Shown: piece by piece, positions 1-64,000 of the stretch
How the letters are laid out: each line of letters begins with the position of its first letter
Position numbering within the stretch: position 1 is the stretch's first letter
Origin: Terriglobales bacterium
GTDB lineage: Bacteria; Acidobacteriota; Terriglobia; Terriglobales; Acidobacteriaceae
Direction: 5' to 3'
Assembly (NCBI GenBank): GCA_025934735.1
Contig: JAICWP010000011.1
Location: 62,001-126,000 of the forward strand
DNA length: 64,000 nucleotides
Notes under the pieces: generated by a model
Databases searched by the model: none
Told to the model about the DNA's origin: nothing
Seen by the model: only the letters and a program-made list of their open reading frames with translations
Position numbers and translations under genes: made by a program

Positions 1-1341
1 CTCATCTTCGTGGCCGGAGTGGTCATCGTGCTGGGCGGCAAGCTGGCCTGGCTGCTGGTGCTGTTCGTTCCGTTCGTGATTCTTTCCGCCCGCAAGATCG
101 GCCGCCGCGTGCGCCATACCACCCGGCGCGGCCAGGACAAGCTGGCCGACATTCACAATCTGCTGCACGAAACTATTACGGGCAATCGAATCGTGAAGGC
201 GTTCGGCATGGAGGAGTGGGAAATCGGGCGCTTTCGCGCGGCGGCCCGCCGCCTGTTCCGCGCCAACCTGCGCTCGGTAGCCGCCGCGGCCATCAGCTCG
301 CCGACCATGGACATCATTGGGGCGATCGGCATCGCCCTGCTGCTGCTCTTGGGCCGCGACCTGATTAAGGCCAAGGTTTTCACCGGCGGAGTGTTCGTCG
401 CCTTCATCATTGCCGTTTACAAGCTCTACGAGCCGGTGCGCAAGTTCGCGGTGTTCAACAACAATTTCCAGCAGGCGCTGGGCGCTTCCGCTTCCATTTT
501 CAATTTCATGAACCAGGAGGACGCGGTCCTGGAGAAGCCCGCCGCCCGGCAGTTGCCGAATTTTACCGAGAGCATCCGCTTTGACCACGTCAGTTTTTCT
601 TACGGAGCCAACGGTGAGTCCCGCGACGTGCTGCGCGACATTGAGCTCACCGTGCATTCCGGCGAGGTGCTGGCCGTGGTCGGCTCCAGCGGCGCCGGCA
701 AAAGCACGCTGGTGCACCTGATCCCGCGCTTCTTCGACGTGACCGGCGGGCGACTGCTGATTGACGGCCAAGATGTGCGCGACCTCACCTTGTCGTCGCT
801 GCGCGCCCAGATCGGTATCGTGACCCAGGAAACCGTGCTGTTCAACGACACGGTGCGCAACAACATCGCTTACGGCCAGCCCGGAGTTCCTCACGAGCGG
901 GTGGTCGAAGCCGCCACCGCGGCGCTGGCCCATGACTTCATCCAAGCGCTGCCGGAAGGGTACAAGACGGTAATCGGGGAGCGTGGCGTGCGTTTTTCCG
1001 GTGGCGAACGGCAGCGCATAGCGATCGCCCGCGCCTTGCTCAAGGACGCCCCCATCCTCATCCTGGATGAAGCCACTTCGGCGCTGGACAGCGAGTCGGA
1101 GGCGCTGGTGCAGTCGGCGCTGCAGAACCTGATGCGCGGCCGCACCGTGGTAGTCATTGCCCACCGGCTCTCCACCGTTCGCCACGCCAACCGCATCGTG
1201 GTGCTGGAGAATGGGGTTATCACCGACATCGGGAGCCACCAGGACCTGATGAGTCATCTGGGCACCTACCGCCGCTTGTACAACCTGCAGTTTCTCGACT
1301 GGGATAGCCAGAAGGTCCAGGCGGGAGCGGCGGAGAGCTGA
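1..1341 (+). CDS. ABC exporter, fused permease/ATPase, MsbA-like (5' truncated)
   Basis: This is the C-terminal part of a half-size ABC exporter with a membrane domain followed by an ATPase domain. The frame is open from base 1, so the true start lies outside the window. Transmembrane segments cover roughly the first 145 visible residues. The nucleotide-binding domain then shows Walker A GSSGAGKST, signature FSGGERQRIAIARALL, Walker B ILILDEATSALD and the switch histidine in VIAHRLS. Family knowledge: such exporters flip lipid A-core (MsbA) or export other hydrophobic compounds. The substrate cannot be read from the sequence, and MsbA is only the closest general resemblance. The gene ends 5 bp before yicC, so the two may be co-transcribed. 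Confidence 0.9.
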   Translation, partial: LIFVAGVVIVLGGKLAWLLVLFVPFVILSARKIGRRVRHTTRRGQDKLADIHNLLHETITGNRIVKAFGMEEWEIGRFRAAARRLFRANLRSVAAAAISSPTMDIIGAIGIALLLLLGRDLIKAKVFTGGVFVAFIIAVYKLYEPVRKFAVFNNNFQQALGASASIFNFMNQEDAVLEKPAARQLPNFTESIRFDHVSFSYGANGESRDVLRDIELTVHSGEVLAVVGSSGAGKSTLVHLIPRFFDVTGGRLLIDGQDVRDLTLSSLRAQIGIVTQETVLFNDTVRNNIAYGQPGVPHERVVEAATAALAHDFIQALPEGYKTVIGERGVRFSGGERQRIAIARALLKDAPILILDEATSALDSESEALVQSALQNLMRGRTVVVIAHRLSTVRHANRIVVLENGVITDIGSHQDLMSHLGTYRRLYNLQFLDWDSQKVQAGAAES

Positions 1342-1346
1342 GGCAT

Positions 1347-2237
1347 ATGCCTATCCATTCCATGACCGGGTTCGCGCAAGCCAAGGGGCAGGTGAACGGG
1401 AGCCTGAGCTTCACCCTGGCGCTGAAGTCCGTCAATCACCGTTTTTTGGACCTGCACTTCCGCATGCCGCCGGAAAGCAGCGAACTGGAGATGAAGCTCC
1501 GCCGCCTGCTCAAGGAAAAAATGGCTCGCGGTCACGTGGAGGTCACGCTGAGCTTGGAGCCGGTGACGGAGCAGGGCTTTGCGGTCAACCGCCAGCTGGT
1601 CGGGGGCTACGTGGAAGCTTACCGCCACATGGCCGAGGAATTCGGCATCAGCGGCGAACCTGACCTGAATGCGGCGCTCAAAATACCTGGAGCTATGGAT
1701 TCCTCGTCCGGGGCCGCGGGGGATGGCGAGCTGCAGGACGCGGTTCTGGCAAGAGTAAATGAGATTCTGGGCCGGCTGAACGAAATGCGGGCGGAAGAGG
1801 GCCGGAGCATGGAGCGGGAACTGCGCGAGCGCATGTCGCGGCTGCAGGCGGGCGCATCGGAAGTGGAAAAACTGCGCGGGGGCATGCTGCAGGCGCACCT
1901 GGAGCGGCTGAGGGCCCGCATCCAGGAACTCGTAGGCGGCCAGGCGGAGCCCGAGCGCGTGCTGCAGGAAGCCGCGCTGCTGGCCGAACGCAGCGACATC
2001 CAGGAGGAACTGGTCCGGCTCAATACTCACATCCAGCACTTCCGCGGGCTGCTGGACAGTGGCGGCGAGGTGGGCAAGAAGCTGGATTTCCTGCTACAGG
2101 AAATGAACCGCGAGGCCAACACCCTGCTCTCCAAGACCACGGGCGTTGCCGGCGAAGCCCTGCGCATCACACAGCTGGGGCTGGCCATGAAAGCAGAAAT
2201 CGAGAAGTCGCGGGAGCAGGTCCAGAACATCGAATGA
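1347..2237 (+). CDS. yicC: YicC/YloC family endoribonuclease
   Basis: A 296-residue protein starting MPIHSMTGFAQAKG, the hallmark N-terminus of the YicC family. The C-terminus LDFLLQEMNREANTLLSK is the conserved DUF1732 region. E. coli YicC is reported to be a ribonuclease that acts on small RNAs. The middle (about residues 150-230) is rich in charged and leucine residues and is probably helical or coiled-coil. Its stop overlaps the start of gmk by 4 bp (ATGA), so the two are translationally coupled; the yicC-gmk-rpoZ order is conserved in many bacteria. Length is normal for the family. Confidence 0.93.
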   Translation: MPIHSMTGFAQAKGQVNGSLSFTLALKSVNHRFLDLHFRMPPESSELEMKLRRLLKEKMARGHVEVTLSLEPVTEQGFAVNRQLVGGYVEAYRHMAEEFGISGEPDLNAALKIPGAMDSSSGAAGDGELQDAVLARVNEILGRLNEMRAEEGRSMERELRERMSRLQAGASEVEKLRGGMLQAHLERLRARIQELVGGQAEPERVLQEAALLAERSDIQEELVRLNTHIQHFRGLLDSGGEVGKKLDFLLQEMNREANTLLSKTTGVAGEALRITQLGLAMKAEIEKSREQVQNIE

Positions 2238-2920
2238 GCACCGTGTACATCATTTCCGCGCCGTCAGGCTCGGGCAAGTCCACCCTCGTAAACGAGTTGC
2301 GAAAGTGGGTGCCTAACCTGGACTTCTCCATCTCCTACACCACCCGCCGCCCGCGCGGCAGCGAGCAGAACGGGCGCGAATATTTCTTCGTGCCCATCCA
2401 GGATTTCGAGGAGATGATCGCGCGCGGCGAGTTCCTGGAATACGCCAACGTGTTCGGCAACTACTACGGCACCGCCAAGCGCTTCCTGGAGCAGGCCCTG
2501 CAAAGCGGCCGGGACCTGCTGCTCGACATTGACGTGCAGGGGGCAGCGCAGATCAAGCGCAAAATCAAGGACGCGGTCAGCGTCTTTATCCTCCCCCCGG
2601 ACAAGAAAACTCTGGAATGGCGGCTTCGCAACCGCAGCCTGGACACCGAGGAGGTGATCCACCGGAGGTTACTAACGGCTGCAAAAGAGATTGAGAATTA
2701 TCAGAGTTACGACTATATTCTCATCAACGACCGCCTGGAACAATCCATTGACGAACTCAAGGCGGTTGTGTTGTCCGAGCGCCTGCGCCGGTCCGGGGCG
2801 AAACTCTCCAACGGCGACAAGCGTATATTGGCTACGGCTGAGCGCTGCCTGCTGCCCAACATCCGCGAGCGGCTGCAGCCCATCCTGGCTTCCTTCGCCC
2901 TCTCGGCGACTCCCAGCTAG
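2234..2920 (+). CDS. gmk: Guanylate kinase
   Basis: Catalyses GMP + ATP to GDP + ADP in the cytoplasm, feeding GTP/dGTP and (p)ppGpp synthesis. The 228-residue protein carries the P-loop SAPSGSGKST near residues 8-17, the GMP-binding SYTTRRPRGSEQNGREYFFV segment (about 34-53) and the conserved LLLDIDVQGA. The lid arginines lie in EWRLRNR. It overlaps yicC by 4 bp and precedes rpoZ by 18 bp. Slightly longer than E. coli Gmk (207 residues) because of a C-terminal tail of no obvious function. Confidence 0.97.
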   Translation: MSTVYIISAPSGSGKSTLVNELRKWVPNLDFSISYTTRRPRGSEQNGREYFFVPIQDFEEMIARGEFLEYANVFGNYYGTAKRFLEQALQSGRDLLLDIDVQGAAQIKRKIKDAVSVFILPPDKKTLEWRLRNRSLDTEEVIHRRLLTAAKEIENYQSYDYILINDRLEQSIDELKAVVLSERLRRSGAKLSNGDKRILATAERCLLPNIRERLQPILASFALSATPS

Positions 2921-2938
2921 TGGCAGCATGGAGGTGTC

Positions 2939-3175
2939 ATGAAACTCATTGAAGGGTTCGACAGCAACTATCGCTACATTCTGGTGGCTGCCCGGCGGGC
3001 CCGCCAACTGCAGTCTGGAGCCAAGCCCATGGTGGAAACCATGTCGCGCAAGCCCTGCCGCATCGCCATGGACGAGATTGACTCCGGCAAAGTGAAGTGG
3101 GAGGTCCCGCAGGTGGAGAAGTCCGCCAGCGAAGTCGCCAGCGAGCTGCTGGACAAGGCTGTACCCAAAGAATAG
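2939..3175 (+). CDS. rpoZ: RNA polymerase omega subunit
   Basis: A 78-residue small subunit that wraps the C-terminus of beta' and helps RNA polymerase assembly. Recognised from the position directly after gmk, the size, and the family pattern around residues 8-25 (NYRYILVAARRARQLQSGAK), where an ArgArg-AlaArg-Gln segment replaces the usual KRARQ. The tail after residue 50 is lysine/glutamate-rich. A GGAGGT ribosome-binding site at 2930-2935 decides the ATG start at 2939. No terminator is evident after the stop. Confidence 0.88.
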   Translation: MKLIEGFDSNYRYILVAARRARQLQSGAKPMVETMSRKPCRIAMDEIDSGKVKWEVPQVEKSASEVASELLDKAVPKE

Positions 3176-3212
3176 TTCCTCGCCGCGATAACTTCTGCGG
3201 TCAACTCTTTTT

Positions 3213-3373
3213 CCGCGGATGAACGCGGACTGCGCGGACGGCTTCCAGTCGAAGGAGCCGTTCCCGTGAAACGTGGCTGCGGGGCAGTTCATCTGTACTG
3301 TAGGGATTTGTGCGTGGCGATCCTTATCCCTAATTTGGCTTTGTCGGCGTGTCTTCGCGTCAATCCGCGGTGG
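3213..3373. repeat. Inverted-repeat intergenic element between rpoZ and coaBC
   Basis: The rpoZ-coaBC gap holds an imperfect inverted repeat. The left arm is near 3212-3227 (CCGCGGATGAACGCG) and the right arm near 3357-3372 (CGCGTCAATCCGCGG). The right arm is the reverse complement of the left with three mismatches. No reading frame is convincing inside. It looks like a REP/MITE-type remnant and supports placing the coaBC start downstream at 3385. Confidence 0.45.
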
Positions 3374-3384
3374 AACTGAACTTC

Positions 3385-4608
3385 ATGAAGATTGCACTTG
3401 GCGTCAGCGGCGGGATAGCGGCCTACAAGGCGGCGGAAGTGGTACGCCTGCTCCAGGACCGGGGCGTTCGCGTGCAGGTGGTCATGACCCGAGCGGCTCA
3501 GGAGTTTGTCCGCCCGCTCACTTTCGCCGCGCTGAGCGGAGAAAAGGTGATCACCGATCTGTTTGGCGCCTCCGAGCAGCCGGCCAACGTGGAATCGGCC
3601 ATCGAGCACATCGCGGTGGCCCAGAGCATTGACGCCCTACTGGTCGCGCCCGCCACCGCTGACGTCATCGGCAAATTTGCCCACGGCGTGGCCGACGACT
3701 TCCTCAGCACCTTATATTTGGCCACCACCGCGCCGGTAGTGGTCGCTCCGGCCATGAACATCAACATGTGGCAGAACGCGGCCACGCAGGCCAACGTTGA
3801 AACGCTACGGCAGCGCGGGGTGAAGATCGTGGCGCCCGACAGCGGCTACCTGGCCTGCGGCATGACCGGCCCCGGGCGTCTGGCCAGCAATGAAGCCATT
3901 CTCGCCGCTGTGCTGGAGGTATTGGGCGCAGCCCAGGATTTAGCCGGCGAGACGCTGCTGCTTACCGCCGGTCCCACCCGCGAGCAGATTGATCCGGTCC
4001 GCTACATCACCAATCGCTCCAGCGGGCGCATGGGATATGCGCTCGCCGAAGCGGCCCTACGGAGGGGGGCGAAAGTCGTACTGGTGAGCGGCCCGGTCAG
4101 CATCCAGCCGCCGGGTGGGGCGGAAGTGGTGCCGGTGGAAACCGCGGAGCAGATGCGGGAAGCGGTGCTGCAGCGCCTGGAACACTCCTCAGTTGTGATC
4201 GCCACCGCTGCCGTTTCTGATTACCGTCCTAGGACGCCCGCGCGGCAGAAGATCAAGCGCTCCGGGCCCATGGCGCTGGAACTGGAGCCCACCGCCGACA
4301 TATTGGGCGAGGTAGCCCGGCGCCGCCAAAACCAGGTTGTGGTCGGCTTTGCCGCGGAAACCGAAAATGCGCTGGAAAACGCTCGCAAGAAGCTGGGCGC
4401 AAAGTCTCTGGATGCGATCGTGGTAAATGATGTTTCGCGGCCGGGCATCGGTTTCGACTCCGAACGCAATGCGGTAACCATCATCACGCACGATGAGGTC
4501 ATCGAGGTGCCAGAGACCAGCAAGTGGGAAGTGGCGCAGCGCGTTCTCGACCAGGTGGTCCGCCTGCGCCAGCACCGCAACCAGCCTGCGCACGTGCCCG
4601 GCAAATAG
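3385..4608 (+). CDS. coaBC: Bifunctional phosphopantothenoylcysteine decarboxylase/synthetase
   Basis: Performs two steps of coenzyme A synthesis: CoaB couples 4'-phosphopantothenate to cysteine using CTP, and CoaC decarboxylates the product with FMN. The start MKIALGVSGGIAAYKA at 3385 matches the family's usual N-terminus; an in-frame GTG at 3349 would add 12 unrelated residues derived from the upstream repeat. CoaC motifs: PAMNINMW (about residue 122) and the catalytic Cys loop GYLACGMTGPGR. CoaB begins near residue 190 with LLLTAGPTREQIDPVRYITNRSSGRMG. Length (407 residues) is typical. It ends 2 bp before the uracil-DNA glycosylase gene, so the two form an operon. Confidence 0.96.
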   Translation: MKIALGVSGGIAAYKAAEVVRLLQDRGVRVQVVMTRAAQEFVRPLTFAALSGEKVITDLFGASEQPANVESAIEHIAVAQSIDALLVAPATADVIGKFAHGVADDFLSTLYLATTAPVVVAPAMNINMWQNAATQANVETLRQRGVKIVAPDSGYLACGMTGPGRLASNEAILAAVLEVLGAAQDLAGETLLLTAGPTREQIDPVRYITNRSSGRMGYALAEAALRRGAKVVLVSGPVSIQPPGGAEVVPVETAEQMREAVLQRLEHSSVVIATAAVSDYRPRTPARQKIKRSGPMALELEPTADILGEVARRRQNQVVVGFAAETENALENARKKLGAKSLDAIVVNDVSRPGIGFDSERNAVTIITHDEVIEVPETSKWEVAQRVLDQVVRLRQHRNQPAHVPGK

Positions 4609-4610
4609 AG

Positions 4611-5465
4611 ATGGCGCGCGCCCTCGATCCCAAGCTGCGCGAACAGTTAGCCGCCCGCCTGCAGTATTACCGCGATATGGGAATCTACGATTTTTACCGC
4701 CGCGAAGGCGGCGCCGCTCTGGGTGCGGCCGAGGGAATTAGCGACGAGATGGCGAGAAAACGCGAATCAAGCCGTGGGTCTGTAGCCGGCGCGGAGGTGT
4801 TTGCTTCCTCATCCGCCGCCGTGGGAGTGCTGGAACAAGCGCAAGCGCCGCGCGATGTTCAGGCCGAACTGCAGGCCATCAGCGAAGACATCGGCGAGTG
4901 TACCCGCTGCCGCTTGTGCAAGGGACGAAACAATATCGTGTTCGGCACCGGCAACATGCATGCCGATCTCATGTTCGTGGGCGAAGGCCCGGGCGCCGAT
5001 GAAGACGAGCAGGGACTGCCCTTCGTGGGCCGCGCCGGGCAGTTGCTCAACAACATGATTGCGGCCATGGGACTGCGCCGCGAGGATGTGTACATCGCCA
5101 ACGTGGTCAAGTGCCGCCCGCCAAGCAACCGCACCCCGGAGCGCGATGAGTGCGAAACCTGCATGCCCTTCCTGATGCGGCAGATCGCCGCCATTCGCCC
5201 CAAAGCGATTGTGGCCCTGGGCGCGACTGCGGCGAAAAATCTGCTGGCTATCAACGCGCCCATGGCCGAGTTGCGCGGCCGCTGGTACGACTTTCGCGTA
5301 AACGTAACCAGCCAGGGGCGCCCCGACACCAGCAGCTTTACGGTCAAGCTGGCCGTCACCTACCATCCTGCCTTTCTGCTGCGCGACCCGCGTCAGAAGA
5401 AAGAGACCTGGAAAGACCTGCAGATGGTAATGAAGTTCCTGGGACTGAAGAAAAGCGGCAGTTAG
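4611..5465 (+). CDS. Uracil-DNA glycosylase, family 4 (4Fe-4S)
   Basis: Removes uracil from DNA for base-excision repair. The core (about residues 85-280) shows [36 protein letters not shown] and the [10 protein letters not shown] motif. Four cysteines fit the 4Fe-4S pattern: CTRC at 97/100 (with 103 as an alternative), then C168 and C184. An N-terminal extension of about 80 residues precedes the core and starts with a helical [20 protein letters not shown]; extensions of this kind are common in acidobacterial and thermophile homologues. ATG 4611 is chosen because it follows the coaBC stop directly. The stop codon TAG (5463-5465) lies inside the first unit of a heptad repeat array, and the last residues KSGS are shared with the unrelated esterase at 42975. 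Confidence 0.92.
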
Positions 5466-5495
5466 CAATTAGCGATTGGCACTTAGCCGTTGAAG
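5461..5495 (+). repeat. Heptad (7-bp period) array at a stop codon
   Basis: Five 7-bp units with consensus near RTTAGCR run from 5461 (GTTAGCA, ATTAGCG, then ATTGGCA). The first unit contains the stop codon of the uracil-DNA glycosylase. See the finding on heptad arrays. Confidence 0.7.
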
Positions 5496-5570
5496 ATTTT
5501 CTTGATCATCTGCGCGGACCGTGGCTGGCCGACTGCTGAGTGCCAGCTGCGGGGTGTATGTTACTTGGCG

Positions 5571-5665
5571 TCATGCTGAGGCGCCGAAGTATCTCGCGTG
5601 CACCAGCAAACGGCTCCAGCACCGCTCGCGAGATGCTTCAGGCCTGAAGGCCTTCAGCATGATGG
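5571..5665. repeat. Imperfect palindromic intergenic repeat upstream of priA
   Basis: Two arms, about 5571-5602 (GTCATGCTGAGGCGCCGAAG onward) and about 5628-5665 (GCGAGATGCTTCAGGCC onward to CAGCATGATGG), are near reverse complements. The left arm matches the common intergenic 'GTCATCCTGAGCGAAGC' type of repeat seen in many soil bacteria. Related segments occur inside priA (6380-6402) and near 43880-43945. Confidence 0.5.
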
Positions 5666-5683
5666 CTTCCTCTGCCGCGGTCT

Positions 5684-8335
5684 ATGGCACAATTTTGTGA
5701 CATTGCGCTGCCCGTTCCGCTGGACGCCACATTTACCTATCGCATGCCAGGCGGCAACGGTTTGCTCGCCAATGGCGTGCAGCCGGTGATCGGCGGGCGC
5801 GTGCTGGTACCCTTCCGCGAGCAACGCCTCTCCGGGGTGGTGGTGGCACTGCATGACCGCGAGCCTTCCGTCAAAACCAAGCTGATTCTGCAGGTGCTGG
5901 ATACCGCGCCCGTGCTTGACGAGGGCCTCATGCGCCTGGCGAAGTGGATTGCCGAATATTACCTGGCGCCTTTGGGAGAAGTATTCCGTACCATGCTGCC
6001 GCTGGCGGCGGAGTTTCGCCGCGCCCGTGCTTATCGCATTACCGAAGCCGGCCAACTGGCGCTGCATCAGGCAGGCATGGCCGGCTCTTCCGCTCTCTCC
6101 CGCAAGGAGCGGGGGGAGCAGATGCTCGAGTTTCGCGTGCTCGATTACCTCGCGGAACGGGAAAACGCCCGCGAGCCAGTGCTGAAATCGGCGACCCATG
6201 CCGACACGAGAATTCTTACCGGTCTGGTGCGCAAGAAGTGGATCACTCGCGAAGACCTGTCCTCAGTCGGCGAAGCCCGCAGAACGGTGAAGGTGGCGGT
6301 GCTGAAAGGAACCACAAGGTCCTGTTCGGAAACTTCAGGGCAGCCTTTCAACTCGTCACCGCCTCGCGAACTCGGCTCGGGCTCGCTCAGGATGACAGAG
6401 GGAATGCTGCCACCCCCCAGCCCCCAGCGGGAAACAGCCTTTAGCCCAGGGCGTCAGCCCCGGGTAGAGCCCCACAATTCGACTTCGGGCCCGGTAGAGG
6501 CGGCACACAAAACGAAGCTCAACGCCAACCAGCAACAGATTCTGGAGGCTCTAAGAAGGGCTGATGGCCGCATTCGCGTGGATGATCTGCGCGAGCTCCC
6601 CGTCCCGCACACCACACTTCAAACCCTGGTCAAACGCGGACTAGTCGAAATCATCGAAGAACCCGCTGACTTTTCCGTATCGGCTACCAAGCCCCGGCCG
6701 TCGCCCTTCCACTTTCAATTCACATCCGCGCAACAAAATGGGTTGGACCGGATCCGGGCGGCCGTGGCCTCAGGGAAATACGGTGGTTTTCTCTTGCACG
6801 GTGTAACCGGCTCGGGCAAGACGGCCGTCTATCTCACCGCCATGCACGCTGTTTTGCAGGCGGGGCGCTCGGCCATCTTGCTGGTGCCGGAAATCGGGCT
6901 CACCCCGGCGGTTGCCGCCGACCTGCACCAGATTTTCGGCGAGCAGGTGGCCATCCTGCATTCCGGGCTCACGGACCGCGAGCGCGCCGAACAATGGCAC
7001 CGCATCCGCCGCGGAGACGCGCGCATGGTGGTGGGCACGCGTTCGGCGGTGTTTGCGCCGGTTTCTGACTTGGCCCTCATCATCGTGGATGAAGAGCACG
7101 ACAGCTCCTATAAGCAGGAGGAAACGCCGCGCTACCATGCCCGCGACGTTGCCGTGATGCGGGCTCGCATGAGCGGCGCTACGGTGGTGCTGGGCTCGGC
7201 TACGCCTTCGCTGGAGTCCTATTTCAACGCCCAAAAGAACAAGTACTCGCTGCTGGAACTGCCCGACCGGGTGGAGCAGCGACCTTTGCCCAAAATCGAA
7301 ATTCTCGATATGAAGGAGGAGCTTCGAGATACCGGGCACGAGCAGGTGATCTCGCGCCGGCTGGCGGCGGAAATTGGCGAGCGCCTGGCCCGCCGCGAGC
7401 AGGTCATGGTGCTGCTCAACCGCCGCGGCTATGCCCCGGTGGTGCTCTGCCGTGCCTGCGGCCACACCGCGCGGTGTGCCAATTGCGCCATCGCCCTCAC
7501 CCACCACAAACGCGAGCATCGCCTGCAATGCCACTACTGTGGCTACATGCAGGCCGTGCCCAAGGTCTGTGAGGAGTGCGGCAGCGAGTACGTCTATTTC
7601 GCCGGGACAGGATCAGAGAAACTGGAAGAGTTGCTGCATGGCATGTTTCCCCAGGCGCGCATCGGTCGCCTGGATCGCGATACGGTACGCGGGCGCCACG
7701 ACTTCGAACGCATGCTCAACCAGCTAAGCGCGGGTGAACTGGATATCCTCGTGGGCACACAGATGATCGCCAAAGGCCATGACGTGCACGGGGTTACGCT
7801 GGTGGGCGTGGTAGGCGCCGACATTGCCCTCGGACTGCCTGATTTCCGCGCCGCCGAGCGCACCTTCCAGTTGCTCACCCAGGTGGCCGGCCGTGCCGGC
7901 CGCGGCGAAAGCCCGGGCAAGGTCGTGCTGCAGACCTGTTTCCCCGAGCACTACGCCGTGCAATTTGCCGGAGCGCACGATTTCCGCGGCTTCTACGACA
8001 AGGAACTGCGCTACCGCAGCTGGATGCACTACCCGCCGTTCAATGCCGTGGCTAACGTCCTGGTACGCGGCGAGAAACTGGATGACGTGCTGAAATTTTC
8101 TGGCCTGCTGGGCCGCTGGTTCGAGAAGAGCTCGCATGTGGGAATCCGCGTGCTGGGCCCGGCCGCAGCGCCCTTAACGCGACTCAAGCGCGACTACCGC
8201 TACCATTTCCTGCTCAAGTCCCCCAGTCGGGAGAAACTCAACGCGCTATTGCGCTCGATGCTGGCCTACGCCGGCGAGCAGAAAATTCCGCGCAATCATC
8301 TGATTGTGGATGTGGATGCGGTGTGGCTGATGTGA
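5684..8335 (+). CDS. priA: Primosomal protein N', replication restart helicase
   Basis: The 3'-to-5' helicase that reloads the replisome at stalled forks. The N-terminal DNA-binding domain starts at residue 1 (MAQFCDIALPVPLDATFTYR). The helicase core has Walker A GVTGSGKT, DEEH, and GSATPS. The zinc-binding module of paired cysteines (CRACGH, CANC, CHYCGY, CEECGS) lies at about residues 588-635, and the helicase motif GRAGRGESPG near residue 740. At 883 residues it is longer than E. coli PriA (732). The excess is mainly a Pro/Ser-rich linker around residues 205-275 that looks derived from intergenic repeats (see finding). The domains on either side are intact, so function is probably kept. 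Confidence 0.95.
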   Translation: MAQFCDIALPVPLDATFTYRMPGGNGLLANGVQPVIGGRVLVPFREQRLSGVVVALHDREPSVKTKLILQVLDTAPVLDEGLMRLAKWIAEYYLAPLGEVFRTMLPLAAEFRRARAYRITEAGQLALHQAGMAGSSALSRKERGEQMLEFRVLDYLAERENAREPVLKSATHADTRILTGLVRKKWITREDLSSVGEARRTVKVAVLKGTTRSCSETSGQPFNSSPPRELGSGSLRMTEGMLPPPSPQRETAFSPGRQPRVEPHNSTSGPVEAAHKTKLNANQQQILEALRRADGRIRVDDLRELPVPHTTLQTLVKRGLVEIIEEPADFSVSATKPRPSPFHFQFTSAQQNGLDRIRAAVASGKYGGFLLHGVTGSGKTAVYLTAMHAVLQAGRSAILLVPEIGLTPAVAADLHQIFGEQVAILHSGLTDRERAEQWHRIRRGDARMVVGTRSAVFAPVSDLALIIVDEEHDSSYKQEETPRYHARDVAVMRARMSGATVVLGSATPSLESYFNAQKNKYSLLELPDRVEQRPLPKIEILDMKEELRDTGHEQVISRRLAAEIGERLARREQVMVLLNRRGYAPVVLCRACGHTARCANCAIALTHHKREHRLQCHYCGYMQAVPKVCEECGSEYVYFAGTGSEKLEELLHGMFPQARIGRLDRDTVRGRHDFERMLNQLSAGELDILVGTQMIAKGHDVHGVTLVGVVGADIALGLPDFRAAERTFQLLTQVAGRAGRGESPGKVVLQTCFPEHYAVQFAGAHDFRGFYDKELRYRSWMHYPPFNAVANVLVRGEKLDDVLKFSGLLGRWFEKSSHVGIRVLGPAAAPLTRLKRDYRYHFLLKSPSREKLNALLRSMLAYAGEQKIPRNHLIVDVDAVWLM
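6303..6505 (+). repeat. Repeat-derived insertion inside priA
   Basis: This in-frame stretch encodes low-complexity linker residues. At DNA level it contains the 'GCTCGCTCAGGATGACAGAG' segment (6381-6400) typical of an intergenic repeat, and an imperfect palindrome CCCAGGGC-GTCA-GCCCCGGG at 6445-6464. Both resemble non-coding repeats elsewhere in the window. Confidence 0.5.
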
Positions 8336-8419
8336 AGCGGTGGGCAGCGGGGCAGCACTCAGCACGTGAAATGCCGGCTACTCACAAAGCACAATCGTCA
8401 ACCGAAAATCTTCATTCTC

Positions 8420-9406
8420 TCACTGCCCCGTCCAGGCGGCGAAGTGAAAAGGTGTGGGCACGATGGTCAGGATGAGCATGGCCAAAGCAAACAGCGCCAG
8501 CAGTTTGCGTTTGCTGTCCAGTCCGGGCCATGGACTCACCCGCGGGTGGCGCAGCCCGCTGAGGAAAAGCAGCACCGCCCACACATACCAGCCCTCCCAG
8601 TGCCGGAAGTAGCCTAGAAGAATGAGCCCCACCAGGCTCAGCATCGAGACCCAGCGATGGGCGCGCGGCCACAGCGAGAAGACGATGTGTCCGCCATCCA
8701 GTTGTCCGCCGGGCAGAAGGTTCAGCGCCGTGGCGAACATACCCACCCAGGCGGCAATGGCGATGGGGTGCAGCTGCATGTGATCCATGGGCAGGCGCGA
8801 ATACGGGCCTAGCCAGTGTGCGAAATGGAAAATGAGCGGGTAGCCAAGCAGAATGTCGGGAGCGGCCATACCAGGCGCCATCGGCCGGGAGAGGAAAATG
8901 GCAAAGAAGAGCGCGATGACGGAAAGCACAAAACCGGCGATTGGCCCGGCAATGCCGATATCAAACAGGTCGGAGCGCGAGCGGATCGGTGAGCGGATCA
9001 GGATGAAAGCGCCCATGGTGCCGATCAGCGTCGGCGCCGGAATAAAAAACGGCAACGTGGCATAGACGCCGTACTTCAAGCAATAGCAGTAGTGCCCCAT
9101 CTCGTGGGCCAGCAGAATGATGAGGAGCGCCCCGGCAAAGGGAATGCCCAGCAGCAGGCGGGCCGGGCTCTGCAGTATCCAGCCCAACTGGAAGAAAGGC
9201 GGGAACTCGCCTCCCGCGGCCAATACCGGCAGATTGTGCAAAAAGTTGTACTCCATGCGCGCCCCCACCACCAGAGTGGTGAACACCGTACCCAGCAGCA
9301 GCAAGGCGTGCAGCCAGTACCGGACCTTCCGCCGCGGCACGATGAAAACTTCTACCGGCGCGGGAAGTTCGTAGGTGGAGGGAGTTGGGGAAAGAGGGTC
9401 GGACAT
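8420..9406 (-). CDS. Site-2 protease family (M50) membrane metalloprotease
   Basis: A 328-residue polytopic membrane protein. The zinc-binding HExxH appears as LLAHEMGHYCYCLKYG, and the second M50 motif as NLLPGGQLDGGHIV. Roughly six to seven hydrophobic segments surround them. This arrangement (LDGG followed by further helices, no PDZ domain) fits the soluble-substrate or EGY-like M50 branch rather than RseP. The substrate is unknown. ATG at 9406; it converges with priA (85 bp apart) and no terminator is obvious between them. A separate RseP orthologue sits at 57094, so this is not the sigma-E protease. Confidence 0.87.
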   Translation of the reverse strand: MSDPLSPTPSTYELPAPVEVFIVPRRKVRYWLHALLLLGTVFTTLVVGARMEYNFLHNLPVLAAGGEFPPFFQLGWILQSPARLLLGIPFAGALLIILLAHEMGHYCYCLKYGVYATLPFFIPAPTLIGTMGAFILIRSPIRSRSDLFDIGIAGPIAGFVLSVIALFFAIFLSRPMAPGMAAPDILLGYPLIFHFAHWLGPYSRLPMDHMQLHPIAIAAWVGMFATALNLLPGGQLDGGHIVFSLWPRAHRWVSMLSLVGLILLGYFRHWEGWYVWAVLLFLSGLRHPRVSPWPGLDSKRKLLALFALAMLILTIVPTPFHFAAWTGQ

Positions 9407-9471
9407 CAGTCTTGGCTGATTGTATCAAGGATGGATTAGAAGTCGCCTGCTGCCGGATGACGCAAAGCACT

Positions 9472-9555
9472 TAGCCGTTAGTAGTTAGCCCAGTTGCGCC
9501 CACAGAAGAAAATGCCCCAGGGGCAAATGCTATTGCTAAATGCCAAGTGCTGTTC
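9472..9555. repeat. Heptad arrays between the M50 gene and HU
   Basis: Two short 7-bp-period tracts: CTTAGCC/GTTAGTA/GTTAGCC near 9470-9490, and a complementary-strand tract near 9528-9550 ending just before the HU stop codon. Confidence 0.5.
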
Positions 9556-9825
9556 TTAATCAATGGATTGCAATTCCTTGCCCGGCTTGAAGCGAACTGC
9601 TTTGCCGGGAGGAATACTGACCTCGGCGCCGGTGCGCGGGTTGCGCCCGATGCCGGTCTTGCGCGGGCGCACGTTGAACACGCCAAACCCCCGCAGCTCA
9701 ATGCGATCGCCCTTGGCCAGCGACTTCTTCATACTCTCGAAGACGGTTTCCACCGCCAGCTCCGCCTTGGTTTTGGTGATGCCCGTCTTGTTGACCACTT
9801 CGTTGATGATGTCCAGTTTGATCAC
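9556..9825 (-). CDS. HU/IHF family nucleoid protein
   Basis: An 89-residue DNA-bending protein. It shows the dimerisation helices (NEVVNKTGITKTKAELAVETV), GRGF-like ELRGFGVFNVRPRKTGIGRNPRTG and the beta-arm GAEVSIPPGKAVRFKPGKEL with the conserved proline (RNPRTG, then IPP). The start is GTG at 9825, preceded on the minus strand by GGAG about 9 bp upstream. It is a single gene with its own strong promoter (9888-9916), consistent with high expression of nucleoid proteins. The sequence alone does not separate HU from an IHF subunit; it looks like a homodimeric HU. Confidence 0.94.
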   Translation of the reverse strand: MIKLDIINEVVNKTGITKTKAELAVETVFESMKKSLAKGDRIELRGFGVFNVRPRKTGIGRNPRTGAEVSIPPGKAVRFKPGKELQSID

Positions 9826-9887
9826 AAATCGCTCCGCCGAGGGTATTCCCCGGAACGCTTTCGGCTTTAGGTGGCGCTAAACTGCAG

Positions 9888-9916
9888 ATACTAAAGGTCA
9901 TGAGCGACATTGTCAA
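9888..9916 (-). promoter_or_regulatory. Sigma-70-type promoter of the HU gene
   Basis: On the minus strand TTGACA (9916-9911) is followed after exactly 17 bp by TAGTAT (9893-9888). The predicted start of transcription is near 9881, giving a leader of about 56 nt before the GTG. Confidence 0.7.
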
Positions 9917-10013
9917 CCGCGCTTTTGGGGCGGAGATGACGTTCCGGGTGCGCGCAGCAGGCGGGGCTTTCGGGACGGCAGAAGCTTCAGCCAACACTGT
10001 TTGCTGCGAGCCG

Positions 10014-11255
10014 TCAGCTGGTTAGCTCCGCTTCTTCTCTCGCCGCGTAGTGGGATTCCACGTAATTGTTGAGAATGGAGATAAACTCGGCAACGATTTT
10101 GTCGCCGCGCAGGGTGGTCATCAGGCGGCCATCCACAAAGACCGGTGCTTTAGGCTCCTCGAAGGTGCCGGGCAGCGAAATTCCGATGTGAGAGTGCTTG
10201 GATTCGCCCGGGCCGTTGACCACGCAGCCCATCACCGCGACCTTCAGTTCCTCCACTCCCGGGTACCGCTGCTTCCACACCGGCATCTGCTGGCGCAGGT
10301 AGGACTGGATCTGCTCCGCCATCTCCTGGAAGAAGGTGCTAGTGGTGCGGCCACAGCCGGGGCAGGCCGTGACCTGCGGGGTGAAGCTGCGAATGCCCAG
10401 CGACTGCAAAACTTGCTGCGCGACCAGAACTTCTTCAGTGCGGTCGCCTCCGGGCGCGGGCGTTAGCGAAACCCGGATGGTGTCGCCGATGCCCTCCTGC
10501 AACAGCACGCCCAACGCGGCGGTAGAAGCCACAATGCCCTTCATACCCATGCCCGCCTCGGTAAGACCGAGATGCAGCGGGTACTGGCAGCGCGCTGCCA
10601 GGCTGCGATAAACGTCAATCAGATCTTGCACGCCGCTGACTTTGGCGCTGAGGATGATCTGGTCGCGGCGCAAGCCGTACTGTTCCGCTTTGGCCGCCGA
10701 ATTCAGCGCGCTCACCACCATGGCTTCCATGGTCACGTCGCGAGCGTCTTTGGGCTCATCCAGGCGGGAGTTTTCGTCCATCATGCGGGTAAGCAGCGCC
10801 TGGTCGAGCGAACCCCAGTTCACGCCAATGCGCACCGGCTTGTCGTTCTGGACGGCCACTTCGATCATGATGCGGAAGTTGTCGTCGTCCTTGCGGCCTA
10901 CGCTTACGTTTCCGGGATTGATGCGGTACTTGGCCAGAGCGCAGGCGCAGGCGGGGAATTTTTTAAGCAGCAGGTGGCCGTTGTAGTGAAAGTCGCCGAT
11001 GATGGGCACGCGCACGCCCTGCTTTTCCAGGCCGTCCACGATGTGGGGAACGGCGGCGGCAGCAGCCTCGTTGTTCACCGTGACGCGCACCAGTTCCGAG
11101 CCGGCCCGGGCCAGGGCGGCGACTTGTTTAATAGTGCCGGGGACATCGGCAGTATCGGTGTTGGTCATGGATTGGACCACGACCGGGGCATCTCCGCCGA
11201 CGCGCACGGCGCCTACGTTGCAGGTGTAACTCTTTCTGCGCTGGGTAGTTGCCAT
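10014..11255 (-). CDS. ispG: 4-hydroxy-3-methylbut-2-enyl diphosphate synthase
   Basis: Converts MEcPP to HMBPP in the MEP isoprenoid pathway using a 4Fe-4S cluster. The 413-residue protein has the N-terminal barrel ([39 protein letters not shown]). The C-terminal cluster domain shows [12 protein letters not shown] and [22 protein letters not shown] with the Cys ligands and the catalytic Glu. Dxr, the second enzyme of the same pathway, is at 58450. It lies 54 bp downstream of queG on the same strand and may be co-transcribed with it. Confidence 0.97.
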
Positions 11256-11309
11256 CCGATACTTCAGTTTAGCATGCGGCGGTTCACCGGCGGGAACGGC
11301 TGAGCGCAG

Positions 11310-12395
11310 CTATTTCTTCAGATTGTTCAGCGCCCATGCTGCGTGCTCCGCTAACAAGGGATCCGCGTCCGAAGCCAATTTTTCCAAAGTTGAAATGAAT
11401 TTTCGGTTGCCGCTGTTGCCCATGGCAGTAACTGCATTCCGCCTCAAACCGGAAAGCTTGGCGCGGCGCACCGGTGAGCCGCGAAAGCTCTCTTCGAAGT
11501 GCTCTTCCGTCATCTCCGCCAGCCAGTCCAGCGCCGGGTTCACCAGTTCCGGGCGGGGCTGCAACTCAGGTTCGGAGCCGGTTGGGGCCTTGCGGTTCCA
11601 CGGGCAAACGTCCTGGCAAATATCGCAGCCGAACACCTGCCGGCCCATGCCGGCGCGCAACTCCTCAGGAATCGCGCCATGCTTCTCGATGGTGAGATAG
11701 GAAATGCAGCGGTTCGAATCGAGCTGATAAGGAGCCGTGATCGCCTGCGTGGGGCAGGCCTCGATGCATCGCGTGCAGGTACCGCAGCGATCAGGCGCGG
11801 CCAGGTCAGGCGCCAGCTCCAGCGAGGTCAGAATCACTCCCAGGAACAGCCATGACCCCAGGCCCTGGTTGATGATGCAGGTGTTCTTGCCGATCCAGCC
11901 CACGCCCGCGTGTTTGGCATAAATGCGCTCCACAACGGGCCCCGTGTCCACATAGGCGCGGGTCCGAATTTCCTGCCCGGTGCGGGCTGGCGACTGATCA
12001 CGGATCTTCGCTTCCAAGTGCTTCAGCTTTTTCAGCAACACATTGTGATAATCGCGCCGGCTCCAGGCATAGCGCGAAATCCAGCCCCGGTCGGGATCGT
12101 TGACCTCGATCGAATAGGGCTGGGCGGTGTTGTAATCGAGCGCGCAAACCACCACGCTGCGCGCCCAGGGCGCCACTGAGCGCAGCGACGCTCGTTTAAG
12201 CCGGCCCTGCTCATCGCGCGCCTCCAGGTACGCCATTTCTCCGCCGCGGCCTTCGGCAATCCAGGTTGGAAAATAGGACAATTCGGCAAATTCCGCCACC
12301 CCGGCAATGCCCGCCAGATCGAAGCCGGCCTCGGCGGCAGCGGCCTTCACCTGGCGCACCATCTCCGATACGAACGGGGATATTGACGCGGCCAT
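11310..12395 (-). CDS. queG: Epoxyqueuosine reductase
   Basis: Last step of queuosine tRNA modification: cobalamin-dependent reduction of epoxyqueuosine. The 361-residue protein has the N-terminal domain, the RAYVDTGPVVERIYAKHAGVGWIGKNTC segment, and two ferredoxin-like clusters CGTCTRCIEACPT and CDICQDVCPWN. A HEAT-like C-terminal segment (STLEKLASDADPLLAEHAAWALNNL) matches QueG of Gram-negatives. The start ATG at 12395 is the first of the frame and fits the family length. Confidence 0.95.
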   Translation of the reverse strand: MAASISPFVSEMVRQVKAAAAEAGFDLAGIAGVAEFAELSYFPTWIAEGRGGEMAYLEARDEQGRLKRASLRSVAPWARSVVVCALDYNTAQPYSIEVNDPDRGWISRYAWSRRDYHNVLLKKLKHLEAKIRDQSPARTGQEIRTRAYVDTGPVVERIYAKHAGVGWIGKNTCIINQGLGSWLFLGVILTSLELAPDLAAPDRCGTCTRCIEACPTQAITAPYQLDSNRCISYLTIEKHGAIPEELRAGMGRQVFGCDICQDVCPWNRKAPTGSEPELQPRPELVNPALDWLAEMTEEHFEESFRGSPVRRAKLSGLRRNAVTAMGNSGNRKFISTLEKLASDADPLLAEHAAWALNNLKK

Positions 12396-12682
12396 GTCCC
12401 TATTTTCGCAGCTTTAAAGCCATCTGGCTGGCCAGCTTCTCGGAAAGGGTTCGGCTTCAGCTGAGCGGTTCGTAGCACCAAACGCGCGAGGTTTACACAC
12501 TGAGGAAAGCCCCAGCCACTCAGCCAGTTAGCCGGCCAGCTACGGCACATCACGGCGCCTTGTGACACGGCGCACAGCCTTACGTGCCAACGCCGGAGCA
12601 TCTTGGAGCAGGCTGGCGGCGGGGTGTGACTGCTCCTTGCCGCCGCGCCAGGCCGCGAATGCGCGGCCCAAGGAGTGGCGCA

Positions 12683-14140
12683 ATGATCAACCGCCGCGAA
12701 CGCTACCGGCTGGATGTGGTCAAGCCGCCCAAGCAGGATCCTGCGCAGCGGGTCCACAACTTCGACGAGGTTTCGCAGGGCTACACGCCGCAGATCGCCG
12801 TGGAGCAAGCCCAGCGCTGCCTGTATTGCGATCACGCTCCCTGCACCCAGGCCTGTCCCCTGCACAACGATATTCCCGCCGCCCTTTTCCTCCTCGGCCA
12901 GGGCGACTTCATCGGCGCCGCTGTCCGCTTCATGGAAACTTCGAACCTGCCCGACGTCTGCGGCCGCATCTGCCCGCAGGAGAAGCAGTGCGAAGGCGCG
13001 TGCGTGCTCGGCTACAAAAAGACCGCCGTCTGTATCGGCAAGCTGGAAGCGTTCGTGGTGGACTACGTGCGCCGCAACCACGGCTACCCGCTACGTGCGA
13101 AAGCCGAACCCACCGGCATGACAGTGGCCGTGGTGGGAGCAGGCCCCGCGGGCCTGGCAGTGGCCGAAGAACTGGCAGTGCGCGGCCACACTGTTACGGT
13201 CTTCGATATGTGGCCATTCCCCGGGGGCCTGCTGCTCTACGGCATCCCCAATTTCAAGCTGAGCAAGGAAGTGGTTTTTACCAAGATTCAATATCTGGAA
13301 GATCTGGGCGTGAAGTTCGTTTGCAATTACCGTGTCGGCAAGGACCGGCCGGTGGAGACTTTTCTTAAGGACCACGGCTTTGATCTCGTGTTCCTGGGCT
13401 ATGGCGCCGTCAAGGGCGGAGTGATGAAGATTGAAGGTGAAGATCAGCTCAAGCACGTCTACCAGGCCACCGAATACCTGGTCCGGGGAAATCTGCCGCC
13501 CGAACTCTTGCCCGAGCACTGGCGCGATGCTGCCAATCCCAAACCCCACGCCGGCGAGGTCACACTGGTGATTGGCGGCGGCGACACCGCCATGGATTGC
13601 GTGCGAACCGCCCGCCGCCTCAATCCTGCCGCCAGGGTGTACTGCGTCTACCGCCGCAGCGAGGTGGAAATGCCTGGCCGTTACGAGGAACGGGTGAACG
13701 CCATCGAGGAAGGCGTGCAATTCGAGTGGCTCACCGCGCCCGTGCGACTGCTGGGCAACGATCAGGGCGAGGTAGCGGCGGCGGAGTGCATTCGCATGAA
13801 GCTGGGCGCTCCTGATGCCAAAGGCCGCCGTTCGCCAGTGCCCATCGAAGGCTTCAACTTCACGTTGGCTTGCAATACCGTGGTGCTGGCCATCGGCTAC
13901 AACCCGGAAACGGAAATTCCTGAGAGCACTCCCGACCTCAAAATGACCAAGTGGGGCACCATCCTGGTCGAAGACGAGGGTACGGGCCGTACCTCCCGCG
14001 AAGAACTCTACGCCGCAGGAGACAATGTGCGCGGCGCCGACCTGGTGGTAACTGCCGTAGCCGCTGCCCGCAAAGCTGCGCTCGACATGCACAGCAAACT
14101 GGAATCAATGAGAGCGAGAAAACAAGTGCGCAGTACTTAG
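12683..14140 (+). CDS. gltD: NADPH-dependent glutamate synthase small subunit-like oxidoreductase
   Basis: The FAD/NAD(P)H-binding subunit that delivers electrons to glutamate synthase or a related partner. Starts at ATG 12683 with AGGAG at 12670-12674; an upstream in-frame start at 12584 would add unrelated residues. The N-terminal iron-sulfur segment has CLYCDHAPCTQACPLHNDIP and CGRICPQEKQCEGACV. Two dinucleotide folds follow: VAVVGAGPAGLAVAEELA and VTLVIGGGDTAMDCVRTARR. The 485-residue length fits GltD. No large subunit (gltB) is in the window, so it could instead serve another oxidoreductase (NfnB-like). The TAG stop (14138-14140) lies in a heptad array. Confidence 0.88.
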   Translation: MINRRERYRLDVVKPPKQDPAQRVHNFDEVSQGYTPQIAVEQAQRCLYCDHAPCTQACPLHNDIPAALFLLGQGDFIGAAVRFMETSNLPDVCGRICPQEKQCEGACVLGYKKTAVCIGKLEAFVVDYVRRNHGYPLRAKAEPTGMTVAVVGAGPAGLAVAEELAVRGHTVTVFDMWPFPGGLLLYGIPNFKLSKEVVFTKIQYLEDLGVKFVCNYRVGKDRPVETFLKDHGFDLVFLGYGAVKGGVMKIEGEDQLKHVYQATEYLVRGNLPPELLPEHWRDAANPKPHAGEVTLVIGGGDTAMDCVRTARRLNPAARVYCVYRRSEVEMPGRYEERVNAIEEGVQFEWLTAPVRLLGNDQGEVAAAECIRMKLGAPDAKGRRSPVPIEGFNFTLACNTVVLAIGYNPETEIPESTPDLKMTKWGTILVEDEGTGRTSREELYAAGDNVRGADLVVTAVAAARKAALDMHSKLESMRARKQVRST

Positions 14141-14246
14141 TACCCTGGCTCGCAGTTCCCCCGGTGGTTACTCCGCTGCAATCTGTCCAGATGCAATGGG
14201 CGCAAGACAACCAGGTACTGTGAACTAGGTACTAGGTACTGCTTTT
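14125..14246 (+). repeat. Heptad array following gltD
   Basis: AGTACTT/AGTACCC units overlap the gltD stop codon. A second tract of 7-bp units (GGTACTG, TGAACTA, GGTACTA, GGTACTG) runs near 14214-14241, just before the sppA leader. Confidence 0.6.
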
Positions 14247-14294
14247 CTTCTGCGCTAAACTCGTTCGTTCCCACCTAAAATTCTGGAGAACGCC

Positions 14295-16052
14295 ATGAAG
14301 AAGTTTATCGTGCGATTGCTCGCCGTAATCGGCGCGTTGGCCCTCATATACACCGTTGTGATTGTGGTTTTAATCATGGGACGCAAGCCCCATGTACCTG
14401 GCAAGACTATCCTCGAAGTCAATTTGGAACAGCCGATGGTGGAGTACGTTCCCAATGCTTCCTTCGTTCAGGTCATGATGAAGGACCGGCTGGTGCTGCG
14501 TGACGTAGTGGACGCGCTGGACCGCGCCGGCAATGACAGCCGCGTGGTTGGCCTGGTCGCGCGCGTTGGCTCCGAGCAGATGGGCATGGCCGAGGTGCAG
14601 GAAATCCGCGAGGCGGTTCTGCGTTTTCGCGCCAAAAAGAAATTTGCGCTGGCTTTTGCCGAAACCTTTGGTGAGGTCGGGCCTGGCAATAAGTCCTACT
14701 ACCTGGCGACTGCCTTCGACCAGATTTACCTGCAGCCCTCCGGCGATATCGGCCTGACCGGGCTGATGCTGGAATCGCCTTTTCTCAGCGGCACCCTGCA
14801 AAAGTTGGGCATGCCGTTTCATGGCGACCACCGCTACGAGTACAAAAGCGCGCTTAACACTTTCACCGAGAAGAAATACACACCGGCGGAACGCGAAGAA
14901 AATACCGCCATTCTCAACTCCTGGTTTACCCAGATGCAGGATGGCATCTGTGATGCCCGCCACATCCCGAAGGACCAGTGGCAGTCGCTGGTGGATCGCG
15001 GGCCCTACCTGGGCAAGGAAGGACTGGATGCCAAGCTGGTGGACGGCCTGGCCTATCGGGACGAAGTTTACGACCAGGCGAAAAAGAAGGCCGGAGAGGG
15101 CGCGCAGCTTCTCTACTTGGGCAAGTACCTGGAAGCCGCCGGACGGCCACACCAGAGTGGCAAGACGGTGGCGCTCATCTACGGCGTGGGTTCGGTGCAG
15201 CGCGGCAGGAGCAGTTTCGATGCGCTCACCGGGGGCGGCAGCATGGGCTCCGATACCGTGACCGCCGCTTTCCGCGCCGCCGTAGATGACAAAGATGTGA
15301 AGGCGATCCTCTTCCGTGTGGACAGCCCGGGCGGTTCCTATGTGGCTTCTGACGCCATCTGGCGCGAGGTGATGCGGGCGCGCAAAGCGGGCAAGCCGGT
15401 CATCGTCAGCATGGGCGACTTGGCCGGCTCTGGCGGCTACTTTGTGGCCATGGATGCCGACAAAATCGTAGCCCAGCCCGGCACCATTACCGCCTCCATC
15501 GGCGTGCTGGGCGGGAAATTTCTCACCTCCGGATTTTGGAAAAAAGTCGGGCTCAGCTGGGACCAGGTTCACAATGGCGCGAATGCCACCATCTGGACCA
15601 GCACCATGGATTACAGCCCGCAGGAGTGGGCGCGTTTTGAGGCCTGGCTGGATCGCGTCTATGGCGATTTCACTACCAAGGCCGCCGAGGGCCGCCACTT
15701 GCCCAAGGACAAGTTGCTGCAGATTGCCAAGGGCCGAATCTGGTCCGGCGCCGACGCCAAGAACCTTGGCCTGGTGGATGCGTTGGGCGGCTTCGATGAG
15801 GCCATCAGCCTGGTGAAAAAGGCCATCGGAGTTTCGCCAACCGAAGAGGTCAAGATCGAGGTCTTCCCCCGCAAGAAAGGCCTGCTGCAGTTACTGCTGG
15901 CCGGCAGCCCCGACAATAGCGAGCAGGAAGGCGCTGCCACTCAAACCCGAGTAGGCATTCTGGAATCAGTGCAGCCATTTCTTAAGCAGCTGCAGGCCTT
16001 GGGCGTGGGCGAGAAGGGTGTGCTGCGGATGCCGGTTGCGAGTGCGGAGTAG
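14295..16052 (+). CDS. sppA: Signal peptide peptidase SppA, 67K type
   Basis: A membrane-anchored serine protease that degrades cleaved signal peptides. An N-terminal transmembrane helix covers about residues 7-29. Two ClpP-like domains follow. The expected Lys/Ser dyad is visible as K184 in YEYKSALN and S379 in DLAGSGGYFVAM; these are the equivalents of E. coli K209 and S409. At 585 residues it is the long bacterial form. GGAG lies about 10 bp before the ATG (14284-14287). Single gene; downstream are palindromic repeats and the convergent DUF507 pair. Confidence 0.94.
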   Translation: MKKFIVRLLAVIGALALIYTVVIVVLIMGRKPHVPGKTILEVNLEQPMVEYVPNASFVQVMMKDRLVLRDVVDALDRAGNDSRVVGLVARVGSEQMGMAEVQEIREAVLRFRAKKKFALAFAETFGEVGPGNKSYYLATAFDQIYLQPSGDIGLTGLMLESPFLSGTLQKLGMPFHGDHRYEYKSALNTFTEKKYTPAEREENTAILNSWFTQMQDGICDARHIPKDQWQSLVDRGPYLGKEGLDAKLVDGLAYRDEVYDQAKKKAGEGAQLLYLGKYLEAAGRPHQSGKTVALIYGVGSVQRGRSSFDALTGGGSMGSDTVTAAFRAAVDDKDVKAILFRVDSPGGSYVASDAIWREVMRARKAGKPVIVSMGDLAGSGGYFVAMDADKIVAQPGTITASIGVLGGKFLTSGFWKKVGLSWDQVHNGANATIWTSTMDYSPQEWARFEAWLDRVYGDFTTKAAEGRHLPKDKLLQIAKGRIWSGADAKNLGLVDALGGFDEAISLVKKAIGVSPTEEVKIEVFPRKKGLLQLLLAGSPDNSEQEGAATQTRVGILESVQPFLKQLQALGVGEKGVLRMPVASAE

Positions 16053-16072
16053 CTAGTGCAGGAATGGCGCGA

Positions 16073-16128
16073 GGGCTGAAGCCCAGAGGTGTGTAAATGC
16101 AATTTATCGCACGGCTGAAAGCCGTGCG
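16073..16128. repeat. Two adjacent GAA-loop palindromes
   Basis: GGGC-TGAA-GCCC at 16073-16084 and a perfect 9-bp-stem palindrome CGCACGGCT-GAA-AGCCGTGCG at 16108-16128. They belong to a family also found at 41755, 63153 and 63263 (see finding). Confidence 0.6.
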
Positions 16129-16204
16129 CTTCCACGGTGGACCGGATTATCAGTCAATCGAAGAGAAAAGCGGAAACTGAGACGTATTCGCTGGGAAGGG
16201 TAGT

Positions 16205-16247
16205 GATAACCGACAACCGAGAACTGAGAACTGAGTACCGAGAACTG
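16205..16247. repeat. Heptad array after the DUF507 operon
   Basis: Six consecutive 7-bp units (GATAACC, GACAACC, then GAGAACT/GAGTACC types) at 16205-16246 end 3 bp from the stop codon of the minus-strand DUF507 gene. Confidence 0.75.
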
Positions 16248-16249
16248 CC

Positions 16250-16525
16250 CTACACTCCCAGTTTCTTCACTTCCTCGTTGTAGTACTTGCGGTAGAGGAT
16301 GTCCCACTCCTGCGAGCCTTCCAGGATGGTGCGCTTCTGGCTTTCGATCTTCTGCCGGGCGGCGGCATCAATTTTGGCTTCGTGTCCCAGAAGTTCTTCC
16401 AGAATCCGGCGTGCCTCCAGGCGGATGGTGTTACGATCCTCCACGAACTCCACTTCGTCCATGCCGGCCAGCGCGTCGGTCACGGTGTGCGCCACTTTGT
16501 TCACCTTATCGCGGCTCAGCCTCAC
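16250..16525 (-). CDS. DUF507 family protein (second of pair)
   Basis: A 91-residue helical protein (MRLSRDKVNKVAHTVTDAL at the start) of the DUF507 family, of unknown function, known mainly from Acidobacteria, Deltaproteobacteria and Aquificae. Its start overlaps the stop of the upstream DUF507 gene by 4 bp, so they are translationally coupled and their products may form a heterodimer (inference). Rich in Glu, Arg and Lys, no signal peptide, cytoplasmic. Confidence 0.85.
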   Translation of the reverse strand: MRLSRDKVNKVAHTVTDALAGMDEVEFVEDRNTIRLEARRILEELLGHEAKIDAAARQKIESQKRTILEGSQEWDILYRKYYNEEVKKLGV

Positions 16526-16800
16526 AGCACCGCCTTGTATTTGCGCACCAGTTCGCCCTTTACTTTCTTGAACATCTCCTGGTAGTTGGCCCCAGTCTTG
16601 CGCATCTCGTCAGAGTAAGTATCGAGGATGATGCGCACTTCATCGTTGATGCGGTCTTCCAGGGTAAGTTCCTCCAGCATCGCCGCATGCACCTTTTCGG
16701 TGACGGCAGGCGTTTTCGCCGTCTCGATGAACTGCCCGGCGATCAATTTCTTGGTGAGTTCGCGAGCCAGATAGCTCACGTATTCTTTCGAGAGAACCAT
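16522..16800 (-). CDS. DUF507 family protein (first of pair)
   Basis: A 92-residue protein, MVLSKEYVSYLARELTKKL at the start. ATG 16800 is chosen; the open frame extends 37 codons further upstream, but that stretch is low-complexity and covers a heptad array. It shares the helical DUF507 layout with the following gene and is probably its paralogue. No catalytic residues are evident. Function unknown. Confidence 0.85.
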   Translation of the reverse strand: MVLSKEYVSYLARELTKKLIAGQFIETAKTPAVTEKVHAAMLEELTLEDRINDEVRIILDTYSDEMRKTGANYQEMFKKVKGELVRKYKAVL

Positions 16801-16849
16801 GGTGCGGAAGACGCGCTCAGCGCAAGTTTTGAGTTTAGCACATCGGCTC

Positions 16850-16920
16850 TTGGCCTTTGGCGCTTGGCTTTTACCCGGGGCTCCCGACATCTCGTTGGAG
16901 CTAAGAGCCAAGAGCTAACG
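16850..16920. repeat. Heptad arrays upstream of the DUF507 genes
   Basis: GGCTCTT/GGCCTTT/GGCGCTT/GGCTTTT units at about 16846-16873 and GAGCTAA/GAGCCAA/GAGCTAA near 16898-16918, the second tract in the opposite orientation. Confidence 0.6.
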
Positions 16921-17011
16921 CGGAAAGGCAGCGGTCCTCAGCCAACCCTAGCCCCTTGCCCGCAATTCGGTCTAGAATGTTTACTTGCGACAACCACGCC
17001 ACAGCCATTCT

Positions 17012-17479
17012 ATGGCCGACGACCTGAGTACTTTGAAAGACGACATGACCGCCTTTATTGAAGGTCATGGCATGCGCCGCCTGCCCGCCTACGTGGATTA
17101 TGACCAGGTGCAGGCGGTGATGTGGAAGCACTCCGACAATCCCGATGGATGGAAGGATTTTGTCGAGCTGGCCAAAGCCGCCGGCGCCACCTTCCTCACC
17201 ATGGATGACTGGGTGTTGGAGCGCGAAGAACTGGACGACCTGCTGGAACGCGTGCGCACCGCCCACTACACCAACGAAGAGGATATTGAGGAGGTTCGCT
17301 GGTTGCGGGCTTATCTGGACAAGACCGGTTTTCTCCAACTGGGCTGGGCCTACCAGGGCACTCTCTTTCTCTACGAAGCTTCCACCGAATGGTATGAGCG
17401 CTACCAGCGCATCGTCGAACTGCTGGACGACTTCGGGGGCATCACCATCGACGAATCCGACCAGGAAGACGAGCACTGA
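17012..17479 (+). CDS. Conserved hypothetical acidic protein upstream of recJ
   Basis: A 155-residue acidic cytoplasmic protein (MADDLSTLKDDMTAFIEGHG at the start). It has no transmembrane segment, ends in an Asp/Glu-rich tail and carries several Trp/Tyr-containing helices. I do not recognise a named family. It ends 3 bp before recJ, so the two genes form an operon and a role in DNA metabolism is possible but not shown. ATG 17012 is preferred over an in-frame TTG nine codons upstream. Confidence 0.75.
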   Translation: MADDLSTLKDDMTAFIEGHGMRRLPAYVDYDQVQAVMWKHSDNPDGWKDFVELAKAAGATFLTMDDWVLEREELDDLLERVRTAHYTNEEDIEEVRWLRAYLDKTGFLQLGWAYQGTLFLYEASTEWYERYQRIVELLDDFGGITIDESDQEDEH

Positions 17480-17482
17480 GCC

Positions 17483-19267
17483 GTGCGCTGGAATCTCCGT
17501 TCCGCCAATGGAATGGACGTGCAGCGGCTGGCGGCTGAAGCCGCCATTTCCTCCACGCTGGCCCGCCTGCTGCTGATGCGCGGCATCGGCAGTGCGGAAG
17601 CGGCGCAGCGCTTCCTTTCCCCAGCTCTTGGCCACCTGCATTCGCCCTACGCTATGAGCGGCATGGCGGAGGCGGTGGAGCGCCTGCGCGCCGCCCTGGG
17701 GCGCAAAGAAAAAATTCTCATCTACGGCGATTATGACGTGGATGGCACCACCGCCATCGTTATTCTGGTCACCGCTATTCGCCTTTGCGGCGGAGAAGCC
17801 GACTTCCACGTACCCCATCGCATCCGCGAAGGCTACGGCATCAAGGACGACGTAATTGAGCGCGCCGCGAGCGAGGGCGTGCGCCTGATCGTCAGCGTGG
17901 ATACCGGCATTCGCGCCTTCGAAGCCGCCCAAACCGCCCGCCGCGTGGGCGTGGACCTGATCGTTACCGACCACCACCTGCCTCACGAAGCAGGGGTGCC
18001 GGAGGCGCTGGTGGTGCTTAATCCCAACCAGCCCGGTTGCGAATATCCCTGCAAAGCCCTGTGCGGAGCCGGTGTGGCCTTTAAATTGGCCCACGCTCTC
18101 ATGGAAAAAGCGCTGCCCGACGGACGCAAGCTGCAGCCCCTGCTGGAATCCTTTCTGAAGCCGCTGGCCATCGCCACCATCGCCGATGCTGTGCCCCTGG
18201 TGGATGAGAACCGGGTGTTCGCCAGCCTGGGTCTGGCCGGACTTCGCTCCCCGGTGAACGTGGGACTCAGGGCGCTGTTGGAAGTGGCCCAACTGGACGG
18301 CTCGCGCGCGCTCAACAGCACCGACATTGCCTTTCGCTTGGCGCCCCGCCTGAATGCCGCTGGGCGCATGGACGTGGCGCGTGACGTGATTGAGCTGTTC
18401 ACGGTGAAGGACCTGCCGCGGGCGCGCGAAATCGCCGAACGCCTGAATCAGTTGAACACGGAGCGCCAGGCGGAAGAGGCGCGCATCGTGGAAGAAATCT
18501 GCCGTACCCTGGATGGCTCGCCCGAGCAGCGTGAGGCCTACTGCATCGTCGTGGATGGCGAAGGTTGGCACCGCGGCGTCATCGGCATTGCCGCCACCCG
18601 CGTGGTCGAGCGCTACTGCCGCCCCGCCCTGGTCATATCCCGCCTGGGCGAGGAAGCTCACGGCTCCGGCCGCTCCCTTCCCGCGTTTCATCTGCTGAAC
18701 GCCTTGGAATCTTGCCAGACGCTGTTCACTCGTTATGGCGGCCACGCGCACGCGGTGGGCTTCGCCCTGCCCTCGGCGCGCGTTCCGCAGCTGCGTTCAG
18801 ATATGGACGCCTACGCGCGTACCCAGCTCACGCCCGCGGATTTCGAGCCCATTCTTGCTCTGGATGCCGAGCTGGGATTGTCGCAGGTCACGCCCGACTT
18901 GTTCGACGCTTTGCGCCGCCTGGAGCCGTTCGGGTTGGGGAACCCCGAGCCTAAATTTCTCGCCCGCAACGTTCGCGTGCTGATTCCGCCCCGCGTGCTC
19001 AAGGACAAGCACATCAAGATGAAGCTGGGCATCGAGCAGAACGGCCGCAGGTTCGCCACCGGCATACCCGCGCTGGGCTGGGGTATGGCTGAGCGCTTCC
19101 GCCAGGAGCAAGTGCTGGCCGGGGATGTGCTCGACGTGGCTTTCACCATTGAGCACAACGACCATCCCGACTTCGGCGGCCTGGAACTGCGCTTGTGCGA
19201 CGTAGTGCGCGTGACCCCATCGCCAGCAAGCGTCCGCAATGCTGCTGCCAGCAGCGGGACACCGTAG
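17483..19267 (+). CDS. recJ: Single-stranded-DNA-specific exonuclease RecJ
   Basis: A 5'-to-3' ssDNA exonuclease for recombination and mismatch repair. Motifs: IYGDYDVDGTTA (motif I, about residue 77), the VTDHHLP DHH motif (about residue 162), the RLAPRLNAAGRMD segment, and the DHHA1 region with GGHAHAVGFALP. The C-terminal OB fold begins near residue 470. The start is GTG at 17483, 3 bp after the upstream gene. Length (594) is normal. Confidence 0.96.
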   Translation: MRWNLRSANGMDVQRLAAEAAISSTLARLLLMRGIGSAEAAQRFLSPALGHLHSPYAMSGMAEAVERLRAALGRKEKILIYGDYDVDGTTAIVILVTAIRLCGGEADFHVPHRIREGYGIKDDVIERAASEGVRLIVSVDTGIRAFEAAQTARRVGVDLIVTDHHLPHEAGVPEALVVLNPNQPGCEYPCKALCGAGVAFKLAHALMEKALPDGRKLQPLLESFLKPLAIATIADAVPLVDENRVFASLGLAGLRSPVNVGLRALLEVAQLDGSRALNSTDIAFRLAPRLNAAGRMDVARDVIELFTVKDLPRAREIAERLNQLNTERQAEEARIVEEICRTLDGSPEQREAYCIVVDGEGWHRGVIGIAATRVVERYCRPALVISRLGEEAHGSGRSLPAFHLLNALESCQTLFTRYGGHAHAVGFALPSARVPQLRSDMDAYARTQLTPADFEPILALDAELGLSQVTPDLFDALRRLEPFGLGNPEPKFLARNVRVLIPPRVLKDKHIKMKLGIEQNGRRFATGIPALGWGMAERFRQEQVLAGDVLDVAFTIEHNDHPDFGGLELRLCDVVRVTPSPASVRNAAASSGTP

Positions 19268-19369
19268 CAGTCGGCCCTCAACACTGTTGACCGGCTGAAT
19301 GCCGATTGCGGAATGCTGCCTCCTGCCCCTGCTACACTGCATCTAAACGTCTCAAACGCCCACTGATTT

Positions 19370-21673
19370 ATGCCCGTTTCCATTACCCGCCTGCGCTACT
19401 GGTTTGCCGCCACCGCGTTCCTCTTGGTGGCAGTGGTGGCAGCCTTCTATTTTTACGCGCGCTGGCAGTCGAGCCTGGTGGTACACGAAATCCCTAAGCC
19501 TCTGGGCGTAACCATTCAGCAAACCACGCAAGGCTTCGCGCTCTCCAAATCCCAGGGGGGGCGCACGTTGTTCACGGTGCGCGCCTCGCGTGCGGTGCAG
19601 TTCAAGGCGGGTGGGCGGGCCCTACTGCACGACGTGACCATCGTCGTTTATGGCAAGCAGTCCAACCGCTTCGACCAGATTTACGGCAAACAGTTTGAAT
19701 ACAATCCCAAGTCCGGCGATGTGATTGGCATCGGCGAGGTCCACATGGACCTGCAGAGTAATGCCCAAGGCCCATCCCGGCCGGATCAGGCGCCGCCGGA
19801 GGTGATGAAAAATCCCGTCCATATTGATACCAGCAATCTCACCTTCAACCAGAAAACGGGGAATGCCGTCACCCTCGCGCTGGTGCGCTTCCGCATGCCC
19901 CAGGCCAACGGCTCCGCTGTGGGAGCCAGCTATGATGCCAAGACTAATTCCCTGACGCTGAATACGCAGGTGGACCTGATCACCACTGGGGATGATTCCA
20001 TGCACATCGTGGCCACCCATGCTGTCATGACCAAGGTTCCGCGGGAAATCCTGATGACCCAGCCCCAGGTGGCCCGCAGCGACGAGCATCTCTCCGCCGA
20101 CCAGGGCACGATCTTTCTGCGCGGCGACAATACCGCCTACCGCCTGCTGGCCGTAGGCAACGTGCATGCCGACACCATCGGCGATGCCCCCACCCACCTG
20201 CAAGCGGCACAAGGCGATTTCCAGATCGCGCCACATAACCAGGTGCAGTCCGGCGTGCTTTCCGGCGGCGTCTTCGTGCAGGCCACCGGAAAGCAACTGG
20301 CGGAAGGCCGCTCCCGCCGGGCCTACTTGCGTTTTGGTCCCAGAAACGTCTTGACTCATGTTCACGCTGTGGAACGGGTACAGATGGTGCAACATCGCGC
20401 GCCCTCGCCCGATGAGCAGCCGCAGCAGACGGAGGTTGATGCCGATGCTGTGGACTTCAGCCTCAAGCCGGGCAGTATCCTCGACCATGCTGATACTGCG
20501 GGCAAAGCGCAGATCGTGATTCTCTCTGCTAATAACCCGCAAAGCCGGCCCGGGACACGCCCTGGCCAAGGTCGCGCTAAACCCGCCGGCCCGGTGCGCA
20601 CTGTCGTCACGGCGCGTACATTCCACGCCACCTTCACCGACCAGAACCGCATGCAGACCCTGCACGGCGCTCCCAACGCAAAGATCGTGTCTGTTACTCC
20701 GGGCCAGCCGCAGCGCGTCAGCACCAGCCGCGTGCTGGACGTGGCCTTCGCCCCTGACGGGCAGGTCAGCAATCTGGTGCAAACCGGAAATGTGCACTAC
20801 ACCGAAGCCCAGCGCGAAGGATGGGCGCAGAACGCGAACTACAACCCTGGCGACGGCAACCTGCTGCTCACCGGCTCTCCCCGCGTGGTGGACGGCGGCA
20901 CTACCACCAGCGCCGACCTGATCCGCATGGTGCGCCCCAGCGGCAATGCCTTCGCCCAAGGGAATGTAAAGTCCACCTACAGCGACCTGAAGCCCGATCC
21001 TTCCGGCGCCATGCTGGCCGGCTCCGATCCCATTCACGTTACCTCGGCCAGCATGACCGCCAATCGCAATACCGGTGTCGCAGTATATGTGGGTGCGGCT
21101 CGCCTGTGGCAGGACGGCAACATCGTGCAAGCTCCCACCATCACATTTGACCGCAACCAGCGTACCGTACAGGCACAGAGCGACTCCGAGCACCGGGTGG
21201 CGACTCTGTTTGTGCAGACTGACGCCAACGGCAAGTTCACTCCCGTCAATGTCACTTCTGACCAGCTCACCTACCTGGATCAGATTCGCCAGGCGCATTT
21301 TGTTGGAGGGGTGGTGGCGAGGATGGCGGAAGGCACATTGAACACCGACCAGGCCACGGTTTACCTGCTGCCGCGGCAGCAGAAGCCGGGCACCAAAGCG
21401 CCCGCCAATGAGCCCAATGCCAGCCAGTTAGACCGCATCGTGGCCGATGGCCATGTGGTCCTGACCCAGCCTACGCGGCACGGCCGGGGCGATCATCTGG
21501 TGTACACGGCGGCGGATGGCAGGTACGTTTTGAGCGGCGGATCGCCGAGCATTTTTGATGCCGAACGCGGCACCGTGCAGGGCGATTCGTTGACTTTCTA
21601 TAATCGCGATGATAGGGTGCTAGTCGAAAGCGCCACTCCTCCTCCCATCGCTCAGTCAAGAGTGACGAAGTAA
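19370..21673 (+). CDS. LPS export periplasmic protein, LptC/OstA (LptA-like) fusion
   Basis: A 767-residue envelope protein with one N-terminal transmembrane helix (about residues 12-31). It then has an LptC-like domain and several OstA/LptA beta-jellyroll repeats (for example LTFNQKTGNAVTLALVRFRM and LTYLDQIRQAHFVGGVVARM). By analogy it forms the periplasmic bridge that carries lipopolysaccharide from LptB-FG to LptD. It is directly followed by lptB (TAA then ATG with no gap), which supports the assignment. Much longer than E. coli LptC (191) or LptA (185), so it probably fuses both roles; long single-chain forms seem usual in this phylum. Confidence 0.85.
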   Translation: MPVSITRLRYWFAATAFLLVAVVAAFYFYARWQSSLVVHEIPKPLGVTIQQTTQGFALSKSQGGRTLFTVRASRAVQFKAGGRALLHDVTIVVYGKQSNRFDQIYGKQFEYNPKSGDVIGIGEVHMDLQSNAQGPSRPDQAPPEVMKNPVHIDTSNLTFNQKTGNAVTLALVRFRMPQANGSAVGASYDAKTNSLTLNTQVDLITTGDDSMHIVATHAVMTKVPREILMTQPQVARSDEHLSADQGTIFLRGDNTAYRLLAVGNVHADTIGDAPTHLQAAQGDFQIAPHNQVQSGVLSGGVFVQATGKQLAEGRSRRAYLRFGPRNVLTHVHAVERVQMVQHRAPSPDEQPQQTEVDADAVDFSLKPGSILDHADTAGKAQIVILSANNPQSRPGTRPGQGRAKPAGPVRTVVTARTFHATFTDQNRMQTLHGAPNAKIVSVTPGQPQRVSTSRVLDVAFAPDGQVSNLVQTGNVHYTEAQREGWAQNANYNPGDGNLLLTGSPRVVDGGTTTSADLIRMVRPSGNAFAQGNVKSTYSDLKPDPSGAMLAGSDPIHVTSASMTANRNTGVAVYVGAARLWQDGNIVQAPTITFDRNQRTVQAQSDSEHRVATLFVQTDANGKFTPVNVTSDQLTYLDQIRQAHFVGGVVARMAEGTLNTDQATVYLLPRQQKPGTKAPANEPNASQLDRIVADGHVVLTQPTRHGRGDHLVYTAADGRYVLSGGSPSIFDAERGTVQGDSLTFYNRDDRVLVESATPPPIAQSRVTK

Positions 21674-22402
21674 ATGCATACGCTCTCCACTCAGGAAGTC
21701 TGCAAATCCTATCGCGGCCGGCGAGTCGTTAACGGCGTCAATCTCAACATTGAGCAAGGCGAGGTGGTGGGCCTGCTTGGCCCTAACGGCGCCGGCAAGA
21801 CCACAACCTTCTACATGGTCGTGGGCCTTACCCCTCCGGACGAGGGCCGCGTCCTGATGGATGGGGAAGAGATCACGCGGGTGCCCATGTACCTGCGGGC
21901 GCGGCATTACGGCATCAGCTATTTGCCCCAGGAACCCTCGGTTTTCCGCAAACTTACGGTGGAAGAAAACATTCTTGCCGTTCTGGAAGCGCAACCCATG
22001 TCCGGCCACGAGCGGCGGGAAAGAACCGAGCGCCTGATCGAACAACTTGGCCTGGGCGTTATCCGCAAAAACAAGGGTTATGCCCTTTCTGGGGGCGAGC
22101 GGCGAAGAGTAGAGATTGCCCGCAGTCTGTGCATTTCCCCCAGTTTTATCCTGCTGGACGAGCCTTTCTCCGGCATTGACCCCATCGCCGTGCTCGACCT
22201 GCAAAAAATCATTTTTGACCTCAAATCCAGCGGTATCGGCATCCTGGTCACCGATCACAATGTGCGCGAGACCCTTTCCGTCACCGACCGCGCTTACATC
22301 ATCAACGAAGGGCGCATCTTCCGTACCGGGACCCCGGAACAGTTGGGAGGCGACCCGGAGGTTCGGCGCGTCTATCTTGGCGAAAGCTTTTCGTTAGTGT
22401 AG
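21674..22402 (+). CDS. lptB: LPS export ABC transporter ATPase LptB
   Basis: A 242-residue ATPase powering extraction of lipopolysaccharide from the inner membrane. Walker [11 protein letters not shown]-loop [19 protein letters not shown], signature [15 protein letters not shown], Walker [14 protein letters not shown] and His switch VTDHNVRET match LptB closely. The start abuts the lptC/ostA stop. In related genomes rpoN and hpf normally follow; here an accessory island intervenes before rpoN at 27429. Confidence 0.96.
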
Positions 22403-22472
22403 GTCGAGTCGGTGGCAGGCCGGTCCGGTCGGGGGTTACACCTAAGTTAACCCGCAAGCTGTTGAAAGTTGG

Positions 22473-22495
22473 AAAGAATACATCCGGTATTCTTT
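22473..22495. promoter_or_regulatory. 9-bp-arm palindrome upstream of the transposase promoter
   Basis: AAAGAATAC (22473-22481) and GTATTCTTT (22487-22495) are exact reverse complements with a 5-bp spacer. It could be a terminator for lptB, an operator, or part of the element's left end. A second inverted repeat, GGGTTA...TAACCC, lies at 22434-22453. Confidence 0.4.
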
Positions 22496-22535
22496 ATCCC
22501 GTTGAAAAACAAGGGTTACCTACACAATTATCTAG

Positions 22536-22564
22536 TTGACACAGATGGCTCTTTTTGCTACTCT
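22536..22564 (+). promoter_or_regulatory. Promoter of the IS1595-type transposase
   Basis: TTGACA at 22536-22541, a 17-bp spacer, then TACTCT at 22559-22564 with an extended TG at 22556-22557. A GGAGGT ribosome-binding site follows at 22577-22582. This makes the in-frame TTG at 22536 a promoter box, not a start codon. Confidence 0.6.
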
Positions 22565-22589
22565 GACCCTGTACTTGGAGGTTGGAACC

Positions 22590-23558
22590 GTGAACCTCAT
22601 ACAGGTAGCCAAAGAGCTGGGAACCGACGAGCAGTGCCTGGATTACCTCGAAAAGCAGCGTTGGCCGGAAGGCGTCCGCTGCGCCCTCTGTGGTAGCGCC
22701 AACATCTCCCGCATCACCCGCAAAACCGAGAGCAAGAACAAGCGCAACCGCATTTACCAGTGCTTAGAGGAAAGCTGCGGCCAGCAGTTCTCGGCTACCG
22801 CTGGCACCATCTTCCATGATTCTCACCTGCCGCTTACGAAGTGGTTCATGGCCCTGGCGCTGATTACCAATGCCAAAAAGGGCATCTCTGCAAAGCAGGT
22901 GCAACGCGACCTGAAAGTCGGCTATCAAACGGCATGGTATCTCTGCCATCGCATCCGCAAGGCGATGGAAGAAAAGGACGGTGGGCTTTTAACAGGCACC
23001 GTCGAAATTGATGAGACATACGTGGGCGGGAAGGCCCGCCGCAAACAGATTCGCAAAGAGGGCAAGTATAAGGTCAAGGATTGCGTGGTCGGCATGGTGG
23101 AGCGCGGCGGCAAACTCCGGCTCCGCCATCTGGGCAAGGGCTCTGCTACCTCTGAGGCTGTCGGCGCAATCATCGAAGCGAATGTTTCCTCCGATGTGGA
23201 GCGGGTCATCACGGACGAGTCCGTCATTTATCCATTTGGCCTTCCAAAAGAGTTTCTACCCAAGCACGAAACCATCATGCACGCCCGCGAATACGTGCGC
23301 GGCGATGTTTATACGAACACGATTGAGAGCGCATTTTCGTTGTTAAAGCGCGGAATCGTGGGCCAGTTCCACAAGGTTTCCATACGCCATCTCCCGCGCT
23401 ATCTGGCGGAATTTGAATACCGCTTCAACCGCAGAGATGAGCAAGAGAACATGTTTGGCGAGACCGTCCGCCGCATGGTCAAGACTGACAAGATGCCCTT
23501 CCGTCAGCTTGTTCTGGAAGCAAAGCGCGGACGGCCAAATTACGAAGCGCAGAAATAA
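22590..23558 (+). mobile_element. IS1595 family transposase
   Basis: A 322-residue transposase. The N-terminal zinc-ribbon has CALCGSANI and a second Cys pair (YQCLEESCGQQFS). The catalytic domain shows EIDETYVGGKARRK, VITDESVIY and NTIESAFSLLKRG, as in the IS1595 DDE/N family (ISXO2-like domain). GTG 22590 is selected because GGAGGT lies 7 bp upstream. The frame is intact and ends in a terminator hairpin at 23563-23582. Terminal inverted repeats and a target duplication could not be identified, so the element's limits are open. Confidence 0.88.
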
Positions 23559-23562
23559 TAAA

Positions 23563-23590
23563 AGCCCGCCTGCCAGCGGGCTGTTGTTCT
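23563..23590 (+). terminator. Terminator after the transposase gene
   Basis: AGCCCGC (23563-23569) pairs with GCGGGCT (23576-23582), followed by GTTGTTCT. It starts 4 bp after the transposase stop. Confidence 0.65.
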
Positions 23591-23633
23591 AAAATATCTT
23601 TTGACAATCTCAGAGTAATGCGCGGGGTTGTCC

Positions 23634-24011
23634 ATGTCAATCGGGAGTTATTTTGTGAGTGATGAAGCTTCGAATACCGCTACCAACAGCCTTATTGAAA
23701 AATTCAAATCGGCGAACGAGGCGAAAACTGTTCTCGAAAACGAGATGAACAGCCTCAGTGAGAAGTTGAATGGTCTCGCAGATGTTCTAAAAAATCCCGA
23801 TGCATACAGATTCTTGCCTAGTCAATCTGATCTGAGTGTAGCTCCCGCAAGGGAGGAATATCCTTCCCAACGTCTGGTTTTGAGATTGCAGTCAAAAGAA
23901 TTTAATTTTGAACATTTGGTTCAAATGCTGACGAGTTACGACAAAGCACGTAGTGACAAAAGGGATAGTGTTGGACGCTTGCGAAACATGGGTCTTCCCA
24001 TTGCGGACTGA
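23634..24011 (+). CDS. Hypothetical helical protein in the accessory island
   Basis: A 125-residue protein of lower GC than its surroundings. Residues 15-50 are strongly helical and probably coiled-coil (IEKFKSANEAKTVLENEMN). No signal peptide or motif is recognised. ATG 23634 is chosen; an in-frame TTG two codons upstream is less likely. Its TGA stop overlaps the ATG of the next small gene by 1 bp, which suggests translational coupling. A TTGACA at 23601-23606 has no good partner -10 box. Confidence 0.55.
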   Translation: MSIGSYFVSDEASNTATNSLIEKFKSANEAKTVLENEMNSLSEKLNGLADVLKNPDAYRFLPSQSDLSVAPAREEYPSQRLVLRLQSKEFNFEHLVQMLTSYDKARSDKRDSVGRLRNMGLPIAD

Positions 24012-24217
24012 TGTTCTATAATTCGCCAGTTCCCCTGCAGCGCTCACGCTCCCATGCTCCTGCCCTCCGCGCGGGTGGCGGCCTCACTAGCGACAATCAT
24101 CATAAGCTGGAGGAGCTTTTCCGGCATCATCTGAAGGAAAAGCATCCTCGCACCGAGGATTTCAGCCAAGCTGCCGCCAGGATCGTGAGAGAGTCTACTC
24201 AAGACCAAGACCACTAA
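24011..24217 (+). CDS. Hypothetical small protein, coupled to the upstream gene
   Basis: A 68-residue ORF. The first 25 residues are low-complexity and may not be translated. The second half (KLEELFRHHLKEKHPRTEDF, then SQAAARIVRE) is amphipathic and looks like a genuine small protein. It starts within the upstream stop codon (TGATG) and its 3' end overlaps the convergent ATPase gene by 23 bp. Function unknown. Confidence 0.4.
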   Translation: MFYNSPVPLQRSRSHAPALRAGGGLTSDNHHKLEELFRHHLKEKHPRTEDFSQAAARIVRESTQDQDH

Positions 24218-25451
24218 ACAATGGAGAAACAGAATTGCGGGCGGCCTGCCGCATGATGAATTCGGCTAGTAGCGGAACAGCGAATGAGTATTTGCCATGA
24301 CGGTTTCTATATACAAGGCCGGCTTCAGCGAGCGAGCCAAGCATTTGATTAACGTGGCTGTTGTTAAACGGTTTAGGTAAGCTCTTGTTGCCTTCGCTAG
24401 CAATTACCTCTTGGACTGTAAACTCCTCTTCGCAGTTTGGTAGCAGTGAGATGACCCAGAGAAGTTGACGTTGCCGGTCTGTTGCCTTCGCCCATCGGCC
24501 AGCGAAAAAATCCGTATCTAACTTAAGTGTAATTTCGTCAACTGGGACTGAGGGCGGCGGCTGGCCGGAATTTAAGGCTTGCACCCAAATATCGAATATT
24601 TCTCGACATACATACTGAATGAAGTATGGATACCCCTTGGTTTGTTGCCAAACGGTGGTCAACGATTCGTCGTTAAATCCAATCGGGCAGTCCTTTGCTG
24701 CCTTTATGGGATTCCTAACAGCCTCTCGTGTGGCTTGCTGATCCAGCGGTTTGAGGAAGATCACATGAAACATTCGCTCCGAATAGGTGCGTGCCTCCAC
24801 TAGTTTTGGGAATAATGTGGGGAGACCAGTGAGCGCTAGCATAAAGCATATGCCCTTTCGTTGCACTGATTGGAAAACGTCAAGGAGCAATGACAGCGGA
24901 AATTGCTCCTTGACGCTATGGTCGGCGAGATTTTGGGCCTCATCATAAGCGAACACAATCCCATGCTTGCCTCCCATCTTGATGTAAGGCCAAACAAACT
25001 CCAGCACTCCTTTAAGTTTGTCCGCTACTAGTCCTGGAGTGCTCTCGTAGATCGCCACCAGCGTCTGAAAATTGAGGGAGGTCGGTACGGTTACGGGCTG
25101 CTGGCCGAAGCCCGCGCCTTGGCGCTCCGACACGGAAACAACGATTGAGCTAGTTACCACGGAAAGATCGGTAAGGAGTCTGATTGCTAAATTCGATTCA
25201 CTTATGCTGGTCGACTCCGACATGTCGGTTCCTGCCCAAAGCCATCCCATCTGAATGGCCATCGGTCTAAATGTTTCAAGCAGCACCGTTTTGCCAATTC
25301 CCCGCAGTCCGGTTAAAACCAAATTCTTGAGCACAATATCTTGCTCCAGCAACCGACTGAACTCATCCTGCTCATTTTTCCGACCAGCCAGGAAGGGTGG
25401 CATATGCCCGGCTCCCGGCCTAAAAGGGTTTGCTGCAGAGTTGATTGGCAT
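24195..25451 (-). CDS. AAA+ ATPase (Orc1/Cdc6-like fold, C-terminal winged helix)
   Basis: A 418-residue ATPase. Walker A is LTGLRGIGKTVLLE (about residues 45-60), Walker B GIVFAYDEAQNLAD, sensor 1 FMLALTGLPTLF, and a C-terminal winged-helix-like domain (VNQMLGSLAEAGLVYRNRHG) follows. ATPases of this type occur in mobile elements and defence islands; the partner and trigger are unknown. The frame opens 18 codons earlier at a TTG (25505), but that TTG is the -35 box of the gene's own promoter. ATG 25451 has GGAGG about 11 bp upstream, so it is preferred. Divergent from the IS1-type remnant at 25571. Confidence 0.78.
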   Translation of the reverse strand: MPINSAANPFRPGAGHMPPFLAGRKNEQDEFSRLLEQDIVLKNLVLTGLRGIGKTVLLETFRPMAIQMGWLWAGTDMSESTSISESNLAIRLLTDLSVVTSSIVVSVSERQGAGFGQQPVTVPTSLNFQTLVAIYESTPGLVADKLKGVLEFVWPYIKMGGKHGIVFAYDEAQNLADHSVKEQFPLSLLLDVFQSVQRKGICFMLALTGLPTLFPKLVEARTYSERMFHVIFLKPLDQQATREAVRNPIKAAKDCPIGFNDESLTTVWQQTKGYPYFIQYVCREIFDIWVQALNSGQPPPSVPVDEITLKLDTDFFAGRWAKATDRQRQLLWVISLLPNCEEEFTVQEVIASEGNKSLPKPFNNSHVNQMLGSLAEAGLVYRNRHGKYSFAVPLLAEFIMRQAARNSVSPLFSGLGLE

Positions 25452-25476
25452 CTTGGGCCTTCCCTCCACAGCAGGA

Positions 25477-25505
25477 AAGGTATCAAGTGTCAGTTCGTTT
25501 GTCAA
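25477..25505 (-). promoter_or_regulatory. Promoter of the AAA+ ATPase gene
   Basis: On the minus strand TTGACA (25505-25500) is followed after 17 bp by TACCTT (25482-25477). This -35/-10 pair is the same as that of the divergent promoter at 25535-25563. Confidence 0.55.
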
Positions 25506-25539
25506 CTAAATTTAGACTTTAGTATAAATTTAGCTTGAC
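25501..25539. promoter_or_regulatory. Near-palindromic control region between divergent promoters
   Basis: GTCAACTAAATTTA (25501-25514) is repeated in inverted form as TAAATTTAGCTTGAC (25525-25539), with one inserted base. The arms carry the two outward-facing TTGACA boxes, so a protein bound here would control both directions. Confidence 0.55.
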
Positions 25540-25563
25540 AACTAACTTGCTCTGGTCTACCTT
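25535..25563 (+). promoter_or_regulatory. Promoter of the IS1-type transposase remnant
   Basis: TTGACA at 25535-25540, a 17-bp spacer, TACCTT at 25558-25563. The ATG of the remnant follows at 25571, so the transcript would be nearly leaderless. Confidence 0.5.
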
Positions 25564-25570
25564 GCTGTTG

Positions 25571-25803
25571 ATGAATCGCCTCACTACCGAGAAGCGCGTC
25601 GCGGTGATCGCCGCTTTGGTGGAAGGAACCTCCATTAATGCCACCTGCCGCATGACCTGGGTTGCCAAGCACACCCTCCTGAAGCTGCTCAAGGATATGG
25701 GTTGTGCCTGCGCTGCCTTGCCTACCACGTTTGGAGTTTGGAGGAATTGGTGGGATTATTGGCGAATACAGAAAAAGAACAGGCCACCCAAGGGGCGGCC
25801 TAG
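25571..25803 (+). pseudogene. Internally deleted IS1-type transposase remnant
   Basis: The first about 48 codons (MNRLTTEKRVAVIAALVEGT onward to DMGCACAA) match the N-terminal helix-turn-helix of IS1-like transposases. Near 25720 the homology jumps. In another frame, 25723-25803 reads YHVWSLEELVGLL followed by a short tail and TAG, which resembles the C-terminal end of the same family. The catalytic middle is missing. This is an inference from remembered family sequence and needs an alignment. Confidence 0.55.
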
Positions 25804-25874
25804 ATCATTACCCCGGGCACATACCTTTCGGTAGAGGGGTCACCGGGGTGTACTTAAGCTAGGATGCGCTTAAC

Positions 25875-26579
25875 ATGGACCAAAATCAACAACTTTTTGT
25901 CTATTCAAATGAACAACTTGACGGCCTGATACTCACCTTGTCACTAGATAGGCTGACCCCGTACCTCAAGGCTGCCGGGGGCGATCGGCACCATGCGATC
26001 CGACTGTACGAGTGGAATACTGCCATGTCAGAGGCGTTCTATGGCATTCTCCAGGGCCTAGAGATAGCTCTCCGTAACTCATTTGACCGCACAATGGCGG
26101 TGGCCTTCGGTCGCCCTGGCTGGTACGACACCCCGGGACTTCTCCAGCATGAACAACAAGAAGCAGTACGCAAGGCGAAAGTGCGACTCGTGCAGGACGG
26201 GAAGGTAGTCGTGCCATGCAAAGTGGTAGCTGAATTGACGTTTGGATTCTGGGTTGCCCTCACCGGTCCTGCCTACGCGCAGCGCCTCTGGGACAAACAT
26301 CTGCACAAGGCATTCGCCATCAGTCTTGGGAGAAAAGCCGTGAATCGCCGAATGGAAAAGATTCGCAAGCTCCGCAATCGGGTCGCGCACCATGAATCCA
26401 TCTTAGCTCGTAATCTCCACTCCGATTACGCGCGCATCATCGAGTCAATTCATTGGATTTGTCCTGTTACGGCACTCTGGATCAAATCACACAGTTGCTT
26501 CCATGAGCGGTTCCGCGAGAGGCCGCACCCACCAGCTCAGCAATCTCTGGAGCTTGCCGCCCCTATTCCCAAATCTTAA
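25875..26579 (+). CDS. Abi-like HEPN-domain protein (Abi_2 / AbiD-AbiF type)
   Basis: A 234-residue protein of the Abi-like family. The core shows helical repeats typical of Abi_2 (AMSEAFYGILQGLEIALRNSF, VAELTFGFWVALTG) and the HEPN ribonuclease motif in KIRKLRNRVAHHESI (R-N-x3-H). Known members cause abortive infection, probably through RNA cleavage. The substrate here is unknown. A tRNA-like gene and two RNA hairpins lie within 500 bp downstream, and such RNAs could be substrate, antitoxin or bystander. The ribosome-binding site is weak (AGGATG about 10 bp upstream). No antitoxin protein is obvious apart from the small ORF at 26652. Confidence 0.78.
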   Translation: MDQNQQLFVYSNEQLDGLILTLSLDRLTPYLKAAGGDRHHAIRLYEWNTAMSEAFYGILQGLEIALRNSFDRTMAVAFGRPGWYDTPGLLQHEQQEAVRKAKVRLVQDGKVVVPCKVVAELTFGFWVALTGPAYAQRLWDKHLHKAFAISLGRKAVNRRMEKIRKLRNRVAHHESILARNLHSDYARIIESIHWICPVTALWIKSHSCFHERFRERPHPPAQQSLELAAPIPKS

Positions 26580-26651
26580 ATTCAAACTGCACCACTACCA
26601 GCGCCGTAGCGCATCAACGCAGCTTTAGTAGGCCCGCGCGGTCAATTAGGT

Positions 26652-26810
26652 CTATCTTGGCTGGATTATCTTCGCTGGCTTCCGCTTGGCTGGCTTGACC
26701 TGGGACTGCTTCAATGGGCGGGCATGGATGAGCTTCTGCAGGTTCCGGTTGAAGTCTTCCCGGTTGACCGTCAATTCCTGAGTTTTCTCCGCTGCTGCTT
26801 TTTTAGCCAC
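26652..26810 (-). CDS. Small basic protein, 52 residues
   Basis: An ORF on the minus strand with GTG start at 26810: MAKKAAAEKTQELTVNREDF at the N-terminus and a Lys/Arg/Pro-rich tail (VKPAKRKPAK). Composition is protein-like and the frame is open over its whole length. It starts 10 bp from the left 18-bp inverted repeat (26821-26838). A possible -10 GATACT sits in that repeat, but no clear Shine-Dalgarno is visible. It could bind nucleic acid; function unknown and existence not proven. Confidence 0.4.
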   Translation of the reverse strand: MAKKAAAEKTQELTVNREDFNRNLQKLIHARPLKQSQVKPAKRKPAKIIQPR

Positions 26811-26820
26811 GTTGGGTGTA

Positions 26821-26838
26821 GTCAAGTATCCTCTTGAC
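26821..26838 (+). repeat. Left 18-bp inverted repeat of the tRNA-like cassette
   Basis: GTCAAGTATCCTCTTGAC matches the reverse complement of 27323-27340 at 17 of 18 positions. It is itself a palindrome, GTCAAG-N6-CTTGAC, so it may be a terminal repeat, an operator, or both. TATATT at 26843-26848 could be a -10 box for the RNA that follows. Confidence 0.7.
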
Positions 26839-26860
26839 GGCTATATTAACAAAAGCAAAA

Positions 26861-26940
26861 GGCTCTGAGGTGTCCAAGACCCCAGAGCCCTAGCCTCCAT
26901 CAGATTGTGGCGTCCAAGACCACGATCTGATGCCCTTTTT
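26861..26940 (+). ncRNA. Twin stem-loop RNA with identical loops and terminator
   Basis: Stem 1: GGCTCTGAGG (26861-26870) pairs with CCCCAGAGCC (26880-26889) with one mismatch. Stem 2: CATCAGATTGTGG (26898-26910) pairs with CCACGATCTGATG (26920-26932) with one G-T wobble, followed by TTTTT at 26936-26940. Both stems carry a 9-nt loop with the same octamer GTCCAAGA. Stem 2 plus the T run is a Rho-independent terminator. The stems differ in sequence but the loops are conserved, which points to a functional RNA. No family is recognised. Confidence 0.6.
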
Positions 26941-26945
26941 ATTGT

Positions 26946-27039
26946 GCGGAGGATGCGGGTCTGGTGACCCTAAGCGGACTTATAGCCGCGACAAAATCCC
27001 TAGCCGGATTGCGGTTCGATTCCGCCATCCTCCGCTCCA
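26946..27039 (+). tRNA. Non-canonical class II tRNA-like gene (allo-tRNA / tRNA-Sec-like)
   Basis: A full cloverleaf can be drawn. Acceptor: 9 bp (26946-26954 with 27027-27035), then T and an encoded CCA (27037-27039). D arm: GGGTC-TGGT-GACCC (26957-26970), a 5-bp stem with a 4-nt loop as in tRNA-Sec. Anticodon arm: GCGG/CCGC (26974-26977 with 26986-26989) enclosing an 8-nt loop ACTTATAG. Variable arm: ATCC/GGAT (26996-26999 with 27006-27009). T arm: GCGG-TTCGATT-CCGC (27011-27025), only 4 bp, with C27026 unpaired or pairing with G26955. The B box GGTTCGATTCC is canonical. If T26980 is U33 the anticodon is TAT (AUA codons); an alternative TTA would read UAA. It is not a standard selC (no TCA anticodon). 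It resembles the 8/4 and 9/3 tRNAs described from Acidobacteria. Confidence 0.72.
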
Positions 27040-27146
27040 ATGTAAAGAACCTGTTATTTTGCCTGCTATATTTTCCCAGGCAGTGCCAGTATTGACCACT
27101 ACTGACTAGTAGCTACCAAGTAGCGTACACAGACATGTCTGCGAAG

Positions 27147-27228
27147 GTCAACTTTTTCCGTGTCAGTTTTCGAGGCCACTTTTTGACCCTTCATTTTTGG
27201 GCGTCAGTTTCTGTGTCACTTTTTCGCC
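27147..27228. repeat. Tandem degenerate (K)GTCA-C/G-TTTTT repeats
   Basis: Four to five copies of a 13-15 bp unit: GGTCAACTTTTTCCG, TGTCAGTTTTCG, GGCCACTTTTTG, GCGTCAGTTTCTG, TGTCACTTTTTCG. They may be the end of a lost insertion sequence (IS21-type ends have multiple repeats of this sort). A perfect 12-bp palindrome CAGACATGTCTG lies just upstream at 27130-27141. Confidence 0.4.
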
Positions 27229-27322
27229 TTATCCTGCCGCTTACAAAATGTGGGGTTCCTGACGCCATTTCCACAGATTACTAAAGGGCTATTCCGACCC
27301 TCAATCTCATAAAAGTATATGT

Positions 27323-27340
27323 GTCAAGAGGATACTTGTC
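27323..27340 (-). repeat. Right 18-bp inverted repeat of the tRNA-like cassette
   Basis: GTCAAGAGGATACTTGTC, the inverted partner of 26821-26838 (17/18 match). It lies 89 bp upstream of the rpoN start. GATACT inside it could act as an outward -10 box toward rpoN. Confidence 0.7.
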
Positions 27341-27375
27341 TTACCTACGTCACGCATTTTAATTGCCAACCTCTT

Positions 27376-27388
27376 GGGGCGGAGCCCC
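27376..27388. repeat. Short GGA-loop palindrome upstream of rpoN
   Basis: GGGGC-GGA-GCCCC, the same design as the palindrome at 63284-63304. It marks the likely return to core chromosome before rpoN. Confidence 0.4.
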
Positions 27389-27428
27389 GGTAGGGTGTAA
27401 TCTGAGCTTAGCCGAACCTTGGGGCGCT

Positions 27429-29168
27429 ATGGTCTTACTCCAGCCAAGATTGAACCTGAAGGTCACGCAGAAGCAAATTCTGACGCCTGGCCTGGTCCAG
27501 ATGGTCAGCGTGCTTGCGCTCAACAAGCTTGAGCTCAAGGACATGATCAACGCTGAAATCGTGGAAAATCCGGTGCTGGAGGAGATGGATTCCACCGTCC
27601 CCCTGCTGGACGAGGTAGCGAGCCGCGAAGAAGACCGCGACAGGGTGGCCGCCGCCGATGAGCCTATCGTACAGGCGGAGAAGAAGGACCCCTTCGACGA
27701 AATAGACTTTGGCTCGTTTTTCCAGGATTATCTCGACCCCGGATACCGCAGCCAGAGCGAGATGGAGTCGGTGGAGAAGCCCTCTTTCGAGAACTTCCTT
27801 TCCCGGCCTTCCACGCTCACTGACCACCTGATGTGGCAACTGGGGTCGCTGCCGGTGCGCCCGGAAGTGGCGGCGGCCGCCGAACTGGTGATCGGCAATT
27901 TGAATGAAGACGGCTACCTGATTGCCAGTGACGAGGAGTTGCTTTCAGCGGCGCTTATGCCGGAGCCAGGCTCGCCTTCTCGTAACGGCGCCAGTCCCGC
28001 CGGAAGCCCCGGTCCTTCGCCCAGTGAGAGCGCTGCTGCACCGAGTGTTGCGGCATCAGCGGCCGGGAACGAAGCTGGCCTGCAAAGCGCCAGCGAATTT
28101 GCGTCCAGTGATGAGTCTGTGGCCGGTTTGCCGGAATCGTTGCCGGTGGCCACTGCGACCCTTGAAGCCGTATCGGTCAACCATCATCAGGGGACGGTGT
28201 TATTCGATGCCGCCGCCCTGAAGGAAGCCATCGAGTTGGTGCAGCATCTGGATCCCGTGGGCGTTGCCAGCCGCGACTTGCGTGAATGCCTGCTGGTGCA
28301 GCTTACCCATCAGGCGCAGGACCACAAGCAGCTCAAGAATGGCGAATCGGCCGCGGCTTCGCAGCTGACTGCGGACGCCGTCGCCATCGTAGACCTGCAT
28401 ATGCGCGAGTTGCAGGGCAAGCAGTACAAAGAAATCGGCAGAGCCGTCGGTCGCCCGCTGGAGGCGGTGATGGAGGCGGTGGAACTCATCAAGACACTCG
28501 ACCCCCGCCCCGGCCAGCGTTACAACAAGACCGAGCCGCGGCTGATCGAGCCCGACGTGGCTTTCATCAAGCAGGGGGACGAGTGGCTCGTCCTGATGAA
28601 CGAAGACGATGTGCCGCAGCTGCGCCTGAACCCGGCTTACCGCCGCCTGCTGCAACGCGACGCCGCCGAAAAGGACGTGCGCAACTACGTCAAGGAGCGT
28701 TACAAGTCCGCCATTCAGCTCATCAAGAACATCGAGCAGCGCAAGCAGACCATCCTCCGAGTTTGTTACGCCATCATCGGGCGCCAGCGCGACTTTCTGG
28801 AACGTGGCATAGACCAGCTCAAGCCCATGATGATCAAGGAAGTGGCGGAGGAAATCGGGGTGCACCCTTCCACCGTCAGCCGCGCTGTCGCCAACAAATA
28901 CACTCACACACCCCAGGGTGTGTTCGAGCTCCGCTATTTCTTCAGCGAGAGCGTGAATGGCCCGGAGGGTGGCGGCACCTCGCTGCTCATCCTCAAACGC
29001 CGGGTCAAGAAGCTCATCGAGGAAGAAGACCCCGCCAGGCCGTTGACCGACGAGCAGATCACCCGCATCCTCCAGTCGCAGGGAATCCAGGTCACTCGCC
29101 GCACGGTCGCGAAATATCGGGAGGATATGCGCATCCCGAGTACCCACCAGCGCAGAGTGAAAAGCTAG
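27429..29168 (+). CDS. rpoN: RNA polymerase sigma-54 factor
   Basis: Alternative sigma factor for enhancer-dependent promoters. Region I (MVLLQPRLNLKVTQKQILTP, glutamine/leucine-rich) starts at ATG 27429; a longer frame from 27363 would include 22 unrelated residues. The DNA-binding helix-turn-helix has VHPSTVSRAVANKYTHTPQG, and the RpoN box reads VTRRTVAKYREDMRIPSTHQRR. At 579 residues it exceeds E. coli RpoN (477) because of an Ala/Ser/Pro-rich insertion at about residues 175-255. Its usual neighbour lptB lies 5 kb upstream across the island. hpf follows 54 bp downstream. Confidence 0.96.
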   Translation: MVLLQPRLNLKVTQKQILTPGLVQMVSVLALNKLELKDMINAEIVENPVLEEMDSTVPLLDEVASREEDRDRVAAADEPIVQAEKKDPFDEIDFGSFFQDYLDPGYRSQSEMESVEKPSFENFLSRPSTLTDHLMWQLGSLPVRPEVAAAAELVIGNLNEDGYLIASDEELLSAALMPEPGSPSRNGASPAGSPGPSPSESAAAPSVAASAAGNEAGLQSASEFASSDESVAGLPESLPVATATLEAVSVNHHQGTVLFDAAALKEAIELVQHLDPVGVASRDLRECLLVQLTHQAQDHKQLKNGESAAASQLTADAVAIVDLHMRELQGKQYKEIGRAVGRPLEAVMEAVELIKTLDPRPGQRYNKTEPRLIEPDVAFIKQGDEWLVLMNEDDVPQLRLNPAYRRLLQRDAAEKDVRNYVKERYKSAIQLIKNIEQRKQTILRVCYAIIGRQRDFLERGIDQLKPMMIKEVAEEIGVHPSTVSRAVANKYTHTPQGVFELRYFFSESVNGPEGGGTSLLILKRRVKKLIEEEDPARPLTDEQITRILQSQGIQVTRRTVAKYREDMRIPSTHQRRVKS

Positions 29169-29222
29169 TAGCAGTCGCTGTTGCCCGGCAACTGTAGGTA
29201 TTCCGATCAGGAGGGGCAGTCG

Positions 29223-29816
29223 ATGAATGTGGAATACACCGGCAGGCAGTTTGAAATCACTCCCCGCATCCGACAAGAAGTAGAAACCGGCTTAGCCAAA
29301 TTGGTAAGGATCCTCGGCGACAACTTCAAAACCAAAGTGATTCTGACCGTGGAGAAGCATCGCCACAAGGCGGAAATCACTATCAGTCCCCGCAATCATC
29401 CCCTGGTTGGCCTGGCGGAAGCCGCCGACATGATGGCCGCCATCAATGCCGCCATGGAACGCATCGAGCAGCAGGCGGTCAAGTACAAAGCGCGCTGGCG
29501 CACCAAAAAACGCCAGCCTAAAGATAAATGGAACGGACAAGGGGCCCAGGAGGAGTTGGTGGCCGCGGTGGGCGCTAATGCCGAAACCGCCGTGCCGCTG
29601 GTAGCCCACAACTACCCGGCTGTGCCCCGCGCCCCCGAGCCCCACATTGTGCGTTCGCGTAACGGCGTGGCCATGCGCCCGCTGACCCTGGAGGAGGCGG
29701 TGAAGGAGGCGCAGTTCCGCGATCACGATGTGTTTGTGTTCCGTGATCCCAACGGCAAGGTCATGGTCCTGCACCGCACCAAGGACGGCAAAATGGAGCT
29801 GATCGAAGCGCCGTAA
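29223..29816 (+). CDS. hpf: Ribosome hibernation promoting factor, long form
   Basis: A 197-residue HPF that makes 100S ribosome dimers in stationary phase. The N-terminal S30AE domain is MNVEYTGRQFEITPRIRQEV onward. The C-terminal dimerisation domain is RPLTLEEAVKEAQFRDHDVFVFRDPNGKVMVLHRTKDGKMELIEA. Start ATG 29223 has AGGAGGGG at 29209-29216; an in-frame start at 29181 is rejected. The rpoN-hpf pairing is widely conserved. Confidence 0.95.
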   Translation: MNVEYTGRQFEITPRIRQEVETGLAKLVRILGDNFKTKVILTVEKHRHKAEITISPRNHPLVGLAEAADMMAAINAAMERIEQQAVKYKARWRTKKRQPKDKWNGQGAQEELVAAVGANAETAVPLVAHNYPAVPRAPEPHIVRSRNGVAMRPLTLEEAVKEAQFRDHDVFVFRDPNGKVMVLHRTKDGKMELIEAP

Positions 29817-29845
29817 ACTCGTGGTGAGTGGCTGGCGAGTAGTTT

Positions 29846-29873
29846 GGGCGCGGCTTTGCCGCGCCCTTTGTTT
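29846..29873 (+). terminator. Terminator after hpf
   Basis: GGGCGCGGC (29846-29854), loop TTT, GCCGCGCCC (29858-29866), then TTTGTTTG. A 9-bp perfect GC stem located 30 bp after the hpf stop. Confidence 0.8.
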
Positions 29874-29960
29874 GTGTCGCCGGCGTTTTTAAGAGCTCAA
29901 CAATTGAGGGGGATCTGGAGCCAAGAAGCTAACAGCAAGGAGCTTAGCTGTTTAGGCCAG

Positions 29961-30368
29961 CTACTTTCTGCCGTTCTCCGACTCTTTGTACATGTACTTG
30001 ATGCAGGGTTTGTACACCATCACGTTAGGCTGGCCGTTGCGGATCAGCTTGATGCAGTGCTTGTCGTACCACTCGATTACCCCGTGCATTTGCTCCCCGT
30101 CCTGCAGCACTAGGACCATGGGGGTGCGGCCCTGCATCTGCTTCTGGTAATAAAAATTCTCTGCGTTGGTCTGCTCCAAAGGAACATTCTTCCGAGGCGC
30201 AGGCCCGTTGGAACGCTCGCGGCGCTCCATAGGCGCTTCGGCGCGATGGTTGGTGTTGTTGTGGTTGAGCAGCGGGCGAATCAGCTTGCGGTTGGAAAAC
30301 TCATCCGCCTCCAGCGCGCGTTCAACCGCTGTCGCATCCACGCTATCCTTCATGTGACCACCGTCCAT
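29961..30368 (-). CDS. Hfq-like RNA chaperone with N-terminal extension
   Basis: Residues about 65-130 have the Sm fold of Hfq: NAENFYYQKQMQGRTPMVLVLQDGEQMHGVIEWYD, then KHCIKLIRNGQPNVMVYKPCIKYMYKE, with the Sm2-like end where Hfq has YKHA. The 65-residue N-terminal extension is charged and probably disordered. Classical Hfq binds sRNA poly-U tails; here the Sm2 motif is altered, so RNA specificity may differ. Start chosen at ATG 30368; ATG 30353 (MKDSVDATAV) is equally possible. Confidence 0.72.
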   Translation of the reverse strand: MDGGHMKDSVDATAVERALEADEFSNRKLIRPLLNHNNTNHRAEAPMERRERSNGPAPRKNVPLEQTNAENFYYQKQMQGRTPMVLVLQDGEQMHGVIEWYDKHCIKLIRNGQPNVMVYKPCIKYMYKESENGRK

Positions 30369-30671
30369 GGTTGCAATCGCGCACGCTCTCGCGCGGAAGT
30401 AACACCCTGTATGCTTGCGTGAAGAACTAAAGGGGGTGTGAACTGAGGCTAAGCTATCACAGAAAGCCGTGCAGAAACAATCCTGGGCGGGCTTTTCGCA
30501 GTTTGCGACAAGTAACGGTGGTCACCTGGCCAAGGTACCGGCCAGCCAGCAGCTCACCACTGCTGCACAAAGCGCCGCGCACAATCACGAATCGCGCTGG
30601 AGATGGACCGTGTTGCGTTTTCGAGATTGCTTGAAATCTGCAAGCGAACACGGAGCATTACTACCTGGTAA

Positions 30672-31961
30672 CTACCCGTTCACCGCTTGCGGTAGCGGTT
30701 GTGGCTGCGACGCCCCTGCTACCCGGTCGTAGAGCCACAGCAGTGCCGCCGTTGTTACTCCAACTGCCGCCAGCGCCCACCAGATCAGCGCCGGCCGTCG
30801 CATCACCTCGCCGAAGTGATGGAAGAGCAGACCGCCGAACCAGCCGCCAATCAGCGACCCAATTCCGATGGGCAGAAAGGCGAAGCCCATGTATGTGCCC
30901 TGCTGGCCGGGCGGTGCCAGGCGCGATATGTATTCGTAATAGCGGGGCGACTGCGTAATCTCGCCCAGCGAGATGGCGAACAAGGTCACAATGACCATGG
31001 GCACGGTGGGATGCGCCACCAGGATGAGCCACGCGAGGGCGGAGATCAGCGTGCCCAGAATTACCGCTCGGAACGCCGGAATCTTTTGCGTCAGGAAACT
31101 GACCACCATCTGCAGCGCAATCACGGTCAGCGGTCCCGTCACCAGCATGAGTTCCGTGTCGAACTTCGAATCCACGAATTCATGCACGTACAGCGGCAGG
31201 ATGATGAACTCCTGCCAGTAAACAATCCAGTAACCGGTGAAGATAAGCAGAAAAAGCATGAAGCGCGGGTTGGAAATGACGGTCCAGAAGTTGCGAGCCG
31301 CCTGGCCCAGGCTGGCGGTTTGCGCTTCGTCGGCCCGCCGCGGTTCCTTGAACAGCAACACCACAGCAAAAAACATCAGGAAAACGCTGAGCGCGGCCAC
31401 GCGGAACACATTGCTCACGCTGAGATGGCGATGCACCTCAGAGGCCACAAAAGGTCCGGCTGCTCCGCCGATGTTCACCAGCGTGTAATAGATGGAATAC
31501 CCGATGGAACGAACGTTCTCCTTTGAGGCGCGCGCCGTGGTTCCGACTACGCACGGTTTGACCAAAGCGATGCCTAGCGCCGGCAGCGCCAGTACAAAAG
31601 CCACCACAACGATCAGGGGCAGAGCGTCGCGAACCGGCGCAAACCAAGGCGCGCCCAGCGAGCCCAGCAGAAAATAAGCGCAGGTCAGGATCAGGTAAGC
31701 CAGAGAAAGGGAGCGGCGAAATCCCATGCGGTCGGCCACCGCCCCGCCAAACGCCGCCAGAAACCACACCAGCCCGCCAAACAGGCCGGCGAGGCTGCCC
31801 GCCTGTTCAGAGGGAAAGCGCAGGGTTTCATGCAGGTAGCGGGCCAGCGAGGCAAAGGCCGCGTAGTAGGAAAGCCGCTCGAACAGTTCGCTGATATTGG
31901 CGACCCAGAAGGGACGCTCGAAGCCGGTGCGGATCTCGCGCCAGCGCTGCGACAGGCTCAA
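30672..31961 (-). CDS. POT/PTR2-like MFS transporter
   Basis: A 429-residue transporter with about 12 hydrophobic segments. The ISELFERLSYYAAFASL segment in helix 1 matches the ExxERFxYY motif of proton-coupled oligopeptide transporters, with Leu in place of Phe. Di- or tripeptide uptake is possible but unproven. TTG 31961 preceded by GAGGAG is selected: the frame opens 26 codons earlier, but that part overlaps the DUF167 gene. It sits 22 bp downstream of DUF167. Confidence 0.8.
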   Translation of the reverse strand: MSLSQRWREIRTGFERPFWVANISELFERLSYYAAFASLARYLHETLRFPSEQAGSLAGLFGGLVWFLAAFGGAVADRMGFRRSLSLAYLILTCAYFLLGSLGAPWFAPVRDALPLIVVVAFVLALPALGIALVKPCVVGTTARASKENVRSIGYSIYYTLVNIGGAAGPFVASEVHRHLSVSNVFRVAALSVFLMFFAVVLLFKEPRRADEAQTASLGQAARNFWTVISNPRFMLFLLIFTGYWIVYWQEFIILPLYVHEFVDSKFDTELMLVTGPLTVIALQMVVSFLTQKIPAFRAVILGTLISALAWLILVAHPTVPMVIVTLFAISLGEITQSPRYYEYISRLAPPGQQGTYMGFAFLPIGIGSLIGGWFGGLLFHHFGEVMRRPALIWWALAAVGVTTAALLWLYDRVAGASQPQPLPQAVNG

Positions 31962-31983
31962 ACTGTTCTCCTCGGGCCCGCCG

Positions 31984-32280
31984 CTAGGGTATGGCAGCCC
32001 GCAATCGTGCCTCGACCTCGGCCGCCGTGCGCCCGGCAATGCGAATCACTTTGTTACGCCTGGTTTGGCCGCCGACTATGGTAACTGAGCCTCGCGGCAC
32101 ATTCAAAAACTCCGCAAAAAACTCGACACAGGCCTGGTTGGCTTTGCCTTCTACTGGCGGGGCCGTGAGCGCCAGCTTCAGAGCCTCGCCGAGGACGCCG
32201 GTGATGGCATTCTTACGGGCGCGTGGATGCACCTTGACTGCGAAGGTGGCGCCGGCGGCCGTGTCGCGGACTGCAATCAC
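31984..32280 (-). CDS. DUF167 (YggU) family protein
   Basis: A 98-residue protein with the YggU core: KVHPRARKNAITGVLGEALKLALTAPPVEGKANQACVEFFAEFL. Structurally known, function unknown; YggU-type genes often neighbour yggS. Start is GTG at 32280 with only a weak ribosome-binding site. Probably co-transcribed with the MFS gene. Confidence 0.85.
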   Translation of the reverse strand: MIAVRDTAAGATFAVKVHPRARKNAITGVLGEALKLALTAPPVEGKANQACVEFFAEFLNVPRGSVTIVGGQTRRNKVIRIAGRTAAEVEARLRAAIP

Positions 32281-32423
32281 AGATTCATTTCACCATAGAG
32301 GCACGAGAAACTCTGACGGCTATTCTCAATCACCCAATTAAAAAAACTCACTTCCTATCTGACTTATCTTCTTCCTTCTCAACGTAGTTCAACGGATTAG
32401 CGAGGGGCGACAGAATTAAACCC

Positions 32424-32458
32424 TTGACATGTCATATGGTGTTGTAGTGATGTATAAC
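32424..32458 (+). promoter_or_regulatory. Promoter/operator of the GntR-ABC cassette
   Basis: TTGACA at 32424-32429 and a near-palindrome GTTGTA-GTGATG-TATAAC at 32441-32458 (one mismatch between arms). TATAAC could be the -10 of a weak promoter. YtrA-subfamily GntR proteins bind inverted repeats of this type upstream of their own operons, so autoregulation by the gene at 33187 is likely (inference). Confidence 0.45.
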
Positions 32459-32562
32459 AGTGAATTATGCGGGCGCAAACGAGCTAGTTCAGCAAACTGA
32501 CTACGCCAGCGAACCGCGCCCTGCAAAAAAGAAGAAAAAGGCATTGTGAGGAGAATGAAACC

Positions 32563-33168
32563 ATGAAATCCCTTCGATTTGTGCTGCCGGTTATTTTGAT
32601 GTCATTCACAACCTTGGCTTTGGCGCAGTCCGACGCGCCGAAACCGGTTGCGCACTCAGACGCCCACAACTCCTCTGACCAAACCGCGCCCTCGGACGCG
32701 CAGAAGTCTTTCGAGAAGCTGAAAACGCTGGCGGGCTCATGGGTGGGCCAACTGACGACCTTCCCGAAGGAGCCCAGCGTGGACGGCAACTTCGCCCAGT
32801 TTTCGCTGCGCGTGACCTCCATGGGCAATGCGCTAGTTCATGAGTTATCGGTCTCCGGAAGACCCGACCATCCGGTCACCATGTTCTATCTGGACGGGGA
32901 CCGCCTGCTGCTGACGCATTACTGTGACGCCGGCAACCGGCCGCGAATGGCCGGCAAAGTTTCGCCGGACGGAAAAACGTTGGAATTCGATTTTCTCGAT
33001 CTCGCTGGAAGCAATCACTACGGCCACATGCATCATGCAGTGTTCACCTTCATTGATGCCAACCACCACATCGAGGACTGGACATGGATGGCACCTGGGG
33101 ATAAGCCAACCCGAGTGCACTTCGATCTCCAGCGGACAAATGCTGGGAGCGGTGTCTCCGGTAACTGA
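32563..33168 (+). CDS. Secreted hypothetical protein (DUF1579-like layout)
   Basis: A 201-residue protein with a signal peptide (about residues 1-21, ending ALAQ). The mature part contains KTLAGSWVGQL and LTHYCDAGNRPRMAGKVSPDGKTLEFDFLD, a layout like small secreted beta-barrel proteins of the DUF1579/lipocalin-like kind. It is the first gene of the GntR/ABC cassette and lies 18 bp upstream of the regulator. It may sense or bind the compound handled by the transporter (inference). Confidence 0.65.
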   Translation: MKSLRFVLPVILMSFTTLALAQSDAPKPVAHSDAHNSSDQTAPSDAQKSFEKLKTLAGSWVGQLTTFPKEPSVDGNFAQFSLRVTSMGNALVHELSVSGRPDHPVTMFYLDGDRLLLTHYCDAGNRPRMAGKVSPDGKTLEFDFLDLAGSNHYGHMHHAVFTFIDANHHIEDWTWMAPGDKPTRVHFDLQRTNAGSGVSGN

Positions 33169-33186
33169 GCTGATCGGAAAAAACTG

Positions 33187-33606
33187 ATGGACCGTGAGTG
33201 GAACAACAGTCAGCCGATTTACCGCCAGCTTCGCGACCGTGTTGTCGCGATGATACTCGACGGGATTCTGAAGGAGGGCGATCCATTGCCCTCCGTACGC
33301 AATGTCGCAACCGAATACCGGGTTAATCCACTCACGGTCCTCAAGGGCTATCAGCAACTGGTGGAGGAGGACCTTGTCGAGAAGAGGCGGGGTCTCGGCA
33401 TGTTCGTCAAGGCTGGGGCGCGCAGTCTGCTGCTGCAGGGCGAACGCCAGAAGTTTCTTGGCGAGGAATGGCCCAGAGTCTACGCGACCATTCAGCGGCT
33501 CGGCCTCACGGCGGAAGAACTTCTGAATGGTGCCAACCACCAGCTGTCTTCGGATAATGCGCAGTCGCAACCTGCCGAGTCGAATCCCTCAAAGGAGGAG
33601 CGCTGA
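33187..33606 (+). CDS. GntR family regulator, YtrA subfamily
   Basis: A 139-residue repressor: winged helix-turn-helix IYRQLRDRVVAMILDGILKEGDPLPSVRNVATEYRVNPLTVLKGYQQL, then a short C-terminal domain (about 65 residues) typical of YtrA. Such proteins repress adjacent ABC transporter genes and respond to cell-envelope stress. It overlaps no gene and is separated from the ABC ATPase by 4 bp. Confidence 0.9.
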   Translation: MDREWNNSQPIYRQLRDRVVAMILDGILKEGDPLPSVRNVATEYRVNPLTVLKGYQQLVEEDLVEKRRGLGMFVKAGARSLLLQGERQKFLGEEWPRVYATIQRLGLTAEELLNGANHQLSSDNAQSQPAESNPSKEER

Positions 33607-33610
33607 CACC

Positions 33611-34486
33611 ATGGCATGCATAGAAGCCCGCGGCCTGCGCAAGGCCTTCGGTACAACCATCGCGCTGGACGGCCTCGATCTGCGCGTGGAAGAGGGCCAC
33701 ATCCTGGGACTCATCGGTCCCAATGGCGCCGGCAAAACCACCGCGCTCAACGCGATCCTCGGTCTTATCCCATATCAGGGAGAACTGAAGGTGCTCGGCC
33801 GCGAGCCCTGGAAGGAGCGCGATCAGCTCATGCGCGACGTTTGTTTTATTTCCGACGTCGCCGTGCTGCCGCGCTGGATCAGGGTTTCGCAAGTGCTCAA
33901 TTATGTCGCGGGAGTGCATCCCCGCTTCGATCGAACCAAGGCGGAAGGTTTTCTGGCCAAGACCAACATCAGCCGCGACCGCAAGGTCAGGGAATTGTCG
34001 AAGGGCATGGTGACTCAACTGCATCTCGCTCTGGTCATGGCAATCGACGCGAAGTTGCTGGTGCTGGATGAACCGACGCTTGGCCTGGACATTCTGTATC
34101 GCAAGCAGTTCTACGATTCCCTGCTGAACGACTACTTCGATCGCAGCCGCACCATCGTTGTGACGACTCACCAGGTGGAAGAGCTGCAGAACGTGCTTAC
34201 CGACGTCATGTTTATCAATCGCGGCCGCATCGTCCTCAATCGCAGCATGGAAGAACTAGAGTCTCGCTATGCGGAAGTCACCGTCAGCCCCGAACAGGTT
34301 GCCGCGGCGCGGGCGCTCAAACCTATCCGGGAGCGCCAGGTGTTCGGCCGCACCCTCCTGCTGTTCGATGGCGTAGAGCGTCAGCAACTGGCCGCGATGG
34401 GCGAGGTACGCACGCCCACCATCGCTGACTTGTTCGTTGCCGTTGTCGGCCCAACAGGCCGGCCGGGCGTAAGGAGCACCCAATGA
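33611..34486 (+). CDS. ABC transporter ATPase (YtrB-like)
   Basis: A 291-residue ATPase: Walker [11 protein letters not shown]-loop region, signature ELSKGMVTQLHLALVMA (degenerate), Walker B LLVLDEPTLGLDI, H-loop VTTHQVEE. ATG 33611 follows GGAGG (33595-33599). Its stop overlaps the next gene's start by 4 bp. It belongs to the GntR-ABC cassette at 32563-35412, probably a drug or peptide efflux system. Confidence 0.9.
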   Translation: MACIEARGLRKAFGTTIALDGLDLRVEEGHILGLIGPNGAGKTTALNAILGLIPYQGELKVLGREPWKERDQLMRDVCFISDVAVLPRWIRVSQVLNYVAGVHPRFDRTKAEGFLAKTNISRDRKVRELSKGMVTQLHLALVMAIDAKLLVLDEPTLGLDILYRKQFYDSLLNDYFDRSRTIVVTTHQVEELQNVLTDVMFINRGRIVLNRSMEELESRYAEVTVSPEQVAAARALKPIRERQVFGRTLLLFDGVERQQLAAMGEVRTPTIADLFVAVVGPTGRPGVRSTQ

Positions 34487-35412
34487 ATACTCCATCAAAT
34501 GTTATGGCGGAATCGCAGTTGCGGTCGGAGGCAGTGGCACCAGGGGAGACCTCGGCGGCGGGGCGCATGTACTGGTCGGTGCGACGCGAGCTCTGGGAGA
34601 ACCGTTCCATCTATCTCGCGCCGCTGTCTGTCGCCGCCCTTTTCCTGGCCGGCTTCTTCATCGGCCTTATCCATCTGCCGGAGAGGATGCGTGCCGCGGC
34701 CGCTCTCAGTCCCATGCAGCAGCATGCGGCCATCGGGCAGCCGTATGTGCTCGTCGCACTCATGCTGATGGCCATCGATCTTGTGGTCGCGCTGTTCTAT
34801 TGCCTCGACGCGCTGTATGGGGAGCGCCGCGATCGTAGCGTTCTTTTCTGGAAGTCGCTGCCGGTGTCAGATCTCACGACCGTGCTGGCGAAAACGAGTA
34901 TTCCAATCCTGGTGCTCCCGCTGGTGACATTCGCGGTTACCGTGGCGACGCATTTCATCATGCTGCTGGTGAGCAGCGCCGTCCTCGCGGGCAGCAACAT
35001 GAGCGTCGCAACATTGTGGGCCAACGTGCCATTCTTCAGGACGTCGGCAATAAATCTCTTTCACTTGGTCGTGTTCCACGGCATCTGGTACGCGCCGTTC
35101 TACGGATGGCTGCTGATGGTGTCGGCCTGGGCGAAGCGCGCCCCATTTCTCTGGGCCACTTTACCGCCGGTGGCGATTGGTACCGTCGAGAAGCTTGCTT
35201 TCAACACCTCGCACTTCGCCACGATGGTGAAGTACCGCTTAATGGGCGGCCCGGAATCCGCCGCGCCCGCGGGCAGGATGACAATGGACATGCTGGCGCC
35301 GCACCACCTGGGGCAATTTCTCACAAGCCCAGGTCTATGGATCGGCCTAGCCATCACTGCAGCGTTCTTGTTCGCGGCAGTGCGCCTGCGCCGCAATCAA
35401 GCGCCGATCTGA
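34483..35412 (+). CDS. ABC transporter permease of the GntR cassette
   Basis: A 309-residue membrane protein with about six hydrophobic segments (first near residues 41-63, last near 285-302). It overlaps the ATPase gene by 4 bp, so it is the cognate membrane subunit. The ALYGERRDRSVLFWKSLPVSD segment is characteristic of ABC-2-type permeases of this sort. Substrate unknown. Confidence 0.85.
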   Translation: MNTPSNVMAESQLRSEAVAPGETSAAGRMYWSVRRELWENRSIYLAPLSVAALFLAGFFIGLIHLPERMRAAAALSPMQQHAAIGQPYVLVALMLMAIDLVVALFYCLDALYGERRDRSVLFWKSLPVSDLTTVLAKTSIPILVLPLVTFAVTVATHFIMLLVSSAVLAGSNMSVATLWANVPFFRTSAINLFHLVVFHGIWYAPFYGWLLMVSAWAKRAPFLWATLPPVAIGTVEKLAFNTSHFATMVKYRLMGGPESAAPAGRMTMDMLAPHHLGQFLTSPGLWIGLAITAAFLFAAVRLRRNQAPI

Positions 35413-35522
35413 GTTGGAATGCAGGATTCAATCCGCCGCGATAAAGAGAAACGAGCATGAGCACGGCCTAGCGGAACTCCAGGAAAGGGCATTGGTTGCT
35501 GCATCTTGCGGCGGGACAGTGG

Positions 35523-36227
35523 TTACGGCTTTGTCCTCTCCCCGAAGATCGCTGTTCCCACGCGCACGCACGTCGAGCCCTCCTCGATGGCGATTTCGAA
35601 ATCGTGGGACATGCCCATGGAGAGCACGTCGAACCGCAGGCTGGGGAGATGACGGGCCGCGATCTGGTCGCGCAGTTCGCGCAATTTCCGGAAGTAGGGC
35701 CGTGCCTGCTGCGGGTCCTCGGTAAAGGGTGGGATGGTCATTAGCCCGCGGAACTCGAGCCCTTCCAGCCGTGGCGCGGCCGTGAGCAGCCGTTCTAGTT
35801 CGTCCGAGTCTAGGGCAATTCCGCTCTTGGCCGCTTCGCCGCCCACCTTGATTTCGATCAGCACAGGCAGGCGCTTGTTCGCCTTCTCCGCCGCCGCGTT
35901 CAATCTTTCCGCCAGCCGCAGAGAGTCCACGGAGTCCACGGCGCCAAACAGTTCCGCCGCTTTGGCCGCCTTGTTGCTCTGCAGATGTCCGATCAGGTGC
36001 CATTCCGCGCTCACCAGGTCGCCGAGGGCGCCCGCCTTTTCGGCAAACTCCTGCACCCGGTTTTCGCCGAAGAGCTGCTGGCCGGAGTCGTAGGCCTCGC
36101 GGATCGCTTGCGCAGGGAACGTCTTGCTGACCGCCATCAGGGCGACCTGTTCCGGCCGGCGCCCCGCCCGGTTCGCCGCCGCTGCAATTCGCTCCCGCAC
36201 TTCAGCAATGTTGTTCGCGATTGACAT
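35523..36227 (-). CDS. yggS: PLP homeostasis protein, YggS family
   Basis: A 234-residue PLP-binding protein without known catalytic activity that controls vitamin B6 and amino-acid balance. The PLP lysine is in VALMAVSKTFPAQAIREAY. Other conserved parts are LFGENRVQEF, WHLIGHLQSNK and SMGMSHDFEIAIEEGSTCVRVGTAIFGER. ATG 36227 (MSIANNIAEV) is chosen; the frame opens 11 codons earlier. Confidence 0.93.
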   Translation of the reverse strand: MSIANNIAEVRERIAAAANRAGRRPEQVALMAVSKTFPAQAIREAYDSGQQLFGENRVQEFAEKAGALGDLVSAEWHLIGHLQSNKAAKAAELFGAVDSVDSLRLAERLNAAAEKANKRLPVLIEIKVGGEAAKSGIALDSDELERLLTAAPRLEGLEFRGLMTIPPFTEDPQQARPYFRKLRELRDQIAARHLPSLRFDVLSMGMSHDFEIAIEEGSTCVRVGTAIFGERTKP

Positions 36228-36261
36228 CAAAAACTCTTCGGGTGCACCGAAGATATTCACT

Positions 36262-36292
36262 GGCTAGATGCCAAATGCCAATTGCTAAGCGC
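36262..36292. repeat. Heptad array between yggS and the OPT gene
   Basis: GATGCCA/AATGCCA/ATTGCTA/AGCGCTT units at 36266-36293. Confidence 0.55.
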
Positions 36293-36324
36293 TTTTTCCT
36301 TCGCCCTCTCCGGTGAAAGAGACC

Positions 36325-38379
36325 TCACATGATGGCGGTTGGCGGCGCCGGATCTTCCGGACGACCGGCGTTGGCAAGCGGCACCTTGACCATGACCGCA
36401 ATCAGAATGGCCAGACCAATCAGCCCGGAAATCCAGTGCGGGTTGGCGAAAATCTGTGGCAGCGAGTGCCCCGATCCCACAATTCCGGCGATCACCAGAC
36501 CGCACAACGCTTCGCCGGCAATTAAGCCGGAAGCGGTGAGCACGCCGGCGTTGTCCACCCGAGCCTTTTGCGCGTCATTCAAGCCACGACGGTCGCGCAT
36601 GCGGTCCGTAACCCAGCGAATCACGCCGCCCACAAAGATGGCAAACGTGGTTTCCAGCGGCAGGTACATGCCGACGGCGAACAGCATGGGGCTGCGCACT
36701 TCAATCAGGATCATGGCAAAGCCCATCAGAATTCCGACCACTACCAGCGGCCAAGCCATGTTGCCGCCCACGATGCCCTGGGCCAGCATGGCCATCAGCC
36801 CGGCTTGTGGCGCGGGCAGGGCCGCGCTGCCGAAGTGGTACGCCTTGTCCAGGATCATTAGAGGGAAGAACAAAACCAGGCCGGAAACGACAACGCCGAA
36901 CATGTCGCCAATCTGCATCTTGGCGGGCGTGCCGCCCAGAATGTGGCCTACTTTCAAATCCTGCAGCATTTCGCCGGCAACGGCGGAGGAAACGCAAACC
37001 ACCGCCGCGACCCCCAGCACAGCAGCCACTCCGCCCACGCCGGAAACGCCCAGTGCCACCATGAGCAGCGCCGCCACCACCAGCGTGCACAGGGTTAGGC
37101 CCGACACAGGATTATTCGAAGAGCCAATCAATCCCACGAGGTTGCCGGAAACGGCAGCGAAAAAGAACCCGAGGATCACCATGACCAGCGCGGCCACCAC
37201 CGCCCCGCCCACCACTTTCGACAGCGTCAGATTGCCCGCGCCCACGATAAAGAAGTAGTAAAGGGCAATCATGGCCAGCAGCACCACGCCAACCCCGGCA
37301 AACACAATCTTGGCGTTCAGGTCGCGCTCGGTGCGGTCGGTAACTTCATGGGCAGCGGCCGATTTTTTTAAATCTGAAACGGCGCGCGCCATCCCCGCCC
37401 CTAACTGTTTGCGCATGCGGAACAGGGTGAAGCCGGCGCCCACCAGCATGCCTCCCACCGCGATGGGGCGCACGATGGAGTACCAGACCGCTCCCGCAAT
37501 TCCGCCCCAGTAGCCCATGGCGTTGCTCCCCGCGGGCATGGGCAGGTTGGGACCAAGAAAATAAATTAGGAGCGGCACCAGCAGTCCCCACGCCACTACG
37601 CCGCCGGCAAAGTTCAAGGCGGCCAAACGCGGGCCGATGATGTAGCCCACGCCCAGGTAGGCAGGGCTGATGGCCGGCGAAGTAAACGTGGTCATGCCGC
37701 CGGTGGCCACGGTGGGCGCGGTGGAGCTGCCGCCTATCTTCAAACCCCTGGCCATGGAAGGAATCTTCACCAGTAATTGCCGCGTGTACCAGAAGAGGTT
37801 GACCTGCGAGAGGAAGTACATGAGCGCGCCGAAGCCCATGTTGGCGAAAAGAACCTTGGCAGCCCGCGCCCCCTGCTGGCCCGCTTTGTGAATTTCCGAA
37901 GCGGCCACAGATTCAGGAAAGGGAAGCTCGGGGTCCTCCACCATCACCCGGCGCAGCAGCGTGACGAACAGAATGCCCAGTGTGCCGCCGATGATCATCA
38001 GCGCCACCGATTGCCAGTACTTGCCGGCCAGGCCCGGCCACAGGCCGGCCAGCACGAATGCGGGGATGGTGAACACCGCGCCTGCCGCCACCGATTCGCC
38101 AATCGAGCCGATGGTCCGCGCGATATTCTCTTCCAGCACCGATCCTTTCAGCAGGCGCAACACCGCCATTCCGATCACGGCGGCGGGATAGGTGGCGGCA
38201 ATGGTCATGCCCGCGCGCAGTCCCAGGTAGGCATTGGCCGAGCCCAGGATCGCGGTCATGATCATGCCCAGAATCAGGGCGCGCAGGGAGAATTCGCGCA
38301 TCTGCATGCTGGGCGGAACGAAAGGCTGGTGCTTCTTCTTGCCACCCAGCGATGGGGAAACAGTGGTGTTGGCGCTCAT
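36325..38379 (-). CDS. OPT family oligopeptide/metal-complex transporter
   Basis: A 684-residue transporter with roughly 15-16 hydrophobic segments, starting with a polar N-terminus and the conserved EFSLRALILGMIMTAILGSANAYLGLRAGMTIAATYPAAVI. Bacterial OPT members move small peptides or siderophore-metal complexes; the substrate is unknown here. Single gene, no partner. Length fits the bacterial OPT branch. Confidence 0.9.
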   Translation of the reverse strand: MSANTTVSPSLGGKKKHQPFVPPSMQMREFSLRALILGMIMTAILGSANAYLGLRAGMTIAATYPAAVIGMAVLRLLKGSVLEENIARTIGSIGESVAAGAVFTIPAFVLAGLWPGLAGKYWQSVALMIIGGTLGILFVTLLRRVMVEDPELPFPESVAASEIHKAGQQGARAAKVLFANMGFGALMYFLSQVNLFWYTRQLLVKIPSMARGLKIGGSSTAPTVATGGMTTFTSPAISPAYLGVGYIIGPRLAALNFAGGVVAWGLLVPLLIYFLGPNLPMPAGSNAMGYWGGIAGAVWYSIVRPIAVGGMLVGAGFTLFRMRKQLGAGMARAVSDLKKSAAAHEVTDRTERDLNAKIVFAGVGVVLLAMIALYYFFIVGAGNLTLSKVVGGAVVAALVMVILGFFFAAVSGNLVGLIGSSNNPVSGLTLCTLVVAALLMVALGVSGVGGVAAVLGVAAVVCVSSAVAGEMLQDLKVGHILGGTPAKMQIGDMFGVVVSGLVLFFPLMILDKAYHFGSAALPAPQAGLMAMLAQGIVGGNMAWPLVVVGILMGFAMILIEVRSPMLFAVGMYLPLETTFAIFVGGVIRWVTDRMRDRRGLNDAQKARVDNAGVLTASGLIAGEALCGLVIAGIVGSGHSLPQIFANPHWISGLIGLAILIAVMVKVPLANAGRPEDPAPPTAIM

Positions 38380-38824
38380 AGAAACTCCTCGCGACTAGCT
38401 GACACGCGAACCGGGAAGACCGCGCAACTTAGCATGGCGGGTAGCTTGCCTACAAGGGCAAGTGTCACGCCTAGGTTATCAGGAACTCATTGGGAGCAGT
38501 CCCTCGCCACGCACCAGGCTACAACTACGTTCTAGCCCGCGATTGTGACCTCATGGCAGGTTTCGACTAGGTATGCTGGCGAGCATGAATAAGAGTCGGA
38601 GGCGAGGGTAACCCGCAGTGCATACCCATGGTGCTTCCACCTTGGTAACGGGATTGCGGCGTTGCGAATGCTCCAGCAACATCGGTATACTGAGCCTGCA
38701 GCGTCCGGAGTGGACTGGTTGAGCTGTATCCGGGCTGGGGAGGGTCGTCTTCAGCAGTAGCGGAGACCTAACTCGGGCTACCAGGGCTGAGTCCTCAGGA
38801 AGTAAGTTCTCGCTTATTTCCCTA
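38380..38824. other. Intergenic region upstream of comF and the OPT gene
   Basis: A 445-bp gap between divergent genes. It contains a small hairpin CTTGCC-TACAA-GGGCAAG near 38447-38464. I see no convincing ORF, promoter or RNA. Confidence 0.4.
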
Positions 38825-39670
38825 TTGGGTGCGGCCGCCGAAAGTCTGTTCGCCACACTGTTCCCCGGCAATTGTCGTCTTTGCAGCGCTCCCCTCATCA
38901 GAATTACCCGCCTTCCTGTATGCGAGTCTTGTCTTTCTGCCCTGCGCCCCATTGATGGCCTGGTATGTGGTATTTGCGGGGAGCGGTTGGCCAGTCGCTA
39001 CACAGTTGAAGAAGGCATGGCCCGCTGCGGCGCCTGCCAGCGACTGGAGCCCATGTTTGCCCGAGCAGCCGCTTACGGCAGCTACGAAGGCGGCCTGCGG
39101 GAACTGATTCACCTGCTGAAATACGAGCAGGTCCGTCCCAGCGCCAGCGTATTAGGCCGCATGTTGGGCGAAGCCATGGCCATGCTGAACCCCTTATTCA
39201 GTCAGATTTCACCGCTGGTCATTCCTGTGCCATTGCACGCCGCCAAACTGCGCCAGCGTGGTTTCAACCAGTCAGAATTAATTGCGAGGGCGGCTTTGAA
39301 GGCGCCAGCCTTGGCTGGTATTTCCCTGGCGTTGCACACCTCTGTGCTGGAGCGTGCGCGGGCCACCGTTTCGCAAACCGGACTGACCCGCCACCAGCGC
39401 CGGGAGAACATTCGCGGCGCATTTCGCGTCTTGCGTCCAGAAGAAGTCGCCGGGCGTGACGTCCTGCTGGTAGATGATGTTTTCACCACCGGGACCACGG
39501 TTTCCGAGTGCGCCCGGGTGCTGCGCAAAGCCGGGGCGCAGCGGGTGTGGGTGGCCACTGTGGCGCGTGTGCTGCGGCCAGAAGCCAGCTTTGCTGTTCC
39601 GGAAATTGCATCTGAAGAAGTAGAGGAAGAGTGCTCGCTGGAGCCGCGAGCCATGGCGGCCACCGTCTGA
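38825..39670 (+). CDS. comF: ComF family protein (phosphoribosyltransferase fold)
   Basis: A 281-residue protein linked to natural transformation. The N-terminal double zinc finger shows [29 protein letters not shown]. The C-terminal PRTase domain has [22 protein letters not shown] and the PRPP motif [13 protein letters not shown]. It starts at TTG 38825; no better start is in frame nearby. The C-terminal tail is slightly longer than usual. Confidence 0.88.
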
Positions 39671-39678
39671 ATTCAGCT

Positions 39679-40284
39679 ATGTCTCTGGAGATGAACAGTT
39701 CGATGGGAATGCCGGGCCGGGAGGTGCTGCATCCCGCCCTGCAGGCCGCGCACAATCAGGGGGACGGCCACTCCATGCACGCTCCCGTGCTGGTGCTGAA
39801 TGCCTCCTATGAGCCCATCAATGTTTGCGCCGCACGCCGCGCTATCGTGCTGGTTCTGAAAGGAGTGGCCATGGCGGAAGAGGAGAACGGCCATTACCTG
39901 CATGCCGCGCGCTTTGCCGTCCGCGTGCCCTCGGTAATCCGCCTGCTGGAATACCGCCGCATTCCCCACCAGAGCCGCGCGCTCTCCCGCAAGAACATTC
40001 TTTTGCGCGACCGCAACAGTTGCCAATATTGCGGGACCATCCTGCCGGCCGGCGAACTGACACTGGATCACGTCGTGCCCCGCTCCCGCGGCGGAACTTC
40101 TTCCTGGGAAAACCTGGTCACCTGCTGCCACACCTGCAACCGGCGTAAGGGCAATCAACTGCCCGGCGAAGCCAAGATGAAGCTGATGCGCGAGCCGCGC
40201 GCTTTCAACCTCCACACCAGCCGCCACATCATGCGCCTGATGGGGCACTCCGATGCCAAGTGGCGGAAATACCTGTTTTATTGA
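39679..40284 (+). CDS. HNH endonuclease family protein
   Basis: A 201-residue protein. The family core begins [20 protein letters not shown] (ATG 39775) and continues with [57 protein letters not shown]: an HNH motif with two CxxC pairs. The start at 39679 gives a 32-residue extension; 39775 is the usual family start and may be correct. The role is unknown (DNA repair or restriction-like). It follows comF by 8 bp. Confidence 0.85.
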
Positions 40285-40674
40285 CACTTTGAGGATTTCC
40301 TTGGCGATTTAAACCCTTCTCCTAAGATAGATAGCGGATCTGATTAGGAGGCACTCGTCATCCCTCGACCTGGCAATCAGCAATCCAGGAACAAACCCTA
40401 ACCCTCGGCCTGCCCAAGGTATCCCTCCTGGTACCACATACGGGAATTCTGCCGTGCGGCCCTGCCCTCTCGGATTGCAATCCCCTGTATTTTCAAGCAC
40501 ATAAAATAGGGTACTAGCCCAGCGGCTGGAACCCAAACTGCACCACAGCAGAAGTCACATTGCTGCCGCAACCGCGCAGGATTCCCAGGGGCGGTGGCGG
40601 GCACATCCAGCCAGCGGCCTATTCGGCCGGCAAGTGGCCAGAACCAGCGAACATTTAGGATAGCCGGAGAGACG
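40285..40674. other. Intergenic region upstream of the kinase-fold gene
   Basis: A 390-bp gap. It has an AT-rich patch near 40490-40510 and no clear ORF, terminator or RNA. The first 100 bp have no terminator for the upstream gene. Confidence 0.35.
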
Positions 40675-41694
40675 ATGCCTGAAAGTGTAATGGACCAAAT
40701 AGTTTCAGAATTGCGGGCCAATGGAGGGCAGTACTATCCCGAGCGGGGAACACCCCGCAGCGTCCGCGTGGTGGGACATACGCCCAAGCCGGACCATTAC
40801 ATCTACGACATGGTGATTGATTTCGCCGACGGCAGCGAACGCGTGGCGGCCAAGGTGTATCGAGCCAATCGCTGCGGCACCAAGACTGCGCACGGCATGG
40901 CGAAACAGGAATACGGCAACCTGGAGCGCGTGTACCAGGCGTTTCAGAAAAAGAAGCTGAGCGGCGTACCCCGCCCGGTGGGTGACTTCACCGCGATGGG
41001 AGCCGTGGTAGCAGAAAAGTTCAGCGGGTTTCCTCTCCAGTCGCTGATCATGAAAGCGGCGCTGCTGCCCGGCTATGCCGATGGCGCCATCCTGAAGGCG
41101 GCGGCTCGCAAAACGGGCGAATGGCTGCGCGGCTACCATCGCGCGGTGGCCGACGGTGCGGCCGCGCTGGACACTTCCTGCCTGATCACGGAACTGGAAA
41201 AACTATGCGAAAAGTGCCGCGGCGAGGGTCTGGACGATAGCTCCATCCGAACCATCATTGCCGGATCGCGGGGAGCCCTGGCGCGCGCCCGCAAATCCCT
41301 GCCCTGCTCCGCTGTGCTCAACGACTTCACTCCCCTGAATGTGATTGTGGGCGAGCAGGGAGTGGGCATCGCCGACTTCGCCAAGATGGCGCCCCATGGC
41401 ATGTCGTTCAACGACGTAGCCAATTTCCTGGCGGCCGTGGAGGCGTTGGAGAAATATCCCTTCTGCAACCGAGCCATCACCGGCCAGGTACAGCAGGAAT
41501 TCCTGGACGCTTACGGCATCAGTTCGGCGGAGATGGGAGTGCTGCGGGTGATGAAAATGCGCGCCCTGCTCAGCATGTTCGCTCAGGGACGCCGGGGCAA
41601 GGAAAGCGCCCTGCGCAAGAAAGTGATGTGGGCCACGGTAATGAAGCGTTTCATCCAGCAGGCGGCGGAGCGCTCGCTGGCGCCAGCAGCGTAG
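40675..41694 (+). CDS. APH-like phosphotransferase-fold protein
   Basis: A 339-residue cytoplasmic protein with kinase-fold features: the N-lobe (VAAKVYRANRCGTKTAHGMAKQEYGNLERV, with Lys and Glu) and a catalytic loop AVLNDFTPLNVIVGEQGVGIADF. The Asp-x5-Asn-x-x and the later Asp of the APH/choline kinase family are visible, but the usual His of HxDxxxxN is Asn-Asp here. The substrate is unknown; LPS core kinases and aminoglycoside kinases share this fold. ATG 40675 is chosen; the frame opens 27 codons earlier. Confidence 0.65.
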   Translation: MPESVMDQIVSELRANGGQYYPERGTPRSVRVVGHTPKPDHYIYDMVIDFADGSERVAAKVYRANRCGTKTAHGMAKQEYGNLERVYQAFQKKKLSGVPRPVGDFTAMGAVVAEKFSGFPLQSLIMKAALLPGYADGAILKAAARKTGEWLRGYHRAVADGAAALDTSCLITELEKLCEKCRGEGLDDSSIRTIIAGSRGALARARKSLPCSAVLNDFTPLNVIVGEQGVGIADFAKMAPHGMSFNDVANFLAAVEALEKYPFCNRAITGQVQQEFLDAYGISSAEMGVLRVMKMRALLSMFAQGRRGKESALRKKVMWATVMKRFIQQAAERSLAPAA

Positions 41695-41754
41695 CAGCAG
41701 TTCCCCATGCCCAGTTGTCAGCCCCCGGCAGCCACGTTTCAAAAGTGTGTTCGG

Positions 41755-41778
41755 AAGGCACGGCTTCAGCCGTGCCTT
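41755..41778. repeat. Perfect 10-bp-stem palindrome with TTCA loop
   Basis: AAGGCACGGC-TTCA-GCCGTGCCTT at 41755-41778. It lies between two convergent genes and may also act as a weak terminator. Confidence 0.6.
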
Positions 41779-41815
41779 GCGGCCAGGTACCGGGCACCGT
41801 TACTCATAACTACAC

Positions 41816-42754
41816 TTACTGCGGTTTCGTCGTCGGCGGCTGTTGTGCAGGCGGAGCCGGCTGGGCCTGAGGCTGATTGGGTGGCTGCTGCTGGCCCTGA
41901 GGCTGATTGGGCGGCGGCTGCTGGCCTTGCTGCGCTCCCGGCTGTCCTTGCCCGGGCAGTTCCTGGCCCTGGTAGGTGATTTTCACCTTGGAGCCAAAGC
42001 GCTTGTAGTCCTCATACTTCACAATTTCGCGGATGTGCACGTCGCCCATGCTGAAGTGCAGCACGTCATCCGCCCGGGTATAGACCGGGAACCAGTAGAC
42101 GTTATCAATCTGCTGCCGCCACGTGGTGAATTTTGGGAACAGGTTTTCCTGATTCTTTTTGCGGATGTCGGGCACGCTCTTGCCATAAGTCTTCACGATC
42201 TGCAGGTCGTGATCGTCCACCCAGATGCGGCCCTGAAAGTAGCGCTTGTTCTTTTCGATTTTTTTGGGCGCGATGTCGAAAGCGTAACAGTGCAGTTCGT
42301 CTTCCTGCTGCGTGCCTTTGTAAAGAATGTCGTATTCCGGAATCTCTGCCGTGGTCAGCACGAAGGGCATCAAGTGGCGGATGTCGTTCAGGTCCTGCTC
42401 GGTCATGGAGATGCCGCCGTTCTCCAGCGTGGACTGGGGCGCGAACTTTACCTGCTCGATGCGATTGCCGTTGTTGTCAAACAGGACGTCAAACACTTCC
42501 TGGTACTCGCCCGTGATGGTGTCCCCGTCTACCGTCATGACCTGCACCGACTGGCGATAGGTGTAGCTGTCGCGGGCCTCCTGGAACATTTTTTCCTTGG
42601 CCGCGAAGCGCTGGATGATCTGGTCCACGGTAATGTTCTGGGGCTGCGCCGGGTTCAACGGCCCTTCGCCACGCTGGGCTAGCGCGGGCAGGGCGGCAAG
42701 CGCAAAAATGGCGACAACCGACAGGACACGGGAGGAGAAGAAACGGAGGCTCAT
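41816..42754 (-). CDS. Secreted hypothetical protein with Pro/Gln-rich repeat tail
   Basis: A 312-residue protein with a signal peptide (residues 1-26, ending ALAQR). The body (about residues 40-265) resembles LolA-like outer-membrane lipoprotein sensors: QIIQRFAAKEKMFQEARDSY, YFQGRIWVDDHDLQIVKTYG. The last 45 residues are a P/Q/G-rich tail encoded by two copies of a DNA repeat (CCTGAGGCTGATTGGG near 41867 and 41900). Function unknown; a periplasmic lipid- or protein-carrier role is possible. Confidence 0.7.
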   Translation of the reverse strand: MSLRFFSSRVLSVVAIFALAALPALAQRGEGPLNPAQPQNITVDQIIQRFAAKEKMFQEARDSYTYRQSVQVMTVDGDTITGEYQEVFDVLFDNNGNRIEQVKFAPQSTLENGGISMTEQDLNDIRHLMPFVLTTAEIPEYDILYKGTQQEDELHCYAFDIAPKKIEKNKRYFQGRIWVDDHDLQIVKTYGKSVPDIRKKNQENLFPKFTTWRQQIDNVYWFPVYTRADDVLHFSMGDVHIREIVKYEDYKRFGSKVKITYQGQELPGQGQPGAQQGQQPPPNQPQGQQQPPNQPQAQPAPPAQQPPTTKPQ

Positions 42755-42856
42755 AACCCTTCAATTCTACGGGAATTTACCCATTTAGATGCGGGCTGCG
42801 GGCCAGAGGTGGCGGATTTTCTAGGCTGTGTACAGCGAGGGACGGGGCTGTGGGGA

Positions 42857-42926
42857 TTGGCTGTTGGCTCTTGGCTATAGCCAAAGGCCAAAAGCTAAAG
42901 GCCAAAGCCGAAAGCCACAAGCTGAA
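42857..42926. repeat. Heptad array with internal orientation switch
   Basis: Ten consecutive 7-bp units. The first three read TTGGCTN and the remaining seven read as their reverse complement type (TAGCCAA, AGGCCAA, AAGCTAA and so on). The switch at 42877/42878 is a local palindrome TTGGCTA|TAGCCAA. Confidence 0.8.
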
Positions 42927-42974
42927 TGCTTGCTGAGACTGATACCTGTGACCTGCCAGCTATAATGTCCCGCC

Positions 42975-43826
42975 ATGCGCCGCGCTACTGTCCTTGCCAT
43001 TGCCCTGCTCCTCTCCTGTCTCGCCCGGGCGCAAGCCAACCCGACCGTTACCACGGTTCCCTTTGACAGCCAGGCTCTGCACCAGCGCGCGCCTTTTAAC
43101 GTGCTCCTGCCGGCGGGCTACGAGAACAGCATTCGCCGCTATCCCGTGCTCTACCTGCTGCACGGCATCGGAGACCACTACGACGCCTGGGTCAAGAACA
43201 CCAACCTGGTGGAGTACGCCCGGCCTTACCCGCTGATCATCGTTATGCCGGAAGGCGACAAGGCCTGGTACGTCAATGGCACTGGCCCCAACAGCCGCTG
43301 GGAAGACTACATCATGAAGGAAGTGATGCCCTACGTGGACAGCCACTACCGCACCCTGCAGCAGCAGCACAGGGAGGCTACGGCCGGGCTCTCCATGGGC
43401 GGTTACGGTGCGCTCATGCTGGGGCTGAAGCATCGCGACCTGTTCTCTTTTGCCGCCTCCATGAGCGGAGCGCTGGCAGTGACCGACTGGACGCCGGAAA
43501 ACATGGGCTCCGACTTTCCTGACTGGATTCGCCAGTCCGTAGTGGCGGCCTTCGGGCCGGCGGGCTCGCCGCAGCGCAAGGAATACGATCTGAAGCAGTT
43601 CATCAATGCGCCGGTGGCGGAACTGCCGTTCATTTATTTGGATTGTGGCACCGAAGACCACCTGCTGGTGCAGAGCCGCAACTTTTCCCAGCTCCTTGAG
43701 GACAAGAAGATTCCTCACGATTACCGCGAACAACCCGGGATTCATGACTGGCCGGTGTGGGACCAGCAGATCCAGGAAGTGCTGAAGGTACTGTGGGAGC
43801 GGTGGGGGCTCAAAAGCGGCAGTTAG
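42975..43826 (+). CDS. Secreted esterase (esterase D / tributyrin esterase-like)
   Basis: A 283-residue alpha/beta hydrolase with a signal peptide (residues 1-21, ending ARAQA). The nucleophile elbow is AGLSMGGYGA, the oxyanion region YLLHGIGDHYDAW, and the acid/His part YLDCGTEDH and QPGIHDWPVWDQQ. Similar to esterase D/S-formylglutathione hydrolase and feruloyl-esterase-like enzymes of plant-polymer degraders. The last residues LKSGS and the stop are provided by a heptad array. Confidence 0.87.
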   Translation: MRRATVLAIALLLSCLARAQANPTVTTVPFDSQALHQRAPFNVLLPAGYENSIRRYPVLYLLHGIGDHYDAWVKNTNLVEYARPYPLIIVMPEGDKAWYVNGTGPNSRWEDYIMKEVMPYVDSHYRTLQQQHREATAGLSMGGYGALMLGLKHRDLFSFAASMSGALAVTDWTPENMGSDFPDWIRQSVVAAFGPAGSPQRKEYDLKQFINAPVAELPFIYLDCGTEDHLLVQSRNFSQLLEDKKIPHDYREQPGIHDWPVWDQQIQEVLKVLWERWGLKSGS

Positions 43827-43870
43827 CAGCAGGAAAGTCGGAAGCACTCAGCTGTCAGCATTCAGCCGAC
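43820..43870 (+). repeat. Heptad array at the esterase stop codon
   Basis: Seven-bp units from 43821 (AGTTAGC, AGCAGGA, AAGTCGG, AAGCACT, CAGCTGT, CAGCATT) overlap the TAG stop at 43824-43826. Confidence 0.65.
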
Positions 43871-43874
43871 CTAT

Positions 43875-43945
43875 CCTTGTTTGTCGTCCTGAGCTTCGTG
43901 CGACCGAGCCTTGGTGGGGAGCGCAGCGAAGGACCTGCTTTTAGC
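43875..43945. repeat. Intergenic repeat of the 'GTCNTCCTGAGC' type
   Basis: GTCGTCCTGAGC near 43884-43895 and the complementary GAAGGACCTGCTTTT near 43928-43942 flank a short spacer. Related to the element upstream of priA. Confidence 0.4.
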
Positions 43946-43963
43946 TACGCAACGGGATCGAGT

Positions 43964-44290
43964 TTAGTTTTTCCCCCAAAAGACAGTGGGAGCCATACCT
44001 TCATCCAAAACCTTGGTGGTATGCGTCGCGTCCAGTGTGATCGTCAGAATCGACATGCGGGCACCCATTCGCATCAGAATTTTGCTATCAAAGATCCGGC
44101 CTCCGAAGACAACGAGGTGCTTCTCGTCAGGTGAGAGCACCGGGAAGAAAAAATCAGAATCGTCCGAATAAATCAATCTTTGGAGCTTACTGCCATCCGG
44201 ATTCGCACTGTAGATAGCATAACGCCCGTCGCGATTCGAGCTAAAGATTATCCTGCTTCCGTCGGGTGACCACCGGGGACGGCGGGGCTT
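43964..44290 (-). pseudogene. TolB-like (PD40 beta-propeller) gene fragment
   Basis: On the minus strand the sequence RWSPDGSRIIFSSNRDGRYA onward to VLSPDEKHLVVFGG is a typical PD40 repeat. The open frame starts at 44380, but residues before about 44290 look like intergenic repeat. The rest of the gene is missing, so this is a remnant of a longer protein. It shares the SPDG motif with the S9 peptidase downstream, but is on the opposite strand. Confidence 0.6.
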
Positions 44291-44321
44291 GGAGGTATGC
44301 CCTGATACAAAGCATCCGTCT

Positions 44322-44362
44322 GCGGGCTGAAGGCTGAATGCTGAGTGCGAACGCTGCCCACT
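44322..44362. repeat. Heptad array upstream of the S9 peptidase
   Basis: GGCTGAA/GGCTGAA/TGCTGAG/TGCGAAC units near 44326-44353. Confidence 0.55.
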
Positions 44363-44449
44363 CATCGCGGGCCACCCCACCCGTGACCTTCCTCACAGCC
44401 GCTCCGCAGCCCAATCCGCTACACTTGTCTGCTTTTCTGAGGAGATGCC

Positions 44450-46555
44450 ATGGGCCGTCGCAGACTGGTTGCTGTTTTCTTTTTAAGCGCTTTGTGTCTG
44501 GCCCAGGCCAAGCGCCCGTTCACCTTTGAGGACATGATGGCGCTGCAGCGTGTGGGCGAGCCGCAGGTGTCGCCGGATGGCCGCTGGGTCGCGTTCAGCG
44601 CTGTTAAGGTGGACCTGAAAGCCAACACGCGCACGCCGCATCTATGGGTGGTGCCGCTGGCTGGCGGCGAGGCGCGGCAGCTAACGTCGGGCATCTCCGG
44701 CGAGGACCGCCCGCGCTGGTCGCCCGATGGCAAGCAGCTCGCCTACATCTCTTCCCAGGACGGTGGCTCGCAGGTCTGGGTGGCAGACTTCGACGGCACC
44801 GCCGGGACGCTCACCGGCGATGCGCGCCGCATTACCTCCATTTCTACCGAAGCCGATGGCGAGCTGTGGTCGCCCGACGGGCAGAACATCCTGTTCGTCT
44901 CCTCGGTTTATCCCGATTGCAAGGACGATGCCTGCAACAAGGCGCGCGCCGAAGAAAAAGCCATGTCGAAGGTGAAGGCCAGCATCTTCACCCGCCTGTT
45001 CTATCGTCATTGGTCGGGCTACACCGGAGACAAGCGCAGCCACTTGTCTGTGATACCCGCGACCGGCGGCGTGGCCCGCGACCTCACGCCCGGCGACCAC
45101 GATGTGCCGCCGTTTCAGTTGGGCGGCAACGATCTGTACGCCTTCTCGCCCGACGGCAAGGAAGTGGCGTTCACCAGCAACATCAGCGAAGTCGAGGCCA
45201 CCAGCACCAATAACGACCTGTTCGTGGTTCCGGTAACCGGCGGCACGCCAAAAAAAATTACCGACAACCCGGCCAGCGATTCCACCCCGCGCTACTCGCC
45301 CGACGGCAAGTACATCGCCTACCTGGCGCAGGTTCGGCCGGGCTACGAAAGCGACCGCTTCCGCCTGATGCTTTATGACCGCGCCACCGGCCAGCGCAAG
45401 AGCCTGACGGAGAATTTCGATCGCTGGGTGGGCGGCTTCGTGTGGGCGCCGGATTCCTCTCGTATCTACTTCGTGGCGGAAGACAAAGGCGAACAGCCTA
45501 TTCACGTGGTGTCGCTAGCTGGTGAAGATGTAAACGAGCTGGAACGGCACACCAATGACGACCTGACGGTGACTCCGAATGGCAACACCCTGCTTTTCAC
45601 TCGTATGTCGGTGCGCGCGCCGAGCGAGATTTACACCGCAACCTTTGATCCGCGGGCGTATTGCCGGACCGGCTACATCGGGACTCCGCCCACGTTTCCT
45701 CCCAAGCCTCCGTGCCACACAACTGTCGAAAAGCTGACGCATGTCAATGACTCGGTGCTCTCTCACATCGAAATGCGGCCGCTGCAATCCTTCTGGTTTA
45801 CCGGCGCCGAGAAGACGCGCGTAGAGGGCTTTCTGCTCAAGCCGCCGAACTTTGATCCGCATAAGAAGTATCCGGTGAAATTCCTCATCCATGGCGGGCC
45901 GCAGGGCGCCTGGCATGATACCTGGAGTTATCGCTGGAATCCGGAACTGTTCGCTGCGGATGGATACGTGGTGGTGATGATCAATCCGCGCGGTTCCACC
46001 GGCTACGGCCAGAAATTTATAGATCAGATCAACGGCGACTGGGGCGGCCGCCCCTACGTGGACCTGATGCGCGGCATGGACTACGTGGAGCGCACCTATC
46101 CGTTCGTGGACAAGGACCGCGAGTGCGCCCTGGGCGCCAGCTATGGCGGCTACATGGTCAACTGGATTCTGGGCCACAGCACGCGCTTCAAATGCCTGGT
46201 GTCGCACGACGGCATGTTCAACACCGAGTCCGCCTACGGCACCACCGAGGAGCTATGGTTTCCAGAGTGGGAGTTCAAAGGCACGCCCTGGACGAATCGC
46301 GCCATGTACCGGCGCTGGTCGCCGCACCTGTCCGCGGCCAGCTTCAAAACGCCCACGCTGGTGGTGCACGGGCAATTGGACTACCGCCTGGATGTTTCGG
46401 AGGGTTTGCAGCTTTTCACCACGCTGCAGCGCTTGGGCGTGCCCTCAAAAATGCTTTACTTCCCCGACGAGGGCCACTGGGTGCTGAAGCCGCAGAACAG
46501 CCAGCTCTGGTATAAGACCGTCAATCAGTGGGTAGATACCTGGGTGAAAAAGTAA
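44450..46555 (+). CDS. Secreted S9 family prolyl oligopeptidase-type peptidase
   Basis: A 701-residue protein with a signal peptide (residues 1-20, ending LAQA). The beta-propeller part carries SPDG repeats (for example QVSPDGRWVAF, RWSPDGKQLAY, RYSPDGKYIAY). The hydrolase domain has the Ser in ALGASYGGYMVNW, the Asp in VVHGQLDYRLDVSEG and the His in FPDEGHWVLKPQN. Probably an acylaminoacyl- or dipeptidyl-peptidase acting in the periplasm. ATG 44450 fits the signal peptide. Its 3' end overlaps the convergent gene by 35 bp. Confidence 0.92.
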   Translation: MGRRRLVAVFFLSALCLAQAKRPFTFEDMMALQRVGEPQVSPDGRWVAFSAVKVDLKANTRTPHLWVVPLAGGEARQLTSGISGEDRPRWSPDGKQLAYISSQDGGSQVWVADFDGTAGTLTGDARRITSISTEADGELWSPDGQNILFVSSVYPDCKDDACNKARAEEKAMSKVKASIFTRLFYRHWSGYTGDKRSHLSVIPATGGVARDLTPGDHDVPPFQLGGNDLYAFSPDGKEVAFTSNISEVEATSTNNDLFVVPVTGGTPKKITDNPASDSTPRYSPDGKYIAYLAQVRPGYESDRFRLMLYDRATGQRKSLTENFDRWVGGFVWAPDSSRIYFVAEDKGEQPIHVVSLAGEDVNELERHTNDDLTVTPNGNTLLFTRMSVRAPSEIYTATFDPRAYCRTGYIGTPPTFPPKPPCHTTVEKLTHVNDSVLSHIEMRPLQSFWFTGAEKTRVEGFLLKPPNFDPHKKYPVKFLIHGGPQGAWHDTWSYRWNPELFAADGYVVVMINPRGSTGYGQKFIDQINGDWGGRPYVDLMRGMDYVERTYPFVDKDRECALGASYGGYMVNWILGHSTRFKCLVSHDGMFNTESAYGTTEELWFPEWEFKGTPWTNRAMYRRWSPHLSAASFKTPTLVVHGQLDYRLDVSEGLQLFTTLQRLGVPSKMLYFPDEGHWVLKPQNSQLWYKTVNQWVDTWVKK

Positions 46556-48175
46556 GGCGGCTCGGGCGCAGTGGGTAAGTGGCGAAGCTCCTGTCAGCCG
46601 TGCTGGTCGCAACCCAACCGGCCGGCGCCCACAGCCTCTGCAACTCGAATTGCAGCGGCAAGCCGGTTCCTGCCCAGGCAATCACCTTCACCACTACCGC
46701 GCCGAAGCTGGCCGCGGCTGACGGGGTTAACGTGACCATGCCCTCGCTGCCGGAATAAACCGTGGCCAGCGTGGAACCGAGCACCACCGGGGGCGGAGGC
46801 GGCGGCAGGTTCAGCCCGTTCACAACCGGCGGCGCCTGCCAGCGAAACACCGCGCTCAGCACCGTCACCGGCGCCATCTGCACTGCGACCAGCGATGCCG
46901 ATTCCACCACCCGCAACCGCACCGGCGAAAAGTTCTGGGCGGTGTTGATGGTCTGCTGATCGCCCGCCAGGTATTGCAGCCGCAGCGCGCTCGCGGGAAC
47001 TACATAAATATAAAAGTTACTGCATGGGCTGGCGTTGGGCATCACGCAGGCGCTGGCGTTAACTCCCGCGGCCAACGAACTCACCGTCAAACTGGTGGTG
47101 GCATATCCCTGAGCATCGGTTACTCCGGTTGCGGAACTCAGGCTCGCAGTGCCCTGGGTCACGCTGTAGCGCACCGAGCGGTTAGCAACCGGCTGACCGT
47201 TGGCCAGCACGCGGGCGGTCAGAGGAAGGCTGCCGCTGCCGCCCTGGGCAACCCACATGGACTGCGAGATCGCCGAGATGGCGAGTATTGGCGAAGTTGC
47301 TGTCACGCTGGTGCTGACGGAAGCCGATGCGGAAATCGCCGCCGTGACCGTGAAGGTGCCCGCCGCCATCGGCATCATGGATGACGAAGCTTCCCCCTGT
47401 TCGTCCGTGATTAGACTGCAGCTGCTGCTGCCACAGCGCGAAAAGACTACCCCGCCGGAGCTCGAGCTGAAGCTCACCTTCGCGCCTGGCACCGGGGCAA
47501 TCCCGTCGGCCTGCAGCACTCTGACACGAATCGGATTGGGCGCTTCACCGCCCGCGGGAGTCGCCGGATTGGCGCCGCCCTGCAACAGCGCAATCTGGTC
47601 GCCCGTCGTCGCGCCGTAGGTCAAGGCATTCACCATGCTGCTGGTGGCGCCATCCGCCGCCTTTAGATCCAGGTTGTAAGTGCCATCCGGAACGCTGGGC
47701 GCAGCCAGCACAATGCGGTCGGCCAGGGCGGCAATCACTGTCGCGGTCTTGCCATTGATTTTGGCGGTGGTGGAGGCGTCCAATCCGATGCCGCGCCCGG
47801 TCAGAGCCGCCCCCGATTGTACGGACACGCGTTGCGGCGCAACCGAATCGCCATAAAACACCCGCGCCCGGTAACGGAAATCGGGCCGGCCATCCCCACG
47901 AAAATCAGCGATCCCCAGCTTGAAGTTGCCGGCAGCCGGTAACAGCGCGTTCAGCAACGTGGTCCCCGCCTCTGCGCTGTTGAAATAGAAGGCGCTGGCC
48001 AGGGGTGGAGAGCCGAGCGCCGCGGCTGCATCCCAGAGGCCGATCACCGGCAGCGCCTTGTTCTGGGTGACTCTTCCGGCTTCGTTCAGAGCTGTGACTT
48101 TTACGGTCAGAGTGCGCTTTCCGCGCGCCGCCAGCGAGTAGAAGTCAACCTTGCCATAAGGTGAGAGCGAGCCCG
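46521..48175 (-). pseudogene. C-terminal part of a frameshifted secreted Ig-like (BIG/IPT) protein
   Basis: This frame continues the protein of 48145-49605 after a +1 shift near 48170. Upstream of its first ATG (48047) the frame stays open and protein-like: GFWAGSLSPYGKVDFYSLAA, then RGKRTLTVKVTALNEAGRV, which naturally follows the N-terminal part. It contains several bacterial Ig-like repeats (ILAISAISQSMWVAQGGSGS, GVTDAQGYATTSLTVSSLAA) and a Pro-rich stretch. The domains are for adhesion or surface display. Confidence 0.7.
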
Positions 48176-49605
48176 CCCAGAAGCCGCTCGCTGGCAGGCG
48201 GCGCTGGGTTGGCGAAGCTGCTGGCGCTCTGGTTTGCTGGAAGCGCGCTGCCCGCCATCACCAGGTCGCGCGTGAGCTCATCTCCCCGGCTGACGGTTAC
48301 AGTAATCGCCATGGCAATACCCGAGGGCGTTACCTGGCTGCTGCGATAAGGTCCCACCGAGCTGGGTTCGGAGCACAACGGATGCACCGCTTCAGCGGTG
48401 ATCTGATATTGCGCGGTCGGGGCGTCGTCAGGAAATTCCAGCCCGGCCAGATCGAAGTAGCCTTCCAGAGCTGGATCGCCCGCGCCAAATTTGTCGTACC
48501 GTTCGCCGCTGGCATCATTGAACCCGGTCGCAGGATTGCCGGCATTGCCGCGAAAGAGGAAACCGGAAACCGATGTCATGGTGTGGCGATGGGAAGGCAG
48601 GCCGGTGCCGGGATCGATCCAGCGCGCCACCACTTTCACGCCCTGCATGGGCTGCGCCGCCAGCCCTGTGCGTCCCCGGAAATAAATGCTGCCGTGAATC
48701 CGTGCGGTGCTGTCGTGGAAAATCTGCTTGCCGGAAAAATTCGCCTGGTTCACGCTGGTCACCGGGTACAGCCGGGAAATAGCAGCGCGATCATCCATCT
48801 TCAACTGTTCGGCCGCCGTGAAGCACACGGATGACGCCGCGCATACCGGCTCCAGGGCGTGCATCACTGGATAACCAAGATAATCATCGCCGCTGGGCGA
48901 GGGCTGGCTCGTAAACACATTGCTGTTCAGATCAACCCAGTCCAGGCCCAGCACTCTGCCCAGGACGCGGATCAGGTGATACCTCAGGTCGGGTAACGCG
49001 GCGGAGGTCTGCGCGCAGTTGCCGTTCAGCACCACCAGCGCATGGCTCAGGTGAGCATCCGCGGTGTAGTTGTCCGGACCACCGTACACGGCGTTGCTGG
49101 AGCACATATCGGCGCCGCCCGCACCCTGCCCTAACAGCGCGTCGGTTACCTTGCCGTCTGCGTCATACACGATGGCAATCGGCTTGGCCAGCGCGTCAGG
49201 CTGGGTATCAGCCGGCATGTTGATCTGGCCGTTACCGACGACAGCAACGTTGCCGCCATTCACATCCTCATCGAGCTGGCCCGCCCGGGTAGCGCTCACG
49301 GCGGCGGTGGGGACGGAAGTCCAGCGCAGGAATGCGTCCGCCACAAAGGAATTGGCCTCTGCTTGCGTTAGTGCCGGGCTTAAATCTCCCTGGTCGGTGT
49401 AGTAGAGCACAGCGCCCTGCGACCAGGTGAGTGCCGTGCCCGCTGTACCGGGATTAAAACCGCTGACTCCGGCTACCTTCAATGGGCCGCCCGCATGCAG
49501 CCATCCGGCGCACAGGAACAGCCCGGCAAGCAGTGTCGGGTAAAAACTGGCAATTCTGCGCAGCCTGTAAGCAAAATACCTATCGTTGTGGGCTTCGCCT
49601 TTCAT
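48145..49605 (-). CDS. N-terminal part of the frameshifted secreted protein (matrixin-like region)
   Basis: A 486-residue frame with a signal peptide (about residues 17-38, FYPTLLAGLFLCAGWLHA). The middle has YHLIRVLGRVLGLDWVDLNSN, which aligns with the HExxHxxGxxH region of matrixin-type proteases but lacks the catalytic Glu and His. The frame ends early at ...ALTLWQG, where the other frame takes over. Together the two halves encode one protein of roughly 1000 residues. It starts with a 4-bp overlap (ATGA) of the upstream gene's stop. Either a sequencing error, a recent mutation or a rare frameshift. Confidence 0.7.
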   Translation of the reverse strand: MKGEAHNDRYFAYRLRRIASFYPTLLAGLFLCAGWLHAGGPLKVAGVSGFNPGTAGTALTWSQGAVLYYTDQGDLSPALTQAEANSFVADAFLRWTSVPTAAVSATRAGQLDEDVNGGNVAVVGNGQINMPADTQPDALAKPIAIVYDADGKVTDALLGQGAGGADMCSSNAVYGGPDNYTADAHLSHALVVLNGNCAQTSAALPDLRYHLIRVLGRVLGLDWVDLNSNVFTSQPSPSGDDYLGYPVMHALEPVCAASSVCFTAAEQLKMDDRAAISRLYPVTSVNQANFSGKQIFHDSTARIHGSIYFRGRTGLAAQPMQGVKVVARWIDPGTGLPSHRHTMTSVSGFLFRGNAGNPATGFNDASGERYDKFGAGDPALEGYFDLAGLEFPDDAPTAQYQITAEAVHPLCSEPSSVGPYRSSQVTPSGIAMAITVTVSRGDELTRDLVMAGSALPANQSASSFANPAPPASERLLGGLALTLWQG

Positions 49606-50141
49606 TCGTCACCAGCTCGCTGTATGCGGCCGACGAAGTCCCGGTAGCGGTACTTCGCAGGAAATCGGGGGCGCATCCGGCGATGGTCCTGCTGGTTCAT
49701 CAGAATGTGCTGTTGGTCGTCTCGTAAGACGATATTTCCGCTGGCGTCCAAGTCAAACTGGCCCAGCCGGCCGCCTACTACGCTGGTCAGTCCGGTGCGG
49801 CTGCGGGGATACAGGAACAGCAAGAGGCGCTGCCCGGGACGGTACTGCGGGCCGTTATCCCACGCGCCTGCCCATTGAGTCAGGGTGAAGGTTTGGCCCC
49901 GGCGCACGCCGCGCAGGGCCTGGTCCACGCGGAGACTGATTCGCATCACCGATACCCGGTCCGGCTGTGGCGCCGGGCGCTCCACGCGCAGCACGCGGCC
50001 CGCGAAGATAAATCCTGCTTTGCGGCTGAGCTGGGTCAGACTGAGGGGAGCGGGGCCGGCGGCGTAGGTCAGAGGACAACATCCCAATCCCACGGCCAGC
50101 AGAGCCACCCGGAATGCGCGGAGGTGCAATCTGGGGCTCAC
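49602..50141 (-). CDS. Secreted hypothetical protein
   Basis: A 179-residue protein with a signal peptide (about residues 1-28). It contains SRKAGFIFAGRVLRVERPAP and a PGQRLLLFLYPRS segment. No family recognised. GTG start at 50141. Its stop overlaps the start of the secreted Ig-like gene by 4 bp, so the two are translationally coupled and may act together at the cell surface. Confidence 0.65.
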   Translation of the reverse strand: MSPRLHLRAFRVALLAVGLGCCPLTYAAGPAPLSLTQLSRKAGFIFAGRVLRVERPAPQPDRVSVMRISLRVDQALRGVRRGQTFTLTQWAGAWDNGPQYRPGQRLLLFLYPRSRTGLTSVVGGRLGQFDLDASGNIVLRDDQQHILMNQQDHRRMRPRFPAKYRYRDFVGRIQRAGDE

Positions 50142-50275
50142 AACAAACCTGAGAGAAGCTTTTGTTTCCTCAACTCAAGCCTAATCCTCTGGGGCCATCG
50201 CGAAGCACTTTTCGGTGATTTATCTGCAGACCGGCTTCCCGAACCGGGAACGCCTCTGAGATCGCTGACAGCAGG

Positions 50276-51184
50276 CTAGGAAGTGCGGGAATTATGTCCA
50301 AACGCAGAAACGTAGGCGCCCGCCAGCAGCAGCAAGCCCATGAGAAAGGCCCAGATCATCAGGGTAACGGAGATGGAAAAGGGCCCATACGCCTCCTGGA
50401 AATTGAGCCTTGGCAGGGCCAGGATGTAGCCGTATTTCAGCACTTCAGAAACCAGGCCGGTGATGACCGCCGCCGGCAGCACCGCCTGCACCGGCACCCG
50501 GCCGTTGGGCAGCACCCAGTAGATCAGGAAGAAAATGGCGATGCTGGCGGCGATGGCAAAAGTTTTCATCACCAGGAAGGCGGCGCCGCGGAACACGAAA
50601 TTGCCGCTGTGTCCGAGGAACATGAATTGCAGCAGTTGCTGGTTGCCGGCGGTCAGAAACACAGAAAACAATGCCAAGCAACCGCAAGCAAACGCAAGTC
50701 CCAGCGAAATCAGCTGGTTGCCGAGATAAGAGCGATTCTTGGGAAATCCCCACACGCGGTTGAGCGCGACTTCCAGGGGCACGAACACGCCGGTGGAGGT
50801 GATGAGCAGCATGACCAGTGAAAACAACTGCACGCGATGGCGAGCACCAACCAGGGCGTTGAGATTGCGGATGACGAATTCCTGGCCTGCGGGCAGGTAA
50901 TCGCGCAGCAATTGCAGGACAACGCCGTACATCAGGGTGGAGTGGAACACCCGCCGAATCAACGTCATCAGCAGGACCACGAAGGGGAAGAAGGAAAGGA
51001 TGGCGTTAGCGGCCACAGAGAATGCAAAAGTATGCACCTCGGTGCGCATCAGGTACCGCAGCGTGGGTAACAGGTGCCGCTTCCACGAAGACCGCGGTGC
51101 CGCGGCAGCTGAGTTCGCCAGGTCGCGGGCGCCGGGATCGCCAGCGAAGATAGCAACAACCGGCGGCTTGCCCGCTTCAGGCAC
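50276..51184 (-). CDS. YihY/BrkB family inner-membrane protein
   Basis: A 302-residue protein with about six transmembrane segments: AFSVAANAILSFFPFVVLLMT (first), then VLPAAVITGLVSEVLKYGYI near the end. The family was once called ribonuclease BN by mistake; its role is unknown and may involve transport or cell-envelope functions. GTG start at 51184. Confidence 0.85.
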   Translation of the reverse strand: MPEAGKPPVVAIFAGDPGARDLANSAAAAPRSSWKRHLLPTLRYLMRTEVHTFAFSVAANAILSFFPFVVLLMTLIRRVFHSTLMYGVVLQLLRDYLPAGQEFVIRNLNALVGARHRVQLFSLVMLLITSTGVFVPLEVALNRVWGFPKNRSYLGNQLISLGLAFACGCLALFSVFLTAGNQQLLQFMFLGHSGNFVFRGAAFLVMKTFAIAASIAIFFLIYWVLPNGRVPVQAVLPAAVITGLVSEVLKYGYILALPRLNFQEAYGPFSISVTLMIWAFLMGLLLLAGAYVSAFGHNSRTS

Positions 51185-51315
51185 GGCAAGATGGTACCAA
51201 AATAGGTCGCCATGCGAGTGGTTACGGCAGTTCAGGCCAAAGAACGCCAGGAAACGCCAAGCTTAAAATAACCTGAAAAAAACGTTTTAAATTGATCGGC
51301 AAGCGAGGAATTTGC

Positions 51316-51345
51316 TTTACAAAAGTGGGTGTTCCTGAATATTAT
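51316..51345 (+). promoter_or_regulatory. Promoter of the cold-shock gene
   Basis: TTTACA (51316-51321), an 18-bp spacer and TATTAT (51340-51345). Transcription would start near 51352, giving a leader of about 280 nt. Confidence 0.6.
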
Positions 51346-51351
51346 CTCCTG

Positions 51352-51630
51352 CTCGTTGCACAAAAATTATGCAGCGAGTCTGGCCGTGAGGCCAGGAGAT
51401 TTAAGTTGATGTCCAATTCCGCAGCAGAGTTATTACGCGTGACATGTTTGGGCTCCGGAGTCGCCGGCCATGCCGGGCATTGCGGGTGACTCGGGGGCCC
51501 TTTGTGTTGCACTCGGCAGCGGATGCCGCGCATCACTTTTCTCCTCGGTTTTGCCCCCCGCCTCCGAACCTGGAGCCCAAGGCGACGACCCGGAGAGCAT
51601 ACTTGACGAATGTCGAAAGGAGTTTCTTAA
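51352..51630 (+). ncRNA. Long structured leader of the cold-shock mRNA
   Basis: Visible structure: CTCGTTGC (51352-51359) with GCAGCGAG (51371-51378); CTGGCC-GTGA-GGCCAG (51380-51395); and a long stem from GGGCTCCGGAGTC (near 51449) to GACTCGGGGGCCC (near 51500) with one mismatch. CspA-type genes often have long leaders that change structure with temperature. No ORF inside is convincing. Confidence 0.5.
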
Positions 51631-51834
51631 GTGAGAGAGAAGGGTACAGTAAAATGGTTTAATGGGGCGAAAGGTTACGGCTTCATTCAGCGGTCCACCG
51701 GCGAGGATGTGTTCGTGCATTTCTCCGCCATCCAGGAAAATGGCTATCGCACCTTGAACGAGGGCGAAACCGTGGAGTTCGACCTGCTGAAAGGCCCCAA
51801 GGGCTTTCAGGCGGCCAACGTGGTACGCGTTTAG
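51631..51834 (+). CDS. Cold-shock domain protein
   Basis: A 67-residue single OB-fold protein: [30 protein letters not shown] carries RNP1 (KGYGFI) and RNP2 (VFVHF). It melts RNA secondary structure. Start is GTG at 51631, with AAAGGAG about 10 bp upstream. A terminator follows at 51852-51884. Confidence 0.97.
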
Positions 51835-51851
51835 GCCGCCATTGTTTCGGC

Positions 51852-51884
51852 ACCCTCTCGGCGCCAGCCTGAGAGGGTTTTTTT
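51852..51884 (+). terminator. Terminator after the cold-shock gene
   Basis: ACCCTCTC (51852-51859) pairs with GAGAGGGT (51871-51878), followed by a run of seven T. Confidence 0.85.
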
Positions 51885-51967
51885 CTGTTCGGAGCTGATA
51901 TCAGTTGGGGTTCTGCAGTTATCACCTGAAAGACGAGGCGACGAACAGAAGGATTGGGCGGCGCGGC

Positions 51968-52897
51968 TCAGGCGAGCGGACGACCACACAAGTTTTCTAA
52001 TACCTGAACAGGAGCGTATTTTGGCGCAGTCAGCGCCGAGGGCGGAATGATGAAAGTTTGCTCCAAAGCGAAGCGTCCCGAAAGCGCGGCATGAGGCACG
52101 CCGTCGGTGAAAACCAGCCAGGTAGCCAGAGGCGGGAAGGCCACCCGCGTCTTCTCCGTACCGCTCTGAAAATGGGAATTCTCTTTTAGCCAATCGTGGA
52201 AGTGAAGCATGAACTTGTCATAGGGTGTCCGTTCGGCAACCGGCAATCGGGCAGCGTGCAGCAGGCGCGCCAGCCGCGCCCGCAGGCTGGATCCGTCGCG
52301 GCAGAATTTCCCCAGGCCCGCCTGCAGAGCGTAATGCTGCGCCAGGGCGGGGAAGCGTTCGCCGGTAAGCCAGATTCGTTCCTGGCTGGGACTAATATTC
52401 GTGAACACGCGCAGGATGCGGCCACCCCGCGTTGGCCGGCTGGGAAACGCGTCCACGTGCAGCAGGTCGTTACGCTTGTGCAGGGGCAGGTCGCGCCCTT
52501 GCTCCTCCAGCGGGCGGAAGCTGGCATAGTCGAGCTGCAACTTACCCGCATAAGGACTAAGGAAGCGGCTCACAAACCCGGTCACTGCTTGGGAGTAGGC
52601 GCGCATGATCTGGTGAATGCGGTCTTCGCTTTCCTGACTGTCGGAAAAACCGCGCAGCACATCCTCGCCCGGGCGGTAAGAAATGTTCTTATGCAGGCGG
52701 GAATCCATGTGGCGCTGGCCGATCAGGAACTCGCGGTCATCTTCCGGCAGCGGGAAGGGGGGCCGGGCGAAGAACAGGATGGCGCCCTGCTCCAGCGCTT
52801 CGCAGCATTGGCGGGCGCGCATGGTTGCATCCTCCGAGGGTGACCAGCCCTGCGGTCCGAAGTCTGTGATCTCAGTCCAGCCTGGGGAAATTGCCAT
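51968..52897 (-). CDS. Kdo hydroxylase family protein (Fe(II)/2-oxoglutarate dioxygenase)
   Basis: A 309-residue enzyme resembling KdoO, which 3-hydroxylates Kdo in the LPS core. The expected iron ligands lie in RNDLLHVDAFPSRPTRGGRILRVF (HxD) and TDGVPHAALSGRFALEQTF (distal His and Arg). ATG 52897 is chosen; a TTG at 52921 would add 8 residues and lies 3 bp from the upstream stop. It is probably co-transcribed with the TPR protein at 52925. Confidence 0.82.
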   Translation of the reverse strand: MAISPGWTEITDFGPQGWSPSEDATMRARQCCEALEQGAILFFARPPFPLPEDDREFLIGQRHMDSRLHKNISYRPGEDVLRGFSDSQESEDRIHQIMRAYSQAVTGFVSRFLSPYAGKLQLDYASFRPLEEQGRDLPLHKRNDLLHVDAFPSRPTRGGRILRVFTNISPSQERIWLTGERFPALAQHYALQAGLGKFCRDGSSLRARLARLLHAARLPVAERTPYDKFMLHFHDWLKENSHFQSGTEKTRVAFPPLATWLVFTDGVPHAALSGRFALEQTFIIPPSALTAPKYAPVQVLENLCGRPLA

Positions 52898-52924
52898 GGA
52901 TTCCGTCCGTGCCTTCGCCAAAGT

Positions 52925-54754
52925 CTACTGCAATTCCATGGATACCAGAGCACCTTGGTCCCGGCCCATGGCGCGGTAGTTGATGGCGACTTTGCGGTCG
53001 TGCCACTCACAGGAAAACCGATCGGCCCCGATGAGCGCCATTGTCTCGTAGTCGGCGGTCAGAATTTTCCAGGTTTTTCCGCCCGAGCGCACTGTCAGTG
53101 TGGCCGCCGGCGCGGCCGCACAATCCACTGCCACCAGAGTTCCTTTTATGTAGTGGATGGGACCCTCGCGTGGCAGCAGCGGCTTTGCTGCGCGTTTGAC
53201 CTCGGGAACGGCTGCGGCCGCCGGTTTCGTTTTCGGGCGCCATTGCGGGGCGGTGTAGTCATCCGCCGAACGGCCCAGTATCTGCACCCGCTCGCGAGCT
53301 TGCGCCTGGTCCATTTGTTGCAGTTGCTGGTTAGCCTGCTCCGCGATCTTGGGATCCTTGCTGGCCGCCAGGTTCTGCAGCAGGGCAGTGGCGTTATCCC
53401 ACTGCCGGGCGAAGATGTACGCTTGGGCGAGGTTGGCGCGGTAGCTCTCGTCGCGCGGGCTGAGCTGGACCGCCGCAGTCAGGTTCCTGACCGCCAACTG
53501 CAGGTCTCCGCTCTGCATGTAGGCCAGGCCCAGCAGGTTGTAAGCGTCGGCAAACTGCGGATTCAGGCGGATGGCGTCCTTCAGGTCGCTTTTGCTGGCT
53601 TCCAGTTCTTCCGGCGTCAGCTTTTCGCCGCTGCGATGTCGTAATACGGCGGAGTAGTAGTGCACCCAGGGATCGGCGTAGTTGAGCTTGGCCGCCCGCT
53701 CGAAGTATTCGCCGGCGTTGTCGAGATCGTCTTTTTGCAAATAGGCGTAACCCAGGCTGCGCAGGGCCAGCGCGTTGTCGGGGTGCTGCTGCAGCAAGCT
53801 TTCCAGCGCCTGCATGCCATGTTGCTGGTGATCCTGCATGTGCACGTCCAGGTCGGCGAGCATGGCTTCTGCGTCAACCGGAGGAATTCTGTCGTCCGTG
53901 TAGGTGTTCATCCTGGTCACGTCCACCGGCAGCTTGAGAGTGCGATACACGGCCTGCGGCGATTGATAGTATTTCTTCACCTGCTGTTCGAGCTGCTGCG
54001 GACTTACACCGAACGCCTGCCGCACCGCCTCCTCCACCGGAACGCGCTGGCTTTCAACCAGGCCGAAATATTGGCCGGCCGCGGGCAGCTTCTGCATGTC
54101 AAACAGGTAATGCACCACCACCCACGATTCGGCGTAGAACAGCGAGCGCCGGTCCCTCAGGTTGTAAGTCTTGGAATCCGGCTGCACCTGCAGAAGTTCG
54201 GCCAGCGGGATCCACTGGGCACGGCGCAGCACGTCCAGATAGCCGGCGGGCGGCTTGCCGATCTCCACCGAATCGCGCAGCACGTTGATGGTGGAGTAGT
54301 AGTCGGCAAATCCTTCGTCAAACCAGAGAGGCGTGGGCGGATAGTTGCCGTCGAGCAGCACGTGCGCGTACTCGTGGAGCACGGTCTGCCAGCTGTTGCC
54401 GGCTGAAAGATCAAGCACCACAAAATCGCGGTCCGGCCGGGCCAGAAAAAATCCGTTCAGGTCCACCGCCTTGCCCTGGTAAACCGGCACATGGGCCTGC
54501 ATTTCCTGGCTGTTGCGGAAGGCGATGATGGTCAGCGGAACCGGGAGGCTCACTTCGCTGCGCAGAATCAGCTCTCCGAAAACCGCGCGCATCTGCTCGA
54601 AGCGCAGCGCCACCTGCCGCCCCCGGTCACCCCCCGCGTCCGTATTCACCACAAAATGGCCGGAGCGCACCTGGGTCCAGTTGTCGGCACGCGCGCCCAG
54701 GCACAGCAGAGCGCTGCAGGCGAGCAGCAGAAAGTAGAAACGCGGACGGTGCAT
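52925..54754 (-). CDS. Secreted TPR protein with gluzincin-like metallopeptidase motif
   Basis: A 609-residue protein with a signal peptide (residues 1-23). Its N-terminal domain has QTVLHEYAHVLLDGNYPPTPLWFDEGFADYYS: an HExxH plus downstream Glu, as in gluzincins. At least five TPR units follow between about residues 300 and 460 (ALALRSLGYAYLQKDDLDNA, YFERAAKLNY). A small C-terminal domain ends the protein. It could be a periplasmic peptidase or scaffold. Upstream of and close to the Kdo hydroxylase gene. Confidence 0.8.
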   Translation of the reverse strand: MHRPRFYFLLLACSALLCLGARADNWTQVRSGHFVVNTDAGGDRGRQVALRFEQMRAVFGELILRSEVSLPVPLTIIAFRNSQEMQAHVPVYQGKAVDLNGFFLARPDRDFVVLDLSAGNSWQTVLHEYAHVLLDGNYPPTPLWFDEGFADYYSTINVLRDSVEIGKPPAGYLDVLRRAQWIPLAELLQVQPDSKTYNLRDRRSLFYAESWVVVHYLFDMQKLPAAGQYFGLVESQRVPVEEAVRQAFGVSPQQLEQQVKKYYQSPQAVYRTLKLPVDVTRMNTYTDDRIPPVDAEAMLADLDVHMQDHQQHGMQALESLLQQHPDNALALRSLGYAYLQKDDLDNAGEYFERAAKLNYADPWVHYYSAVLRHRSGEKLTPEELEASKSDLKDAIRLNPQFADAYNLLGLAYMQSGDLQLAVRNLTAAVQLSPRDESYRANLAQAYIFARQWDNATALLQNLAASKDPKIAEQANQQLQQMDQAQARERVQILGRSADDYTAPQWRPKTKPAAAAVPEVKRAAKPLLPREGPIHYIKGTLVAVDCAAAPAATLTVRSGGKTWKILTADYETMALIGADRFSCEWHDRKVAINYRAMGRDQGALVSMELQ

Positions 54755-54952
54755 CCCAGATCCCGAAGAGCAGAATTCGCTGACAGAGTTCGCTAACTAA
54801 GATGCTAGCACTTCAGCTTGCCGACTGCCGCGGGACAGCTTCTTGGGAAATCTGGCGGCGAGGCTATTCCAGGTACGGGAGAGAGGTAATCCTCCCGCCA
54901 GACCGGCGCAGGGATCCCTGCCACGTATGCATATCAGTTCCAGGTCTGCGAT

Positions 54953-55315
54953 TTATTCAACGATTTTAGCGCACTTCTCCGTATCCAGAATCAACGGGAT
55001 TCGCATCGGGACGCCTGCACCATCTGCCGTCCGCACTTGCCTGACAGCGGGTTTCCAACAAGGCGTGTCGGATGGTGCCGCAGCTATAACTGCATAGTCG
55101 CCCGGTTTCACATCGAACTGGAACCCGCCATCCAATCCTACCTGTATCTTCTGCGTATCCAGCGTAGCCAAATCGACGAGGAGAACCCTCGCTCCTGACA
55201 GTGACGCCCCCGTCGAGTCAGTTATGACGCCAGTGAGTCGCATATGGGCGACCTGGCCGGTGGTACTACCAAGAAGCGTGAAGACCAGCAAAATGACTGA
55301 TCTGACCTTTGCCAC
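54953..55315 (-). CDS. Secreted carboxypeptidase-regulatory-like domain protein
   Basis: A 120-residue protein with a signal peptide (about residues 1-20) and a transthyretin-like domain: RLTGVITDSTGASLSGARVLLVDLATLDTQKIQVGLDGGFQFDVKPGDYAVIAA. Such domains occur in surface and TonB-linked proteins. GTG start at 55315 with GGAGG about 12 bp upstream. Function unknown. Confidence 0.7.
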   Translation of the reverse strand: MAKVRSVILLVFTLLGSTTGQVAHMRLTGVITDSTGASLSGARVLLVDLATLDTQKIQVGLDGGFQFDVKPGDYAVIAAAPSDTPCWKPAVRQVRTADGAGVPMRIPLILDTEKCAKIVE

Positions 55316-55769
55316 AGAAGTACACCCTCCGTTCCTGATATGGGGCCCCGATCACCCTCGGCGCAGCCCTACCCAGCCGACATTCCAACCAATCCACACC
55401 TGTTGTCCGGCCATATGGGTATCCCAACCCCTCAGGTTCTATCGGTGTTGTCAGGCGGGTGGCCCACCTGCTCGCGTCTGGCGCTGGAGTATATCTCATA
55501 AATGGAACAGGCAACGCACGACAATCAAACATCACAATGAGAAGTGAGCGTTATCACTGACAGGTAGGACACGATAGGCTGAGCATAATCCAATCCTGTA
55601 AACGCATATAGCTCATGAAACCGCTCAACCTCCAGCTACAGGATGCAACCGGGACAACTATTTAGGCTCGTCATTCTTAAGCCTTCTCCCGATCAGACAC
55701 CGGAAACACCTATAAAACACCAGGGGAATCGGGCATCGCTGTCGTACTGGAGCGTTGAGGAGGTCATGT
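55316..55769. other. Intergenic region between the carboxypeptidase-like and propeller genes
   Basis: A 454-bp gap with lower GC than its surroundings. It contains a small palindrome AGTGA-GCGTTA-TCACT near 55543. No ORF is convincing and no clear promoter was seen. Confidence 0.35.
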
Positions 55770-56816
55770 ATGCATAAAATAACGTGGTGTTGTCTCATTG
55801 CGGTAATAGCCACAGCCTGCCCGGCACTCGCTCAGCAAACGAACTCGACCAACGATATGAGACCGTTAACCGTCACTGATAGTATGTGGATAAACTCGCA
55901 TGCTGGTGATTCGATGCTGCTTCCGTTGAAATGTGACTCCGACGGAAATATTTACGTCACTTTTTACCACTCCAAAAATCCAGCTCACGAGCCAATCTAT
56001 AAGTTTGACGGTCGTGGAGAACAGAAGGCAACATTTTCAGTCTCCTCAGACACAGAATTTACCGCACGGGGAACTGGTGGGGTGGAATTCACACTCGGCA
56101 AAGATGGCGAGGTCTACCAGCTTGCCAAAGGTGGAAAGAACTTTGAGAGCTACATCCTTGCCTATGACAAGAATGGCACGATAAAGTCGAAAATAAAACT
56201 TACTCCCGATTTTTCTGTCAATCGGTTCGGTGTGTTCGACTCGGGAGAATTTCTCGTTACGGGGACGCCACGGGAGACCGATCAGAACCTAAGCCCCCAC
56301 GCGATCTTCACTGGCATTTTTGACACTAGCGGTAAGCTCGTGAGGAAGTTGGTTATGCCTGAAGACAGCGAGTACGAAAAAAAGGCCGAGCGCGGCGACA
56401 GTGAGTTCTTTGATCGCGAAAGGGGAGGGGGTGGAAACCTGGCGGTGGAAGGGGGGTCGGTTGTGCGTGCTTCGGACGGGAACTTATATCTGGTTCGCGC
56501 AACCACTCCTGCTAAGGTGTACGTTATATCGCCGGGTGGTGAGGTGGTCCGAACGTTTGAGATCGCGTCTGATCTTCCACGTAAAACAATAGGTACTGTC
56601 GTTGCAAACAATGGCAAACTGGCATTTCAATTCCTGGGGGATAGCGATGACACAAGATCAATAATTGAACTTGTCACCCTCGCGGGCGAAAAATATGCTA
56701 CCTACGATTCGAGCAAACTCGGTATAGCGCTTGCGTGCTATACAGCACCCGCCCGTTTCACATTTCTCTCGGTCAAAGATGGAAATCTTCAACTGATTGC
56801 TGCTGAGCCACATTAA
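55770..56816 (+). CDS. Secreted hypothetical protein (beta-propeller-like), low GC
   Basis: A 348-residue protein with a signal peptide (about residues 1-22, ending ALAQ). Regular strands such as GNIYVTFYHSKNPAHEPIYKFDGRGEQ, DGEVYQLAKGGKNFESYILAYDKNGTIK and GNLYLVRATTPAKVYVISPGGEVV suggest a 6-bladed propeller of NHL or similar type. No enzyme motif is seen. ATG 55770 has AGGAGG at 55758-55763. Lower GC and different codon use from its neighbours suggest recent acquisition (inference). Confidence 0.65.
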   Translation: MHKITWCCLIAVIATACPALAQQTNSTNDMRPLTVTDSMWINSHAGDSMLLPLKCDSDGNIYVTFYHSKNPAHEPIYKFDGRGEQKATFSVSSDTEFTARGTGGVEFTLGKDGEVYQLAKGGKNFESYILAYDKNGTIKSKIKLTPDFSVNRFGVFDSGEFLVTGTPRETDQNLSPHAIFTGIFDTSGKLVRKLVMPEDSEYEKKAERGDSEFFDRERGGGGNLAVEGGSVVRASDGNLYLVRATTPAKVYVISPGGEVVRTFEIASDLPRKTIGTVVANNGKLAFQFLGDSDDTRSIIELVTLAGEKYATYDSSKLGIALACYTAPARFTFLSVKDGNLQLIAAEPH

Positions 56817-56827
56817 GCAGCTTGGTA

Positions 56828-56866
56828 CAAGGACCCGCACTGCATGACGCACGTGCGGGTTCCTAT
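56828..56866 (+). terminator. Hairpin after the propeller gene
   Basis: GGACCCGCAC pairs with GTGCGGGTTC (one G-T wobble) around a 12-nt loop. No strong T run follows, so termination is uncertain. Confidence 0.4.
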
Positions 56867-57093
56867 TCGTCCACATGTATGCAGACCATTGGTGCGATAA
56901 GCTTTGCCGCTTAAACCCGCGCAGGTCCACACATTTTCAAGCGGTAGTTGGCGAACCCAATGTAGCGGAGCACGCAGAGCCGCTTCAGTTGGAACGAGAT
57001 GCTCGGGACCGTCCAGGTTGTGGATGAAAGCATCGGCCACGAGAGGCGGGTGCAGCTCGGAATGCATTCGCAAGGGCGAAAAACTCCGTTCTG

Positions 57094-58437
57094 TTACGGC
57101 AGCCTTTGCGCCAGCCCGGGCAGCGTCTTCACCAGGTCGTTATAAATTACGACCACGAAGAACAGCACCAGGAACAAAAATGCCATCTGGTACACGCGTT
57201 CTTTAACGTGCAGGCTGATGTCGTGTCCCATCAGGCTCTCAATGAACAGCATCAGGATGACGCCACCGTCGAGAATCGGAATGGGGAAGAGGTTAAAAAT
57301 CCCCAGGTTCAGGCTGATGGCCGCGGTCAGCTGCAGCAGGGGCGAGAGGCCCTGGCGCGCGGCTTCGCCCGAGGCGCGCGCGATGCCGATTGGTCCCTCC
57401 ATCTGGCGCATGGAAACCTGGCGGCGCACCATCTTTTGCACCAGCTCCAGAATCAGGTAGGAACTTTTCTTGTTGTCATCCCAGGATTGCCGCATGGCGG
57501 CGACAAAGGGCAGCTGCGTGACTTCGTCTGGCTCGCAGCTGATGCCGATACGCCAGCGCTTTTCGTCCTCGCTGGGAACATCCACCAGCTCCGGCTTCAC
57601 CGTCAGGGTCAGCTGCTTGCCATCGCGCAAAACGGTAAACGCCGCCGGTTTTCCCTGTTCATCCTGCAACAGGTCAATGATGGCGGGGACGGAGCGCACT
57701 TCTACGCCATTGACGGCGATGATCTTATCGCCCAGCTTCATGCCCGCTCTATCGGCCGGCAGCCCGGTTTCCAGGGAGGTTACGATGTTGGGCTGGTCCG
57801 GTACCCAGCCCGCGCTCCCATACTGGTCTGGGCCGGTAGGCTCGGGAACCACGGTTTTGGTAATGGTCTGGTTGCCCCGCTGCAGTTCCACCTTAACCGG
57901 CTGGTTGGGGCTAAGTACCATCTGAGGAATCACTTGCTGCCAGGTGGGGTTCAGAGGTCCGTCGTCTATACGCAGAATCTTGTCGCCGGGCTGAATGCCG
58001 ACCTTGGCGGCGGCCGAATCCTTCATCACATAGCCCACCAGTGCCTGCTTATTGGCCCAGATGGGGCGCGAGAAGCTCACCATGTACACCCCGGTAAGCA
58101 GCGCCAGGGCCAGGAAAATGTTCATGAAGGGGCCGGCTATGGCGATGATGAAGCGCTGCCAGCGGGGATGGGAAAGGAACTCGCCGGGATCGCCGGTGCG
58201 CGGTTCCATGGGGTTTTCCCCCGACATGCGCACGTAACCGCCCAGGGGAATGGCGCTGATGCGGTAATCGGTATCGCCCTTGCGCCAGCCCAGCAGGCGG
58301 GTGCCAAAACCGATGGAAAACACCTCAACCCGCACCCCAAACATCTTGGCCGTGATGTAGTGCCCGAATTCATGAATCAGGATCATGAATCCCAGCACCG
58401 CGGCTGTCGCGACCACTGCTAACAAGAAGCCGTTCAT
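57094..58437 (-). CDS. rseP: Site-2 protease RseP
   Basis: A 447-residue intramembrane metalloprotease that cleaves anti-sigma factors after stress. Motifs: HEFGHY in the first helix (MILIHEFGHYITAKMFGVRV), two PDZ domains (VMKDSAAAKVGIQPGDKILRI; GLPADRAGMKLGDKIIAVNG), and LFPIPILDGG near residue 395. Downstream of dxr by 12 bp in the conserved uppS-cdsA-dxr-rseP cluster. Confidence 0.95.
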   Translation of the reverse strand: MNGFLLAVVATAAVLGFMILIHEFGHYITAKMFGVRVEVFSIGFGTRLLGWRKGDTDYRISAIPLGGYVRMSGENPMEPRTGDPGEFLSHPRWQRFIIAIAGPFMNIFLALALLTGVYMVSFSRPIWANKQALVGYVMKDSAAAKVGIQPGDKILRIDDGPLNPTWQQVIPQMVLSPNQPVKVELQRGNQTITKTVVPEPTGPDQYGSAGWVPDQPNIVTSLETGLPADRAGMKLGDKIIAVNGVEVRSVPAIIDLLQDEQGKPAAFTVLRDGKQLTLTVKPELVDVPSEDEKRWRIGISCEPDEVTQLPFVAAMRQSWDDNKKSSYLILELVQKMVRRQVSMRQMEGPIGIARASGEAARQGLSPLLQLTAAISLNLGIFNLFPIPILDGGVILMLFIESLMGHDISLHVKERVYQMAFLFLVLFFVVVIYNDLVKTLPGLAQRLP

Positions 58438-58449
58438 ACGGTTAGGAAG

Positions 58450-59664
58450 CTACTCTCCGTGGTGGATTGCGGAAGCCGTCCAGGGCAATGGGGACTTGCT
58501 GCGGGACAGGTACTGCACCCGTTTCTTGGCGGCGGTGCGTGCCTCTGCGTCCGTCAATAGTATCTCATTAATAGATTCAGGTTTGCGGCTTTCAGTTTCA
58601 CCAAGAACCTGCTCAATGGTCTCAGGAATCTGATCAAAACGAATGCTGCCATCCAGAAACGCGGCCACGGCGACCTCGTCGGCAGCATTGAGGGCAATGG
58701 GCTTAGACCCGCCCTCCCGAGCTGCTTCGTAGGCCAGCCGCAGACAAGGGAACTTTTCCATATCGGGGGGTGTGAAGTCGAGGTGCCGCAGGTCCATGAC
58801 CGGGAAGCGCAGGCTGGAAGCGATGCGCTCCGGGTAAGTCAGGGCGTAAAGAATAGGTAGCCGCATGTCAGTCACTGAGAATTGCGCCAGGATGCTGCCG
58901 TCCACGAACTCCACCATGGAATGGATGGTGGACTGGGGGTGGACGATGACCTTTACCCTCTCCGGCGGTACGCCGAAGAGGCGGCAGGCCTCGATGACCT
59001 CGAAACCCTTATTCATCAAGGTGGCGGAATCAATGGTGATGCGCTGCCCCATCTTCCAGGTGGGGTGGTTGAGCGCCTGCTGCACCGTTATTGAGGCAAA
59101 TGCCGAGCGCGGCGTGTTCAGGAAGGGTCCGCCCGATGCGGTGAGCCAGATGGACTCGACCTCCTCCATGCGTCCGCCGCGCAGACATTGGTGCACGGCA
59201 TTGTGCTCGCTATCTATGGGAAGTAGGGGCTTATTGTGGCGCTGGGCCTCCGCGGTGAGCAGCTCGCCGGCGGCGACCATGGACTCCTTGTTCGCCAAGC
59301 CCACGCTCTTGCCCGACTTGACCGCCTCGTAAGTAGCTTCAAGGCCGGCGACGCCGACGATGGCGCTGACTACGAAATCCACCTCGGGATGGGTGGCAAC
59401 CTGCACGGTTCCGGGAGAGCCGTGGGATACCTCGATCTCCTTTATGCCGTCGCGGCGGAGGCGGGAGCGCAGTTCGGCCGCATCGCCTTCGGTGGCCATC
59501 GACATCACGCGCGGATGCCAGCGCCGGGCCTGCTCGTAAGCGGATTCCAGGTTTTTGCCCGCTGCCAGCGTAAGTACACGAAAACGCTCAGGATAGGATT
59601 CGACGATATCGAGCGTGCTGCGCCCAATGGAGCCGGTGGAGCCCAGGATGGCGAGGTTCTTCAT
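58450..59664 (-). CDS. dxr: 1-deoxy-D-xylulose 5-phosphate reductoisomerase
   Basis: Second step of the MEP pathway, forming MEP with NADPH. NADPH-binding N-terminus LAILGSTGSIGRSTLDIV, metal/substrate motifs PIDSEHNAVHQCL and SGGPF, and TIDSATLMNKGFEVIEA. 404 residues, normal length. With ispG at 10014, two MEP enzymes are in the window. A heptad array precedes the gene. Confidence 0.97.
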   Translation of the reverse strand: MKNLAILGSTGSIGRSTLDIVESYPERFRVLTLAAGKNLESAYEQARRWHPRVMSMATEGDAAELRSRLRRDGIKEIEVSHGSPGTVQVATHPEVDFVVSAIVGVAGLEATYEAVKSGKSVGLANKESMVAAGELLTAEAQRHNKPLLPIDSEHNAVHQCLRGGRMEEVESIWLTASGGPFLNTPRSAFASITVQQALNHPTWKMGQRITIDSATLMNKGFEVIEACRLFGVPPERVKVIVHPQSTIHSMVEFVDGSILAQFSVTDMRLPILYALTYPERIASSLRFPVMDLRHLDFTPPDMEKFPCLRLAYEAAREGGSKPIALNAADEVAVAAFLDGSIRFDQIPETIEQVLGETESRKPESINEILLTDAEARTAAKKRVQYLSRSKSPLPWTASAIHHGE

Positions 59665-59666
59665 CA

Positions 59667-59701
59667 GCAGTTAGCAATTAGCCGTTAGCATTTGGCCGTG
59701 A
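59667..59701. repeat. Heptad array upstream of dxr
   Basis: AGTTAGC/AATTAGC/CGTTAGC/ATTTGGC units at 59668-59695. Confidence 0.65.
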
Positions 59702-59799
59702 AGCGTCGTCGGGAACCCTCATGCGCCTTGTCCCGGCTATTGTACGCACTGATTACTGAGTCCTGCTATGACTCCCCGGCCCAGTACAGCAGCTAGAGG

Positions 59800-59842
59800 G
59801 CTGAATGGTAAATGCTGACGGCTAAGTGCTGACGGCTTACGA
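59800..59842. repeat. Heptad array at the cdsA stop codon
   Basis: GCTGAAT/GGTAAAT/GCTGACG/GCTAAGT/GCTGACG/GCTTACG units from 59800 run through the cdsA stop (59837-59839). Confidence 0.7.
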
Positions 59843-60787
59843 CAGCACCCGCAACGCGGCGTAAAACCAGATTACGGGCGCAGCCAGAAGCAGCGCGTCA
59901 ATACGATCCAGCATGCCGCCGTGCCCGGGCAATAAAGTTCCGGAATCCTTCACGCCGGCGCCGCGCTTGATTAGCGATTCCACCAGATCACCCAACTGTG
60001 CGGCCACATTAATTGCCGCCGAGAGCGCCAGGATTGTGACGAGGGGCCAGGGTTGCAGGGCAAAGTAGCCGTCGCGACGCTGAATGAGGTGTGCCTGCAA
60101 CAGCGCCGAACTGATCGGTTGCGCGTTGGCCAGAAACGCCCAGCCCACCACCAGGCTTCCCAGCATGGAGCCCGCTGCTCCTTCCCAGGTCTTCTTGGGG
60201 CTGACGCGCTGAGTCATCCGATGACGGCCAAAGGCCCTTCCGACAAAGTAGGCGGTGGTATCGCCCGCCCACACCACCAGCAGCACGAACACCAGCAGGA
60301 TCGCTCCCGCCCACTGCTGCCGCAGTTGCACCAGAAATCCCAAGGGCAGGGCGATGTAGCCGAAAGCGAATGCGGAAGCAGCAGCGGCAGGAAGCGAGGT
60401 GCTGAAATCGTTGCGTGCCATGCCGATCACCAAAAACACAAAAGGGGCGAGCGCCGCCGAGAAGCCCATGGTAACTATGAAGCTGGCAGTAGCGATCAGG
60501 GGTTTGCCGCTGATGGCGGTCAGCGCCACAGACAGGAAGAGAAGCGCCACATAGACGTAGGTGGGTTTCCACAGCGGCTGGACATGGTAGTGCCGCGAGA
60601 GCTGAAGGAATTCATGCGTGGTGAGCAGCGCCACCACGGCAACCACCGCCGCGAGCAGGGGAACAGGAGCGCGCAGCACGATCACCAGTACGATGGGGAT
60701 CAGCACCGCCGCGGTGGCAATGCGCTTCCACGGACCGGAGCCGCGCTCAGTGCTTGCCGTTGTTATGGGTGACGGCTCCGTTGCCAT
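59837..60787 (-). CDS. cdsA: Phosphatidate cytidylyltransferase
   Basis: Makes CDP-diacylglycerol for phospholipid synthesis. A 316-residue membrane protein with about seven to eight helices. The signature is SPKKTWEGAAGSMLGSLVVG and GDLVESLIKRGAGVKDSGTLLPGHGGMLDRIDALL, the canonical CDP-alcohol family end. ATG 60787 overlaps uppS by 41 bp; no alternative start is in a better position. Confidence 0.93.
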   Translation of the reverse strand: MATEPSPITTASTERGSGPWKRIATAAVLIPIVLVIVLRAPVPLLAAVVAVVALLTTHEFLQLSRHYHVQPLWKPTYVYVALLFLSVALTAISGKPLIATASFIVTMGFSAALAPFVFLVIGMARNDFSTSLPAAAASAFAFGYIALPLGFLVQLRQQWAGAILLVFVLLVVWAGDTTAYFVGRAFGRHRMTQRVSPKKTWEGAAGSMLGSLVVGWAFLANAQPISSALLQAHLIQRRDGYFALQPWPLVTILALSAAINVAAQLGDLVESLIKRGAGVKDSGTLLPGHGGMLDRIDALLLAAPVIWFYAALRVLS

Positions 60788-61571
60788 GATGAGGGTTGAC
60801 CAGGCCGCCATAACGCCGCTCCCGCTTCTGGTACTCGGCAATCGCTTCGAGCAGGTGCTGGCCGCGGAAATCGGGCCACAGCGTCGGGGTCACATAGATT
60901 TCGGCGTAAGCCAGTTGCCACAGCAGAAAGTTGCTCAGGCGCATTTCGCCGCTGGTCCGGATGACCAGGTCAGGGTCAGGAAGATGGCGCGTGTACAGGT
61001 TGCGGGCGATGGAGTCCTCGTCCACGAGCAGGTGATCAATGCCGCCGTTGGACGCCGCGGCCTTCACCAGCGAATTGAAAGCGTCCACCAGTTCGCTTCG
61101 CGCGCTGTAGTTCAGCGCGAGGGTCAGGACCATGCCGGTGTTTTTGGCGGTGGCTTCGCGCGCCCACTGCATGCGCTCCCGCACCTGCGGCGGCAACTCG
61201 TGCTGGCGTCCGATGTATTCCAGGCGAATATTGTTGCGGTCGAGCGTGGGCACTTCCTGCTTGAGGTAGCGGCACAGCAAGGTCATGAGAAAGCCGACTT
61301 CGGTGGCCGGCCGCTTCTTCCAGTTTTCTTCCGAGAAGGCGTAGAGAGTGACCGCGGGAATACCCACGCGGGCTGCGGTTTCCACCGTGGAGCGCACAGA
61401 TGCCACCCCGGCACGGTGGCCGGCGATGCGCGGCAGGTGGCGCCGATGAGCCCAGCGCCCGTTGCCGTCCATAATGATGGCGATGTGTTGAGGGAGCCTT
61501 TCCGGGTCAAGCCGCAGGTAAATTTCCGCTTCCTTGCGGTCCAGACCGGCAGGAACCTTTGCTTGCGACAA
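60747..61571 (-). CDS. uppS: Isoprenyl (undecaprenyl) diphosphate synthase
   Basis: Synthesises C55-PP lipid carrier for peptidoglycan and LPS. cis-Prenyltransferase motifs: IAIIMDGNGRWAHRR near residue 31, RIAGHRAGVASVR, TLYAFSEENWKR-like (YAFSEENWKKRP), LVIRTSGEMRLSNFLLWQLAYAEIYV. The start is TTG at 61571. It is followed by cdsA (41-bp overlap). Confidence 0.96.
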   Translation of the reverse strand: MSQAKVPAGLDRKEAEIYLRLDPERLPQHIAIIMDGNGRWAHRRHLPRIAGHRAGVASVRSTVETAARVGIPAVTLYAFSEENWKKRPATEVGFLMTLLCRYLKQEVPTLDRNNIRLEYIGRQHELPPQVRERMQWAREATAKNTGMVLTLALNYSARSELVDAFNSLVKAAASNGGIDHLLVDEDSIARNLYTRHLPDPDLVIRTSGEMRLSNFLLWQLAYAEIYVTPTLWPDFRGQHLLEAIAEYQKRERRYGGLVNPHHGNGAVTHNNGKH

Positions 61572-61629
61572 CGATGAAACCTCTTCTGTGTCACGAAGTT
61601 ACCACACAGGTTGGCATTGCGCAATGAAC

Positions 61630-61665
61630 CGTAGTTGGGAGCTGGCAGTTAGCAGTCGGTAGCGC
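61630..61665. repeat. Heptad array upstream of the uppS region
   Basis: AGTTGGG/AGCTGGC/AGTTAGC/AGTCGGT units at 61632-61659, between uppS and the small membrane protein gene. Confidence 0.6.
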
Positions 61666-61675
61666 GGCCTCCGCT

Positions 61676-61939
61676 TTAGTGTGCCGTAGGCTGCACCTGT
61701 TTTTCGCCTTGAAAGGCAATTTCCAAGATGACAAACAATGAAACCACACATAGGGCGAACATCAGGTAAAAAACCCAGTCATCCGGACCGCCATGGCCCA
61801 GCGACTCAATGCCGGTGGCACCCTCGAACCATCCCCAGAAGGGAGCCGAAATAACCGCAGCGATAAATCCGGTAGGCAAGCCCAATACTACCGCAGCGAG
61901 AACAATGGCAGAGTGTTTGAAAATCCGGCTTGCTTTCAT
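61676..61939 (-). CDS. Small membrane protein
   Basis: An 87-residue protein with two hydrophobic segments (about residues 8-34, SAIVLAAVVLGLPTGFIAAV onward; and about 55-73, VFYLMFALCVVSLFVILEI). ATG 61939 (MKASRIFKHS) is chosen; the frame opens 41 codons upstream in a repeat array. No family recognised. Confidence 0.6.
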   Translation of the reverse strand: MKASRIFKHSAIVLAAVVLGLPTGFIAAVISAPFWGWFEGATGIESLGHGGPDDWVFYLMFALCVVSLFVILEIAFQGEKQVQPTAH

Positions 61940-61963
61940 GGCGAACGCAGTATAGCGATCACG

Positions 61964-62036
61964 GGTAGTTGGTAGATAGTGGTTGGTAGGTGGTAGAAGC
62001 AGCGGCAGACCAACTAGCAACTGCCAACTACTGCAC
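61964..62036. repeat. Heptad array at the stop codon of the HtrA-like gene
   Basis: TAGTTGG/TAGATAG/TGGTTGG/TAGGTGG units near 61965-61992, then CCAACTA/GCAACTG/CCAACTA at 62010-62030. The last tract overlaps the HtrA-like stop codon (62028-62030) and is in the opposite orientation to the first. Confidence 0.65.
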
Positions 62037-63074
62037 CGCGGCTTCTTCGGGCACGATGGCAAGATCCAGCTTCTGCGGCCCGCGAATGACCGTGAGATGG
62101 GCGCGAACGCCGACCTGGGCTTCGGTCAAAAGGCGGTGCAGGTCGTCCACCCCAGCGATGTGCTTACCGTCCAGCGCGACCACCAGGTCCGACTGGCGGA
62201 GCCCGGCTTTTTCCGCCGGGCTGCCGTTTTCCACTGACACTACCGCTATGGCAGATTCCGCCGGCAATTCGTGGAAACGCACCAGGCGACGCGGCAGGGG
62301 CGCGGTTTGGGCGACCACGCCAATGTAGCTGCGGCGAATACGGCCATCGCGCAGCAGCCGGCTGGCCACGAATTTCGCGGTATTGATGCCGATGGCGAAG
62401 CAAATGCCTTGCGCCGGCAGGATGGTGGCGGTGTTCACGCCCACCACGCGGCCATTCGCGGTGACCAGTGGCCCGCCGGAGTTGCCCGGGTTGAGCGCGG
62501 CATCGGTCTGGATTACATCGTCAATCAGTCGCCCGGTGCGGGAACGCAGCGATCGGCCGAGAGCGCTGACCACGCCCGCGGTCACCGAATACTGAAAGCC
62601 GAAAGGATTGCCAATGGCAATCACCAACTGGCCCACGCGAAGCTGCTGCGAGTCGCCCATCTCGGCGGCTTTAAGCAGGGGCGCGTCAATGCGGACGACC
62701 GCCAGGTCGGTGGCCGGATCGTCGCCAATGAGCGTGGCCGGGAAACGCTGCCCATCCGAGAGCGAGACATCAATGCGGCTGGCGCCGTGGACCACATGGC
62801 TATTGGTGAGAATCAGGCCGTCGGGAGTGAAAATGAACCCCGAGCCACCGCCATGCGCTTCGTGTTCCGTGCCGCCGGGGCGGCGCTGGACGCGCTGGGT
62901 GACCTCGATGTTGACTACCGCCGGGCTTACGCGCTCGGCCGCGCCCACCACCGCCCGCGAGTAGGCGTCGAGCAGCGCAGAGTCTTCCCCGTGCAGGGCG
63001 CTTGCGTGCAGCGCTTCGCGCGCATCTTCCCGGCCCAGGGGAGAGGCAGGATCGTGAAGCAATTCAAAATTCAT
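62028..63074 (-). CDS. HtrA/DegP-like trypsin-type serine protease with PDZ domain
   Basis: A 348-residue S1C protease. Catalytic triad: H93 (LTNSHVVHG), D123 (TDLAVVRID), S199 (NPGNSGGPL). A single PDZ domain ends the protein (SVENGSPAEKAGLRQSDLVVALDGKHI). No signal peptide or transmembrane helix is visible at the N-terminus (MNFELLHDPASPLGRED), so it is predicted cytoplasmic, unlike DegP/DegQ. ATG 63074 is chosen; the frame opens 78 codons further in low-complexity sequence. Confidence 0.85.
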   Translation of the reverse strand: MNFELLHDPASPLGREDAREALHASALHGEDSALLDAYSRAVVGAAERVSPAVVNIEVTQRVQRRPGGTEHEAHGGGSGFIFTPDGLILTNSHVVHGASRIDVSLSDGQRFPATLIGDDPATDLAVVRIDAPLLKAAEMGDSQQLRVGQLVIAIGNPFGFQYSVTAGVVSALGRSLRSRTGRLIDDVIQTDAALNPGNSGGPLVTANGRVVGVNTATILPAQGICFAIGINTAKFVASRLLRDGRIRRSYIGVVAQTAPLPRRLVRFHELPAESAIAVVSVENGSPAEKAGLRQSDLVVALDGKHIAGVDDLHRLLTEAQVGVRAHLTVIRGPQKLDLAIVPEEAAVQ

Positions 63075-63152
63075 GGAGTAGAGATGCTGGGAGCGGAGAG
63101 GTGGATTCAGCCCTGGGCAACGAGTGAGGACTCGGCGGGTTGCGGTGTGGCA

Positions 63153-63172
63153 GGCGCAGCTGAAGCTGCGCC
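63153..63172. repeat. Perfect palindrome with TGAA loop
   Basis: GGCGCAGC-TGAA-GCTGCGCC. One of the GAA-loop palindrome family. Confidence 0.6.
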
Positions 63173-63191
63173 CTTTCAAAGCCAGCGGTCG

Positions 63192-63224
63192 GTAAAAAAA
63201 ACGCCGGGGCTGGTTGGCCCCGGC
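63192..63224 (-). terminator. Terminator of the XRE regulator gene
   Basis: GCCGGGGC (63203-63210) pairs with GCCCCGGC (63217-63224); read on the minus strand a run of T follows (63201-63194). It lies 95 bp after the regulator stop. Confidence 0.75.
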
Positions 63225-63262
63225 TAGTGGTTGGCATTGTGGCCCGGAAAATCTGGCGTGGA

Positions 63263-63304
63263 CCCGGGTCTTCGACCCGGGCTGGACGGGGCGGAGCCCC
63301 GTCC
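63263..63304. repeat. Two adjacent perfect palindromes
   Basis: CCCGGGTC-TTC-GACCCGGG at 63263-63281 and GGACGGGGC-GGA-GCCCCGTCC at 63284-63304, both with 3-nt loops. Confidence 0.65.
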
Positions 63305-63318
63305 CCACACACTTATCG

Positions 63319-63858
63319 TTAAGCTCCGCGGCGCGGATGCAGGGTCAGGTCGCGTACCTGCGCCAGCACGCTGTTCAGCTGCATGGCGCTGAGCTGAGAG
63401 ACAAATGGCATGATCTCCGCGATAAAATTGTCGCTCAGCAGTTCGCGCATCTCTTCCTGGCGGGTACGCTCGCCCCCGTTAAGCAACTCGGGAACCGTGA
63501 CCTCAAGGGCGCGCGCCAGCCGTTCCAGCGAAGAGAGCGTAGGCGTGGCTTTCTCGTTCTCGATTTTGGAGACGTAGGTGCGCGGCACGCTCATGCGCAG
63601 GGCCAGTTGCCGCTGGCTCAGGCCGTTACGCTGGCGCAAAGAGCGGATGGACGAGGCCAGTTGCAAGTGGCCGGGCAAGTGGCTGCGCGCCGGAGGCGCG
63701 ATGGTTGGCTGGACCGCGGCCATGATTTCCAGCTCTTCTTCGTCTAAGCTGACATGGCAGCGGCGGCAGAGACTATTCGAGGTGCGAAATTGGACTAACT
63801 TGCAGTGGTCGCATCTCACAACTTCCCGTGAGTCGACCGGCGCCAGGGTTGTGGCCAT
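63319..63858 (-). CDS. Zinc-ribbon XRE family transcriptional regulator
   Basis: A 179-residue protein. An N-terminal zinc ribbon (CDHCKLVQFRTSNSLCRRC, two CxxC pairs) is followed by an XRE helix-turn-helix (SIRSLRQRNGLSQRQLALRM, then SVPRTYVSKIENEKATPTLSSLERLARAL). The C-terminal 45 residues are helical. ATG 63858 (MATTLAPVDSREVV) is chosen; the frame continues 45 codons upstream through a region with a TTGACA (63941-63936) and no protein-like sequence. Confidence 0.82.
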   Translation of the reverse strand: MATTLAPVDSREVVRCDHCKLVQFRTSNSLCRRCHVSLDEEELEIMAAVQPTIAPPARSHLPGHLQLASSIRSLRQRNGLSQRQLALRMSVPRTYVSKIENEKATPTLSSLERLARALEVTVPELLNGGERTRQEEMRELLSDNFIAEIMPFVSQLSAMQLNSVLAQVRDLTLHPRRGA

Positions 63859-63935
63859 GGATTGGTGGGAGTGCCAGAGCGGACACGTCCTAACCAACTT
63901 GGTTCTTCGCGTAATGTGCGGCATGGATGGTGCAG

Positions 63936-63941
63936 TGTCAA
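63936..63941 (-). promoter_or_regulatory. Possible -35 box of the XRE regulator
   Basis: TTGACA on the minus strand, about 80 bp upstream of the ATG. The -10 partner is weak, so this is a suggestion only. Confidence 0.3.
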
Positions 63942-64000
63942 CAGTAATTTGCTGTGAAAAAAGCGGAATAAATTCCATGGTTTCCGAAAACACTCATGAA

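What the first reader, a model, noticed from the sequence alone, without database searches (positions are those of the whole stretch)
26946..27039. A non-canonical class II tRNA gene (9-bp acceptor, 4-bp T stem, 8-nt anticodon loop) in an accessory island
Seen: all arms of a cloverleaf can be paired, with a 9-bp acceptor, Sec-like D arm (5-bp stem, 4-nt loop), variable arm, 4-bp T stem with canonical TTCGATT loop, an encoded CCA and a perfect B box. Two features are odd: an 8-nt anticodon loop closed by 4 bp, and C27026 left unpaired between the T stem and acceptor. Known: tRNAs with 8/4 and 9/3 acceptor/T arms ('allo-tRNAs') were reported from Acidobacteria, some proposed as missense or nonsense suppressors or regulatory RNAs. 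Inference: a member of that group, with possible anticodon TAT (AUA), or TTA (UAA) in another register. Standard tRNA searches would probably miss it.
Basis: partly seen in the sequence, partly recalled or inferred. Interest (0 to 1): 0.9.

Follow-up and report, generated by a model that had tools for sequence, protein, structure and literature searches.

The report
Transposon tRNA matched to transposase codons
A strange tRNA gene in a soil bacterium is cargo of a jumping gene, and across related jumping genes its anticodon matches rare codons kept at fixed places in the jumping gene's own enzyme, which suggests the element carries its own way of reading those codons.

Summary
The RNA is real. 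Window 26946-27039 is an 8/4 allo-tRNA (8-bp acceptor, 4-bp T stem; C27026 pairs with G26955), anticodon UAU, Ser-like class II body with G73; covariation is strong. The "island" is a 4.8-kb IS1595-family transposon (22524-27340) with inverted ends and an 8-bp target duplication. Of 32 such loci, 15 lie between IS1595 ends, 13 with a target duplication. New result: transposases of these elements keep AUA at up to three fixed codons. At position 272 (L099 numbering) AUA stands in 24 of 29 elements with a UAU tRNA and 0 of 42 without a tRNA; elements with a UAA tRNA have UUA there, 3 of 3. Codons printed before the tRNA search agreed with it in 4 of 4 further genomes. The coupling of tRNA and transposase codons is shown by comparison. 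That the tRNA inserts serine is inferred from its body: scattered AUA codons and position 272 do not look like Ile sites, but positions 4 and 264 do, and no profile singles out Ser. Ser reassignment or rare-codon control must be decided by experiment.

The parts
22516..22523 (.). left target-site duplication TTACCTAC
   Evidence: identical to 27341-27348
22524..22546 (+). left inverted repeat of the IS1595-type element (core AATTATCTAGTTGACACAGA)
22590..23558 (+). IS1595-family (ISXO2-like) transposase, 322 aa from GTG
   Evidence: Pfam PF12762 4.2e-29 and PF12760 2.1e-10; start as in homologues
22599..22601 (+). AUA codon 4 of the transposase (conserved position 4)
23382..23384 (+). AUA codon 265 of the transposase (= conserved position 272 of L099 numbering)
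23628..24011 (+). cargo ORF, 127 aa, no Pfam match
24195..25505 (-). cargo gene, AAA ATPase (below curated cut-off)
25775..25870 (+). hairpin-rich stretch upstream of the Abi_2 gene, similar to the one upstream of homologue L034 (possible AbiF-type ncRNA)
   Evidence: by eye
25875..26579 (+). cargo gene, Abi_2 / HEPN protein, 234 aa
   Evidence: PF07751 1.8e-7, above cut-off
26861..26889 (+). hairpin 1 upstream of the tRNA, apex GTCCAAGAC
26898..26932 (+). hairpin 2, same apex, followed by a T run (terminator-like)
26946..27039 (+). 8/4 allo-tRNA gene, anticodon UAU; acceptor 26948-26955/27026-27033, G73 27034, D arm 26957-26970, anticodon arm 26974-26989, T arm 27011-27025
26981..26983 (+). 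anticodon TAT (UAU)
27318..27340 (-). right inverted repeat (core AAGTATCCTCTTGACACATA)
27341..27348 (.). right target-site duplication TTACCTAC

Best explanation
The feature is an 8/4 allo-tRNA(UAU) gene carried as cargo by an IS1595-family transposon. The tRNA is functionally coupled to its own transposon: it decodes AUA codons kept at fixed positions of the transposase gene (sister elements use a UAA tRNA and UUA codons). Because the tRNA has a Ser-type class II body with G73, it most likely inserts serine there, so that correct transposase is made only in a cell that holds the element's own tRNA: a small private code that ties transposition to the tRNA, which lies on the far side of the transposase gene together with the other cargo. 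Shown: the tRNA family, the transposon boundaries, the codon/anticodon association. Inferred: serine, the need for the tRNA, and that this helps to keep the cargo.
For: Homology and covariation. Transposon ends and TSD; control 0 IR hits in 30 tRNA-Sec loci against 15 of 32 allo loci with the same flanks (the repeat model was trained on some of these loci). AUA/Ile in transposases 59/300 against host 179/2772, while AGA/Arg is not raised (0.016 against 0.047). Position 272: AUA in 24 of 29 UAU-tRNA elements, 0 of 42 without a tRNA; UUA in 3 of 3 UAA-tRNA elements; no Ile by AUU/AUC and no Leu by another codon there in any of the 88 tabulated transposases; Fisher p = 2.2e-14, and 15/19 against 0/35, p = 4.5e-10, at 70% non-redundancy. 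Tree: about five separate tRNA-less lineages inside the clade, none with AUA at 272; the change between UAU and UAA goes with a change between AUA and UUA at two positions. Further genomes: codons printed, tRNAs then found or not found as expected in 4 of 4. Meaning of AUA in UAU elements: Ile below background over all cells (-24 to -39) and outside the three hot columns (-26 to -41), while AUU/AUC in the same genes score strongly Ile; at position 272 tRNA-less relatives have Ala 21, Thr 5, Val 5, Pro 4 of 42 and no Ile or Leu. Serine: class II body and G73 in 29 of 32, and established knowledge that SerRS does not read the anticodon while LeuRS wants A73.
Against: Serine is not singled out. 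In the second alignment Ser scores below Ile over all AUA cells (-55 to -61 against -24 to -39); V is best there, K and H in the first alignment; outside the hot columns Arg or Ser lead. Positions 4 and 264 fit Ile better than Ser (log-odds +0.50 against -0.72; +1.41 against -1.71), and no tRNA-less relative has Ser at 272. UAU elements without AUA at 272 have Val 3 or Gly 2. Five UAU elements (L095, L189, L227, L229, L268) lack AUA at 272, and four of 43 tRNA-less elements keep one AUA at 4 or 264. The cargo AUA codons looked at mostly align with Ile/Val. The review says that allo-tRNA(UAU) molecules did not work in E. coli translation (PMC7609411). 11 of 32 tRNA loci showed no IS1595 ends or transposase (several at contig ends). 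No transcript, charging or proteome data.
Confidence: 0.62

Rival explanations
1. Rare-codon control: the tRNA only changes the rate of reading AUA (or UUA) at checkpoint codons of the transposase; the residue is Ile or Leu, or does not matter.
For: AUA and UUA are rare in the hosts; codon 4 is a classic place for translational control; relatives have V, L, I at position 4 and V, I at 264; AUA to UUA would be Ile to Leu, a mild change; AUA in cargo mostly aligns with Ile/Val.
Against: Position 272 never has Ile by AUU/AUC or Leu by another codon; Ile scores below background at AUA sites outside the hot columns; class II bodies with G73 are not Ile or Leu tRNAs.
Confidence: 0.26
2. Non-translational RNA: antitoxin or guide for cargo such as the Abi_2/HEPN protein, or a transposition-related RNA.
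For: The review mentions transposon or toxin-antitoxin links as a guess; an Abi_2 gene lies 367 bp upstream.
Against: The seven other Abi_2 loci have no allo-tRNA-like RNA beside them, and several seem by eye to have their own upstream RNA; the protein cargo differs between elements while the tRNA stays; it would not explain the match of anticodon and codon.
Confidence: 0.05
3. Shared ancestry alone: one transposase clade happens to have AUA codons and a tRNA.
For: All UAU and UAA tRNA carriers fall in one clade.
Against: Several tRNA-less lineages inside the clade lack AUA at 272, an anticodon change comes with a codon change, different tRNA bodies have the same anticodon, and synonymous Ile codons are absent at 272.
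Confidence: 0.04

Closest known systems
Allo-tRNAs (8/4 and 9/3), UAU group (Mukai et al. 2017, reviewed in PMC7609411)
   Same: 8/4 branch, class II body, Ser-type features, UAU the commonest anticodon, Acidobacteria, suspected link to transposons
   Different: Here the mobile element is identified by its ends and target duplications, and the anticodon matches conserved codons of its transposase
IS1595-family transposons with passenger genes
   Same: transposase domain, inverted ends, 8-bp target duplication, passenger genes (family traits recalled)
   Different: a tRNA gene as recurrent cargo with a matching codon set in the transposase; I know of no such report
Phage suppressor-tRNA recoding (TAG reassigned in crAss-like phages; listings)
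   Same: a mobile element carries the tRNA that reads its own unusual codons
   Different: sense codons AUA/UUA at two or three sites of one gene, in a transposon, residue probably Ser
Selenocysteine tRNA (Rfam RF01852)
   Same: short D loop, long acceptor, class II
   Different: anticodon UAU not UCA; 12-bp branch not 13; the host has a separate tRNA-Sec (G000:C8:60465)

Membership tests
allo-tRNA (8/4) | 8-bp acceptor plus 4-bp T stem | tested here: met
   32 of 32 loci, window included, best register taken
allo-tRNA (8/4) | long variable arm and Ser-type identity (G73, GGA start) | tested here: met
   G73 in 29 of 32; window GGA, G73
allo-tRNA (8/4) | anticodon not of the body's amino acid | tested here: met
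   UAU in the window; TTATA in 26 of 32 anticodon regions, UAU by eye in two more
allo-tRNA (8/4) | charged with Ser and active in translation | not testable with these tools
   needs biochemistry; the UAU group was inactive in E. coli according to PMC7609411
IS1595-family transposon | DDE_Tnp_IS1595 transposase with zinc ribbon | tested here: met
   PF12762 and PF12760 above cut-off
IS1595-family transposon | terminal inverted repeats and 8-bp target duplication | tested here: met
tRNA-Sec | UCA anticodon and Rfam gathering score | tested here: not met
   34.8 bits against 47; anticodon UAU
AbiF-type toxin with tRNA-like antitoxin | tRNA-like RNA beside Abi_2 homologues | tested here: not met
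   seven other loci: no allo-tRNA-like hit; two have an ordinary tRNA within 1.5 kb (L034, L037)
element-borne codon reassignment | codon used where its standard amino acid is not expected | tested here: inconclusive
   Ile disfavoured at position 272 and at scattered AUA sites, but not at positions 4 and 264; UUA in UAA elements only 10 cells
element-borne codon reassignment | a definite new amino acid | tested here: inconclusive
   no single residue wins; Ser ranks first to third only outside the hot columns

The most novel reading that the evidence does not exclude
IS1595-family transposons use a private genetic code: their own class II Ser-tRNA reads AUA (in one branch UUA) as serine at two or three positions of the transposase, so transposase is active only where the element's tRNA is present; this code lock keeps tRNA and cargo with the transposase and shields the host when the tRNA is lost.
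Probability: 0.45. Interest if true: 0.96.

Novelty: new variant of a known kind. Interest (0 to 1): 0.9.

Why it matters
It would be a natural sense-codon reassignment, or a tRNA-gated codon switch, confined to one gene of a transposon, and it offers a function for the allo-tRNA(UAU) genes, whose purpose is open. It makes the question 'what are allo-tRNAs for?' directly testable with one gene, two codons and one tRNA. It also gives a simple rule (AUA or UUA at position 272 goes with a UAU or UAA tRNA) that agreed with four further genomes.

Tried and rejected
Abi_2/HEPN toxin plus tRNA-like antitoxin: rejected, since the seven other Abi_2 loci have no such RNA (two have ordinary tRNAs nearby). 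A scan of genome contigs with the Abi_2 protein found nothing. Selenocysteine tRNA: rejected. Nested mini-element starting at the partial repeat 26824-26843: seen, not pursued. BLAST-type DNA search for homologues: nearly blind (2 of 100 genomes, one of them the window's own), replaced by a structural pattern and covariance models. Reading AUA in cargo genes as Ser: not supported in the few alignments made, most align with Ile/Val. Extra pattern hits in viral and genome contigs: phage class II UAU tRNAs and chance hits, set aside. Model R1 was built with a structure one column off and never used for a result.

Rows dropped: from the 136 transposase copies, one search used those with E < 1e-60 and left out L281.41, L281.42 and L280.38 (duplicate or fragment), then added four new ones, 88 in all. 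tRNAs were sought from 0.3 kb before to 5.5 kb after the end of the transposase, without regard to the element's right end. Elements with less than 2.5 kb downstream are counted as unknown, not as tRNA-less. In the first codon-meaning test the comparison set of 94 still held L268, later seen to have a UAU tRNA, and elements with other tRNAs. L171 was classed UAU by the covariance model although ARAGORN reads its 7-nt loop as UUA. Eight further UAU elements, the window among them, are seen only by the covariance model; I read their anticodons by eye. L083 and L073, from other phyla, helped to build R3 but are not among the 32.

Full report
1. The RNA. Window 26946-27039 reads GCGGAGGATG C GGGTC TGGT GACCC TAA GCGG ACTTATAG CCGC, then the variable arm, GCGG TTCGATT CCGC CATCCTCC G CTCCA. 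ARAGORN finds no tRNA in the window. Rfam has nothing above threshold and a sub-threshold tRNA-Sec match of 34.8 bits, cut-off 47. The bare RNA folds better than shuffles (z -4.8), but its MFE is not the cloverleaf.

2. Homologues. DNA similarity finds almost nothing (2 of 100 relatives including the own genome). A loose pattern found one clear homologue, in 1 of 299 further genomes, with compensatory changes in acceptor and D stem. A covariance model from the two (R2) hit 10 of 399 class genomes, own included. A 12-sequence model (R3) hit 26 of 300 family genomes, own included. In all, 32 loci. On the 12-sequence alignment 93.5% of cells pair, 20 of 26 pairs have double changes, and no shuffle of 500 reaches the observed values; that alignment was fitted to the structure, and the slid controls fall to about 41-50% paired. 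tRNA-Sec genes score at most 33.7 bits with R2 (12 loci given) and 45.3 with R3 (30 loci), against at least 49.7 and 59.3 for the reported family members. All 32 parse as 8 + 4 in their best register; G73 in 29 of 32. UAU anticodon: TTATA in the anticodon region of 26 of 32 and, by eye, two more (L095, L185). Exceptions are L096, L100, L187 and L190. The window's 4-bp stem with 8-nt loop recurs in L170 and L172.

3. The island is a transposon. An IS1595 (ISXO2-like) transposase lies at 22590-23558. Terminal repeats resembling GATTATCCCCTTGACACAGA lie with cores at 22526-22545 and 27318-27337, and the 8-bp duplication TTACCTAC flanks the element. Of the 32 tRNA loci, 15 are flanked on both sides by such repeats and 13 of these have a duplication of 8 bp or more (L099 has none; L170 could not be judged); 5 more have one end; 11 have neither end nor transposase (several near contig ends); L187 has only a distant transposase. 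The repeat model was trained on some of these loci. As a control, 30 tRNA-Sec loci with the same 1.5-kb flanks gave no hit, against 15 of 32 allo-tRNA loci. The tRNA lies 55 to 2371 bp from the right end in the 15 complete elements, before, between or after other cargo. The protein cargo varies: AAA ATPase-like and Abi_2 (window), Trypsin_2 (L095), HTH with M78 peptidase (L099), HTH and DUF3467 with a weak Gp49 match (L175, and by sequence L170, L172), DUF3800 (L180, and by sequence L188), Beta_protein (L189); one cargo protein (L097) and another (L180, 147 aa) matched nothing. Not all cargo was scanned.

4. The codons. In the 15 complete elements AUA makes up 59 of 300 Ile codons of the transposases but 179 of 2772 in flanking host genes; AGA among Arg codons is lower than in the host (0.016 against 0.047), so low GC alone does not explain it. 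A codon alignment shows AUA at three fixed positions (4, 264, 272 of L099), and in elements whose tRNA has anticodon UAA (L230-L232) UUA stands at positions 4 and 272. These UAA tRNAs, and UAU tRNAs of other class II bodies, were found downstream of related transposases in genomes where R3 had given no strong hit.

5. The association. Transposases from genomes and viral contigs (71 loci) were aligned; 88 are tabulated. At position 272: UAU-tRNA elements AUA 24, other 5; tRNA-less elements, with at least 2.8 kb downstream at hand, AUA 0, other 42, one gap; UAA-tRNA elements UUA 3 of 3; elements with other tRNAs by ARAGORN 0 of 4; contig ends AUA 2, UUA 1, other 5, gap 1. tRNAs were sought with ARAGORN and R3 within 5.5 kb after the transposase. 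Fisher p = 2.2e-14; at 70% non-redundancy 15 of 19 against 0 of 35, p = 4.5e-10. All 29 UAU elements have AUA at one or more of the three positions, against 4 of 43 without a tRNA. Sequences are related, so these p-values are too small. The tree is the better control: within the one clade that holds the UAU and UAA tRNAs (support 0.93), about five separate tRNA-less lineages (L225; L221 with L351; L226; L228; L350) lack AUA at 272, a sixth (L238) is broken before that site, and the change between UAU and UAA goes with a change between AUA and UUA at two positions.

6. Further genomes. For L358, L359, L362 and L363 (and L357, the same element as L351) the codons were printed first: AUA at all three sites in L358 and L359, Ala at 272 in L362 and L363. 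The tRNA search then gave tRNA(UAU) in the first two and none in the last two, also with longer flanks (L365-L368). This is a small test, four genomes. L365 also has a tRNA with anticodon UUA.

7. What residue? With a profile from other transposases, AUU and AUC of the UAU elements score as Ile (+55.8 and +271.2) and AUA of the other elements scores as Ile (+76.2), but AUA of UAU elements scores Ile -28.5, Leu -68.0, Ser -17.5, Lys +7.4, His +6.7. A second alignment (29 UAU and 43 tRNA-less) gives, over all AUA cells, Ile -24 to -39, Leu -73 to -84, Ser -55 to -61, Val +17 to +26; AUA in tRNA-less elements Ile +17 to +18 with Val level; outside the three hot columns Ser -1 to +7, Arg +5 to +13, Ile -33 to -41. 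Position by position against the tRNA-less set: position 4 Ile +0.50, Ser -0.72; position 264 Ile +1.41, Ser -1.71; position 272 Ile -1.39, Leu -1.55, Ser -1.12, Val +0.45, with Ala 21, Thr 5, Val 5, Pro 4 of 42 and no Ser. So position 272 and the scattered AUA codons speak against Ile, positions 4 and 264 do not, and Ser is nowhere clearly best. For Ser speak the tRNA bodies (class II, G73, GGA start; established knowledge: SerRS does not read the anticodon, LeuRS wants A73). In the AlphaFold model of L099 (mean pLDDT 79; the block 261-270 only 55) residue 272 is the first residue of helix 272-288 and residue 4 lies in helix 3-9; a helix start is a usual place for Ser, Pro, Thr or Ala rather than Ile. 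Cargo AUA codons mostly align with Ile/Val in the few alignments made, so the effect, if real, is aimed at the transposase, or AUA is read ambiguously.

8. Literature. The review PMC7609411 (outline with abstract; section 7 read) says UAU is among the predominant 8/4 anticodons and the most abundant group in soil and sediment metagenomes, one gene overlaps a transposon-related ORF, they could not be used for translation in E. coli, and a link to transposons or toxin-antitoxin systems was hypothesised. Mukai et al. 2017 itself is not held; I know it from the review and recall. Nine searches (listings only apart from PMC7609411) showed no paper that ties a transposon tRNA to codons of its transposase. 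The library holds open-licence papers only.

9. Mechanism. Most likely the element's tRNA, charged with serine, reads AUA at two or three sites of the transposase; the main rival is control of translation rate with Ile. Either way loss of the tRNA region would cost the element proper transposase, which would help to keep cargo. That last step is inference; I have no experiment.

Noticed in passing
window 25775-26579: Abi_2/HEPN gene with a hairpin-rich stretch just upstream, similar to that upstream of the homologue in L034; possibly an AbiF-type toxin with its RNA.
   Followed up: partly
window 26861-26932: Two hairpins with the same apex GTCCAAGAC upstream of the tRNA, the second with a T run; paired hairpins also precede the tRNA in L042 and L086 (by eye).
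   Followed up: partly
L365 1365-1450 (-): A second tRNA, anticodon UUA (would read UAA stop), next to the UAU tRNA near an IS1595-type transposase.
   Followed up: no
L237 8339-8414, L240 8025-8110: tRNAs with anticodons ACU and GUC downstream of IS1595-type transposases; the codons at the three positions do not match them.
   Followed up: no
L052, L053, L056, L057, L061: Viral contigs with class II tRNAs carrying UAU-like anticodon loops and very short D loops (by eye).
   Followed up: no
L073 3560-3651, L083 689-781: Allo-tRNA-like genes in a Planctomycetota MAG and a Solirubrobacterales MAG, possibly 9/3.
   Followed up: partly
L034 2189-2360: CRISPR-like repeats (below Rfam's cut-off) directly downstream of an Abi_2 homologue.
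   Followed up: no
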